Origin: Thermoplasmata archaeon
GTDB lineage: Archaea > Thermoplasmatota > Thermoplasmata > Lutacidiplasmatales > UBA184
DNA length: 36,806 nucleotides
Assembly: GCA_021790425.1 (NCBI GenBank)
Contig: JAJYEA010000002.1
Location: forward strand, 1 to 36,806
Reading direction: 5' to 3'
Every line of letters starts with the position of its first letter. Positions within the stretch are counted from its first letter, which is position 1. Shown one piece after another: positions 1-36,806 of this stretch. The position numbers and the translations under genes were made by a program. A model generated the notes under the pieces. It searched no databases. It was not told the DNA's origin and was given only the letters and a program-made list of their open reading frames with translations.

Positions 1-111
1 GATCTGACGAAGGTGCGAGAGTTCCTCGACCTCTGGAAGGTTCACCGGGAGGTGAGAGTGATCAGGCCCACTCCGGAGGACGTCTCCTCGCTCACCCCTA
101 CTTCGTCTTGA
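1..111 (+). CDS. 3' end of an unidentified gene (partial)
   Basis: Frame 1 is open from the window edge to a TGA at 109-111 and gives 36 residues beginning DLTKVREFLDLWKVHREVRV. The GC-rich codon usage and the helix-then-strand pattern look like the end of a small alpha/beta domain, but the fragment is too short to assign. The gene starts outside the window. No terminator-like T-run follows it; about 157 bases separate it from the next gene. Confidence 0.5.
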   Translation, partial: DLTKVREFLDLWKVHREVRVIRPTPEDVSSLTPTSS

Positions 112-268
112 TTATTGTCCCAAGGCCCGGCCGAACCTCTCCAACGCTTCCCTTCCGGAGCCAGAAGGGCGCGAAACGGCCCGAACGGTCCGGTGAAAAA
201 CGGACCGGCCTTCCCTCGCTCTGCCCGGTCCACAAACGCTTTGGCGGGCCTCGAATACCTGTGCCACG

Positions 269-832
269 ATGGCCGAGGCCTCCCCTCCCCCGGAGTTCTT
301 TCAGAACGTGCCTATTCGCCCGGGCGAGCAGATCCTGGGCTACCTTCCGGGACTCGTCTCGCTCCTCCTGCCGATCCAGGGGGGGACAGGCTACCGGCGC
401 GACGAGCTGCAGCACGGGAACCTCGAGCGAGCCACGGACCTCGTGGGGACGGATCAGCGCCTCCTGGGCTTCAAGGTCGAGGAGGTGAAGGAGTTCTTCA
501 CGCCCAAGAGGGAGTTCCGGGTCCGCTTCGTGGCCCCCTTGGAGAACCTGCGGGAGATCCGGGCGCGGGACAACAAGCTCGAGTTCATGGCCGAGCTCAC
601 CGGCATGGGGTTGAACACGGTCTACCTGGTCACGGGCAGCACGTCCGAGGCCGAGGGACTGTCCCGGTGGCTCGACACGATCGCCCTCGCGAGGAGACAG
701 CGCCTCGGGATGGCCGGCGCCCCGGACTACGGCACCATCCACGAGGGCGGGAAGACGGCGATCATCCGGGGGGACCGCGAGGCCCCGGAAGGGGATCCGA
801 CCCCCGGCCCCGACATAGATCCCGACTTGTAG
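269..832 (+). CDS. Hypothetical protein, possible bacterial-PH-like domain
   Basis: A 187-residue soluble protein with no signal peptide or membrane segment. Residues about 15-75 carry a pattern reminiscent of bacterial PH-like domains: GEQILGYLPG near the N-terminus, then a strand ending TDQRLLGFK, in the position where many PH-like proteins have a 'T.RRL' strand. Alternating hydrophobic strands follow to about residue 140. The last 35 residues are rich in Gly, Pro and Asp and probably disordered. The ATG at 269 has a weak T-rich box about 30 bases upstream (around 236-243), which would fit a leaderless transcript. It is a single gene, with 293 bases before the next one. The PH-like reading is an inference from pattern only; it could be another small beta-rich fold. 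Confidence 0.6.
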   Translation: MAEASPPPEFFQNVPIRPGEQILGYLPGLVSLLLPIQGGTGYRRDELQHGNLERATDLVGTDQRLLGFKVEEVKEFFTPKREFRVRFVAPLENLREIRARDNKLEFMAELTGMGLNTVYLVTGSTSEAEGLSRWLDTIALARRQRLGMAGAPDYGTIHEGGKTAIIRGDREAPEGDPTPGPDIDPDL

Positions 833-931
833 CGCGGACCCGGGACAAGGGGTTGGATCATGGGTGATCGAAGTTCAGCACCGGCCCACCCCGATTTCGA
901 CCCTAGGGGGCCATGACCCATCCGCCGGCTT

Positions 932-968
932 TGTAGGTTAATGGTCGGGCGGAGGAGATTAACCTACA
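932..968. repeat. Inverted repeat, 11-bp perfect arms
   Basis: TGTAGGTTAAT (932-942) is matched by ATTAACCTACA (958-968) across a 15-base spacer. It lies in the 293-base intergenic stretch 833-1125, which holds no gene I can support. It is a different sequence from the 34-bp palindrome 72 bases downstream. It could be a terminator-like hairpin for the PH-like gene, an operator, or the edge of the accessory island. Confidence 0.6.
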
Positions 969-1039
969 CAAGGGGTGAATTGCATACAGGCGCGGCGGGT
1001 TGCACGACGGGTGATGGAATCACCACGCTTTTCACGTCA

Positions 1040-1073
1040 CCCTGGTACCACACTCTAGAGTGTGGTACCAGGG
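1040..1073. promoter_or_regulatory. 34-bp perfect palindrome upstream of the ArsR-like gene (candidate operator)
   Basis: The 17 bases 1040-1056 are exactly the reverse complement of 1057-1073, centred on CTAG with no spacer and no mismatch. The half site reads CCCTGGTACCACACTCT. It ends about six bases before the TATA-like box of the winged-helix gene starting at 1126, where an archaeal repressor or activator would act on TFB/TBP recruitment. A homodimeric ArsR-type protein binds such symmetric sites, so autoregulation is the simplest reading. It could instead form a cruciform or RNA hairpin. Confidence 0.7.
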
Positions 1074-1079
1074 CGAGTC

Positions 1080-1116
1080 TACATATATCTCTTTCGCTTA
1101 CGTTTACCTCAGAGGT
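1080..1116 (+). promoter_or_regulatory. Promoter and ribosome-binding site of the ArsR-like gene
   Basis: A TATA-like stretch, ACATATATC, lies at 1081-1089. Transcription would then start near 1110, leaving a short leader containing GAGGT (1112-1116), nine bases before the ATG at 1126. This supports 1126 rather than the in-frame GTG at 1060, which lies inside the palindrome upstream of the promoter. Confidence 0.55.
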
Positions 1117-1125
1117 AATCGAACC

Positions 1126-1440
1126 ATGACCCACACTGCCCCTAGGGACTTAGCGGAAGCTACGCGTGTCCTGATGCATCCGTTCAGGCTCCAGATGATG
1201 CGCGACCTGTGGGATAGCCCGGACGGGCTCCGTTTCTCCGCGCTCGCCAAGATGAGCCCAGCAAGTGAGAAGCTCGTCGGGTTTCACTTGCTCGTACTCT
1301 CGAAGGCTGGCCTTGTGGAAAGAGCGGCGTTCGACGTGACGGTGCCCCCTCGTTCGCCTGGCAGGGTCGAGGCCCGCTACGCGGCTACCCCGCTGAGCCA
1401 GGAGGCCCGTCGGGAGCTTCTGGAAGAACTCCGCCGCTAG
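1126..1440 (+). CDS. ArsR-like winged-helix transcriptional regulator
   Basis: A 104-residue DNA-binding protein. Residues 8-75 read as a winged helix: a first helix with LMHPFRLQMMRDL, then FSALAKM-SP and a recognition-helix region EKLVGFHLLVLSKAGLVE, the typical ArsR/HTH_20 order ending in the 'L..aGLV' turn into the wing. The wing follows as strands around FDVTVPP and GRVEARYAAT, and a charged C-terminal helix may dimerise. No metal-binding ELCVCD motif is present, so the signal it senses is unknown. It has its own promoter, and a 34-bp palindrome lies directly upstream, suggesting autoregulation. Its last 56 bases overlap the 3' end of the convergent gene ending at 1385. Confidence 0.8.
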   Translation: MTHTAPRDLAEATRVLMHPFRLQMMRDLWDSPDGLRFSALAKMSPASEKLVGFHLLVLSKAGLVERAAFDVTVPPRSPGRVEARYAATPLSQEARRELLEELRR

Positions 1441-1903
1441 ACGGCGGGCCCCCGCCGTCCCGCTTCGTCATCGCGTTCAGGTTAGTGACAATGATGCTGC
1501 AGAGGAACTGGGTCACGTCGTCGATGCGCCGGTTGAACTCTTTGGTAGTAGTGCCGTCTTCGAGGTCGTCGGGGAAGATGACGCTAGAAGGGATGATGGT
1601 TCCCTCTAGGGTAATGTTCCTATGGCCATCGACCACGAGCGTTGCCATGATTCTGACTTCTCCCGATCCTATCTTGTAACAAAGCTGGAGCAGTGCGCTC
1701 GTGTTGCCAGGGAGTTGAGACGTGTCGGACAAAGGAACCAAAGTCTCCTCTCCGGCCGCATTGAACCTCACCCAATCGAGCGACACGGAGTCGATGGATA
1801 CCCCCTTGGTTAGCTTCGTGCCCGGGAATGCCTGTGATATCTTCAAGATGGCATTGATGGTGGTCTTGAGAATCTCTAGCACGTTGCGTTGACCTTGTGG
1901 CAT
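1385..1903 (-). CDS. Hypothetical beta-rich protein in the accessory island
   Basis: A 172-residue protein that I do not recognise. Residues 1-30 form an amphipathic helix (NVLEILKTTINAILKIS), the middle alternates strands (VSIDSVSLDWVRF, VRIMATLVVDG, ITLEGTIIPSSVIF), a helix follows (RRIDDVTQFLCSIIVTNL), and the last 25 residues are Gly/Pro rich. No membrane segment is visible. It starts at ATG 1903, about 29 bases after a strong ATATATAA box that overlaps the stop codon of the upstream gene, so it is probably transcribed separately and leaderless. Its codons are less GC-rich than those of the flanking housekeeping genes. Its tail overlaps the ArsR-like gene tail to tail, so one of the two ends may be shorter in reality. 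Confidence 0.6.
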   Translation of the reverse strand: MPQGQRNVLEILKTTINAILKISQAFPGTKLTKGVSIDSVSLDWVRFNAAGEETLVPLSDTSQLPGNTSALLQLCYKIGSGEVRIMATLVVDGHRNITLEGTIIPSSVIFPDDLEDGTTTKEFNRRIDDVTQFLCSIIVTNLNAMTKRDGGGPPSSGGVLPEAPDGPPGSAG

Positions 1904-1927
1904 TGATTCCCGTACCGGCGAGCAACT

Positions 1928-1937
1928 TTATATATCC
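1928..1937 (-). promoter_or_regulatory. TATA box overlapping the stop codon of the upstream gene
   Basis: On the minus strand the end of the gene at 1928-2632 reads GGATATATAAAG. The TAA stop lies within this TATA-like stretch, centred near 1932, 29 bases upstream of the ATG at 1903. The spacing suits a leaderless transcript of the 172-residue gene. Confidence 0.55.
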
Positions 1938-2632
1938 TTCCTCGCGGGCGGCGGAGACAATGCCGGCTTGACCTGCTCCTCAAGCAGTGCCCAGAACCCG
2001 TCGCCGGCGGTACTCAGCTTCATCATCGCGATGCCCCTTTTCGTGAGAGGGTACTCGAGTCTGACCGCCCCGGCGGTGAGGGTGATTTTCCCCTCCGGAG
2101 GCTCCACCGAGATGTCCCTCTCCGGCCGATTCTCGGACGGTGCCGGCTTGGCAGCGGGTGGCATGAAAGGCCCACTCTTGGACCATCCCTTCTGGAGATT
2201 GGCCCGAATCCGGCCGGCGAATTGGTCTACCCTCATGCGATCCTCCTTCGTGATGTTGACAAGCGTGACCCTCAGATCATCCACCGACGGCACGATCCCC
2301 TTGTAGTGGTGGTAGAGTTCTTGGAACAGGGGTATGCGGTTGAGCATCTCCACAACGGTCCTGGAGTACTCCTCCTCACTGTTCGGGAGCGCTAGTTTCT
2401 GTGCCACCTCGGTTGCGCTCATGGCATCGCCCCTTCCCTGAATCACCCCGTAGCGCTTGACGTCGGCCACCAGTTGGTTGAAGCCTCCGCTCCTCACAGC
2501 AAGCTGCAAGGTCGCGGCCAGAGCCTTTCGGTCGAAGGGCGACCCCTTGAACTGGGTCGCAACCCTCTTGGCTACCTCGATCGCCGTGTCGATATTCGTT
2601 GTGGGAAAATCCCTATCACCAATAGCGGGCAT
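1928..2632 (-). CDS. Hypothetical protein, DUF5343-like pattern
   Basis: A 234-residue soluble protein. Residues 10-130 have a helical, winged-helix-like pattern: AIEVAKRVATQF, ATLQLAVRSGGFNQLVADVKRYGVIQGRGDAMSATEVAQKLALP, then NRIPLFQELYHHYKG and an aspartate-rich loop before DQFAGRIRANLQKG. This order (helix, 'YG.I.G', 'T..A..la.P', 'P.f..L...y') recalls DUF5343-type proteins found near restriction or defence genes, but that is pattern memory and not a search. A Pro-rich linker is followed by a small beta-hairpin and a helix. I chose ATG 2632 because GAGGTT lies six bases upstream (2639-2644) and a TATA-like CTTTATCT at 2677-2684; the open frame continues upstream only through transposase sequence. 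Confidence 0.65.
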   Translation of the reverse strand: MPAIGDRDFPTTNIDTAIEVAKRVATQFKGSPFDRKALAATLQLAVRSGGFNQLVADVKRYGVIQGRGDAMSATEVAQKLALPNSEEEYSRTVVEMLNRIPLFQELYHHYKGIVPSVDDLRVTLVNITKEDRMRVDQFAGRIRANLQKGWSKSGPFMPPAAKPAPSENRPERDISVEPPEGKITLTAGAVRLEYPLTKRGIAMMKLSTAGDGFWALLEEQVKPALSPPPARKDI

Positions 2633-2676
2633 TCTTCGAACCTCTGGGTCCTCAGCAGGGATACAGCAGCAAGGGC

Positions 2677-2684
2677 AGATAAAG
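2677..2684 (-). promoter_or_regulatory. TATA-like box for the DUF5343-like gene
   Basis: The minus strand reads CTTTATCT, about 48 bases before the ATG at 2632, leaving a leader of roughly 20 bases that contains GAGGTT. The box lies at the very edge of the transposase unit, so the insertion seems to sit just upstream of this promoter. Confidence 0.4.
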
Positions 2685-2685
2685 C

Positions 2686-4041
2686 TTACCCATGACAGGG
2701 CCTGTTGGAGAATAAGGGCCCTATTGCCAGGCGCATTCCCCCACCAGTATGGGGTATGGCCACAGGATATCGAAGTTGGCATGTTGGCCAACTTTGTACT
2801 AATCCATTCTCAGGACTTGGGGTTTCCCGCACCACGCCGTTTTCGAACATCTCGTGGATTAGGACGGTGATGTTGTAGGCCAGCACCTTGGCAAGGAGTT
2901 CGTTGACCTGTGCCGTGATGTTCTTCGATTTGAGCGTCTCCCCGAATTTACGCTTGAGAGCGGAGAAGGCGGACTCGACGTTGGACCGCTGGTGGTACTT
3001 CGCTTCGAACTCCTCCCGGTGGAGCTGGAAGAAGAAGTACGCCTTGTGCCAGAGGGGAGTGCCCCAGGATCGCGGCTTGCTGTTGACCTTGAAGGGGACA
3101 TAGAGATCGAACTTCAGCTCCTTGGCGAGATCGAAGTTCGGGCGGGCGAGGTACGCCTTGTCGGCATAGACCTCCTTGAGCGCAATGCCCGCCTTGGCCG
3201 CAGCCCGGAGGAGCGGGGCGAACTCGTTGTTGTCTGCGCCGTTCTTGTCGGTTACGTTGACCCGGACGAATACGTGGGTGTTGACCCCGACGAGCGCATG
3301 GGCCTTGAGCCACCGGCGCTCGCGGCGATCTCCGTGCTTGTCCTCGCGCCAGTATCCGAATGAAGTGGTCTGGATGCCGGTGCTATCGGGAGCGAACCCC
3401 TGCTCGAGCGCCGTCAGTGGCATGGCGGAACGGGTGATGAGGTCGGCGAGGATGGCGGTCACTTCGTCGCGGTTGAGGATCTCGGAGGTAATCCCGTAGT
3501 GCGGGGCTTTCGGCAACTGGCCATGATCCACGGCGTTGCGGAAGAGGCCCCACGCTCGACGGCACGATAGTTGCGAATAGACCTTCTGGATGGCACAGAA
3601 TAACTGTTCACGGACAGGGATTGATGGTCGGCCCGCGTGGTGCGGGTCCCGCTCGGGCTCCGGGACATCCGACAGGAGGTCATGGAGGAGTACGTCGAAG
3701 AGTCGGATCTCCTCCTTCTGCGCCCGGTCGTACGCCTCCCACGCCTGGCCGTATGACAACGGGTGCTCCTCTCTCTTCGTCTTCCCGTTCGGGAGCCTCG
3801 TGACCTTCTTGAGGTAGAACCGGACGCCGATTGAGTGCTTGCAGGGCTTGCCCCGCTTTACGTAGTCGGGGCAGTTGCACTCGAGGTCGCCCTCCTTCCA
3901 CACGACCCGGTAGGCCCCGGGCCCGCTCTGGGAGGCTACGGTGAAGGTGTCGGGCGACACCTTCTCGATGGCTCCTTCGGTCTTGGCGATGGCGAGTCCC
4001 TTCTGTAGACGCTGGGCGTCTATGCCGGCTTTCGCGTTCAT
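2686..4041 (-). CDS. DDE transposase with N-terminal SWIM zinc finger
   Basis: A 451-residue transposase. A SWIM finger is clear at residues 55-69 (C55, C57, C67, H69 in ECNCPDYVKRGKPCKH). A helical region with GRPSIPVREQLFCA (137-150) follows, as in IS4/IS5/IS1182-like proteins. The RNase H-like core has its three acidic residues: D219 (FAPDSTGIQT), D294 (YADKAYL) and E356 (NVESAFSALKRKFG). The normal end of such proteins is near residue 400 (VLIHEMFE); the last 50 residues are low-complexity read-through. The frame is intact, so it may be active. SWIM fingers bind nucleic acid or protein and might give target or end recognition. A TATATA stretch at 4076-4083 could be the promoter. Confidence 0.88.
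   Translation of the reverse strand: MNAKAGIDAQRLQKGLAIAKTEGAIEKVSPDTFTVASQSGPGAYRVVWKEGDLECNCPDYVKRGKPCKHSIGVRFYLKKVTRLPNGKTKREEHPLSYGQAWEAYDRAQKEEIRLFDVLLHDLLSDVPEPERDPHHAGRPSIPVREQLFCAIQKVYSQLSCRRAWGLFRNAVDHGQLPKAPHYGITSEILNRDEVTAILADLITRSAMPLTALEQGFAPDSTGIQTTSFGYWREDKHGDRRERRWLKAHALVGVNTHVFVRVNVTDKNGADNNEFAPLLRAAAKAGIALKEVYADKAYLARPNFDLAKELKFDLYVPFKVNSKPRSWGTPLWHKAYFFFQLHREEFEAKYHQRSNVESAFSALKRKFGETLKSKNITAQVNELLAKVLAYNITVLIHEMFENGVVRETPSPENGLVQSWPTCQLRYPVAIPHTGGGMRLAIGPLFSNRPCHG
2773..2794. repeat. Hairpin in the transposase 3' extension
   Basis: AAGTTGGC (2773-2780) and GCCAACTT (2787-2794) form a perfect 8-bp stem around a 6-base loop. It lies downstream of the conserved end of the transposase, within its read-through tail, where IS200-like or terminator hairpins often lie. 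It may end the transposase transcript. Confidence 0.45.
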
Positions 4042-4054
4042 GGCGGCTTACACC
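4042..4054. repeat. 13-bp direct repeat, copy 1 (copy 2 at 4345-4357)
   Basis: GGCGGCTTACACC occurs directly upstream of the transposase start codon and again 303 bases away at 4345-4357. A second pair, CGGTCACCAT, occurs in the same order at 4124-4133 and 4363-4372. In copy 2 the two words are five bases apart; in copy 1 they are 69 bases apart. The pairs bracket the zinc-ribbon gene. They look like a partial duplication of an element end. Confidence 0.6.
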
Positions 4055-4131
4055 GACAGGGACATGGGCTGAGTAGTATATAGGCACTATGCTACTAAAT
4101 TATATACTTGTAGGCCATAGTATCGGTCACC

Positions 4132-4263
4132 ATGAAGTGCCAGAAGTGCGGTGTGCGAATGTGTCGCACGTACTACCAGCAGCGACGGAAATGGGTCTCG
4201 ACCAACCTCTACATCTGCCCGAAGTGCGGGACGGTGGTTCGCGTCCAGGAGCTGCCGCCATGA
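4132..4263 (+). CDS. 43-residue zinc-ribbon protein
   Basis: A very small protein starting MKCQKCGVRMC and containing CPKCGTVV further on. Cys3/Cys6 and Cys29/Cys32 give two CxxC knuckles separated by 22 residues of basic and aromatic sequence (YYQQRRKWVSTNLYI), the classic zinc-ribbon layout. It is too short to hold any other domain, so it probably binds nucleic acid or a protein partner. A TATA-like AAATTATATA lies about 30 bases upstream (4097-4106), consistent with a leaderless message. It is divergent from the transposase and lies between two repeated sequence words, so it may be IS cargo. Confidence 0.7.
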   Translation: MKCQKCGVRMCRTYYQQRRKWVSTNLYICPKCGTVVRVQELPP

Positions 4264-4295
4264 CCTGACGCGCCAGAGCAGAGGTTATACGACCC

Positions 4296-4365
4296 CCGGC
4301 GTTGGTAGTGTCGGATGGCGACCGGCGATAGCAACCCTTCATCGGGCGGCTTACACCAACGCCGG
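4296..4365. repeat. 70-bp inverted-repeat structure with an IS-end-like arm
   Basis: CCGGCGTTGGT (4296-4306) pairs perfectly with ACCAACGCCGG (4355-4365), with a partial continuation (GTGT/ACAC) across a one-base bulge. The right arm runs into the same GGCGGCTTACACC word that sits beside the transposase. It lies between the zinc-ribbon gene and the tRNA-like sequence. It may be an element end, a small non-autonomous element or a terminator. Confidence 0.5.
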
Positions 4366-4383
4366 TCACCATTCACCGAGATG

Positions 4384-4455
4384 TGGCCCCGCCGGGAATC
4401 GAACCCGGATCAGTAGCTTGGTGCGCAACTGGCTTGTCCGTTAGCCTACGGGGCC
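4384..4455 (-). tRNA. tRNA-like gene with abnormal anticodon arm (possible pseudo-tRNA)
   Basis: The minus strand folds as a 72-nt cloverleaf. Acceptor GGCCCCG pairs with CGGGGCC, followed by discriminator A. The D stem GGCT/AGCC closes a loop with the usual GG, and the T arm is perfect (CCGGG, TTCGATT, CCCGG). No CCA is encoded. The anticodon stem is GTTGC/GCTAC with a central T-T mismatch, and the loop is GCACCAA, which lacks U33 and would place ACC in the anticodon. The 3' half looks normal and the 5' half of the anticodon arm altered. Pairing of the acceptor ends continues four bases beyond the stem (11 bp, 4381-4391 with 4449-4459). It may be a decayed tRNA (the body resembles tRNA-Arg genes) or a non-standard one. 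Confidence 0.6.
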
Positions 4456-4531
4456 ACATCTCCTCCCTGATGGCCATCCGGGGATATGACCCCACGCCGT
4501 GAAACTCTTTAGATACTAATCTGGGCCGAGG

Positions 4532-4708
4532 TTATCCTCCGGGATGGCGTACGGGGCCGACCGGTTGGCCGGATCGTTTGAGTTCTAGCAGCGCCACCTC
4601 TACCAGGTGGCTCCGGTGATGGTATCGTCGGGACCGCACCTCGCTGTCCACCCACGCCACCAACTCCGCCGGAACCGTAACCTGCAACGTGACACGCTTG
4701 CGAGGCAT
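4532..4708 (-). CDS. Ribbon-helix-helix regulator
   Basis: A 58-residue protein beginning MPRKRVTLQVTVPAELVAWV. The order is a basic start, one beta strand (RVTLQVTVP), helix A (AELVAWVDSEVRSRRY), a turn, and helix B (RSHLVEVALLELKRSG), the full CopG/MetJ-type RHH fold. Such proteins bind DNA as dimers through the strand. The ATG at 4708 is 28 bases from a TATTTAAC box shared with the divergent membrane gene, so a leaderless message is likely. It may repress itself and its neighbour, like many RHH proteins in toxin-antitoxin loci, but no toxin is recognisable here. Confidence 0.8.
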   Translation of the reverse strand: MPRKRVTLQVTVPAELVAWVDSEVRSRRYHHRSHLVEVALLELKRSGQPVGPVRHPGG

Positions 4709-4730
4709 GTAGTGGCATAACGGATAGCGG

Positions 4731-4741
4731 GAGTTAAATAC
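4731..4741. promoter_or_regulatory. Single TATA-like box between two divergent leaderless genes
   Basis: GTTAAATA is centred near 4736. It is 28 bases from the RHH start (4708, minus) and 31 bases from the membrane-protein ATG (4767, plus), the right distance for a leaderless start in both directions. The plus side also has two GTGGTGCA words (around 4749 and 4760) just before the ATG, possible operator half sites. Confidence 0.5.
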
Positions 4742-4766
4742 GGGCAACGTGGTGCATCGTGGTGCA

Positions 4767-5042
4767 ATGCAATACAGTGCACCATTGCCGCCCCCTCCCC
4801 CGTCCCTGCAGGCAAAGAAAAGCTGGTCGGGGATGGATTGGGCGCTTGTGGTCGTCATAGTGGTTCTTTTCGTGTTTGTCATGATCGCGGTGGGCAGCTC
4901 AACAGTGGTACAGGAATGCAATGCAAGCGCGACCCAGTGCGGTCAGTACAACTCGGCAGAACCGTTAATCGGACCGGTCCTAATAGTGGTCATACTGGTG
5001 GCCTTCTACCTCGGCAAGCGACGGGGGACGAGGGGCCCGTAG
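4767..5042 (+). CDS. Small two-TM membrane protein
   Basis: A 91-residue protein. A proline-rich start (PLPPPPPS) precedes a first membrane helix at about residues 25-44 (ALVVVIVVLFVFVMIAVG). A short loop with two cysteines (VQECNASATQCGQ) follows, then a second helix at about 63-80 (LIGPVLIVVILVAFYLG), and a basic end (KRRGTRG). By the positive-inside rule both ends are cytosolic and the Cys loop is outside, where it could form a disulfide. ATG 4767 is preferred over GTG 4749 because of its distance to the TATA-like box at 4731-4741. It is divergent from the RHH regulator. Function unknown. Confidence 0.65.
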   Translation: MQYSAPLPPPPPSLQAKKSWSGMDWALVVVIVVLFVFVMIAVGSSTVVQECNASATQCGQYNSAEPLIGPVLIVVILVAFYLGKRRGTRGP

Positions 5043-5078
5043 GATTTGCCTACAGGAGCGGGGATTCTCCGATAGGAG

Positions 5079-5133
5079 GGATATAAAGCTACAAAGCCCC
5101 ATCCGCCGCAAGCGTTTTAAAGCCATTTATATA
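5079..5133 (+). promoter_or_regulatory. Promoter region of tbp with three candidate TATA boxes
   Basis: GATATAAAG (5079-5087), GTTTTAAA (5114-5121) and TTTATATAC (5126-5134) all lie upstream of the ATG at 5146. The middle one is about 28 bases from the ATG and would give a leaderless message. The last is too close to serve the usual start and may be a decoy or autoregulatory TBP site. Confidence 0.5.
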
Positions 5134-5145
5134 CTATAAAAATCG

Positions 5146-5694
5146 ATGGCGAAGATTCGGATAGAAAATGTCGTGGCTTCGACCTCTCTGGGGGACGAGC
5201 TCGATCTTCAGGCGATCGCCCTGACGCTCGAGGGGGCGGAGTACGAGCCGGAACAGTTTCCGGGGCTCATCTACCGTCTCAAGGTCCCGAAGACCGCCAT
5301 CCTGCTCTTCCGGAGCGGAAAGGTGGTCTGTACGGGCGCGAAGAGCATGGCCGAGGTCGAGGAATCCATCCAGAAGGTGGCGAAGGAGATCCGGAAGACC
5401 GGCCAGAAGATCCTCTCCAAGCCCAAGATCGATGTCCAGAACATCGTGGCCTCCTCCGACTTGGGCAGCGAGATCAATCTCAACGCCATCGCGATCACCC
5501 TCGGGCTCGAGCGGGTCGAGTATGAGCCGGAGCAGTTCCCCGGACTCGTCTGCCGCATCGACGATCCTCGCGTCGTGATCCTCCTCTTCGGCAGCGGGAA
5601 GCTCGTCTGCACGGGCGCCCGGAAGCCGGCGGACGTGGACCGCGCGGTCAAGAAGATCACCCTGGAGCTCAAGGGCGCGGGGCTCCTCCGGTAG
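5146..5694 (+). CDS. tbp: TATA-box-binding protein
   Basis: A 182-residue general transcription factor that binds TATA boxes and recruits TFB and RNA polymerase. The two TBP repeats are obvious: IRIENVVASTSLGDELDL with EYEPEQFPGLIYRL and GKVVCTGAKS in the first half, and VQNIVASSDLGSEINL with EYEPEQFPGLVCRI and GKLVCTGARK in the second. The length matches archaeal TBPs (about 180-190). The DNA-intercalating aromatic near the stirrup is reduced to hydrophobic residues (LLF), as in many archaeal TBPs. It is the first core gene right of the accessory island and has several TATA-like boxes of its own. Confidence 0.97.
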   Translation: MAKIRIENVVASTSLGDELDLQAIALTLEGAEYEPEQFPGLIYRLKVPKTAILLFRSGKVVCTGAKSMAEVEESIQKVAKEIRKTGQKILSKPKIDVQNIVASSDLGSEINLNAIAITLGLERVEYEPEQFPGLVCRIDDPRVVILLFGSGKLVCTGARKPADVDRAVKKITLELKGAGLLR

Positions 5695-5737
5695 GCGGCA
5701 CCGCCGCGGGGCCCCCTCGGCTCCCATCTGAGCCTCC

Positions 5738-6598
5738 ATGGACGCGTTCCCGCTTCCGATCGTCGACCATCACGCCCATCTGCGACCGGGTCCCGCGGGG
5801 CTCGAGGCGGTGCGTCGCTTCGAGCAGCAAGGCGGAACGCACCTTTTCCTCGCGACCCAGAACTATCTCGACCACCCTCCCCTCTCGGTGGAAGAGTACC
5901 GGGAGCAGTTCGATCGGACGCTCGCCATCGCCCGTTCGGTGGAGGAGTCCACCCGCGTCCGGGTCTTCCCGGTGCTCGCCCCCTATCCCGTCGACCTCGT
6001 GCACCTCGTGGGCCAGCGGCCGCTCGCGGAGGCCGAGGGGATCCAGATCGATGCCCTCCGGCTGGCCGGGCAGTACGTCTCCGAGGGCAAGGCGGTCGCC
6101 CTGGGGGAGGTGGGCCGGGCCCACTTCCCGGTCGACGAGGCGGTCCGGCTCTCCCTGGAACGGGTCCTCCGGTCCGCCATGGCGACGGCGAAGGAGGTGC
6201 ACTGTCCGCTCGTGCTCCATACCGGGGACCTGGACGAGGCCGGGTATCTCGAGCTCGCCGAGATGGGCCGCCGGGAGGGGCTGCCTCTGATGCAGCTGGT
6301 CAAGCATTATGCCCGCGCCTACCTACCCCCTCTCTCGAGGCATGGCGTGATCCCCTCGTTCCTTTCCCGGCGGGAGGTCGTGCGCGGGGCCCTGTCGGAC
6401 CCGGGACCGTGGTTCCTGGAGACCGACTATTTGGACGACCCGGCGCGCCCCGGGGCCGTCCTTGCCCTCGACACGGTCCCGCGACGGGCCGCCTGGGTCC
6501 GCTCGCTCGAGACCGGGCCGGACCTGGTGGAACGCCTGCGCATCCCGTTCGTCGATTCCCCGCGGAAGATCTACGGGCTTGACTTGGAGCGACCGTGA
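5738..6598 (+). CDS. TatD-family metal-dependent hydrolase
   Basis: A 286-residue TIM-barrel hydrolase. Motifs in order: DHHAHL near residue 10 (the HxH metal ligands), GEVGR near 125 (the Glu ligand of TatD enzymes), LHTGD near 162, a KHYA segment near 190, and ETDYLDD near 230 (the last Asp ligand). TatD proteins are DNases or related phosphodiesterases; archaeal members of this length are mostly uncharacterised, so the substrate is open. The start ATG at 5738 is 43 bases after tbp. The stop codon overlaps the GTG start of tmk by four bases, so the two are translationally coupled. Confidence 0.85.
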   Translation: MDAFPLPIVDHHAHLRPGPAGLEAVRRFEQQGGTHLFLATQNYLDHPPLSVEEYREQFDRTLAIARSVEESTRVRVFPVLAPYPVDLVHLVGQRPLAEAEGIQIDALRLAGQYVSEGKAVALGEVGRAHFPVDEAVRLSLERVLRSAMATAKEVHCPLVLHTGDLDEAGYLELAEMGRREGLPLMQLVKHYARAYLPPLSRHGVIPSFLSRREVVRGALSDPGPWFLETDYLDDPARPGAVLALDTVPRRAAWVRSLETGPDLVERLRIPFVDSPRKIYGLDLERP

Positions 6599-7224
6599 CC
6601 GCGGCCCACTCGCCTCGGGGACGCCTCGTCGCGGTGGAGGGGATCGACGGGTCGGGCAAGAGCACCCTGGCGCGCCGCCTCGCGGCTCGGCTCCGGGAAC
6701 GGGGCTGGCCCGTGACCCTGGTCTCCGAGCCCTCCCACGGCCGACTCGCCGGGCTCGCCCGGGCCGAGGCTCCTAGCGATCCCTGGGCGGCCGCGATGCT
6801 CTTCACGCTCGATCGGATCCCGCTCCAGGACCGCGTCCGCAAGCTCCTAGGGACCCCGGGGCTCGTCCTCTCCGACCGCACGTTCTACTCCACCCTGGCC
6901 TACCAGGGAGCATTGTTTCCCCCCCCGGCGCGCGTCGCGCTTCGTCGCCTGGAGGAGGCGGTCGCCGTCCCTCCCGACCTGGTCCTCTGGCTCGACGGTC
7001 CCGTGGAGCTCGCCCTCCGCCGGCTGGGACGGCGGCCCGGAGGCGCGGACGGGATCGAGAAGGAGCACTTCCAGCAGAAGGTGCGCCGGGAGTACCGGCG
7101 CCTGGCCCGCGAGAACCCGCGGACGTTCGTGCGGCTGGGCTTCGAGCGACCGCTCGACGCCCTGCTGGCCGAATCCGTGTCCCTCCTCGAATCGCGGTGG
7201 TCGGAGCTGCGCCGTGCCCGGTGA
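6595..7224 (+). CDS. tmk: Thymidylate kinase
   Basis: dTMP kinase, making dTDP from dTMP with ATP on the way to dTTP. The P-loop GIDGSGKST is at residues 16-24. The substrate region has DRTFYSTLAYQG (the usual DR motif, with T-F-Y in place of the common Y-x-x-S spacing), followed by PDLVLWLDGP and a lid-like segment rich in Arg (ALRRLGRRPGGADGIEKEHF). 209 residues is the normal length. The GTG start is inside the TatD gene's stop (GTGA overlap), giving coupled translation. The gene ends 44 bases before the TPR gene, which has its own promoter box. Confidence 0.93.
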   Translation: MTAAHSPRGRLVAVEGIDGSGKSTLARRLAARLRERGWPVTLVSEPSHGRLAGLARAEAPSDPWAAAMLFTLDRIPLQDRVRKLLGTPGLVLSDRTFYSTLAYQGALFPPPARVALRRLEEAVAVPPDLVLWLDGPVELALRRLGRRPGGADGIEKEHFQQKVRREYRRLARENPRTFVRLGFERPLDALLAESVSLLESRWSELRRAR

Positions 7225-7268
7225 ACCCGGGAGCGCTTAAGAACGATTCTGTCCTCCGTCGCGAACGC

Positions 7269-9206
7269 ATGCCGGAGGCCAAGAAGGGGGCTTCCTCCCC
7301 CGAGGCGAAAGAGGGGGCTGCCTCGTGGCGCCTCCAGGCGCGGAAGCTCAAGGACCGTGCCGACCACGACGGGCTGCTGAATCTCGCGAAGGAGCGTCTC
7401 CAGAAGCAGCCGGGGGACCCTCTCGCGAGCGCGTACCTGGGGTACGCCCTGGCCGCACGCGGGGAACGCGAGATCGCCCTGGCCGCCCTGGCGAAGGCCA
7501 CCGGCGAGCCGACCGAGCGCATCCAGGTCATGCTCCTGCGGACCCGCCTCCTCCACGAGCTCGAGCGGGAAGCGGAGGCCATCCAGGTCCTCGACATCGC
7601 GTTGGCGGACGCGCCCCGGGATCCCACCACGATCCGCGCGGTCATCCAGGCCCACATCGCGGCCAACCGTCCCCTGGCGGCCATCAAGATCGCCCACCAA
7701 CTGGTCGAGGTCTCCCCGGACGACGTCGCCTCCTGGCGCGCGCTCTGCGAGACCGCCATGGGGGTCGGACACTACGCCGAGGCCGTCGAGGCCGCGGGCA
7801 AGGTGCTCGCTATGGATCCCGACGACAGCGTCGTCGCCCGGTATCAGGCGCTCAGCCTCCTCCGCCTCGGGTACACGGACCAGGCGGCGAAGGAGCTCGA
7901 AGGACATCTCCAGAGCCACCCCTCCGACCAGGAAGGATGGCACGACCTCGGACTCATCCAGGCGAGCACGGGCCAGTCGCGGGAGTCGATCGCGAGCTTC
8001 CAGAAGGCCTGCGAACTCGAACCCGATGATGCGCTCTCCTGCCAGGCGCTCGGGACCGCGCTGGCGAAGGCCGGCGAGCATGCCCAGGCCCGCGAGGTGC
8101 TCCGCAAGGCGACCCAGCTCGAGGGATCGCGGGCGGAGACCTGGTTCAACCTGGGGGTCGTGCTCGAGAAGCTCGGCGAGGATGACAAGGCGCTCACCGC
8201 CTACGAGAGGGCCCAGGAGCTCGAGGAGGGGTATCTCGAGGCACCGCCCGAGGACGGCACCCCGTTGCCGCTCCATCTCCCGAGCGCCATCAACCGGGGG
8301 ATCACCCTCGCGCGGCTCGGCCGGCTGGACGAGGCCCGCGCCCAGCTCGAGAAGGCCCTCGCCTCGGACGGGCACAACATCTCCATCCTGTACAACCTTG
8401 CGAACATCTATTTCCTGCAAGGAGAGTACCAGACCTCCTACGCCACCTTCCGGAGGCTCCTCCACCACGATCCCTTCGATGTGGAGGGCTGGAAGCTCCG
8501 CGGCGAGTCCCTGGCCCTGAGCCTCGGGATCGACGGGTCGCAGATCGAGCAGTGGATGGCGAAGGGGGACGAGCTCTTCGCCCAGCGCGCCTACGTGGAG
8601 GCCCACGAGTGCTTCCGCCGCGCCATGGACCTCGAGCCCAACAACCCGAGGGCACGCGCCCGCCGGGCCGAGACGCTCGCGGCGGTCTACCAGGTCCACC
8701 CTGGTGATCCCGGCGCCTGGCTCCGCACCGCGCGCATGCTCATGGAGCTCCGCCTGCTCTCGGACGCGGTCGACGCGCTCTCGATCCTCTTCACGATGCG
8801 GCCCCAGGACCCCGACGGGAGGGTGCTCGTCGGCCGGATCCTCTTCTCGCTCCAGCGCTATCCCCTCGCGGCGAAGCAGGCCGATCTCGCCCTCCGCTCG
8901 GATCCCCGCCACTCCGGCGCGCTGGTGCTCAAGGGGGAGGCGCTCCTCGGCGAGGGCCGCCCGATGGAGTCCGTCGCGGCGTTTGACGCGCTCCTCGAGC
9001 AGAACCCCAACGATCCCATGGTCCTCACCCTGAAGGGGATCGCCCTCTGCCAGTTGCAGCAGGGGGAGAAGGGCCTCCGCCTCTTCGACGACGCCATCCG
9101 CCTCGACCCGAAGCATCGCGAGGCGTGGTACCAGAAGGGGGTCGAGCTGGAGCGCGAAGGGCGATACGCGAGCGCGGTGGAAGCCTTCGTCCAGGGGTTC
9201 CAGTAG
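7269..9206 (+). CDS. Large tetratricopeptide-repeat protein
   Basis: A 645-residue protein built almost wholly of TPR units (about 15), each about 34 residues with the W/L-G-A-Y-A-P pattern. Examples are DPLASAYLGYALAARG, AETWFNLGVVLEKLGE, ISILYNLANIYFLQG and REAWYQKGVELEREGR. There is no signal peptide or membrane helix. TPR arrays are scaffolds for protein-protein contact; no catalytic domain is present and the partner is unknown. The N-terminal 25 residues are Lys/Glu/Ala rich. ATG 7269 is chosen because CGCTTAAG at 7235-7242 lies about 30 bases upstream; the in-frame GTG at 7197 is inside tmk. lipA follows after only 11 bases. Confidence 0.9.
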   Translation: MPEAKKGASSPEAKEGAASWRLQARKLKDRADHDGLLNLAKERLQKQPGDPLASAYLGYALAARGEREIALAALAKATGEPTERIQVMLLRTRLLHELEREAEAIQVLDIALADAPRDPTTIRAVIQAHIAANRPLAAIKIAHQLVEVSPDDVASWRALCETAMGVGHYAEAVEAAGKVLAMDPDDSVVARYQALSLLRLGYTDQAAKELEGHLQSHPSDQEGWHDLGLIQASTGQSRESIASFQKACELEPDDALSCQALGTALAKAGEHAQAREVLRKATQLEGSRAETWFNLGVVLEKLGEDDKALTAYERAQELEEGYLEAPPEDGTPLPLHLPSAINRGITLARLGRLDEARAQLEKALASDGHNISILYNLANIYFLQGEYQTSYATFRRLLHHDPFDVEGWKLRGESLALSLGIDGSQIEQWMAKGDELFAQRAYVEAHECFRRAMDLEPNNPRARARRAETLAAVYQVHPGDPGAWLRTARMLMELRLLSDAVDALSILFTMRPQDPDGRVLVGRILFSLQRYPLAAKQADLALRSDPRHSGALVLKGEALLGEGRPMESVAAFDALLEQNPNDPMVLTLKGIALCQLQQGEKGLRLFDDAIRLDPKHREAWYQKGVELEREGRYASAVEAFVQGFQ

Positions 9207-9217
9207 GCCCGCTGCCC

Positions 9218-10099
9218 ATGGCCGCCTCCCAGCGATTGCCTCCCTGGATCCGGGGAACGCTCCCCTCCCACCAGTACCCCGAGGTCCTCGAGATCCTCCG
9301 TACCCACCGGCTCGCGACCGTCTGCCGCGAGGCCCACTGCCCGAACATCGGTCAGTGCTGGTCCCAGCGCACGGCCACGGTGATGCTGCTCGGGGAGCGG
9401 TGCACGCGCCGGTGCTCCTTCTGCGCGGTGGGGACCGAGTGGCCCGCCGGGGAGGTCGACGCGACGGAGCCGGGACGCGTGGCGAGCGCGGCCGGACAAT
9501 GGGGCCTCCGCTACCTCGTGCTCACGATGGTCGCCCGGGATGACCTTCCCGACCACGGCGCCGCCCTGCTCGCCGAGACCATCCGGGCCCTCCGCCGGCA
9601 GGTCCCGGAGATGAAGGTCGAGATGCTTGCGAGCGACCTCGGGGGCTCCGACCCGGCGCTCGCGACCGTCCTCGACGCCCGTCCTCAGGTCTTCGCGCAC
9701 AACGTGGAGACGGTCGCCCGGCTCACCCCCGGCGTGCGGGACCCGCGGGCCACCTACGAACGTTCGCTCAAGGTGCTCGCCCGGGCGAAGGAGCTCGGGG
9801 GGGCGGAGATCCTAACGAAATCCTCGATCATGCTCGGCCTGGGCGAGGAGCCCGCCGAGGTGCGCGCGACCCTCCGCGACCTGCGCGCGGCCTCGGTCGA
9901 CATCGTCACGCTCGGCCAGTACCTCCGGCCCGGAGGGGAGGGCTACCACCCCGTGGTCCGCTATCCTCCCCCGGCGGAGTTCGCGGAGTACGCCGCGGAG
10001 GCCCGGGCGCTCGGATTCCCCGGGGTCGCGTCGGGGCCGATGGTACGCTCATCCTATATGGCGGAGGAACTCTACGCGGCCTCCGTCGCGAGGAGGTGA
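9218..10099 (+). CDS. lipA: Lipoyl synthase
   Basis: A radical-SAM enzyme that inserts two sulfurs into protein-bound octanoyl groups to make lipoate for 2-oxoacid dehydrogenase and glycine-cleavage proteins. Both iron-sulfur sites are visible: the auxiliary cluster C36-x4-C41-x5-C47 (CREAHCPNIGQC) and the SAM cluster C62-x3-C66-x2-C69 (CTRRCSFC). The C-terminal RSSY, whose serine binds the auxiliary cluster, is also present. 293 residues is a normal length. The ATG at 9218 follows the TPR gene by 11 bases; the upstream extension to 9125 would overlap that gene. No lipoate ligase or octanoyltransferase is in the window. Confidence 0.96.
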   Translation: MAASQRLPPWIRGTLPSHQYPEVLEILRTHRLATVCREAHCPNIGQCWSQRTATVMLLGERCTRRCSFCAVGTEWPAGEVDATEPGRVASAAGQWGLRYLVLTMVARDDLPDHGAALLAETIRALRRQVPEMKVEMLASDLGGSDPALATVLDARPQVFAHNVETVARLTPGVRDPRATYERSLKVLARAKELGGAEILTKSSIMLGLGEEPAEVRATLRDLRAASVDIVTLGQYLRPGGEGYHPVVRYPPPAEFAEYAAEARALGFPGVASGPMVRSSYMAEELYAASVARR

Positions 10100-10102
10100 G
10101 AG

Positions 10103-10477
10103 ATGGCAAAGAAGGCGAAGAAGAAGCTGGAGGAGGACGATGACTACAAGGCCTTCCACTTCCCACACTTCGATGTGGTGGAGTTCATCCACTACGAGCT
10201 CGAGCAGACCTCGGCGACGGTGATGGCGGTCGTTGCGGCCCTCGCCGTCGCGATCCTCTCCTGGGGGCTCACGGTCTACGGGATGGGGATCCAGCTCGAG
10301 GTGGCCTTCGCCCTCGTGTCCCTCATGATCGGGTTCGTGGTGATGGGGCTCTTCCCCTTCCTCGTCCGGTGGGCCCGCGAGAAGGCCCCGACGTACCGGA
10401 CCGGGGACTGGGCCACGCTCCTCCTGATCTACCTCTTCCTCTGGCTCGGCATCTGGAACCTGCTCCTCAACGCCTGA
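10103..10477 (+). CDS. Small membrane protein with three TM helices
   Basis: A 124-residue protein. A strongly charged cytosolic start (MAKKAKKKLEEDDDYKAFHFPHF) is followed by helices at about residues 38-58, 64-88 and 103-121 (ATLLLIYLFLWLGIWNLLL). A perfect ribosome site, GGAGGTGAG, lies seven to fifteen bases before the ATG and overlaps the lipA stop, so it is expressed with lipA. I do not recognise the family. Its constant place behind lipA in relatives would be worth checking. Confidence 0.8.
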   Translation: MAKKAKKKLEEDDDYKAFHFPHFDVVEFIHYELEQTSATVMAVVAALAVAILSWGLTVYGMGIQLEVAFALVSLMIGFVVMGLFPFLVRWAREKAPTYRTGDWATLLLIYLFLWLGIWNLLLNA

Positions 10478-10597
10478 ACCCGGGGTGCGCAACCCCTCAC
10501 GGCGGGAGCTTTGCCCCTACACGGTCGTCCAGGGGTCCGACCCGGGAATCTTGGTCGGATGACAGGGTCCACCGGCCACGATCCCCATCCGAGAGGG

Positions 10598-11992
10598 TCA
10601 CGGGGGAAGTGGAGCCCAGCCCGCCCACGGGAGCCGCTTGTTGCAGAGCGACTCGGCGGCGGGGAGCACCGCGGGCTCCGCCAAGGCATCGACTAGGAGG
10701 ACGACACGTGCGTGCCGCGCGAGCGGCTCGCGGAGGTCCCGTCCGGCGGCGAGCCCGGGCAGGGCATCCTTCGTCCGCTCGAGCACGCCCCGGGCGCGCT
10801 CGCGGGACTCCGCCTGGAGGCGTCCCTCGGCCGTCACGTAGGGGCCCTGGAGCACGTCCTTCGACCGCCACTTCCCGAGGAATCGCTGCGTGTCGGGGAT
10901 GCCGACCATCGGTCCGTCGTGGATCCCCACCGGGCCGATCTCGGCCTGCTGGACCTCGACCAGGATGGCTCCCTGTCCACCCTCCGCCGAGGAAGCGGTG
11001 CCGATGACGCCGAATCCCTCCTCCGTCAACCGGCTCGCGAGCGACCTCTCGGTCTTTCGCAACTGGGGGAAGAGGATGTCCGGGACGAGGTCCGGGACCG
11101 GGAAGAGCACCGCGACCGCCGCGGTGCCCCGCTCGGCGAGGCTCTTCGTCGCCTCCGCGACCCCCCACAGAGGGGAGGGCGGGGGGAAGAAGAACTCGCG
11201 GCGCGGTTGGGCCAGGTAGGCCTGGGCCGCCAGGATGAAGGTGCCGAGCTTCTGGCGCGACAGCGCGGCCGCGACGTTCCGGTGAACGTCGACCGGGTCC
11301 GAGAGGATGAGCGCCGCACCGTCCTCGAACGAGGGTTCGGGCCCGGGAGGGGAGAGCCGTTCGGGGATCCGCCACTTCGCGGCCCGTTCCAGCACGGCCC
11401 GGAACCCTCCCGACTCGATGGTCAGGAGCTCGACCAGGTAGCCGGAGAATCCCCCCGTCTTGACCTCGGCCCCGTAGACCCCGAGGGACTTCAGGAACTT
11501 CTTGAGCAGACGGGCGTCGGAGCGGGTCCGGTCGGTGTGCCGCGATTGGAGGTACTCGAGGTGGAACGGGGTCCGGTCGACGGCGGTCTGCGGCCGGTCG
11601 GAGCGCTCCACGGCGTACCCCGGGACGACCTCCGTGGTGAACCCCTGGTACTGCCCCCGGAGGTACGGGTGCTCGGCGAAGCGCTTCTCGGGGTGCTCCA
11701 GCAGGGCATTTCCGAGCGCCATCCCCCATTCCACGAGTTGGGTGCGCGGGCTCGAGGGATCGAAGAGGACGAAGAGGTCGATGTCGAACTGTCCCGGGAG
11801 ATAGGTCTCCCGCGCCGCGCTCCCTGCGACGAGGGCCCGGCGGAGGGGCACTCCGAGGGCCGCGGCCCGAGCTTCCGCGTCCCTCTGCAGCGACTCCCGG
11901 ACAGCCTTGAGCCGGGCCACAAAAGCCGGGTCGGGGGCGAGCTCGCGAGCGACCTGCTCTTCCACCCCATTGACCGTTTCTTCGCCGTGCAT
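10598..11992 (-). CDS. cca: CCA tRNA nucleotidyltransferase, archaeal class I
   Basis: Adds CCA to tRNA 3' ends using CTP and ATP without a nucleic-acid template; essential here if tRNA genes lack CCA, as the tRNA-like gene in this window does. The class I head is clear: GSAARETYLPGQFDIDLF (residues 57-74), with catalytic D70 and D72. Downstream segments match archaeal enzymes: VVPGYAV, HLEYLQSRH, RLLKKFLKSLGVYGAEVKTGGFSGYLVELL, the nucleotide-selecting part. The 464-residue length is normal. It is divergent from tfb across a 71-base spacer with one TATA-like box. The 3' end lies 120 bases from the lipA cluster, with nothing between. Confidence 0.96.
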   Translation of the reverse strand: MHGEETVNGVEEQVARELAPDPAFVARLKAVRESLQRDAEARAAALGVPLRRALVAGSAARETYLPGQFDIDLFVLFDPSSPRTQLVEWGMALGNALLEHPEKRFAEHPYLRGQYQGFTTEVVPGYAVERSDRPQTAVDRTPFHLEYLQSRHTDRTRSDARLLKKFLKSLGVYGAEVKTGGFSGYLVELLTIESGGFRAVLERAAKWRIPERLSPPGPEPSFEDGAALILSDPVDVHRNVAAALSRQKLGTFILAAQAYLAQPRREFFFPPPSPLWGVAEATKSLAERGTAAVAVLFPVPDLVPDILFPQLRKTERSLASRLTEEGFGVIGTASSAEGGQGAILVEVQQAEIGPVGIHDGPMVGIPDTQRFLGKWRSKDVLQGPYVTAEGRLQAESRERARGVLERTKDALPGLAAGRDLREPLARHARVVLLVDALAEPAVLPAAESLCNKRLPWAGWAPLPP

Positions 11993-12025
11993 GGCCCTGT
12001 TTTTGCTGGTCTGGATTCCACCAAA

Positions 12026-12036
12026 AAGTATTTAAC
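12026..12036. promoter_or_regulatory. TATA-like box shared by cca and tfb
   Basis: AGTATTTAAC lies in the 71-base gap between the divergent genes and is the only clear AT-rich box there. Its centre is about 32 bases from the tfb ATG (26 from the upstream GTG) and 40 from the cca ATG. It may be used in both directions. Confidence 0.5.
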
Positions 12037-12063
12037 CCTTCGCCACAATATGCGTCAGTGCTT

Positions 12064-13068
12064 ATGCGGAATGAGGGTGAGGTGGCCCTGCCGGAGGGCA
12101 GGGTCGTTGAGACGGGGGATGCGGCCCAGAAGCCGAAGAACACGTGCCCCGAGTGCGGATCGCATCATCTGATGCGGGACGAGGTGCGGGGCGAGGTCGT
12201 GTGCGGGGACTGCGGGCTTGTCATCGATGAGAGCACACTCGTGAGCGACTTCGGTCGCCATTCGAGCAAGGACGAGAGCTCCATGGAGGGCCGGGGGTAC
12301 GGACCGGCGGTCAACCCCCTCATGCCCGAGAAGGGATTCTCGAGCGAGATCGGCCTGCCCACGCGCGATTTCCAGGGGAACTCCCTGTCGCGTGACGCCT
12401 CCCTCAAGTTCTACCACCTTCGGAAGCTCAACCACCGGCTCCGCCTCGGCCGCACCCACCAGCGGAACATGGTGGTGGCCCTCGGTGAGATCAACCGGCT
12501 CGTGAGCGTCCTCGGCCTCTCGCGGGAGATCAAGGAGTCCGCCATCTACACCTACCGCCGGGCGCTGGAGTACAAGGCGACCCGCGGGAAGAAGATCGTG
12601 GCCTTCGCGGCCGCGAGCGTCTACGCGGCCTGCCGGCAGTGCCACGTGCCGCGCACGATGAAGGAGATCACGATGCACTCCAAGGCCACCAAGATCGAGG
12701 TGGGCCGGGCGTACACGCTCCTCGCGCGGGAGCTCAAGATCGGGCTCCGCCCGCTCGAGCCCCGCGACTACCTCGTGCGCTTCACCCAGGAGCTCAACCT
12801 CTCCCGCCCGGTGCGGCAGAAGGTGCTCGAGCTCTTGGAGCAGGTCGAGAAGGTCTACTCCACGAGCGGCGTGCTCCCGAACGGCATCCTCGCCACGATC
12901 ATCTACATCGCCTCGAACCTGATGGGCGAGCCGAGGAGCCAGGACCGGATCGCCTCCGTGGCGAACGTGACGCCGGTCACGATCCGTAACCACTACAAGG
13001 AGCTGCTCGAGGCGCTCGGGCTGCCCAAGGACCTCACCAACCCGGTGACCAAGACCAAGCCGAAGTAG
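12064..13068 (+). CDS. tfb: Transcription initiation factor B
   Basis: The archaeal TFIIB homologue, which binds the TBP-DNA complex and BRE and recruits RNA polymerase. The N-terminal zinc ribbon has Cys 28, 31, 47 and 50 (CPECG and CGDCGLVIDE). The B-finger region follows with its usual RDFQGNSLSRD. Two cyclin repeats make up the rest, including AIYTYRRALEYKATRGKK, VAFAAASVYAACR and, in the second repeat, GILATIIYIASNLMG and VANVTPVTIRNHYKEL (helix-turn-helix contacting BRE). 334 residues fits the family. I prefer ATG 12064; a GTG at 12058 is also in frame. With tbp 7 kb away, both core factors are in one window. Confidence 0.97.
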   Translation: MRNEGEVALPEGRVVETGDAAQKPKNTCPECGSHHLMRDEVRGEVVCGDCGLVIDESTLVSDFGRHSSKDESSMEGRGYGPAVNPLMPEKGFSSEIGLPTRDFQGNSLSRDASLKFYHLRKLNHRLRLGRTHQRNMVVALGEINRLVSVLGLSREIKESAIYTYRRALEYKATRGKKIVAFAAASVYAACRQCHVPRTMKEITMHSKATKIEVGRAYTLLARELKIGLRPLEPRDYLVRFTQELNLSRPVRQKVLELLEQVEKVYSTSGVLPNGILATIIYIASNLMGEPRSQDRIASVANVTPVTIRNHYKELLEALGLPKDLTNPVTKTKPK

Positions 13069-13070
13069 AC

Positions 13071-13973
13071 ATGCCGGCGCTGGCGGGCGTGGAGAGTGCG
13101 CCCGCCGGCGCCCCCCGGGGCCGGGGCCCGCTCTCGTACTCGAGCTTCCACACGTACGAGGAGTGCCCCCAGCGCTGGAAGTACCTCTACATCGAGCAGC
13201 GCACGGAGGCTCCGCGACCCTACTTCTCCTTCGGCCGGTCGATGCACCTCGCGCTCGAGACGCTGGTCACCCCGCTCGTGGGGGGCCAGCGACCCCGCAA
13301 GAAGGGGCAGACCGCGCTCACCGACTTCCTGGCCGAGGAGGACGCCCTCTGGATGCCCGACCCTTCGTCCCCTCCCTTGGACCCCACGGCGGTCATGTCG
13401 GTCGAGGAGCTCCTCGGGAACTACGAACGCCTCTGGGTGAAGGAGGGGTTCGCGAGCCCCGACGAGGAGCGGCGCTACTTCGAGACGGGGCGGGACCTCC
13501 TGCGCCGCTACCATGGGCTCTTCGCCGCGGCCCCTCCCCGCCCGGTCGCCGTGGAGAAGCGGCTCGTCGGCGACATGGAAGGCATCCCGATCCACGGCAT
13601 CCTGGACCGGATCGACCTCCGGCCCGGCGGGGCCCTCGAGGTCATCGACTACAAGACGTCCCGCGAGCTCTCGGTGCGCGACGCCCTCACCTCCGACCAG
13701 CTCTCCTTCTACCAGGTGCTCGTGGAGAGCAACTACGACTATCCCGTCGAGCGGCTCACGCTCTACCACCTCCGTTCCCTCACGCCCCTCTCCTCCCCTC
13801 CGCGGGAGGAGCGGCAGCTGAGCCACCTGGCCGGACGGGTGAGCGTCGTGGCCGAGGGGATCTCCTCGCAGCGATACGAACCCCGGGTCAGCCCGCAGTG
13901 CAACCGCTGCGAGTTCCGGTCCCTCTGTCCGGCCTTCGCCGGAGCGGGTCCGGTGCCGCGGAAGAGGCGCTGA
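13071..13973 (+). CDS. PD-(D/E)XK nuclease, RecB/Cas4-like with Fe-S cysteines
   Basis: A 300-residue nuclease of the PDDEXK_1 group. N-terminal LSYSSFHTYEECPQRWKYLY is the standard opening with Cys32. A His at 59 (SMHLALE) and GILDRIDL then LEVIDYKTS (E190, D193, K195) form the active site. QLSFYQVLV is the QhxxY-type motif. The C-terminal CNRCEFRSLCP supplies three more cysteines, so a 4Fe-4S cluster as in Cas4 and AddB is likely. It starts two bases after the tfb stop and must be co-transcribed. No CRISPR array or cas gene is near, so a role in DNA repair or end processing is the simpler idea. Confidence 0.9.
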   Translation: MPALAGVESAPAGAPRGRGPLSYSSFHTYEECPQRWKYLYIEQRTEAPRPYFSFGRSMHLALETLVTPLVGGQRPRKKGQTALTDFLAEEDALWMPDPSSPPLDPTAVMSVEELLGNYERLWVKEGFASPDEERRYFETGRDLLRRYHGLFAAAPPRPVAVEKRLVGDMEGIPIHGILDRIDLRPGGALEVIDYKTSRELSVRDALTSDQLSFYQVLVESNYDYPVERLTLYHLRSLTPLSSPPREERQLSHLAGRVSVVAEGISSQRYEPRVSPQCNRCEFRSLCPAFAGAGPVPRKRR

Positions 13974-14022
13974 GCGCCCGGTCCGCACGAGTCTTCAAAT
14001 ACGAAAGGTCGTTGGGCTCTCA

Positions 14023-15090
14023 ATGGGAGTCCAACTATCGAAACCAGCTCTCTGGGAAGAACTTCGTTCCCAGCCGCCGCGCATCACCACCATCTGCTCC
14101 CACTCGAGCCTCCAGATCTTCCACGGGGCTCGTCTCGAGGGCTTCTCCACCATCGGCATCGCCGAGAAGAGCCCCCCGCGCTTCTACGACGCGTTCCCCA
14201 AGGCGAAGCCGGACCAGTTCCTCACCATGCCGAAGCTCTCGGACGTGGACACGCTCGTCCCCCAGCTCCAGAAGGAGCACGCCGTCCTCATCCCCACGGG
14301 GTCCTTCGTGGAGTACGTCGGCCCCGAGAAGTTCAACCGCCTCCCCGTCCCCGTCTTCGGCAACCGGCACGTCATGGCGTGGGAGTCCGACCGCGAGAAG
14401 GAGCGGGAGTGGCTCGAGATGGCGCACGTCCCGATGCCGGAGCGCTTCAAGGACGCGTCCGAGGTGGATGGCCCGGTCATCGTGAAGTACTACGGGGCGA
14501 AGGGCGGGAAGGGGTTCATCCTCGCCAAGAACTCCGAGGACCTGCTGGCCTCCCCCATCCGCCAGCCCCACGTGATCCAAGAGTACATCATCGGGACGCG
14601 CTACTATCTCCACTTCTTCTACTCGCCGCTCTCCACGGACGGCTACCGCGTCGCGGACGGGTCGCTCGAGCTCCTCGGCATCGACCGGCGGGACGAGGCG
14701 AACATCGACGAGCTGTACAAGCTGGGGAGCCAGGAGGAGCTGACGCGGAGCGGGATCCAGCCGAGCTTCGTGGTCACGGGGAACGTCGGGGTGGTCCTCC
14801 GGGAGTCCCTGCTCCCCCAGGTCTTCGAGGTGGCCGAACGGATCGTGAAGACGTCGATCGACCTCTTCGGAGGGATGGTGGGCCCCTTCTGCGTCGAGGG
14901 CATCATGACGGAGGCGCTCGAGTTCAAGGTCTTCGAGATCTCCACGCGCATCGTCGCGGGGACCAACCTCTACGTGAGCGGTTCCCCGTACTCGGACATG
15001 GTCATGCCGGGCCTCTCGACCGGGCGGCGCATCGCGCTCGAGCTCCGTCGCGGTCTCAAGGAAGACCGGCTCGGAGAGATCCTGAGCTAG
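14023..15090 (+). CDS. purP: PurP, formate-dependent IMP pathway ligase
   Basis: 5-formaminoimidazole-4-carboxamide ribonucleotide synthetase: ATP and formate convert AICAR to FAICAR, the archaeal route to IMP. It is an ATP-grasp protein of 355 residues. Family landmarks are ICSHSSLQIFHGARLEGF with a following IGI near the N-terminus, PTGSFVEYVG, GPVIVKYYGAKGGKGFI (ATP-binding strand), VIQEYIIGTRYYLHFFYS, and EFKVFEISTRIVAGTN with GSPYS near the end. TCAAATACG about 28 bases upstream of the ATG suggests a leaderless transcript separate from the nuclease gene. Confidence 0.96.
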   Translation: MGVQLSKPALWEELRSQPPRITTICSHSSLQIFHGARLEGFSTIGIAEKSPPRFYDAFPKAKPDQFLTMPKLSDVDTLVPQLQKEHAVLIPTGSFVEYVGPEKFNRLPVPVFGNRHVMAWESDREKEREWLEMAHVPMPERFKDASEVDGPVIVKYYGAKGGKGFILAKNSEDLLASPIRQPHVIQEYIIGTRYYLHFFYSPLSTDGYRVADGSLELLGIDRRDEANIDELYKLGSQEELTRSGIQPSFVVTGNVGVVLRESLLPQVFEVAERIVKTSIDLFGGMVGPFCVEGIMTEALEFKVFEISTRIVAGTNLYVSGSPYSDMVMPGLSTGRRIALELRRGLKEDRLGEILS

Positions 15091-15184
15091 CGTCGCTCCC
15101 CCGTTCCCGCGCGGGGTCCGGGCCCGCATCGCGTCTCCGGAAGGGGGAATCCTTACCTACGACTCCGGGTGTCTGCGCCACCAC

Positions 15185-16111
15185 ATGCCGCAGGCACTCC
15201 TCGCTCGCGGGCTCTGTCGCCGGTATTCGTGGTCCGGGGGCCACCAGGACGCGCTCCGGGGCGTGGACCTCGAGGTTCCCACGGGCACCGTCCTCGGGCT
15301 CATCGGCCGCAACGGAGCGGGGAAGACCACCTTCCTGCGGATCGCCTCCACCTCGCTCCTCCCGACCGCGGGATCGATGCAGGTCCTCGGCCACGACGTC
15401 GTCACCGACGCGGTGAACGTCCGGGAACGGATCGCGGTCATCCCCCAGGAGTCCCGGCCGTTCTACTGGATGAACCCCCGGGAGCTGGTCTACTACTACC
15501 TGACGATGCGGGGGGAGACCCACCGCGTGGCGCGCGAGAAGGCCGCCGAGGCGCTCGCCGAGCTCGGCCTCACCCGCTGGGAGAACACCGTGGTGAGCCG
15601 CCTCTCCGGCGGCCTGCGCCGGCGGGCCATGGTGGCGATGGTGATGGCCTCGGACGCCGAGCTGCTCTTCCTGGACGAGCCGACGACTGGGCTCGACCCC
15701 ATCGCCCGCCGCTCCGTCTGGGAGGCGATACGGAAGGCCGCGAAGGCCAACCGGACCATCTTCCTCACGACCCACTACCTCGACGAGGCCGACGCGCTCT
15801 CCGACCGCCTCGCCCTGCTCGAGAGCGGGAAGCTCCTCGCCTCCGGCACGCGGGACGACCTGGCCGCCCTCGCCCGCCGCCCGTACCGCGTCGAGGTCTC
15901 CGACGGGTTCCCGGAGGAGGAGCTCCGGAGCTACGGGGACCTCTCCCGCGTGGGGGAGCGCTGGATGCTCTTCACCGGGGAGAAGGAGGCCCGGGAGCTC
16001 TCCCGAAGGGCGCTCGAGAAGGGGATCCGCCTCTCCCTCGGGCCGGTGAGCCTGGAGGACATCTTCCTCCAGATGGTGGGGCAGGACATCTCGGTCGAGG
16101 GGGAGGAGTAG
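15185..16111 (+). CDS. ABC-2 type exporter, ATP-binding subunit
   Basis: A 308-residue ABC ATPase. Walker A GRNGAGKTT at 41-49; Q-loop VIPQESRPFYWMNP; signature LSGGLRRRAM near 140; Walker B LLFLDEPTTGLD; H-loop TTHYLDEAD. The C-terminal 90 residues (after TRDDLAALARRPYRVEV) are the extra domain typical of DrrA/CcmA-type exporters. It pairs with the permease that begins five bases after its stop. The substrate cannot be told from sequence; drug, lipid or polysaccharide export are all possible. A GGAATCCTTACC box 30 bases upstream may be a weak promoter. Confidence 0.93.
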   Translation: MPQALLARGLCRRYSWSGGHQDALRGVDLEVPTGTVLGLIGRNGAGKTTFLRIASTSLLPTAGSMQVLGHDVVTDAVNVRERIAVIPQESRPFYWMNPRELVYYYLTMRGETHRVAREKAAEALAELGLTRWENTVVSRLSGGLRRRAMVAMVMASDAELLFLDEPTTGLDPIARRSVWEAIRKAAKANRTIFLTTHYLDEADALSDRLALLESGKLLASGTRDDLAALARRPYRVEVSDGFPEEELRSYGDLSRVGERWMLFTGEKEARELSRRALEKGIRLSLGPVSLEDIFLQMVGQDISVEGEE

Positions 16112-16116
16112 GCCCG

Positions 16117-16869
16117 ATGCGCGAACACAAGCTCCGGAGCATCGCGGCGATCATCTCGATGAACGCCTTCCTCCCCATGCGCCGCCAGCCGCTCTTCCTG
16201 ATCAACACGCTCGCAAGCCCCTTCTCGTTCCTGTTCTTCCTCGCCGTGGTGGGGCGACCGGGCGCCCTCATCTACGGGGTCGCGGGGGGGCTCGTGCTCA
16301 CGGTCCTCTCCGTCGGGAGCTCGCTCCAGTCCGACCTCACCCACTACAAGGCCGACCTGAAGTACCAGGAGATGGCGGTGGCCTCGCCGGTGAAGGCGAG
16401 CACCTACGTCACGGGGATGGCGCTCAGCGAGTTCGTCTTCGCCATCCCGGGGATGGCCGTCTTCGCGGTCCTCTCCGTCATCTACGGCCACTACATCTTC
16501 CTCGGGGGGCTCGTGATCTTCGCGACCCTCATCCTGCTCTGGGTCTTCGCGAGCGCGCTCGGGTTCACCCTCGCGACCTACCTGGCCGACGTGCGGGAGA
16601 CCTTCATGATCAGCCCGCTCATCTCCATCTTCCTCTCCGTGGTCCCTCCCGTCTACTATCCCCTGGAGTCGCTCGCGCGCATCTCCCCGTACCTGGTGTG
16701 GCTCGCCTACGCCGCGCCCACCACCTGGGCCGCCCAGCTGGTGCAGGGAGCGCTCGGCATCATCCCGCTCTCGCTCTTCCAAGGGTTGGAGGACGCCGGG
16801 GTCCTCCTCGCCGCCGCCGCGATCCTGTTCTTCATCGCGGCGACCAAGGCGAAGTGGCGGGAGACCTGA
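16117..16869 (+). CDS. ABC-2 type exporter, membrane subunit
   Basis: A 250-residue permease with six predicted helices: about 25-45, 52-70, 105-125, 130-158, 165-185 (after the conserved-looking ADVRETFMISPL), and 222-244. The last third has VVPPVYYPLESL-ARISPYLVWLAYAAPTTW, the usual ABC-2 pattern of a Pro-rich re-entrant region before the final helix. GGGAGGAG (16101-16108) is a good ribosome site before ATG 16117. It forms the exporter with the ATPase upstream. The gene ends three bases before the end of the convergent 436-residue gene. Confidence 0.9.
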   Translation: MREHKLRSIAAIISMNAFLPMRRQPLFLINTLASPFSFLFFLAVVGRPGALIYGVAGGLVLTVLSVGSSLQSDLTHYKADLKYQEMAVASPVKASTYVTGMALSEFVFAIPGMAVFAVLSVIYGHYIFLGGLVIFATLILLWVFASALGFTLATYLADVRETFMISPLISIFLSVVPPVYYPLESLARISPYLVWLAYAAPTTWAAQLVQGALGIIPLSLFQGLEDAGVLLAAAAILFFIAATKAKWRET

Positions 16870-16872
16870 GGG

Positions 16873-18183
16873 CTAGCCCCCCATCTCCTGGAGACAGCGG
16901 GGACAGACGAGCTCCGTGCTGTCCGGGGGCATCTCCTGCCCGCAGACGGGACACGTCGGGTGGCTCTCGATGAGCTTCAGGATCTTCTCCACGGAGTCCT
17001 TCACGTTCCCGGTCTCGCCCCCGTCCGTGGCGGGCTTGGAGGGCGTCGGTGCCACGGGGGGAACGGGGGACGGAGGGGTGACCGGCGCCGGGGCGGGCTC
17101 CTCCGGACGCGGGGTCGGGGGTGCGGTGGGGACCGGGGCGGGGGCCGGGGTCACGGGCTCGGGGGCCCGCGGGGCCACCGGGGCAGGAGAGGACGGGGCA
17201 GGATGGTGGGCTGGGGGCGCCGCGTGGTGCGGGTGCCGGCCGTGCGCCGCCTCGGTCTCGGCCAGGAAGGACTGGGGGAGCGGGAGGTAGATGCCGCGCG
17301 AGCGGTCGAGGATCGCCTTCTGGCGCGCCACCAGCGTGTCCAGGGAAGCGCTGGCGAGGTCCCGGGAGATCTCGAGGATCTTGCCCACCTCGGAGGGACT
17401 GAGCCCGTCGGTCTCGAAGAGGAGCTCCAGGATCCGGTTCGGGACGACCGGGAGGGTCCTCCGCGCCACGAAGCGGTCCAGGGAGTGGTAGAGCCGGGTG
17501 GAACGCACCACGCGCTGGCTCACGGACATCCGCCCGCCCCGGTGGTCGCGCACGAGGAGATTGTTCACGAAGTCGAGGTCGTAGACGTGCCGGGACTTGG
17601 TCGTGTAGGCGAGCAGGCCCACCCGGAGGGGGACCACCCCGTGGTGGGTGACGAACCGCGAGAACTCGGCGGGGGAGAAGAGGTCGAAGGGGGGTTGGGG
17701 GAGGGCCTTCCCGCTCCGCTGCTCCTCCTCCTGCTTGAGGGACATCGGGACGTAGGCCTCGCGCACGGAGAACCGGACGACGCACGGCTCCGAGGACCCC
17801 GGGTCGGCCGGGCTCCAGGGGGTGTCCGCGTGCGGGGTGAACGTGTAGTAGGTGATGCGGCCCGCTCCCTTCGCGTCGAAGACCACCGCCGAGAGGGGTG
17901 TCGTGAAGTCCCACGCCACCCGCTCCATCACCGGCTCCGTGGCCCGCACCCGCACCTTGCCGGGGAAGTGCTCCGTCTTGAGGAGGCCCGCCAAGCCGCG
18001 GAGCGGGGTGCCGTCGAGGTCCCACGCCAGACGGGCGATGGCCGTCGGGGGACGACGGCGGAGCGCATCCACGATTTGACGGAGGGTCTTCTGGGACCTC
18101 CAGTCGTGGGCCCGCGGCCCGACCCCGTCGGCGAGGGACACGAGCTCGAGCGTTCCCTCGTCGAGGGGCGGTTCCTCGGTCAC
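16873..18183 (-). CDS. Winged-helix-like protein with Pro-rich linker and C-terminal zinc ribbon
   Basis: A 436-residue protein that I do not recognise. Residues 1-230 are mixed alpha/beta (TLRQIVDALRRRPPTAIARLAWDLDG..., VRFSVREAYVPMSLK). Residues about 235-295 look like a winged helix (VPNRILELLFETDGLSPSEVGKILEISRDLASASLDTL). A long Pro/Ala linker (about 310-390) leads to a short helix and a zinc ribbon: CPVCGQEM and CPRCLQEMGG at the very end. The plan (HTH, Pro-rich linker, terminal module) resembles the 300-residue protein at 31461. The GTG start at 18183 overlaps the stop of a 29-codon mini-ORF that probably carries the transcript start. Confidence 0.75.
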   Translation of the reverse strand: MTEEPPLDEGTLELVSLADGVGPRAHDWRSQKTLRQIVDALRRRPPTAIARLAWDLDGTPLRGLAGLLKTEHFPGKVRVRATEPVMERVAWDFTTPLSAVVFDAKGAGRITYYTFTPHADTPWSPADPGSSEPCVVRFSVREAYVPMSLKQEEEQRSGKALPQPPFDLFSPAEFSRFVTHHGVVPLRVGLLAYTTKSRHVYDLDFVNNLLVRDHRGGRMSVSQRVVRSTRLYHSLDRFVARRTLPVVPNRILELLFETDGLSPSEVGKILEISRDLASASLDTLVARQKAILDRSRGIYLPLPQSFLAETEAAHGRHPHHAAPPAHHPAPSSPAPVAPRAPEPVTPAPAPVPTAPPTPRPEEPAPAPVTPPSPVPPVAPTPSKPATDGGETGNVKDSVEKILKLIESHPTCPVCGQEMPPDSTELVCPRCLQEMGG

Positions 18184-18269
18184 GGGGACCTCCCCTCAGG
18201 GATTGCCCCGCCGCCCAGGGTCGTGGGGCCCGATGCCCGGAGGGCGCGAGAGCGGTGTCCCTTTTCCAT
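18180..18269 (-). CDS. Leaderless 29-residue mini-ORF coupled to the next gene
   Basis: ATG at 18269 opens 29 codons starting MEKGHRSRALRASGP and ends in a TGA that shares GTGA with the start codon of the 436-residue gene. A TATTAA box (18294-18299) is 28 bases before the ATG, the right distance for a leaderless message. The peptide itself looks unconserved (Gly, Arg, Pro rich). It may exist only to bring ribosomes to the GTG start. The same arrangement occurs at 36539-36619. Confidence 0.45.
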   Translation of the reverse strand: MEKGHRSRALRASGPTTLGGGAIPEGRSP

Positions 18270-18361
18270 CCCTCGTTACTAGAACCCGGGGCCTTAATAG
18301 GAATACCCCGGTAAAGACATGGGCGAGGCCGATGTCGCCGGGGCGCCCGGACGGGGTGGGG

Positions 18362-19354
18362 TCAATTCCCCCGTAGGGGAGCGCCTTGGGCGGGTTCGGC
18401 GACGACCGTGTTCTTCAGCGTGCCGATCCCCTCGATGGTCCCCTCGATGACGTCCCCCGCACGGAGCGTGCGCTCGGGCTTCCCCGCCTCGAATCCCGGG
18501 GCGGAGGGTATCGAGCCGAGGGTGATGAGATCGCCGAACTCGAGGGTGATCCCCTGGGAGAGCTGGTGGATCGCCTCGGCGGCGGAGAAGAGGTACTCGT
18601 CGGTGGAGCCGGCCTGCCGGACCACCCCGTTCACCTTGAGCTCCATCTTCCGACCCTTGGGGTCCGGGACCTCGTCCCGGGCCACGATCCCGGGACCGAC
18701 GGAGAGGCTGTAGTCAAGCCCTCGGCCGAGGACCCAGTCGGGCGCAGCGCCGCCCTCGGCGTACTCGAGCCCGCGGTAGCCCACGCTCATCACGGTGGCA
18801 AATCCGGCCACGTGCTCCAGCGCCTGCTCCCGGGGGATGCGCCGGGCGGTCGCGCCCATGACGACCCCGAGCTCGAGGTCGACCTCGGGACGCTGGTCGG
18901 GGGCCATGAGGAAGAGAGACTGGTCGTGCGCGGAGAGGGTGTTCGTGAAGCGCGCCACGGCCTGCGGGCGCTTCGGGGTCTCGAGCCCCAGCTCGCGGGC
19001 GTGCGCAGCATGGTTCGAGCGCAGGCTCAGGATCTTTGCGCCCGGGAGGATCGGAGGGAGATAGGCCACCTTCTCGGTCGATCGGAAGTAGAACCGCTCG
19101 CCGGTGGCCGCCCGGGGCGTCCATCCGGACTTCCGGCGGTTCTCGATGTATTCGAGGATGCTGCTCGCGAGGGTCGCGGAATCCGCACCCCCGGCGAGGA
19201 AGGCCCGGAGATCGCGGAACCGGTTCGGGTCAGCGTTCTTGACCGGACGCACCGCGTAGTAGTCGCGGCAGGCCACGTCGAGGTCGAGGAACCCGTCGTT
19301 CGTGCGGAGGCCGAAGTGCCGCCCTCCGTCCAGGTAGAAGTAGCAGAATCTCAT
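18362..19354 (-). CDS. Fumarylacetoacetate hydrolase-family protein
   Basis: A 330-residue enzyme of the FAH fold, which breaks C-C bonds or decarboxylates/hydrates acyl-pyruvates and related acids with a divalent metal. Landmarks: LPPILPGAKILSLRSNHAAHARE (start of the catalytic domain), EVDLELGVVMGATARRI (the two metal-binding Glu), LGRGLDYSLSVGPGIV (the metal-binding Asp), and ELKVNGVVRQAGST then GDLITLGSIPSAPG. The first about 95 residues form an N-terminal domain as in homoprotocatechuate and dioxopentenoate hydrolases. Substrate unknown. It is ten bases behind the AHSA1 gene with GGGGGGG before its ATG, so the two form an operon. Confidence 0.88.
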   Translation of the reverse strand: MRFCYFYLDGGRHFGLRTNDGFLDLDVACRDYYAVRPVKNADPNRFRDLRAFLAGGADSATLASSILEYIENRRKSGWTPRAATGERFYFRSTEKVAYLPPILPGAKILSLRSNHAAHARELGLETPKRPQAVARFTNTLSAHDQSLFLMAPDQRPEVDLELGVVMGATARRIPREQALEHVAGFATVMSVGYRGLEYAEGGAAPDWVLGRGLDYSLSVGPGIVARDEVPDPKGRKMELKVNGVVRQAGSTDEYLFSAAEAIHQLSQGITLEFGDLITLGSIPSAPGFEAGKPERTLRAGDVIEGTIEGIGTLKNTVVAEPAQGAPLRGN

Positions 19355-19364
19355 GGTCCCCCCC

Positions 19365-19871
19365 TCACTCCCGCGTCGGCGGGGCCGGCAGCTCTCCGGT
19401 CATCACGTACTCCCGGAACCGGTGGAGCGTCTCCTCCCAGTAGTGGAAGTGCCAGGACCGCGCGGTCTCCCAGCGTTCCCCGGCCCCCCACCCCTTGTGC
19501 TCGAGGGTCACGTCGATGCCCTCCGGGCACGGGGACACGGTCAGATGGACCTGCGTCGGGGCGGGGCTCTGATCCATGAGGTCGGCAAAGCGGGGCGGGC
19601 CCTTCCACGTGAAGACGATGGTCTCCGGCTCCTGGAACTTGACGATGCGGCAACCTTGGGTCGAGTTCTGGGAGGTGCCGTCCTTGTCCCAGAAGAGCTC
19701 GAAGGCTCCCCCCTCCCGGGGCTCCACGCGCACCCGGGGGGCGAGCCATTTCTCGAGGTGCTCGGGACGGGTCAGACTGTTCCAGACCTCCTCGAGCGGG
19801 AGTCGGGGGGTGACCTGCAGGAGGATGTCGTCGGCAGCGAACGTTTCGGACATGGGGTTCTTCGTCGACAT
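19365..19871 (-). CDS. AHSA1/START-domain protein
   Basis: A 168-residue protein of the SRPBCC superfamily. The helix-grip pattern is clear: ILLQVTPRLPLEEVWNSLTRPEHLEKWLAPRVRVEPREGGAFEL, then VKFQEPETIVFTWKG, a VHLTVSPCPEGIDVTLEHKGWG strand pair, and a long C-terminal helix (WETARSWHFHYWEETLHRFREYV). Such proteins hold hydrophobic ligands or act as Hsp90 co-chaperone-like factors; no ligand can be named. The ATG at 19871 is about 26 bases after an AAAAAGCT box; an ATG at 19853 is also possible. It is co-transcribed with the FAH gene and divergent from the S53 protease. Confidence 0.82.
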   Translation of the reverse strand: MSTKNPMSETFAADDILLQVTPRLPLEEVWNSLTRPEHLEKWLAPRVRVEPREGGAFELFWDKDGTSQNSTQGCRIVKFQEPETIVFTWKGPPRFADLMDQSPAPTQVHLTVSPCPEGIDVTLEHKGWGAGERWETARSWHFHYWEETLHRFREYVMTGELPAPPTRE

Positions 19872-19932
19872 ATAATCACTGGGAGATAGCTTTTTGTTCG
19901 CCGGCCGCGCGACATGGCGCCGTTGAAGTGTG

Positions 19933-19942
19933 GCATTATATC
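19933..19942 (+). promoter_or_regulatory. TATA box of the S53 protease gene
   Basis: CATTATATCC is centred near 19938, 28 bases before the GTG at 19966. It falls inside the longer frame that begins at GTG 19930, so it decides for the 19966 start and a leaderless message. Confidence 0.6.
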
Positions 19943-19965
19943 CACAAAACGCTGTATGCTTCTCC

Positions 19966-22900
19966 GTGAGAAGGCCCTGGGTTGCCGTCGGGGTGGCGCT
20001 CGTCTCCCTGCTTCTCCTCGTCGGGCCCGCGGTCGCGACCCCGGTCGCTGGCGCGGGGTCCTCTCCGGCGTCCCTGGCCCGGGTCGCCCCCTCTTTCGGG
20101 GAGCTCTTCCGGGGGGCGGTCCCGGTGGGCGGGGTCTCTCCCAGCACCAACGTCTCTGCCGAGGTCTCGATCGAGCTCTCGGACGCCGCCGGGTTGGCCG
20201 CCTACTCCCAAGCCGTCACCACTCCGGGGAACAGCGCCTATCGCCACTTCCTCTCACCGCGCCAGGTGACCGACCGCTTCGCTCCCAGTATCTCCCGGTA
20301 CCGAGCCGCGGAGGCGTACTTCGAGAGCTACGGTCTCCACGTGGAGCCGACCTCGAACCGGCTGGTCCTGGGGGTCTACGGGAGCGCGGTGCAGATGGGG
20401 AGCGCCTTCCGGACCTCCTTCGCGCTCTACGAATCCACGGGCGGGAGCCGGTACTACGGCCCGAGGACGGCGCCCGAGCTCCCCCCGTCGCTCGGGGTCT
20501 CGGCCGCGACCGGGTTCACGGACGCGCCCACCTTCAGCCCTGCCGTCGCCGGCACCGGGGCGCATGCCGCGGCCAACCCCGCATGCCCCACCGTCATGAA
20601 CGCCCGGGGAGGCGGCCAGCTGACCACGTACACGCCCTCCCAGATCCAGACGGCGTACGGCTTTTCGCCGCTCCTGACGGCCAAGGACACCGGGTCCGGG
20701 GAGACCATCGGGATCGTGGACATCTACGACTCGGCGGAGACCCAATATCAGCTCGGGTCGGACCTTTCCACCTTCAGCACCGACTGTGGCCTTTCCTCGC
20801 CCACGGTCAACTACGAGTACCCGATCTCGTGGTCGTACTACAACTCCTCCGCCTCGAGCGGATGGGGCGGCGAGGAGGTGCTCGACATGGACTGGGCCCA
20901 CGCGATCGCCCCCGATGCAACGCTTGACATGACGTTCGCCCCGCCGGGCGACGTGGCGGTGGACACCGTCGTGGACTACCTCGTGACGCTGGGAGGCGTG
21001 AACGTGATCTCGCTCTCCTGGGGCGCCCCGGACGTGGCGGTCCAGCAGTCGGGGGAGTACGAGGTGGAACACCCCATCCTCGAGGCGGCCGCCGCCGAGG
21101 GCATCTCGGTGTTCGCCGCGAGCGGGGATTGCGGCGCCGCCGACGGGACCAACGTGGCCACCACGAACTACCCGGCCTCGGACGTGGACGTGACGGGTGT
21201 GGGAGCTACCAACCTCACCCTGACCGCAACGGGCGCGTACGGGGGCGAGTCCGCCTGGGGGGGCAACGGCACCGCGAGCTGCGCCGGGAACAACTACGGC
21301 GGGTCCGGCGGGGGCTGGGCTCCCTTCCCCCAGCCGTGGTGGCAGCACGGGACGGGGGTCTCGAAGCACGGGGTACGAGGGGTCCCGGACGTGTCGCTCG
21401 CGGGAGGGTCCGGCACCCCGCTCGATGTCATGATCGGGGGCAGCTGGGCCGCGGAGGACGGCACCTCGGCCGCCACCCCGATGTGGGCCGGCGTCGCCGC
21501 GCTGGCCGACCAGGAGAACGGAGGGGACCTCGGCCTCCTCAACCCGGCGCTCTACGCCATCCTCCGCTCCCCTGCCTATGGAAGCGACTTCCACGACATC
21601 ACGACGGGGAGCAACGGCTACTCCGCCGGGGTCGGGTGGGACCCGGTCTCGGGCGTCGGGACCCCGATCGCGACCTCCCTCATCCCTGCCCTGGCGAACG
21701 ACGCCTACCTGCCGACCTCCGGGTCCGTCACGGTGCGGCTCGCCGCGAGCGCGACGAACGTGGCGGTGAACTCTCCGGTCACCTTCAGCGCGACCGCGAG
21801 CGGGGGCACGGGGGGGTATGTCTACAGCTACAACTACGGTGACGGAAACGGAACGACGATCTCGTCCGCATCGGCCTCATGGAGCTACTCGCTCATCGGC
21901 ACCTACTTCGCGGATGTCGCCGTCTTCGACAGCTCGGGCAATGCGTCCCTCTCCGCCGTGATCTGCATCACGGTCGGGACGACCCCGCTCACGGCTTCCC
22001 TCTCCGCCAGCGCGACCAGCATCACGGCGGGCTCCGCCGTCACCTTCTCCGCCGCCGTGACGGGGGGGGCTTCAGGGTACGGGTACGTCTACGACTTCGG
22101 CGACGGAACGACGACCGGTTTCGTCTGGGAGGGATACACGGTGACGACCTCCTCCGTCTTCTCCCACGTCTACGTCCTTCCCGGGACCTACTCCGCCCAG
22201 CTCGAGGCCATCGACGGTGCGAACCCCTTCGACGGCGCGGTCTCGTCGACCATCACGATCACCGTCTCCGCGGTGACTACCACCCCTCTCGCCTTCGCGC
22301 TGACGGCGTCGCCCGCGTACGTGGTCACCGGGGGCACGACCTACCTCAACGTCACGGTCCAGCAGGGCACGTCTTCCTTCACCTACCATTACACCAACCT
22401 CCCCGCCGGGTGCACGTCGAGCAGCGTGGCATCCCTCTCCTGCTCTCCCTCCCAGCCGGGCCTCTACCTCGTCTCGGCCACCGTGAGCGAGTCCGGGGGC
22501 GGGACACTCACCCGCGCGACGTTCCTCGCGGTGGCCTCGGCCCCCCTTTCCGTCCAAGCCTTCCAGGCGAGCCTGTCGACCCTCGCTGTCGGGCAGACGA
22601 CGACCCTTTCCCTGTCGCCGAGCGGGGGATTCTCCCCCTACGCGTACGTCTTCACCGGGCTCCCCGGGGGCTGCACCTCGAACAGCACCCCGCAGCTCAA
22701 CTGCACCCCCACGCAGTCCGGCAACTTCACCGTCGTGGTGACGGTGACCGACGAGCTGGGGCACCGCGCGAGCGCCACCCTGTCGCTCCAGGTGAACCCC
22801 GCCAACAACGGCCCGCTGGGCGGGCTCACCACCGTGGACCTCCTGCTCCTCCTCTTGGTCCTCCTGGTGATCATCATCGTCGTGGTGGCCGTGGTCCGCT

Positions 22901-23187
22901 CGCGAAGGAAGCGGCGGCAGTACACCCCTCCCCCTCCCCCGCCTCCGGGTATGGCGGCTCCCCCGACGCCGGGCTCGTACGCCCCGGGGACACTGCTCCC
23001 ACCGCCTCCCCCGGCCTCCGCCCCATTCGTCCCCGTTCCTCCCGCTCCTCCCGGCTACCTCCCAGCCCCCGTCCCGCCCCCGCCGCCCCCGGTGGCGGCC
23101 GGGCAGGCCTTCTGCCCCTACTGCGGCACCCCCCGACTGCCCACGGCATCCTTCTGCCAAAACTGCGGGACGCGGTTCCCCCAGTGA
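19966..23187 (+). CDS. Membrane-anchored S53 (sedolisin/kumamolisin) protease with cytosolic zinc ribbon
   Basis: A 1073-residue secreted-side peptidase. A signal peptide (MRRPWVAVGVALVSLLLLVG) leads into a pro-kumamolisin activation domain (to about residue 200). The catalytic domain has Glu303 and Asp307 (GEEVLDMDWAHAIAP), Asp388 (AASGDCG) and Ser501 (DGTSAATPMWAG), with calcium-binding Asp544 and Asp559 (FHDITTG, GWDPVSGVGTP). S53 enzymes work at acid pH. Two PKD-like domains (YNYGDG, YDFGDG) and two more beta domains (GGCTSNSTP) with many N-x-S/T sites follow. One membrane helix at about 955-975 is followed by RSRRKRR, a Pro-rich stretch and a zinc ribbon with two CxxC pairs (CPYCG, CQNCG), which must be cytosolic. 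GTG 19966 fits the signal peptide and the TATA spacing. Confidence 0.93.
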   Translation: MRRPWVAVGVALVSLLLLVGPAVATPVAGAGSSPASLARVAPSFGELFRGAVPVGGVSPSTNVSAEVSIELSDAAGLAAYSQAVTTPGNSAYRHFLSPRQVTDRFAPSISRYRAAEAYFESYGLHVEPTSNRLVLGVYGSAVQMGSAFRTSFALYESTGGSRYYGPRTAPELPPSLGVSAATGFTDAPTFSPAVAGTGAHAAANPACPTVMNARGGGQLTTYTPSQIQTAYGFSPLLTAKDTGSGETIGIVDIYDSAETQYQLGSDLSTFSTDCGLSSPTVNYEYPISWSYYNSSASSGWGGEEVLDMDWAHAIAPDATLDMTFAPPGDVAVDTVVDYLVTLGGVNVISLSWGAPDVAVQQSGEYEVEHPILEAAAAEGISVFAASGDCGAADGTNVATTNYPASDVDVTGVGATNLTLTATGAYGGESAWGGNGTASCAGNNYGGSGGGWAPFPQPWWQHGTGVSKHGVRGVPDVSLAGGSGTPLDVMIGGSWAAEDGTSAATPMWAGVAALADQENGGDLGLLNPALYAILRSPAYGSDFHDITTGSNGYSAGVGWDPVSGVGTPIATSLIPALANDAYLPTSGSVTVRLAASATNVAVNSPVTFSATASGGTGGYVYSYNYGDGNGTTISSASASWSYSLIGTYFADVAVFDSSGNASLSAVICITVGTTPLTASLSASATSITAGSAVTFSAAVTGGASGYGYVYDFGDGTTTGFVWEGYTVTTSSVFSHVYVLPGTYSAQLEAIDGANPFDGAVSSTITITVSAVTTTPLAFALTASPAYVVTGGTTYLNVTVQQGTSSFTYHYTNLPAGCTSSSVASLSCSPSQPGLYLVSATVSESGGGTLTRATFLAVASAPLSVQAFQASLSTLAVGQTTTLSLSPSGGFSPYAYVFTGLPGGCTSNSTPQLNCTPTQSGNFTVVVTVTDELGHRASATLSLQVNPANNGPLGGLTTVDLLLLLLVLLVIIIVVVAVVRSRRKRRQYTPPPPPPPGMAAPPTPGSYAPGTLLPPPPPASAPFVPVPPAPPGYLPAPVPPPPPPVAAGQAFCPYCGTPRLPTASFCQNCGTRFPQ

Positions 23188-23204
23188 GGGGCGGCACCGC
23201 GGGA

Positions 23205-23738
23205 CTACGCGTCGGCGGCCCGTAGGGGAATGGCGACGAGGGTGGTGTGCTCGGCGCCTCCCGGCGCCAGGACGCTGCGCTTGAGCAGGACCTCCCGGAT
23301 CTCGAAGGCGGCGAAGAGCCGTCCGTAATTGTCCGCGAGGACCCGGCGGGCCTCGTCCGCGCCCCGCCGGTCGTGGATGCGCGCGAGGGTCACGTGGGGA
23401 TGGAAGGGTCGGTCCTCCCGGGGGAAGCCCAGCCCGGAGAGCGCGCTCTCCACCTGGTCCCCCAGCCGCGTCAGCAGGGACTTGCCTTCCCCGACGCCGA
23501 CCCAGAGCACGCGGGGGCGCTCCGCGGACGGGAAGACCCCGACCCCCTGGAGCGTCGCGGGACCGCCCGCGGTCCCGGAGAGCGCCTCTCCGAGCGCGCG
23601 CGCGATCTCGGAGACCCGCCCCTCCTCGACGTCCCCGAGGAACTTGAGCGTCACATGCATCGGGGAGGCATCCCGGGGCTCGCGGATCCCCGCCACGGTG
23701 ACGCGGGGCACTTCCACGGCGACGAAGAGCCTCCACAT
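23205..23738 (-). CDS. thpR: RNA 2',3'-cyclic phosphodiesterase
   Basis: A 177-residue 2H phosphoesterase that opens 2',3'-cyclic phosphate ends of RNA; related to the LigT tRNA ligase activity. Both HxT/S motifs are present: HVTLKFLGD near residue 28 and HPHVTLARIHD near 117. The opening WRLFVAVEVP is typical. ATG 23738 is chosen; a GTG three codons earlier is also in frame. The gene starts 16 bases behind the M50 gene and is the last gene of the long minus-strand run. It converges with the S53 gene, 17 bases apart. Confidence 0.93.
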   Translation of the reverse strand: MWRLFVAVEVPRVTVAGIREPRDASPMHVTLKFLGDVEEGRVSEIARALGEALSGTAGGPATLQGVGVFPSAERPRVLWVGVGEGKSLLTRLGDQVESALSGLGFPREDRPFHPHVTLARIHDRRGADEARRVLADNYGRLFAAFEIREVLLKRSVLAPGGAEHTTLVAIPLRAADA

Positions 23739-23754
23739 GGTACCCACCCCGCCG

Positions 23755-25332
23755 TCAGAGGGGCGGAGGCTCGTAGGAGAAGGAGACCTCCTGGGGGGAT
23801 CCGTTCTGGAGGTGCTGGACCCCCTGGCAGATCTCGTACACGGTGATGGTCCCGTTGAGGGCCTGCGGGATCCGGTCCTCGAAGGTGAGCGTCACGAGGA
23901 CCCGCGCACCCCCGCCGGCCACGGTGGCCATGGGCGAGACGAGGTCCACCGTGGGCCAGTTGGCCCGGGCGGAGGCGCACGCCTCGGACGCGCCGGAGAA
24001 GGTGAAGGAGCATTGCGTCATGTTCGCGAAATACGTCTCCGTCGCGTTCGCCCCGAGCCCCGGGGAGGGGGTCATGTTCACGAAGAGGACGAAGCCGTGG
24101 CTCACGAGGTCCTGGTTCGTGATGGGGAACGAGATGTTCGCCTGCGTGGCGTAGGAGTCCCAGGGGCCCACGGCGGTCGCCTTCGTCGGGGTCGAGAAGT
24201 CCCCCGTGGGCTGCGCGATGGGGACCAGGGAGAACCCCCCGATCAGGATGAGCCCGGCCGCCACGCCGACGAGCTTCCGGGTCGTGTCGAGCGGGGAGAT
24301 GTCGTTGAGGGGCGGAGGGTGGCGCACCCCGAGGAGGAGGACCAGGAAGGCGAAGATGAACCAGCCGGGGTAGAAGAACCCGAGGGCGATCAGGATCACC
24401 ACCACCGTGAGGCTGAGCCAGACCGAGCGCTTGCCGAGCAGCGCGCGGAAGACATGCCCCCCGTCGAGCTGTCCGGCGGGCAGGAGGTTGATCGACGTGA
24501 TGAGCAGGCCGACCCACCCCGCGACGGCGAGGGGGTTCAGATTGGTCATGCCGAGGGGGAAGAAGAGGCTCAGGGCATACCACACCGCCGAGGCCCCGAA
24601 GAGCGTCCCGCCGTAGGGGACCGAGAGGAAGACGGGCCCGCAGTTCGTGAGCGGGAGGACCGGTGAGTGGAGGGAGAGGAAGAGCCCGGCGATCGTCACC
24701 GGGATGGCGACGAGGAAGCCCGCGATCGGCCCGGCGACCCCGATGTCCATGAGCGCCTTCTTGTCGGTGATCGGCTCGCGGAGGCTGATGAAGGCCCCGA
24801 AGGTGCCGAAGATCACGAACGGCGGGGGCATCGGCAGGAAGAAGGGCATCGAGGCCTCGACGTGGTGCCGCCGGGCCATGAAGTAGTGGGCGAGCTCGTG
24901 GAGCCCGAGGATCGCGAGCAGGGGGGCCGCGAAGAAGACCGCCCCCCAGAGCAGGTCCGAGGTGCGGAAGCTCGACCCGCCGTTGTAGGCCACCCACAGG
25001 AAGGCGCCGGCGAAGACGGTGGTGACGATCGTGAGGGCGAGCATGACCAGGTTGACGCCCCCGCTCCAGGGCTTCCGGTCCGGCCGCCGCACCACCTCGA
25101 TGACGTGCTCGCCGCCCTCGAGGCGGATCTGGGCGATGAAGCGCTCGGACCAGAGCGCGTGGGCGAGCCGCCCGAAGTTGGCTTCGAGTGTCGAGGCGTT
25201 GACGTTGACGAGGAAGAGGACGGAGACCGGCGAGATCCGGGTCTCGTAGATCGTGAAGTACCGCCCGACCTCGGCCCGGAGCTTGTCGAGGTCGGCGATC
25301 GGGGCGGACGGCCCCGGGGGTGGGAGGGTCAC
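23755..25332 (-). CDS. M50 (site-2 protease-like) membrane metalloprotease
   Basis: A 525-residue intramembrane zinc protease. HELAH at 145-149 lies in a membrane helix and gives two His ligands and the catalytic Glu; NLLPAGQLDGGH (283-294) supplies the Asp290 ligand. The N-terminal 85 residues are a soluble alpha/beta domain (LIQIRLEGGEHVIEVVRRPD region), as in archaeal S2P relatives. There are about eight helices in all. After the last helix (near 355) come about 160 residues with many N-x-S/T sites and cysteine pairs, so this part is probably outside. It starts with GTG 22 bases behind the 73-residue gene. S2P enzymes cut membrane-bound regulators; the membrane proteins with cytosolic zinc ribbons in this window would be candidate substrates (inference). 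Confidence 0.9.
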   Translation of the reverse strand: MTLPPPGPSAPIADLDKLRAEVGRYFTIYETRISPVSVLFLVNVNASTLEANFGRLAHALWSERFIAQIRLEGGEHVIEVVRRPDRKPWSGGVNLVMLALTIVTTVFAGAFLWVAYNGGSSFRTSDLLWGAVFFAAPLLAILGLHELAHYFMARRHHVEASMPFFLPMPPPFVIFGTFGAFISLREPITDKKALMDIGVAGPIAGFLVAIPVTIAGLFLSLHSPVLPLTNCGPVFLSVPYGGTLFGASAVWYALSLFFPLGMTNLNPLAVAGWVGLLITSINLLPAGQLDGGHVFRALLGKRSVWLSLTVVVILIALGFFYPGWFIFAFLVLLLGVRHPPPLNDISPLDTTRKLVGVAAGLILIGGFSLVPIAQPTGDFSTPTKATAVGPWDSYATQANISFPITNQDLVSHGFVLFVNMTPSPGLGANATETYFANMTQCSFTFSGASEACASARANWPTVDLVSPMATVAGGGARVLVTLTFEDRIPQALNGTITVYEICQGVQHLQNGSPQEVSFSYEPPPL

Positions 25333-25354
25333 GACGCGAGCCCCGCGGTCCCGG

Positions 25355-25576
25355 TCAGACCGTCTCGGACTCGAAGAGGACGCGGGCCCCCTTCAGAGCG
25401 CTGGTAAGCTGGACCGAGAGGTCCATGGCGTCATCCAGGGAGACCGACCGCTTCCAATCGTAGATGAAGTCGTAGTTGCCCTGGGTGGGCTTGAAGCCGA
25501 GCGTTCGCAGGCGTTCCGCCACCTCCGATGGAGGGATCCCTTCGCTCGAGAAGGTCACCCGGAGATAGGTCTCCAT
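25355..25576 (-). CDS. Small conserved-looking alpha/beta protein
   Basis: A 73-residue protein: METYLRVTFSSEGIPPSEVA, then a helix (AERLRTLGF), two strands (PTQGNYDFIYDWKRSV), a helix (SLDDAMDLSVQLTSALKG) and a last strand (ARVLFESETV). The pattern beta-alpha-beta-beta-alpha-beta suggests a ferredoxin-like fold. The start ATG at 25576 lies four bases after the coaD stop. A possible internal TATA box, AAAAGTATATTC, lies in the coaD tail about 38 bases upstream, so it may also be made separately. I do not recognise the family. Confidence 0.7.
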   Translation of the reverse strand: METYLRVTFSSEGIPPSEVAERLRTLGFKPTQGNYDFIYDWKRSVSLDDAMDLSVQLTSALKGARVLFESETV

Positions 25577-25580
25577 GTGT

Positions 25581-26507
25581 TCACTGGTAGGGGAAGACGC
25601 CCGAAGGGGAATATACTTTTCGCGTCCAGCGGCCGCCGCCGGGCCACCGGGCTGCATCCCCCTCGATGACCACCGAGGGGGGGAGCGCCCCCGAGCGCGC
25701 GAGGAGACGGGGTGCGAAAGCGTCGGCGAGAAGCCCCGCGGCGACCGCCCGGAGCGAGATCGGCGACGTGAGGGTCGGAAGGGTCGCGCCGGCTCCCTCC
25801 CCGGCCACGGAGGCCTCGAGCACGGCCCCGTCGCGGTCCGTGACGGTGATCGTCCAGCGCGATCTCCCCCGTTCGAGCTCCACCCGGTAGTCGGGCGCGG
25901 TCCCCTCCGCGGCCGGGGCGGTGGCGGGGGCGTCCAGCATCCGGATCTGCGGTCCGGGCATCAACCGCTTCCACGCCTCGACGAGCGCCGCGCGGACCCC
26001 GGGGTCCATCGTGGGGGCGAAGCCGAGCACCACCGGTCGGAACCGCCGGCCCTCCCCGTCGATGTCCCCCGCCCGGATGCGTCGGGAGGCGATCGGGAGC
26101 AGGTCCTCGCCGTAGACACGGCCGACCACGACCAGGGTGAGCGGGTCCATGTGGTGGGCCGCCCTCCACTTGTTCGCCCGGACGGCGGCAGGGAAGGTCT
26201 CCTCGCTGACGGCGAGCGCCGGGATCTCCGGCTCGTGGATCTTTCCCTCCGGGTGGTCAAGGGCCAGCACGTACCACCGGCTCCCGGGGTAGCTCCGTCG
26301 GAGCCAGGTCTTGAGGAGTGCCTCGCGCTCCTCGAACGGGGTGACCCCGAGCCCCTTGGAGGGGCTTTTGGCCACGAGCGCGTCGACCGCGAGGCCGATG
26401 CCGACCTTCTGGGCGCGCGCGAACGATTCGGTGAGGAGCCGCTTGTGCCCCGCGTGGAGCCGGTCGAACGTTCCCCCCAGCACGATGAGGGGAAGGGCGA
26501 ACGCCAT
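25581..26507 (-). CDS. coaD: Phosphopantetheine adenylyltransferase with a long C-terminal extension
   Basis: The fourth step of coenzyme A synthesis: 4'-phosphopantetheine and ATP give dephospho-CoA. The archaeal PPAT signature is at residues 11-25 (GGTFDRLHAGHKRLL, with HxGH-type H18 and H21), followed by AVDALVAKSPSKGLGVTPFEERE and the adenylate-binding later part (VVVGRVYGEDLLPIASRRIRAGDIDGEGRR). Archaeal PPATs are about 155 residues; this one has 308. Residues about 165-308 (DPGVRAALVEAWKRLMPGP..., LERGRSRWTITVTDRDG) are a second unit that I cannot name; it might be a degenerate nucleotide-handling domain of the DUF84 kind. It lies in the same transcription run as the G-protein genes. 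Confidence 0.88.
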   Translation of the reverse strand: MAFALPLIVLGGTFDRLHAGHKRLLTESFARAQKVGIGLAVDALVAKSPSKGLGVTPFEEREALLKTWLRRSYPGSRWYVLALDHPEGKIHEPEIPALAVSEETFPAAVRANKWRAAHHMDPLTLVVVGRVYGEDLLPIASRRIRAGDIDGEGRRFRPVVLGFAPTMDPGVRAALVEAWKRLMPGPQIRMLDAPATAPAAEGTAPDYRVELERGRSRWTITVTDRDGAVLEASVAGEGAGATLPTLTSPISLRAVAAGLLADAFAPRLLARSGALPPSVVIEGDAARWPGGGRWTRKVYSPSGVFPYQ

Positions 26508-26516
26508 CGTCTTCTC

Positions 26517-26708
26517 CTACTTGAAGCTCAGGGCGAAGAAGACGACCAAGAGTACGGCGAGCCCGATGAAGACATAGTAGGTCATCCGGTTGGAGCGGAT
26601 GGTCGCGGCCCGTTTGGCGGCGCAGGCCTTGCTGCAGGTGGTCGCGCCTTCCGCGACGGCCTTGCCGCAGACCCGGCAGTGGTTGTGGGGGGGAACGCTC
26701 TCCTCCAT
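26517..26708 (-). CDS. DUF2116-type zinc-ribbon membrane peptide
   Basis: A 63-residue protein: HCRVCGKAVAEGATTCSKAC gives four cysteines in the archaeal DUF2116 pattern (CxxCG then CSxxC), then basic residues (KRAATIRSNR), and one membrane helix at the C-terminus (YYVFIGLAVLLVVFFALSF). The zinc part is on the cytosolic side. It is three bases behind the 580-residue gene and ten before coaD, so it belongs to the run. Function unknown in the family. Confidence 0.85.
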   Translation of the reverse strand: MEESVPPHNHCRVCGKAVAEGATTCSKACAAKRAATIRSNRMTYYVFIGLAVLLVVFFALSFK

Positions 26709-26711
26709 CGG

Positions 26712-28454
26712 TCAGCTCCGTGATTCCTTGCGGGAAGAAGGGCGGCCCTGCCGTTCCTCGCTCAGCTTCTCGACCTCGCGCACGAGGGTGAGCCAGATCC
26801 GGCCCTGTGTCTGGAGGGTCGACTCCATCCGCTCGAGGATCTCGGTCGTGCGGGCGGTGAACTCGTCCTCCATGCGGTGGAGCTCCTGCCATAGCTCGGC
26901 CTTGACCTCTTCGACCTCCCGGGCGCGGAGCGGGTGGCCGGTGACCCTCGGAGCCTGCTTGAGCTCCCCCACCTTGGTCCACGTCTTCCGTATCAGGGGC
27001 AGGGTCTTCTCGGCGAAGAACTTGAGGCGGTCATCGAGGTCCTTGAGCTCGGTGCGCAGGTGGTCGACCTGGGAGAAGCGGTCGGCGAAGACGGCGTTCT
27101 CCCCGGTGAAGAAGCGGCCGAGCTCCTCGGCGACCTTCTCCGCCACGATCCGTTGCACGTCCTCGGGGGTGATGTGCGCCTCGGGCGGGGTCGCGCGGGA
27201 GGAGGTGGGGAAGGGGAGCGCTCCGGGGCTGGAGGCGGCCGTCGCCGGCGTCGTCTCCCGGCCCACCCCGAAGGGGGCGGCCGGCACGCTCCGCGGCAGG
27301 CCGGGCGCCGCGAGGCCCACCTTCTCGACGCGCAGGTGTCGCGCGGCATCGATCCAGGGGGGCAGTTCGGAGACGGCCCCCGGAGGCACCGGGACGGGGG
27401 CGAAGTCCGGGATCGGGACGGGTGCCGGGGCCGACTTCTTCGTCGCCCGGCCCTTCTTGCGCGACGGGGACTGCGACTCCTCGAGGACCTCGGCGAGTCG
27501 GGCCAGCTCCTTCCGGCGGTAGATGCCCTCCTCGGCGGGGAACGGACCCGTGAGCGCCTGCTCCACCTCCTTGCCGTCGAGGAGCGATCGGAAGGCGTCC
27601 CACTTCTCCCCGGACTCCTCGTCGATCCACGCCTTGGTCGAGGTCGGCAGGCTGGAGGGGAGCTTCCCGGGTCCTTCCGCGAGGTCCGTCACGCTGAGGT
27701 GGTGCTTCGTCCACCCGTCGACCCACCGCTTGCGCTGGTCGATCGTGGCCCGGGAGGAGATCCGGAACGCCGCGAGGGTGAGCGGGAAGGCCCGGGTCAA
27801 CTGCGGGACATCCACCTTGGCGGCGGGGATGAAGTAGGGGAAGACCAGGATGCCGGAGAGGGCGAGGAGCGACTCCGGCATGCGGGTGAGCAGGCCGAAA
27901 ACGGTCTCCACGGAGCCGTTCCAGGAATCCGACAAGAGAAGGAGCGGGGGCTGGTCGGGAGAGTTGTCCGCGTAGGAGATCGAGCGCGCGAGCAGTGCCG
28001 ACAGGGCGGGAACGCCGGGATGCGGGGGCTCCCCCGGAGGGGCGCCTTCCATCGCCCGGTACCATTGCCAGAGCGTCTGGGCCGCATTGTGGCCCGCGAA
28101 GAGCGCCTGCGCATCCAACACGAGCGTCTTGATGCCGAGCCGGGGCCGCTCCTCGGTCGAGAGGTACATCCTGCCGAGGCACAGGTAGCGCCCTCCCCCG
28201 GTCGGGAACAGGAAGAGGTTCCGGTAGTAGGAGAAGCGCTTCGCCGGATCGGGGTCCCAGTAGTCGGTGGTGTCGCTGGCGTTGATCGCGAGGTCTCCCA
28301 CGAGCTTCATCCGGGCCAGGGACTCGTTCAACCCGGGGAAGCTGTCGGGGATCGGAGTGTAGCGGGGGCTCTCCGCCTCGTTGTCGACCTGGCGGCACCA
28401 GATGATGCCCCGGAGCAGGGCGGCGGGGTCGGATCCGTTCTCTGGCCCGCTCAT
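26712..28454 (-). CDS. Large G-protein partner with coiled-coil C-terminus (GAP1-like?)
   Basis: A 580-residue soluble protein. Residues 1-330 are globular: IIWCRQVDNEAESPRYTPIPDSFPGL, FSYYRNLFLFPTGGGRYLCLGRMYLS, ERPRLGIKTLVLDAQALF, PLLLLSDSWNGSVETVFGLL. The last resembles a G-protein-associated or STAND-like alpha/beta layer. The layout recalls the N-terminal domain of GTPase-associated protein 1 (GAP1) from bacterial GTPase-centred systems, though no diagnostic residue settles it. A Pro/Ala linker (about 335-430) joins a coiled coil (HLRTELKDLDDRLKFFAEKT; EVEEVKAELWQELHRMEDEF). Its ATG overlaps the stop of the G-protein gene (ATGA), so the two are coupled and probably bind each other. Confidence 0.75.
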   Translation of the reverse strand: MSGPENGSDPAALLRGIIWCRQVDNEAESPRYTPIPDSFPGLNESLARMKLVGDLAINASDTTDYWDPDPAKRFSYYRNLFLFPTGGGRYLCLGRMYLSTEERPRLGIKTLVLDAQALFAGHNAAQTLWQWYRAMEGAPPGEPPHPGVPALSALLARSISYADNSPDQPPLLLLSDSWNGSVETVFGLLTRMPESLLALSGILVFPYFIPAAKVDVPQLTRAFPLTLAAFRISSRATIDQRKRWVDGWTKHHLSVTDLAEGPGKLPSSLPTSTKAWIDEESGEKWDAFRSLLDGKEVEQALTGPFPAEEGIYRRKELARLAEVLEESQSPSRKKGRATKKSAPAPVPIPDFAPVPVPPGAVSELPPWIDAARHLRVEKVGLAAPGLPRSVPAAPFGVGRETTPATAASSPGALPFPTSSRATPPEAHITPEDVQRIVAEKVAEELGRFFTGENAVFADRFSQVDHLRTELKDLDDRLKFFAEKTLPLIRKTWTKVGELKQAPRVTGHPLRAREVEEVKAELWQELHRMEDEFTARTTEILERMESTLQTQGRIWLTLVREVEKLSEERQGRPSSRKESRS

Positions 28455-29728
28455 GACGGAGGAGCCGCCGCCGCGGCCCGCTTTGCGAGGACGCGCTCGC
28501 AGATCCGGGCGACGGGCAGCGTCGTGTTGACCATGACCGGGACGCCGCGGTGGGACCCGTTCTCCTCCTGGCCCACCGGGGCATCACCGTAGAGGAGCGG
28601 ACGCCCCTCGCCGGTGGAGATGGCGGAGGCCACGAGGAACGCATCCTCCTTGACGCTGAAGATCGAGTTCGCCTGGGCGGCGACCAGGATGCTCCCGAGG
28701 CCGCTCCCGTCCCGCTTCGTGAGGAAGTCGGTGACGTCGAACCCGCTCGCGTAGTCCCGGCTCGTCAGGACCTGCTCGATCTCCCCGTAGAAGTCCTTGA
28801 GGAGGTCGGCCTTCGAGATGGCGATCACGAGCGGGATGTTCCGCTCGCGCACGTAGCGGAGGACCCCGCGCGCGAGGCTGATCTGCTGCGAGCTCTCCCG
28901 GATCGACCCGAGCTGGGGCGAGAGCAGGAGGATGATCCCGTCGGCGTCCGCCACGAACTGCCCCATGAGGGTGAGCCCGTTGCGCCAGAGCTCCTGCCGG
29001 TCGGCCGGCCAGGTCTCGAACTGGGGGATCACGAGGCAGTTGTCCCGGGAGACCTCGTCCTTGACGTTCCGGATCCAGAGCCGGTCGTAGGTGAAGTAGT
29101 CGGAGATGATCCCTCCCGCCTCATCCACGGTGTGGAGCACCATCGGCTGGGACGCCGTGATGTCCCCTCCCATGCCGTGCCGGAAGTAGAGCTTCATGTC
29201 GACGAACTGGTTGTACTTGGTGGGGAGGGGATACTTCGTGAGGACCCCCTGCTCCTCCTGGCCCGAGCTCAGCTCCACGAAGAGCCGGGTGGGGTCGGCC
29301 ATGGGGCGGCTCACGTAGAGCCGCGTCGTGGTCTCCATCTCCGCCTCGGGGTTCGTGGGGTTCACGGCCTCGTAGGTCGTCTCCTCCATCACCACGTCCT
29401 GCGAGACGTCGCCGTAGACGGGAAGGCCGAGCTGTCCCCGGCTCGGGATGTAGACCACGGGGAGGTTCAGCCCGAAGTGGCCGGAGAGGTAGCGGAAGTA
29501 CGTCGTCTTTCCAGAAGAGGGGATGCCCACGACCGCGATCTTGGCCGTGTTCGGCTCGGGCGCCCGGGGTCGGGCCGGGGGCTCCGGTTTCGCCTCCGCG
29601 GGAGGCGGGGCCGGTGCCGCGGGCGCCGCCGCCTTCGTGACGGTGGGCCGCGCCGGGGCGACCGACTTGCCCTTCACGGCCACGGTCTTTTTCACCTTCG
29701 ACTTGGGGGTGGGTGCCGCAGGGGTCAT
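28451..29728 (-). CDS. TRAFAC-like GTPase with a basic disordered N-terminus
   Basis: A 425-residue P-loop NTPase. G1 is GIPSSGKTT (68-76), G3 is VDEAGG (201-206, D202 and G205 of DxxG-type), and G4 is SKAD (305-308, a variant of NKxD favouring guanine). YIPSRGQLG and VSRPMADPTRLFVELSSGQEE fill a long insert between G1 and G3, giving a larger G domain than Ras-like proteins and closer to the 'double-GTPase' class. The first 58 residues are Lys/Ala/Pro rich. GGAGG (about seven bases ahead) precedes ATG 29728. It sits between the vWA gene (26 bases) and the coupled 580-residue gene. Likely a nucleotide-driven switch for this operon. Confidence 0.85.
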   Translation of the reverse strand: MTPAAPTPKSKVKKTVAVKGKSVAPARPTVTKAAAPAAPAPPPAEAKPEPPARPRAPEPNTAKIAVVGIPSSGKTTYFRYLSGHFGLNLPVVYIPSRGQLGLPVYGDVSQDVVMEETTYEAVNPTNPEAEMETTTRLYVSRPMADPTRLFVELSSGQEEQGVLTKYPLPTKYNQFVDMKLYFRHGMGGDITASQPMVLHTVDEAGGIISDYFTYDRLWIRNVKDEVSRDNCLVIPQFETWPADRQELWRNGLTLMGQFVADADGIILLLSPQLGSIRESSQQISLARGVLRYVRERNIPLVIAISKADLLKDFYGEIEQVLTSRDYASGFDVTDFLTKRDGSGLGSILVAAQANSIFSVKEDAFLVASAISTGEGRPLLYGDAPVGQEENGSHRGVPVMVNTTLPVARICERVLAKRAAAAAPPS

Positions 29729-29754
29729 ATGAGGTCCTCCATAGGAAAGTTCAT

Positions 29755-31173
29755 TTATCTCATTTCGGAGAGAGCGACTTCCACGAACGAGAGGAACCCC
29801 TGGATGCTGGCTTCCCGCTGCCGGTCCTTGAGACGGGCGTCCTGGAGGAGCCCGAAGATCTCATCGACGAGCTTCTCGTGCTCGATGGCGCCTCCGTCCT
29901 GGATCTTCGCGTAGGTGCCCCGGAGCTCCAGGAAGCGCTCGAAGAGCTGTTCCAGCTGCGGCTCGAGCTCGGGGTTGCGGGTGTGGGCCGTCAAGGCCGC
30001 GCGCTCGAAGATCTCGACCATGCTCTGGACCTCGAGATCGCCCGAGACCTTGGCATGCAGGAGCGCGAGCCGCCGGTAGATCTTGGCCTTCTCCACGGGC
30101 CCGAGCGTCTCGGCCTGGATCCACGCCTCCGTGAGGTGGCGGGACGCCTCGTCCGTGTTCCCCAAAGCGTAGGAGACCCGGGCGAGCCAGTAGCAGCGCG
30201 CCAGGGGTTGGATCTGGTTCGCATGGCGGTCCAGGACCTGCCGTGCCCGGGCCCAATCCTTGCGGGCACAGGCATCGGCCACCTCGCCGAGGGGCCCGTA
30301 GCGCTCCTTCCAGTGGGTCGGGACCCCTTCCTGGGCGGAAAGGGCGACCTCGAACTCCATCGAGCTGGAGGCGACCGGGGCCCCGGCGGGGGACGTCGCC
30401 TTGGTCGAGCCCAGGGCCGAGACCAGGCTGTGCTTGTCGCTCTCGCGCAGGGCGTGTGCGACCTTGGCCGCATGGGTCGCCAGGTCCTCGCTGGAGAGCG
30501 CGTCGAAGGTGAAGGAATCGTCGAAGGGCAGGTCGACGAACGCGTTCACCATCTGGGAGTAGAGGTCCTCCGGCTTGAGCACCTCCTGGTAGGACGCGGT
30601 CGAATTGGAGTTCGTGGCCTGCGCCCGCAGACCGAACGCCTGGATGAGCGCGTTCATCCGGACGGCGTCCACTCCCTTGTCCTTCTCCACGCCGGCCCCG
30701 ATGCCGATGATCTGGAGCCGGAGTTGGCTCCCGGCGGGAAGGATGAATCCCGCGAGGTCGTGCGGTCCCTGGGGGCTGGGGGGCGCCTCCCCGGGCTGGT
30801 AGACGGTGTACCGGCGCGACATGTTGTCCCACCCGTCGGTCACCACCACGAGGTTCCCGCGGGGAGGGCCTCCCCGGGAGAGCAGTCCCGCCCCGAGCGC
30901 GATGGCGTCCCAGATGGCGGACTTCCCGGCGGGGATGAGCTTGGACGCGATCGATTCTGCCGGCGGCGGACTGGGGGTCAGGTCGAGGAAGACCGAGGCC
31001 GAGGAATTGAAGACGACCAGTCCGAAGAGGGCCTCTTGGGAGCGCACCTCCTCGAGGATCTTGGCGAGGGCCGCGCGGGCGACCTCGATCTTCCGAGAGG
31101 TGCCGTCAGCCATCGGCGCCAGCATGCTCTTCGAGAGGTCGAGCACGAGCACGTGGCGGGGGCGTTCCTGCAC
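29755..31173 (-). CDS. vWA-domain protein with TPR-like C-terminal half
   Basis: A 472-residue protein. The von Willebrand A domain begins at once: VLVLDLSKSM gives the MIDAS DxSxS (D12, S14, S16), GKSAIWDAI supplies the Ser in the usual Thr position, and VVTDGWDN the last Asp, so metal-dependent binding is likely. A beta-rich region (PFDDSFTFDALSSEDLATHAAKVAHAL) follows. The last 180 residues are helical pairs (ARQVLDRHANQIQPLARCYWLARVSYALGNTDEASRHLTEAW), TPR-like. GTG 31173 is preferred: it is two bases after the stop of the zinc protein and places the vWA start normally; a GTG at 31224 is also in frame. Function in a G-protein complex is inferred from order. Confidence 0.85.
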   Translation of the reverse strand: MQERPRHVLVLDLSKSMLAPMADGTSRKIEVARAALAKILEEVRSQEALFGLVVFNSSASVFLDLTPSPPPAESIASKLIPAGKSAIWDAIALGAGLLSRGGPPRGNLVVVTDGWDNMSRRYTVYQPGEAPPSPQGPHDLAGFILPAGSQLRLQIIGIGAGVEKDKGVDAVRMNALIQAFGLRAQATNSNSTASYQEVLKPEDLYSQMVNAFVDLPFDDSFTFDALSSEDLATHAAKVAHALRESDKHSLVSALGSTKATSPAGAPVASSSMEFEVALSAQEGVPTHWKERYGPLGEVADACARKDWARARQVLDRHANQIQPLARCYWLARVSYALGNTDEASRHLTEAWIQAETLGPVEKAKIYRRLALLHAKVSGDLEVQSMVEIFERAALTAHTRNPELEPQLEQLFERFLELRGTYAKIQDGGAIEHEKLVDEIFGLLQDARLKDRQREASIQGFLSFVEVALSEMR

Positions 31174-31175
31174 GT

Positions 31176-31445
31176 TTATCCGTCCGTCCCCCTCAGGACC
31201 AAGGAGGTGTGCAGTCGATCGCACTGCCTCCGGAAATACCCCTCCTGCTGGCCGTACTCACGGTCCAGGTGTTCCTGGAGCGCCCCCTCCGGGACACCCC
31301 GCTCGATCAAGGGGGAGAACATGCAGGGGAAGACGATCATCCGCTTCCCTTCCACATCGACACGCTCCGTCTCAGGCTGCCCGCAGAAGGGACAGCGGAG
31401 CGCCATTGTCGCCTGGGCCACGTTCAAACCAACGCTGGTCGCCAT
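31176..31445 (-). CDS. Small zinc protein of the G-protein operon
   Basis: An 89-residue protein with one CPFCG knuckle (ALRCPFCGQPETERVDVEGKR), then FPCMFSP, and a helical end (EGALQEHLDREYGQQEGYFRRQCDRLHTSLV). The Cys pair plus Cys at FPC and RQC could bind one zinc. GGAGA about seven bases ahead favours the ATG at 31445; MALRC at 31406 is possible. It lies 15 bases behind the winged-helix/coiled-coil gene and two bases before the vWA gene. I do not recognise the family; CPFC proteins of this size often act as small adaptors. Confidence 0.75.
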   Translation of the reverse strand: MATSVGLNVAQATMALRCPFCGQPETERVDVEGKRMIVFPCMFSPLIERGVPEGALQEHLDREYGQQEGYFRRQCDRLHTSLVLRGTDG

Positions 31446-31460
31446 ATGAGGGCTGCTCTC

Positions 31461-32363
31461 CTACGAGCGCTCCCGGCGCCCCTCGGCCCGCTCTTCCGCC
31501 AGCTCGCGCAGCTCCCGCACCATCTTGCGGAGCGAGCCGCGTTCCTTGTCCAGCCGATCGAGCCCGGTCTCGCACTCCCGGATCCGCTGGACGAGTTCCG
31601 GCAGGCCAAGGTCGCGATTGGGATTCGACGTGATGCGGTCGTTCAGGATGTGTTCCTGACGCACCAGCTCCTCCATCACGCGCTCGAGCTCCGCCTGGAT
31701 CTTGCGTTCGAGGTCCGAGGCACCGCTCGTGTACCGCGCCGCGAGCGAGTCGAGCTCGTCGTGCCGACGGGCAAACTCGGCCTCCCGTCGAGAGAGCAGC
31801 TCCTCCCGCTCCGTGAGGAGATTGAGCCGAGTGTTGAGCCACTCCTCCATCCCCTCCCGGCCCCCCTTCGACTTCTCGGGGGAGGGCATGGGTTCGACCG
31901 GCTCGGGAGCCGCAGGTTCGTCGTGGGCAGGGGGCGCCTCGGGCGCGGGAGGGCTCTCCTCCTTTGCGGGCGGGGGAGCAGGAACCAGTTCGGCGGGAAG
32001 AGGTACCACTGCCCGGGGGGGGGACGGGGGAGGCGCGGGCGCGAGGACGGGGGGAGGGGTCGGGGCCGCGGTGGGGCGGACTGCAGGCGGGGCCGAGACC
32101 TTCCGGACGACCTCGATCCCTTCGTCCGTCAGTCGCGCATTGAAGTTGTCCGGGCCGAGCCACTCCATGGCCAGGAGCCCTCGGGCCTCGAGCTGGAGGA
32201 TGGTGGTGCGAAGCTGGGGGTACGTCGCGTTCCCGAACTGGCGCTTGAGGTTGCGCATGAACTCCTCTCTCGGCACCGCGAGCTTCCCCCCCCGCGAGGC
32301 CCGGTCCATGAACAGTAGGACCGCTTGGAAGAGGTTGAACGTGCCCCGCCCGTCGCCTGCCAA
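31461..32363 (-). CDS. Winged-helix protein with Pro-rich linker and coiled coil
   Basis: The first gene of the G-protein operon, 300 residues with the chosen start. Residues 5-90 form a wHTH-like domain (FNLFQAVLLFMDRASRGGKLAVPREEFMRNLKRQFGNATYPQLRTTILQLEARGLLAMEWLG). A Pro/Ala linker (about 95-170) leads to a long coiled coil (TEREELLSRREAEFARRHDELDSLAARY; DLERKIQAELERVMEELVRQEHIL; ETGLDRLDKERGSLRKMVRELREL). It could bind DNA and dock the complex through the coil. TTG 32363 has GGGAGG eight bases ahead and a TCATATCT box about 25 upstream; the only other option is GTG 32468, without signals. Confidence 0.7.
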   Translation of the reverse strand: MAGDGRGTFNLFQAVLLFMDRASRGGKLAVPREEFMRNLKRQFGNATYPQLRTTILQLEARGLLAMEWLGPDNFNARLTDEGIEVVRKVSAPPAVRPTAAPTPPPVLAPAPPPSPPRAVVPLPAELVPAPPPAKEESPPAPEAPPAHDEPAAPEPVEPMPSPEKSKGGREGMEEWLNTRLNLLTEREELLSRREAEFARRHDELDSLAARYTSGASDLERKIQAELERVMEELVRQEHILNDRITSNPNRDLGLPELVQRIRECETGLDRLDKERGSLRKMVRELRELAEERAEGRRERS

Positions 32364-32412
32364 TACATTCCCTCCCTTCAGGCAAGATATGACATGCCCT
32401 CGCGGGGGATAA

Positions 32413-32649
32413 GCGTTTTCCGGGGACCTCGGAGTCGGGAGGCCGAACCTCCGTCGTGCCCGCTCCACCGCCTCCTCCCGACCGGAGCGCCTCCTCCGCC
32501 CTCGGTGCCCCTACTGCCTCGGGTCCTTCGCCAGGGTCCGATGGGCGCAGGACCTGCTGCGCGCGCGGGGCGTCTGCCCGGGAATCCCGCTCTGCGAACC
32601 GGCTCTGCTGGTCCTCCAAGCCCCCCGGGAGCTTGACACATTGTTTTAA
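32413..32649 (+). other. Open frame coding for a CPYC zinc-like peptide, no start codon
   Basis: The 307-base gap 32364-32670 holds an open plus-strand frame ending TAA 32647-32649. It reads RCPYCLGSFARVRWAQDLLR and later CPGIPLCEPALLVLQAPREL. Third positions are very GC-rich, as in real genes here. But no ATG, GTG or TTG lies in frame. A GTG in another frame (32456) follows a GATAAGCG box. It may be a frameshifted or decayed small zinc protein. Confidence 0.3.
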
Positions 32650-32670
32650 GTGAGGTTCCCCCATGCTCGT

Positions 32671-33153
32671 ATGACCACGTTGCTCAGGGAATCCGCGCCC
32701 GCAGCCGCTCTAGCGCTCATGGTGGCCATTGTGGCCCTAGGGGCTGCGACTTCCTTGGGAGCCGCCAGTCCGACTCTGCCCCTCCCGACCGGGGTCTCGG
32801 GCGTCCTTGTCTCCGGATCACCCTTCTCCTCGTCCGGAGGATCGAACGGCACCGGAAACAGCTCGTTCTCGAACATCACCGGTCCGATCCTCATGATCGT
32901 GCTGGCCGTCGAGGTCCTTGTGGTGGTGTCCATTGTGGGGCTCATCGTGGGCGGCATCATCACCGTGGTGTGGCGCCGTCGCCATCCTGGGGCGAAGCTG
33001 ATCCAGCTTCCCGCCCGGCCGGAGCACTTCGTGGGATATCCATGGTCGACCGCCCCGGTGGGTGCCTCCCCACCGGCGTCGGCCCCCTCTCCACCTCCTC
33101 CGCCTCCCCCGCCACCTCCCCCGACCGCGGGGGAGGGGGGGCCGCTCCCATGA
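32671..33153 (+). CDS. Membrane protein with Pro-rich cytosolic tail
   Basis: A 160-residue protein. An N-terminal helix (AAALALMVAIVALGAATSLGA) acts as signal or anchor. An outside loop with N-x-S/T sites (SNGTGNSSFSNITG) follows, then a strong membrane helix (MIVLAVEVLVVVSIVGLIVGGIITVV), WRRRHPG and a tail with an unbroken run of prolines. ATG 32671 is 26 bases after TTGTTTTAA, so leaderless. Its stop overlaps the next ATG (ATGA): it heads a three-gene coupled operon of membrane proteins. The tail resembles the linkers of the zinc-ribbon proteins nearby but lacks the ribbon. Confidence 0.75.
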   Translation: MTTLLRESAPAAALALMVAIVALGAATSLGAASPTLPLPTGVSGVLVSGSPFSSSGGSNGTGNSSFSNITGPILMIVLAVEVLVVVSIVGLIVGGIITVVWRRRHPGAKLIQLPARPEHFVGYPWSTAPVGASPPASAPSPPPPPPPPPPPTAGEGGPLP

Positions 33154-33749
33154 TGGTCGTGCCGACGCCGGCTACCAAGCCCCGCCTCTACCGGATCTCC
33201 CGCAACCTGCGTTGGCTGGCGCTCGCGGCGACGCTCTCCGCCATTGTGTACATCATCGCCGCCGTGGTGTCGATCGCCCTCGGGCCACCGACGCTCTCGC
33301 TGGGGAACACGGGTAACAGCGGCACGGGGTTCAACACGTGCGCCAATGCCACCACGGGATCCGGACCGATCACGGTCGCTTGCAGCTTCCGGGTGACGAA
33401 CAACGCGTCGTTCCCTCTCAGCATCCAGATGGCGATGCGCATCGCCGAACTCCATGGGCCCCTGGTCCTGGCAGGGTCCACGTCCGTCGTGACGATCAAC
33501 GGCAAGCAGTCCGCCGTGGTCGACCTGGTCATCTCGCAGCAGAACACGCCGAGCCGCGGAGCCCCGTACGTGGGCTCGCTCTGGGCGAATGGATCGTATG
33601 CCTACATCGTGAGCCTGAGCCTCTCCGTTTCGTTCAACGGGAACTTTAGCTCCGCGAACGCGACCGTGGCGGTCCCGGTGGGTTCCCTCCTCTCTCCCTC
33701 GGTCGTTCCTCCCGAGGACCCCTGGATCGCAGCGAGGTGGGGCCCGTGA
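33150..33749 (+). CDS. Membrane-anchored extracellular beta-domain protein
   Basis: A 199-residue protein. A short basic cytosolic start (ATKPRLYRISRNLRW) precedes one helix (LALAATLSAIVYIIAAVVSIALG), and about 140 residues lie outside. These have a likely disulfide (CANATTGSGPITVAC), N-x-S/T sites, and a VTNNASFPLSIQMAMRIAELHGPLVLAG strand pattern that recalls LEA-14/WHy-type beta sandwiches (inference). It is coupled at both ends: ATGA with the gene before, GTGA with the one after. A second ATG at 33153 is possible. Confidence 0.72.
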   Translation: MMVVPTPATKPRLYRISRNLRWLALAATLSAIVYIIAAVVSIALGPPTLSLGNTGNSGTGFNTCANATTGSGPITVACSFRVTNNASFPLSIQMAMRIAELHGPLVLAGSTSVVTINGKQSAVVDLVISQQNTPSRGAPYVGSLWANGSYAYIVSLSLSVSFNGNFSSANATVAVPVGSLLSPSVVPPEDPWIAARWGP

Positions 33750-34276
33750 ACGTCGCCAGCATCCCTCCGGGAGCGCCGCCCCACGTGGCGATGGCCTACT
33801 CGCCCCCGAGCCCCCCGTGGACCTGGACCAAGGGGATCCTGAAGACGCTGTGGCTCCTCTTCTTCCTCTCCTTCCTTCCCTACGAGCTCGGTCAGTTCTT
33901 CGCTGGGATCAAGTCGGGCGGGGTGTCGGTGATCTCAGGATGGCCGGTCCAAACGCTGGTCATCCTCGGTGCCGTGGTGGCCCTGCTGTCCGGGGCGCGC
34001 ACCATCGCGCGTCCTTCCCTCCGATACGGCCCGGTCTGGCTGGCCCACCAGCTGGCCAAGGTGGCGTACCTCCTCGTGCTCGCCTCGGGAGCCTTCTTCG
34101 GTGTTGCCTTCAGCAACTCCGGCACCGGCGGCTCGGTCGTACTGAACTACTCGGGCGTCATCTACCTCTTCATGATCGGGACCGTGATCGCAACGATCGC
34201 GGCTGTGATCGGCACCGTCGAGGACCTCAAGCATCCCGGCGAGCGCCTCCCCTTCGATTTCCCCGTGAAGCGCTGA
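33746..34276 (+). CDS. Four-helix membrane protein
   Basis: A 176-residue protein. A Pro-rich start (SIPPGAPPHVAMAYSPPSPPW) precedes helices at about residues 30-46, 63-82, 100-120 and 133-155; the C-terminus is cytosolic (EDLKHPGERLPFDFPVKR). The GTG start at 33746 overlaps the previous stop, so the three genes 32671-34276 are made together. An AT-rich 114-base gap with its own promoter box then separates the DUF973-like gene. Family not recognised. Confidence 0.72.
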   Translation: MNVASIPPGAPPHVAMAYSPPSPPWTWTKGILKTLWLLFFLSFLPYELGQFFAGIKSGGVSVISGWPVQTLVILGAVVALLSGARTIARPSLRYGPVWLAHQLAKVAYLLVLASGAFFGVAFSNSGTGGSVVLNYSGVIYLFMIGTVIATIAAVIGTVEDLKHPGERLPFDFPVKR

Positions 34277-34390
34277 TATCCGACCCCGATTCGCAGCATA
34301 ATCTTGCCGGGACCTGCGCAACCCGGCCTCATTTTACCCCCTCCGGTGGCGAGCATCACATTCTTAAGCTAGGAACGTTATCTGGGCGCG

Positions 34391-35428
34391 ATGTCTGCGC
34401 AACCACCGACCCCAGGTCCAGGCGCTGCGACGATGCCCCCTCCGGGCTACGGAGCGCCCGCGTACGGACAACCGATGGCCATGACCCCCACCCAGTCCGC
34501 GTCGAGCCCGGACCGGGATGGAGTGGGGACGCTGAAGATCGCGTCCCTGCTGGGACTCATCGACCAGGCGATGTTCTGGATCGGCTTCCTGATGTTCTAC
34601 CTGATCGTCACCGCGGTCTCGGCCTACTCGCCGGGAGTGACCGCCTACCCTGGCTGGATCACCGTCAACACGGTCTATGCGTCGGTCGGCCTCCTCATCG
34701 GCGGCGCCGTGGTGGGGCTCATTTCCTACATCTTCTACTACCTCGGCTTCCGCAAGCTCAAGCAGGCGGCGCCGGAACTCGGAACGCCCGCAACCCTCTC
34801 CCTCATCGGGTTGATCGGCTTCCTCATGATCGCGGGCGGCATTGGACTCTTCCTCGGGGTGTTGGTCTCCGCCATCTCTTCCCCGCCTACGACCGCAGCA
34901 TCCGCGGGCGGCACGATCGCCGGACTCTTGGGTGCGCTTGCCCTTCTTGGGATCGGCGGTATCCTCGGATTCATCGGGGTCATCGGTGTGGTCCTCGGGA
35001 ACTGGCGCGCCGGGAAGCGCTACCAGGAGAGCATGATCAAGGTCGGGGGTATCCTCCAGATCTTCCCCTACGTGTCGATCGTCGGGTTCATCCTCTGCCT
35101 GGTGGGCTACATCAAGGCCGACAAGAAGCTCGAGTCCGGCTGGATGCCTCCCCTGACCCAGATCGCCCCCGGCGTGATGGTCGTCGCCCCGGGTTCGGTG
35201 GTCGTGGCCGGGGGCGGCGTGGCCTACGCCCAGCCTGCCCCGTATGGGAGCCCGCCCCCGTACCAGTACGGCGCGCCTCAACCCCAGTACGCTCCCTCGC
35301 CGGCTCCGGCCCCAGCGCCGGTCGCCGCGGCCCCGGCGGCCCCCCTGTGCCCCCGGTGTGGACGACCCACCACGTTCGTGGCCCAGTACAACCGCTACTA
35401 CTGCTACGGCTGCCAGCAGTACGCCTGA
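34391..35428 (+). CDS. DUF973-like membrane protein with C-terminal zinc ribbon
   Basis: A 345-residue protein. A Pro/Gly/Ala start (1-40) precedes LKIASLLGLIDQAMFWIG and about five or six helices (to about 250), in the style of archaeal DUF973 proteins. A second Pro/Tyr-rich tail (PYGSPPPYQYGAPQPQYAP) ends in a zinc ribbon at 320-345, with CPRCG and CYGC knuckles. Both tails should be cytosolic. The ribbon is nearly the same as the one ending the 117-residue protein at 36093. A TTCTTAAGC box is 27 bases before the ATG, so leaderless. Confidence 0.8.
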   Translation: MSAQPPTPGPGAATMPPPGYGAPAYGQPMAMTPTQSASSPDRDGVGTLKIASLLGLIDQAMFWIGFLMFYLIVTAVSAYSPGVTAYPGWITVNTVYASVGLLIGGAVVGLISYIFYYLGFRKLKQAAPELGTPATLSLIGLIGFLMIAGGIGLFLGVLVSAISSPPTTAASAGGTIAGLLGALALLGIGGILGFIGVIGVVLGNWRAGKRYQESMIKVGGILQIFPYVSIVGFILCLVGYIKADKKLESGWMPPLTQIAPGVMVVAPGSVVVAGGGVAYAQPAPYGSPPPYQYGAPQPQYAPSPAPAPAPVAAAPAAPLCPRCGRPTTFVAQYNRYYCYGCQQYA

Positions 35429-35536
35429 CCACGTTCCGAGACGAACCCGAATAGCCCCGGGAGCCCCTACCGCGCCTCGCGGGAGGAGGCTTCCGGGATC
35501 GCCCTCGGCGGGGCGTGGCTCCCTCGTTTCCGCTTC

Positions 35537-36043
35537 CTAGGTCGCGATGCCGGGGAAGTGTTCGTCCACGATCCGGCGGAGGGCCCCGCGCGCCGAGAGG
35601 ACCCCCACGATCGCGACGATGTACGTGAGCAGGACTCCGAGCCCGATCGCTCCGTAGGGCCAGGGCCGGAACACCAAGAGGACCAGCAGGTCCGCCCCGC
35701 CCAGTCCGAAGAACGCCCCGGTCCAGAGTCGGCGCAGGTTGGTCGATTCGCCGTTGCCGAGGGACTGGCGGGTCCAGTCGATCGCGGCGGGCAGCGGCAG
35801 GAGCGCGAAGGGCCACTGGAACACCGGCAGGGCCAGGGGGAAGAGGGTCCGCAAGGCGAGACCCCAGAGGACGAGCCCGGCCAGGAATCCCAGGGCCTGC
35901 CCGCTGCAACGCGCGCAGAAGTGGAGGGGCCGGCCCGCCACCACGAGCCGGATGCAGCGGTCGTAGCGTGCGGGATGGTGGTGCGAGAGGATCATCTCCC
36001 ACTCAGCAGGTTGCGCAGATTCGGCCGCAGCGGTCCCTTTCAT
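35537..36043 (-). CDS. DUF2085-like membrane protein
   Basis: A 168-residue protein. HHHPARYDRCIRLVVAGRPLHFCARCSGQALGF (about residues 20-55) carries the three cysteines and the HFCARCSG motif of DUF2085 proteins, followed by helices around LALRTLFPLALP, WPFALLPLPAAIDW, GAFFGLGGADLLVLLVF and IGLGVLLTYIVAIVGVL. The Cys/His part may bind metal. I chose ATG 36043; an ATG at 35998 is also in frame. It is divergent from the 117-residue zinc-ribbon gene across one TATA-like box. Confidence 0.78.
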   Translation of the reverse strand: MKGTAAAESAQPAEWEMILSHHHPARYDRCIRLVVAGRPLHFCARCSGQALGFLAGLVLWGLALRTLFPLALPVFQWPFALLPLPAAIDWTRQSLGNGESTNLRRLWTGAFFGLGGADLLVLLVFRPWPYGAIGLGVLLTYIVAIVGVLSARGALRRIVDEHFPGIAT

Positions 36044-36059
36044 CTCCTGAAAGCGAGGT

Positions 36060-36070
36060 ATTCTTATATG
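36060..36070. promoter_or_regulatory. TATA-like box between two divergent membrane-protein genes
   Basis: ATTCTTATATG is centred near 36066, 27 bases from the plus-strand ATG at 36093 (leaderless) and 23 from the minus-strand ATG at 36043. It is the only AT-rich box in the gap. Confidence 0.5.
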
Positions 36071-36092
36071 CCTGGGGGAGTTCCCCTCGTCC

Positions 36093-36446
36093 ATGGGAAC
36101 GCCAATGCAGACACAAATGGTCGCAGGCCCAGTGGTCTATAAGCGCAAGTACGCGCTTTGGGTGCTCGTCGTACTGATCATCATCTGTTGGCCGGCCGCC
36201 ATTATCTACTACTTCACCCGGGAGAAGGTCCCCGTCCAGGAGATGCAGACCTATGCGACTCCCGCCCCCGCGCAGCCCATGGCCTATCAGTCATCGCCTC
36301 CTCCGTCCTACTCTCCTCCCCCGGCGGCCGCCCCCCCAGCGGCAACCCCCGCGGCGGCCCCCAACTGCCCCCGCTGCGGCAAGCCGGCCACGTTCGTGCC
36401 CCAGTACGGCCGCCACTACTGCTACACCTGCCAGCAGTACGTGTGA
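36093..36446 (+). CDS. Single-TM protein with Pro-rich tail and zinc ribbon
   Basis: A 117-residue protein. A short start with basic residues (YKRKYA) precedes a membrane helix at about 21-41 (LWVLVVLIIICWPAAIIYYF). A Pro/Ala tail (PPPSYSPPPAAAPPAATPAAAP) ends in a zinc ribbon at 92-117, with CPRCGKP and CYTCQQYV. The ribbon differs from that of the DUF973-like protein at only about seven of 26 positions, so the module was copied between unrelated membrane proteins. ATG 36093 fits the TATA box. Confidence 0.8.
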   Translation: MGTPMQTQMVAGPVVYKRKYALWVLVVLIIICWPAAIIYYFTREKVPVQEMQTYATPAPAQPMAYQSSPPPSYSPPPAAAPPAATPAAAPNCPRCGKPATFVPQYGRHYCYTCQQYV

Positions 36447-36538
36447 GGTTGGGTCCGACCGTCGACCGCTTCCCTCGGGTGACCCCCGGGCCGTCCCGGC
36501 GTCGGCACTAGCTTAAAGCATCCCGCGCCCGTCTTGGC

Positions 36539-36619
36539 ATGGAGGCGAACCTCACGCCGAGCGACGGGATGCGGACCGCACGGAACGCCTCGGGCTTCGG
36601 CGGGGACGGACCGCGATGA
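36539..36619 (+). CDS. 26-residue mini-ORF coupled to the next gene
   Basis: ATG 36539 opens 26 codons (MEANLTPSDGMRTARNASGF...) and stops in an ATGA overlap with the next gene. GCTTAAAG (36511-36518) is about 24 bases ahead, near the distance for a leaderless start. The peptide is not recognisable. The arrangement is the same as at 18180-18269. Confidence 0.4.
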   Translation: MEANLTPSDGMRTARNASGFGGDGPR

Positions 36620-36806
36620 CGTCGGGGTCCTACGCCGACGGCCACTCGACCCCTCTCCGCGTGTTCCACGGGTCCCTGGTCGTCGTGGGACTCGGGGCCG
36701 CGTTCGTCGACACCGCCCGGGGCGGGTCGAACCAGTACTACACGGGGTTCGCCCTGCTGTTCCTGGGCTTCTCGGCGTCCTTCCTCATCAGCGTGCGGGC
36801 CGTCCT
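36616..36806 (+). CDS. Membrane protein, 5' part only
   Basis: ATG 36616 opens a frame to the window edge (63 residues): MTSGSYADGHSTPLRVFHGS, a first helix (LVVVGLGAAFV), a loop (DTARGGSNQYYTG) and a second helix (FALLFLGFSASFLISVRAV). Its start overlaps the mini-ORF stop. The rest lies outside the window, so no family can be named. Confidence 0.55.
   Translation, partial: MTSGSYADGHSTPLRVFHGSLVVVGLGAAFVDTARGGSNQYYTGFALLFLGFSASFLISVRAV

What the first reader, a model, noticed from the sequence alone, without database searches (positions are those of the whole stretch)
1040..1073. 34-bp perfect palindrome without spacer
A perfect 17+17 palindrome is very unlikely by chance in a stretch of this length and sits directly upstream of the TATA box of a dimeric-type regulator. 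Most archaeal operators are shorter and imperfect. It may be a strong operator, a cruciform, or an integration/resolution site at the edge of the accessory island.
Basis: seen in the sequence. Interest (0 to 1): 0.55.

Follow-up and report, generated by a model that had tools for sequence, protein, structure and literature searches.

The report
Palindromic operator before an archaeal regulator
A perfect 34-letter DNA palindrome sits just in front of the promoter of a small regulator gene in an archaeon and is most likely the site where that regulator binds to control its own gene, a common arrangement seen here in an unusually perfect form.

Summary
In detail: 1040-1073 is a perfect 17+17 palindrome without spacer. 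It is far beyond chance: composition predicts 0.001 in the 2.5-Mb genome, and the next-longest spacerless arm in 639 kb of that genome is 10 bp. Its core is single-copy and absent from 339 other phylum genomes at up to 3 mismatches, so it is not a repeat element. It ends 9 bp before an ATATAT core and 52 bp before the ATG of a 104-aa wHTH protein, ArsR-like at 5.5e-7 but below the curated cut-off, without cysteine. Each arm holds TGGTACCA; centres lie 20 bp apart. The same intergenic region has two further notable inverted repeats, 932-968 and 1104-1118. Best explanation: an autoregulatory operator that hinders TFB/TBP access, as proposed for archaeal MsvR; activation from the same site is the main rival. 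A terminator, a known RNA family or an adapter found no support. A recombination site found little: one 84% direct repeat brackets the region, at chance level. Binding was not testable, no close relative was found for footprinting, and the structure model failed. Ordinary in kind, extreme in perfection.

The parts
1040..1073 (.). perfect 17+17 palindrome, spacer 0, proposed operator; 19 of 20 paired positions over 1037-1076
1043..1050 (.). TGGTACCA, left internal 8-bp palindrome (centre 1046.5)
   Evidence: D7
1063..1070 (.). TGGTACCA, right internal 8-bp palindrome (centre 1066.5, 20 bp from the left one)
   Evidence: D7
1080..1090 (+). TATA-like TACATATATCT (ATATAT core 1083-1088); the bases just upstream would be the BRE (labels by eye, not tested)
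   Evidence: read from sequence
1104..1118 (.). TTACCTC-A-GAGGTAA, second small palindrome over the Shine-Dalgarno-like GAGGT and the expected transcription start
932..968 (.). inverted repeat TGTAGGTTAAT-15-ATTAACCTACA, single in the genome at up to 3 mismatches, role unknown
1126..1440 (+). 104-aa wHTH protein, ArsR-like but without cysteine; proposed cognate regulator

Best explanation
The palindrome is the autoregulatory operator of the wHTH protein encoded at 1126-1440. A symmetric protein assembly, probably two dimers on the two TGGTACCA blocks 20 bp (about two helical turns) apart, or one dimer spanning the centre, binds just upstream of the TATA box and hinders TFB/TBP access, so the regulator represses its own gene; a ligand or signal would release it. 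The inverted repeat over the Shine-Dalgarno (1104-1118) may be a second, downstream site. Shown: the palindrome, its rarity, its position, and the wHTH sequence match. Inferred: binding, stoichiometry, sign of regulation and signal.
For: Symmetry far beyond chance. Core single-copy at up to 3 mismatches: 28-bp core, 18-mer, 16-bp centre; the 17-mer half site has one further 3-mismatch match on contig 1, with 3 matches in all against 5 for the reversed control. Placement before a TATA-like box and the ATG of a wHTH gene. The frame has coding-like GC by codon position, 0.69/0.49/0.75. Precedents in passages read: MsvR of Methanosarcina, whose N-terminal region has a predicted ArsR-type dimerization interface, binds boxes upstream of the TATA box of its own gene and likely blocks the BRE (PMC3729527); Stf76 binds TTAA-N7-TTAA sites in its own promoter, one overlapping the BRE (PMC4027180).
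Against: No binding data. No orthologue for footprinting: 1 weak match (31%, E 4.3e-4) in 149 other genomes. Pfam matches are all below the gathering score and NCBIfam below its cut-off, 29.3 against 55 bits. The single-sequence structure model was poor (mean pLDDT 60.3) and drew strands where the HTH should be. The palindrome does not overlap the TATA-like box, so activation fits as well. No other target was established.
Confidence: 0.6

Rival explanations
1. The palindrome is an upstream activating site: the same wHTH protein, or another regulator, binds it and recruits TFB/TBP to the promoter.
For: It lies wholly upstream of the TATA-like box. Upstream sites next to the BRE can activate in archaea (general knowledge, e.g. 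Ptr2; recalled). The small palindrome at 1104-1118 would then be a well-placed autorepressor site.
Against: The closest ArsR-like archaeal precedent seen, MsvR, is described as a repressor from this position. A lone site at the regulator's own gene is more usual for negative feedback (general knowledge).
Confidence: 0.2
2. It is a relic or working part of a mobile element (transposon or integration end, resolution site, plasmid origin) next to the accessory genes.
For: An IS5-like transposase lies at 2686-4041, a tRNA-Gly at 4383-4455. The regulator and the gene at 1931-2632 have no match in the genus. An imperfect 19-nt direct repeat at 790-808 and 4282-4300 brackets the region.
Against: One copy of the core in the genome. 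No match of GGTACCACAC-N6-GTGTGGTACC in viral contigs, none of 1020-1090 in phages, one 84% partial match at E 6 in plasmids. The bracketing repeat is at chance level (at least one such pair in 122 of 200 shuffles, though the real stretch has 4, reached by 7 of 200) and does not involve the palindrome. A perfect palindrome lacks the asymmetry that directs recombinases (general knowledge). No integrase or telomere-resolvase search was made.
Confidence: 0.1
3. It acts as a DNA cruciform or an RNA hairpin (terminator, processing site or attenuator).
For: The single strand of DNA folds at -18.7 kcal/mol, z -7.5.
Against: Any perfect palindrome folds so. No terminator-like site in 800-1500. No Rfam family at gathering score there; mir-9223 and mir-497 models matched far below it (25.9 against 53 and 21.3 against 62 bits). 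It lies upstream of the expected transcription start.
Confidence: 0.06
4. It is a library or assembly artefact, since it reads like nested linker sites (GGTACC, TCTAGA, GGTACC).
For: The resemblance to a linker only (by eye).
Against: No similar stretch in phages and only a weak partial one in plasmids, none with the inner bases in viral contigs, no text match of three of its substrings in the paper library. Contigs share a 127-base end, which suggests k=127 assembly, so the palindrome with flanks would lie inside single k-mers (inference).
Confidence: 0.03

Closest known systems
MsvR autoregulated promoter of methanogens (PMC3729527; passages and section 7 read)
   Same: Archaeal regulator with a predicted ArsR-type dimerization interface; two boxes directly upstream of the TATA box of its own gene (in Methanosarcina); proposed BRE block.
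   Different: The MsvR boxes form a partial inverted repeat TTCGTA-N4-TACGAA and binding depends on cysteines; here the palindrome is 34 bp, spacerless and perfect, differs in sequence, and the protein has no cysteine.
Stf76 of the plasmid-virus pSSVx (PMC4027180; passages read)
   Same: Small archaeal wHTH protein that binds sites in its own promoter, one overlapping the BRE.
   Different: TTAA-N7-TTAA sites; the paper says Stf76 lacks the usual added dimerization elements; much longer symmetry and another sequence here.
FadR of Sulfolobus acidocaldarius (PMC6449355; passages read)
   Same: Archaeal regulator with only four genomic sites and two dimers on one operator.
ArsR/SmtB metalloregulators (NF033788)
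   Same: wHTH region matches the model over residues 10-66.
   Different: Below the curated score (29.3 against 55), and no cysteine, so no cysteine metal site.

Membership tests
ArsR/SmtB family regulator | wHTH domain matching the family model above cut-off | tested here: inconclusive
   NF033788 E 5.5e-7 but 29.3 bits against cut-off 55; HTH_20 0.009 and HTH_5 0.015, below gathering; structure model unreliable.
ArsR/SmtB family regulator | metal-binding cysteines (ELCVC-type motif, recalled) | tested here: not met
   No cysteine in the 104-aa translation. ArsR-like proteins without metal sites exist (recalled), so this removes the metal-sensing claim.
autoregulatory operator | symmetric, non-repeated site at the promoter of the regulator gene | tested here: met
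   promoter elements read by eye
autoregulatory operator | bound by the gene product and changes transcription | not testable with these tools
   needs gel shift, footprint and in vitro transcription
autoregulatory operator | conserved with orthologues of the regulator | tested here: inconclusive
   No orthologue to compare: 1 weak match in 149 other genomes; no core palindrome in 339 other genomes.
recombination or transposon-end site | a second copy or partner site | tested here: not met
   the bracketing direct repeat is at chance level and is not a copy of the palindrome
recombination or transposon-end site | a cognate recombinase nearby | tested here: inconclusive
   IS5-like transposase at 2686-4041; integrases and telomere resolvases were not searched for
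intrinsic terminator | stem followed by a T run | tested here: not met

The most novel reading that the evidence does not exclude
A three-part control region for a lineage-specific archaeal wHTH protein: a perfect spacerless palindrome of two stacked dimer sites upstream of the TATA box, a second palindrome over the start and Shine-Dalgarno, and a distant inverted repeat at 932-968, together giving tight, looping or dual (transcription and translation) self-control of one gene with few or no other targets.
Probability: 0.12. Interest if true: 0.45.

Novelty: new member of a known kind. Interest (0 to 1): 0.27.

Why it matters
If right, it gives a clean, self-contained operator and regulator pair from an archaeon, with an unusually symmetric site well suited to test how archaeal regulators next to the BRE act on TFB and TBP, and it could serve as an orthogonal switch. 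It does not change any general picture.

Tried and rejected
Repeat element: rejected; the core is single-copy and the half site has one extra 3-mismatch match, below the control. Mobile-element end or att site: no second copy. One search lists 5 direct-repeat families in 1-5150; none covers the palindrome, and one (790-808 and 4282-4300, 16 of 19) brackets it. Xer dif site: considered because the palindrome can be written 11-6-11; dropped because none of 339 other phylum genomes has the core. Terminator or known RNA. Adapter artefact.

Regulon search: the looser pattern GGTACCAC-N10-GTGGTACC at up to 3 mismatches in 5 genus genomes gave counts below the reversed-pattern control in all 5 (own genome 18 against 20 forward), so no regulon is claimed. 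TGGTACCA-N12-TGGTACCA has 10 viral stretches, none with the inner 12 bases of the window. In the window TGGTACCACAC at up to 2 mismatches gives 4 matches against 4.13 expected.

Relatives of the regulator: none in viral contigs or phages, one partial 34% match at E 0.01 in plasmids, one 33% match in genome contigs (its ORF looks MarR-like by eye). PHROGs none, PDB one at E 0.54. The structure prediction from one sequence was poor and was not used for a fold search.

Full report
OBSERVATION. The window holds CCCTGGTACCACACTCTAGAGTGTGGTACCAGGG at 1040-1073, a perfect palindrome with 17-bp arms and no spacer; the repeat finder extends it to 20-nt arms at 95%. Composition predicts 1.7e-5 such events in the window and 0.0011 in the 2.5-Mb genome; in 639,114 bases of that genome (47 stretches, about a quarter) the runner-up spacerless arm is 10 bp, seen twice. 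In 2000 dinucleotide shuffles of 833-1125 the longest spacerless arm was 9.

ANATOMY. Each arm carries TGGTACCA, itself a palindrome, at 1043-1050 and 1063-1070, centres 20 bp apart. A TATA-like TACATATATCT follows at 1080-1090 with ATATAT at 1083-1088, nine bases after the palindrome; a Shine-Dalgarno-like GAGGT is at 1112-1116 and an ATG at 1126 (read). One search lists 8 inverted pairs in 833-1200. Besides the palindrome I single out two: 932-968 with perfect 11-bp arms and a 15-base spacer, and 1104-1118 with perfect 7-bp arms around one base. The first has no other match in the genome at up to 3 mismatches and none for the control; the second has one other place with 2 mismatches, fewer than the control's. 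In shuffles an arm of 11 or more with spacer up to 15 arose in 1 of 2000, and a 7-bp arm with spacer up to 6 in the 50-bp leader in 13 of 2000; these tests were chosen after seeing the repeats.

REGULATOR. The 104-aa protein matches NCBIfam HTH_metalloreg at 5.5e-7 over residues 10-66 but below its cut-off. Pfam HTH_20 and HTH_5 reach 0.009 and 0.015, and two Csa3 models of PADLOC 0.00028 and 0.0013, which probably only reflects a shared wHTH. It has no cysteine. Its codon-position GC is 0.69/0.49/0.75; 29 of 31 window ORFs listed in the same call have a third-position GC of 0.80 or more, but that list had been filtered to values above 0.75. Of 150 genomes searched, own included, one other had a match, at 31% identity and E 4.3e-4. 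A single-sequence AlphaFold2 model was poor (mean pLDDT 60.3) and did not show the HTH; as far as it goes this is against my reading.

UNIQUENESS. The 17-mer half site at up to 3 mismatches has 3 matches in the genome, two being the palindrome itself and one on contig 1 with 3 mismatches, against 5 for the reversed control. The 28-bp core at up to 3 mismatches occurs in 1 of 340 phylum genomes, the own one, while the reversed control matches in 5 of the genomes in that table. G001 and G002, two of the four congeners, are not in that table; a looser pattern in all five genus genomes gave counts below the control. No viral contig has GGTACCACAC-N6-GTGTGGTACC.

SETTING. The contig begins at window base 1, where 127 bases are shared exactly with the start of contig 61 and 99 of them with the end of contig 81. 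The gene at 269-832 has relatives in 2 of the 4 congeners at 67-68% DNA identity over some 200 bases, with other neighbours. The gene at 1931-2632 has one weak match (22%, E 1.7e-4) in 90 other genomes. An IS5-like transposase with a SWIM domain lies at 2686-4041 and a tRNA-Gly at 4383-4455. At 5139-5698 similarity with 3 of 4 congeners returns at 83-85%. An imperfect 19-nt direct repeat at 790-808 and 4282-4300 brackets the lineage-specific stretch; a single such pair is at chance level (122 of 200 shuffles), though the stretch has 4 such pairs in all, reached in 7 of 200. No boundary found here falls on the palindrome.

MECHANISM. The most likely function is self-control by the wHTH protein: a symmetric assembly binds directly upstream of the TATA box. 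[quoted passage not shown] Stf76 binds TTAA-N7-TTAA sites in its own promoter, one overlapping the BRE (PMC4027180). FadR of Sulfolobus shows that two dimers on one operator and a regulon of four sites occur in archaea (PMC6449355). Because the palindrome does not itself cover the TATA box, activation is the main rival. Binding, sign and ligand are inferred.

VERDICT. A real and extreme palindrome, most likely an autoregulatory operator of an ordinary kind. The unusual points are its perfection, its solitary occurrence, and its company of two other inverted repeats.

Noticed in passing
window 2686-4041: IS5-like DDE transposase with an N-terminal SWIM zinc finger, an uncommon fusion as far as I recall.
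   Followed up: no
window 932-968: Inverted repeat with 11-bp arms around a 15-base spacer containing GGAGGAG, single in the genome.
   Followed up: partly
window 901-920 and 1124-1147: CCATGACCCA occurs at 911-920 and again over the start codon at 1124-1133, and CCCTAGGG at 901-908 and 1140-1147.
   Followed up: no
window 790-808 and 4282-4300: Imperfect 19-nt direct repeat (16 of 19) bracketing the lineage-specific stretch, the second copy near tRNA-Gly; chance level as a single pair.
   Followed up: partly
L026 1724-1753 (G000 contig 1): Perfect 13-bp arms around a 4-base loop, the second longest short-spacer inverted repeat in the 639 kb scanned.
   Followed up: no
L092 about 1252-1277 (G000 contig 47): GGTATCACACAAGGTTATATGGTATC, a 3-mismatch match to the looser pattern over a TATA-like stretch before or in the start of a long ORF that looks Kelch-like by eye. 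The pattern's overall count is at control level.
   Followed up: partly
window 1-127: Contig start shared exactly with contig 61 (127 bases) and contig 81 (99 bases), probably an assembly branch point.
   Followed up: partly
L082, L083 (reverse), L084, L087 (viral contigs): Three spaced GGTACC-type palindromes in one short stretch, identical in four viral contigs.
   Followed up: no

Follow-up and report, generated by a model that had tools for sequence, protein, structure and literature searches.

A vertically inherited vWA-GTPase-partner gene trio in a family of Thermoplasmata, with a predicted longin-DENN-like domain in the GTPase partner

In the window, that is the whole stretch of 36,806 nucleotides that was analysed, three adjacent genes encode a vWA protein, a Ras-like GTPase and a partner protein of 580 residues (P580). 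Comparison with relatives revealed that these three genes are a conserved unit, which is inherited vertically, is lost as one unit and is not mobile. The three-gene set matches no described system, in agreement with the first-pass annotation, which had called the GTPase-centred operon a candidate undescribed system, and the 580-residue protein matches no known family. We tentatively propose, at somewhat less than an even chance, that the core may be a vertically inherited three-protein GTPase switch, in which a longin-DENN-like partner, probably a GAP, would be carried on a coiled coil and the vWA protein would serve as reader. From the earlier reading we retain a GTPase switch that has its own partner, and the longin-DENN-like fold predicted here makes this idea more specific.

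The window forms the beginning of a contig of 114.6 kb in a genome of 2.5 Mb, the nearest relatives of which are MAGs named 'Thermoplasmata archaeon'. Frame reading of the window sequence recovered all five minus-strand frames that had been described, separated as stated by 15, 2 and 26 bases, with the ATGA overlap joining the GTPase gene and the P580 gene (Table 1). The 2-base gap follows from a GTG start of the vWA gene at 31173; in its longest form the vWA frame would begin within the Zn gene, at 31224. The gene of the winged-helix-like/coiled-coil protein (WHCC) starts with TTG, and an alternative GTG start is possible at 32468.

Table 1. Features of the locus and its surroundings, by position in the window
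Feature	Position	Strand	Basis or remark
P580, GTPase partner, 580 residues	26712..28454	-	Adjoins GTPase 3' end in 28 loci
P580 layout: N-terminal longin + alpha/beta (DENN-like) domain (predicted), Pro-rich linker, coiled coil, conserved C-terminal helical segment			
P580 residues 14-330, predicted longin-like half + P-loop-like alpha/beta half without P-loop	27465..28415	-	AF2, Foldseek
P580 residues 99-107, predicted beta4-beta5 loop S-T-E-E-R-P-R-L-G, candidate arginine finger	28134..28160	-	24-sequence conservation; location rule of PMC12803157
GTPase, TRAFAC (Ras-like) by motifs and model, about 120 residues between G1 and G3	28451..29728	-	Motifs in 23 sequences
GTPase G1/P-loop GIPSSGKTT, residues 68-76	29501..29527	-	Alignment
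GTPase G3 DEAGG, residues 202-206	29111..29125	-	Alignment
GTPase G4 SKAD, residues 305-308	28805..28816	-	Alignment
vWA protein, MIDAS + helical/TPR-like C-terminus ending ...FVEVALSEMR	29755..31173	-	PF13519; 22 aligned sequences
vWA MIDAS DLSKS	31126..31140	-	Alignment
Small CPFC zinc protein, not core	31176..31445	-	Adjoins trio only in window's genus
WHCC, not core	31461..32363	-	Adjoins trio only in window's genus
K73 (73 residues, METYLRVTFSSEG...), function unassigned	25355-25573		Between CoaD and M50 peptidase in loci read; identity 51-75% across the family
CoaD-type pantetheine-phosphate adenylyltransferase	25581-26507		C-terminal extension resembles bifunctional enzyme of NF002250
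Divergent upstream genes, Pro-rich membrane-like proteins	32650-35428		One is a DUF973 protein with C-terminal zinc ribbon

Conservation and inheritance of the three genes

Neighbourhoods were read from 29 related genomes, and the order vWA, GTPase, P580 was held in nearly all of them. Both exceptions, one locus without P580 (L064) and one without the vWA gene (L065), are truncated by contig ends. Identity to the window's protein across relatives was 55-69% for the GTPase, 39-56% for the vWA protein and 31-44% for P580. Since the GTPase is so similar across genera and the order of the three core frames is preserved, the conservation of the trio in sequence and order exceeds chance. All five genes had been taken as one unit at first; in the neighbourhood search this unit was confirmed for vWA-GTPase-P580, the only part conserved family-wide. 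On the 3' side, the trio is followed by CoaD, K73 and an M50 peptidase wherever contig extent and similarity permit a match; the stretches read from genus g3 gave no match of this kind. On the 5' side, the cluster PDCD5-L39e-L31e-eIF6 stands in most loci of genera g4-g7, and other genes are found in g1, g2 and one inspected g3 genome; in the window's genus (g1) they are the WH-like and Zn genes.

The GTPase profile matched 81 of the 106 genomes of the order; each of the seven genera in the window's family is represented and no sister family is, and outside the family a profile search of a 390-genome phylum sample gave only weak P-loop matches. In that sample, the profiles of the P580 N-domain and of the GTPase picked out the identical 18 genomes. 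Furthermore, five near-complete g4 genomes have neither GTPase, P580 nor vWA gene (the vWA absence was judged by a vWA profile search on 14 genomes). The eIF6...CoaD-K73-M50 context is retained in four of these five with the trio missing, and the fifth ends at a contig end. The tree of the flanking genes and that of the trio had 14 of 19 splits in common. This agreement, together with joint absence where the flanks are retained, shows that the trio is inherited vertically and lost as one unit; its genes were directly seen to lie collinear and tightly spaced, and to occur together or be missing together. A plasmid tblastn with the GTPase as query gave no match, and PADLOC gave nothing beyond a weak match to mad8 in the P-loop region.

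By reading, the trio-less sites (L169-L172) hold S17e and a small cysteine-rich membrane protein. Two of them, L171 and L172, have an aldolase-like gene as well, and L172 also has a transposase-like gene.

The GTPase, the vWA protein and the predicted fold of P580

In the GTPase, the G1, G3 and G4 motifs noticed in the window proved to be conserved in 23 relatives (GIPSSGKTT/GIPASGKTT, DEAGG and SKAD, respectively), with a G5-like SA(I/V)S, and G3 has Gly at the position of the Ras catalytic Gln61. Further nearly invariant blocks lie in and after the long insert (LTKYPLPTKYNQFV and DYFTYDRLW). The AF2 model was poor (pLDDT 62.6), and its structure matches in the PDB were kinesins, Ras, Rheb and Rap, which is consistent with a Ras-like protein of the TRAFAC class: the G1, G3 and G4 motifs of that class are found, and its Ras-like fold is seen in this low-confidence model. 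A search of PDB sequences returned nothing useful for the GTPase, and there was no MglA-type Pfam match.

The vWA protein scored 36.3 bits against PF13519 (Pfam cut-off 27). Its MIDAS was correctly described as intact, since DxSxS and the VTDG Asp do not vary among 22 aligned sequences, with Ser replacing the usual Thr; the proposed TPR-like C-terminus was matched only weakly (ANAPC3, E=0.0014), and the C-terminal tail is strictly conserved. No clear transmembrane segment was found in the vWA protein, the GTPase or P580, and the docking of the switch to DNA or membrane that had been suggested gained no support.

P580 ranges from 558 to 1313 aa over 28 loci. The range arises in the Pro-rich/coiled-coil middle, and the two ends, the N-domain and a C-terminal helical segment, are conserved. 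Hydrophobic periodicity fits helical coils at residues 441-570 of P580 and 171-250 of WHCC, and Pro-rich stretches occur in P580, the GTPase and WHCC, so periodicity and composition agree with the coiled coils and with the Pro-rich stretches in three members reported before. The N-domain was modelled by AF2 from 24 sequences with pLDDT 88.8 and pTM 0.90. The strand and helix order of the longin domain is well established. In the AF2 secondary structure, the first half of the modelled domain runs b-b-a-b-b-b-a-a, the order described for longin domains (PMC4703059). Strands and helices alternate through the second half in a P-loop-like manner, with no P-loop motif and only four clear strands against five, and three helices close the modelled region, where the d-DENN helical domain was compared.

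In Foldseek searches of the PDB, no match reached E<=0.001 and TM-scores were low (0.2-0.4). The top match was 7mge_C (E 1.4e-3), a chain of C9orf72:SMCR8:WDR41-ARF1, and the matches included the Lokiarchaeal longin domain chains 8yqg_A/B (prob 0.63/0.77), the GATOR1 chain 6ces_N, general alpha/beta folds and many AAA+/P-loop chains. Zhang et al. reported that the sheet of the DENN domain has a minimal P-loop NTPase topology without the nucleotide residues (PMC3521125), which would explain both the longin-type and the P-loop-type matches. Because the AF2 order, the coherent Foldseek list and the published DENN topology point the same way, we read the N-domain, with moderate confidence, as a predicted longin domain with a DENN-like alpha/beta domain after it. 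The Pfam DENN, longin and roadblock families had no match in the 24 P580 members up to E=10, the N-domain had no match among PDB sequences, and a viral structure library gave nothing beyond weak P-loop-type matches.

The 24 sequences are most strongly conserved in the beta1-beta2 segment WCRQVDNEAESP and in the beta4-beta5 loop, where S99, E101, R103, P104, R105 and G107 are invariant. A 2026 preprint (PMC12803157) takes as the defining mark of DENN GAPs an arginine finger located between strands beta4 and beta5 of the longin domain, and R103/R105 of P580 lie at this place if the longin assignment is right. SMCR8 acts on ARF1 through its longin Arg147 finger (PMC8213707).

Candidate mechanism and its alternatives

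We propose, as the simplest case, that P580 is probably the GAP of its GTPase, because an invariant R-P-R stands at the predicted DENN-GAP site and the GTPase is without Gln61. In this proposal, the predicted longin-DENN-like N-domain would act on the operon's GTPase with the R-P-R loop as candidate finger, while the linker and the coiled coil, of very variable length, would serve to keep the switch at some distance on a scaffold. The MIDAS of the vWA-TPR protein may bind an acidic or peptide ligand, and the protein would read or assemble its target according to the nucleotide state. The name of the fold, the contact between P580 and the GTPase, catalysis and the vWA protein as reader are what we infer here, and invariance of the Arg would also be expected of a residue with a structural or phosphate-binding role. 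It is somewhat unlikely that P580 is instead a longin-DENN-like GEF, or a passive scaffold or effector whose conserved loop holds the GTPase without catalysis. DENN proteins are mostly Rab GEFs (PMC3521125) and the beta1-beta2 peak would suit such a role, but the invariant Arg pair lies in the very loop that distinguishes DENN GAPs, and the missing Gln61 also argues for a GAP. That the trio is a divergent member, in archaea, of the DO-GTPase/GAP1 conflict systems, which the first-pass annotation had raised as one of two possibilities, is very unlikely. The order of GTPase then partner, the vWA companion and the Pro-rich/coiled-coil parts would agree with it, and DO-GTPase2 was matched in 6 of 23 GTPases; however, these matches, the only ones to the DO-GTPase1/2 families, were all below the cut-off (best E 0.054). 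By eye, the peaks of conservation in P580-N and in the GAP1-N2-like protein of a second locus (see below) fall at similar sites, close to the first strands and, farther along, about an acidic-Arg-Pro stretch; we take this only as a lead for comparing structures. Against this kinship, the hhalign score of P580-N with the local GAP1-N2-like family was reached by 35 of 60 block-permuted nulls, although with such shallow alignments a remote kinship may have been missed; the profile alignment of the GTPase with the local DO-GTPase-like family covers 20 P-loop columns only, and the GTPase is without DxxGE. Pfam GAP1-N1 and GAP1-N2 had no match in the 24 P580 members. Moreover, no mobile neighbourhood with variable effectors was seen around the trio, whose context is fixed and whose trees are largely congruent. 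Since there was no GAP1-N match and the GTPase aligned only at the P-loop, we do not claim membership.

Two other explanations concern the gene context. All five genes could be one functional operon in the window's genus, with the Zn and WH proteins regulating the switch, as is suggested by the tight spacing in the window, by the Zn protein in the same place in three further genomes (G002, G003 and G004), and by the WH protein placed likewise in G003 and G004 (partly also in G002, where a contig end cuts it). We regard this as unlikely, for 35 of 61 relatives, trio-less genomes included, have the Zn protein, which lies elsewhere in the genome outside g1, and the WH-like family is found there on other contigs, unlinked to the trio. 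Because both are found apart from the trio, the Zn and WH-like genes lie outside the conserved core. The winged helix itself, recognised in the initial reading, was not confirmed by Pfam; the best match was to a phage family of NCBIfam, below the cut-off (E=3.4e-4). Relatives of WHCC unlinked to the trio were also observed in the same genome (G000:C8:82643-83860 and C8:56716-57084) and in the family. A housekeeping complex for assembly or quality control of ribosomes or translation is quite unlikely. Such a role would fit the position of the trio, with CoaD on its other side, 3' of PDCD5-L39e-L31e-eIF6 in most genera examined besides g1-g3, as well as S17e at the trio-less sites, but the upstream genes are different in g1, g2 and one inspected g3 genome, and five near-complete genomes live without the trio.

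Comparison with known systems

The DO-GTPase/GAP1 systems resemble the trio in that a TRAFAC GTPase gene precedes the gene of a dedicated partner, and some of them have vWA proteins (Kaur et al. 2020, PMC7159879). In contrast, the trio has no sequence link to them, shows no GAP1-M/C, FNIII, GASH or effector genes, is vertical, and has DEAGG rather than DxxGE at G3. Thirteen of 61 relatives carry a second GTPase locus (L111:5383-8359, L113-L130), which is a candidate archaeal double-GTPase system. Its distribution is patchy: it occurs in g3, g4, g6 and weakly in G038, and the search did not find it in the genome that contains the window. In its typical form, a pair of GTPases related to each other (hhalign E 4e-59), with DO-GTPase2/1 matches just below the cut-off, flanks a GAP1-N2-like protein, whose GAP1-N2 match is weak but near full-length, in one member; some loci have a PKD-domain membrane protein. 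Other DO-GTPase2 matches were rejected by reading, those in sister family f2 being HflX and those in G040/G048 FtsY.

In the MglA/MglB polarity switch, a small GTPase and a GAP of the roadblock/longin superfold are likewise encoded in one operon (PMC3521125), but the trio GTPase lacks an MglA-type Pfam match, a vWA protein is the third component, and P580 has an added alpha/beta half and a coiled coil. MoxR-vWA systems also pair an NTPase with a MIDAS-bearing vWA protein; the NTPase of the trio is a GTPase of TRAFAC kind and not an AAA+ ring.

Zhang et al. placed the fusion of longin, DENN and d-DENN in the eukaryotic stem lineage (PMC3521125), and longin and roadblock proteins occur in Asgard archaea (PMC10933270). 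No longin-DENN protein of non-Asgard archaea was found in the longin, DENN and archaea literature, the coverage of which was limited and is not proof of absence. A bolder reading, which we consider rather doubtful, is that this non-Asgard archaeal family has a complete longin-DENN module acting as arginine-finger GAP of the operon GTPase, and that bacterial DO-GTPase GAP1 proteins may share the fold. If true, the complete module, so far regarded as a eukaryotic invention, would not be confined to eukaryotes, and the DENN fold would predate them or have arisen twice. A DENN-like partner encoded beside its GTPase in a simple operon would already provide a prokaryotic counterpart to the GTPase regulators on which membrane traffic and mTORC1 signalling centrally depend. 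A family of unannotated proteins would also become a testable switch, and the GAP1 proteins of bacterial conflict systems would deserve a second look.

The longin-DENN regulators (C9orf72:SMCR8, FLCN:FNIP, GATOR1 NPRL2/3 and Avl9-type DENN GAPs) share with P580 the predicted longin order followed by a P-loop-like alpha/beta half, the invariant Arg in the predicted longin beta4-beta5 loop and, in that P580 is encoded with a Ras-like GTPase, the company it keeps. P580 differs from them in being archaeal, without detectable sequence similarity, in its long coiled coil, and in its operon linkage to a large-insert GTPase and a vWA protein.
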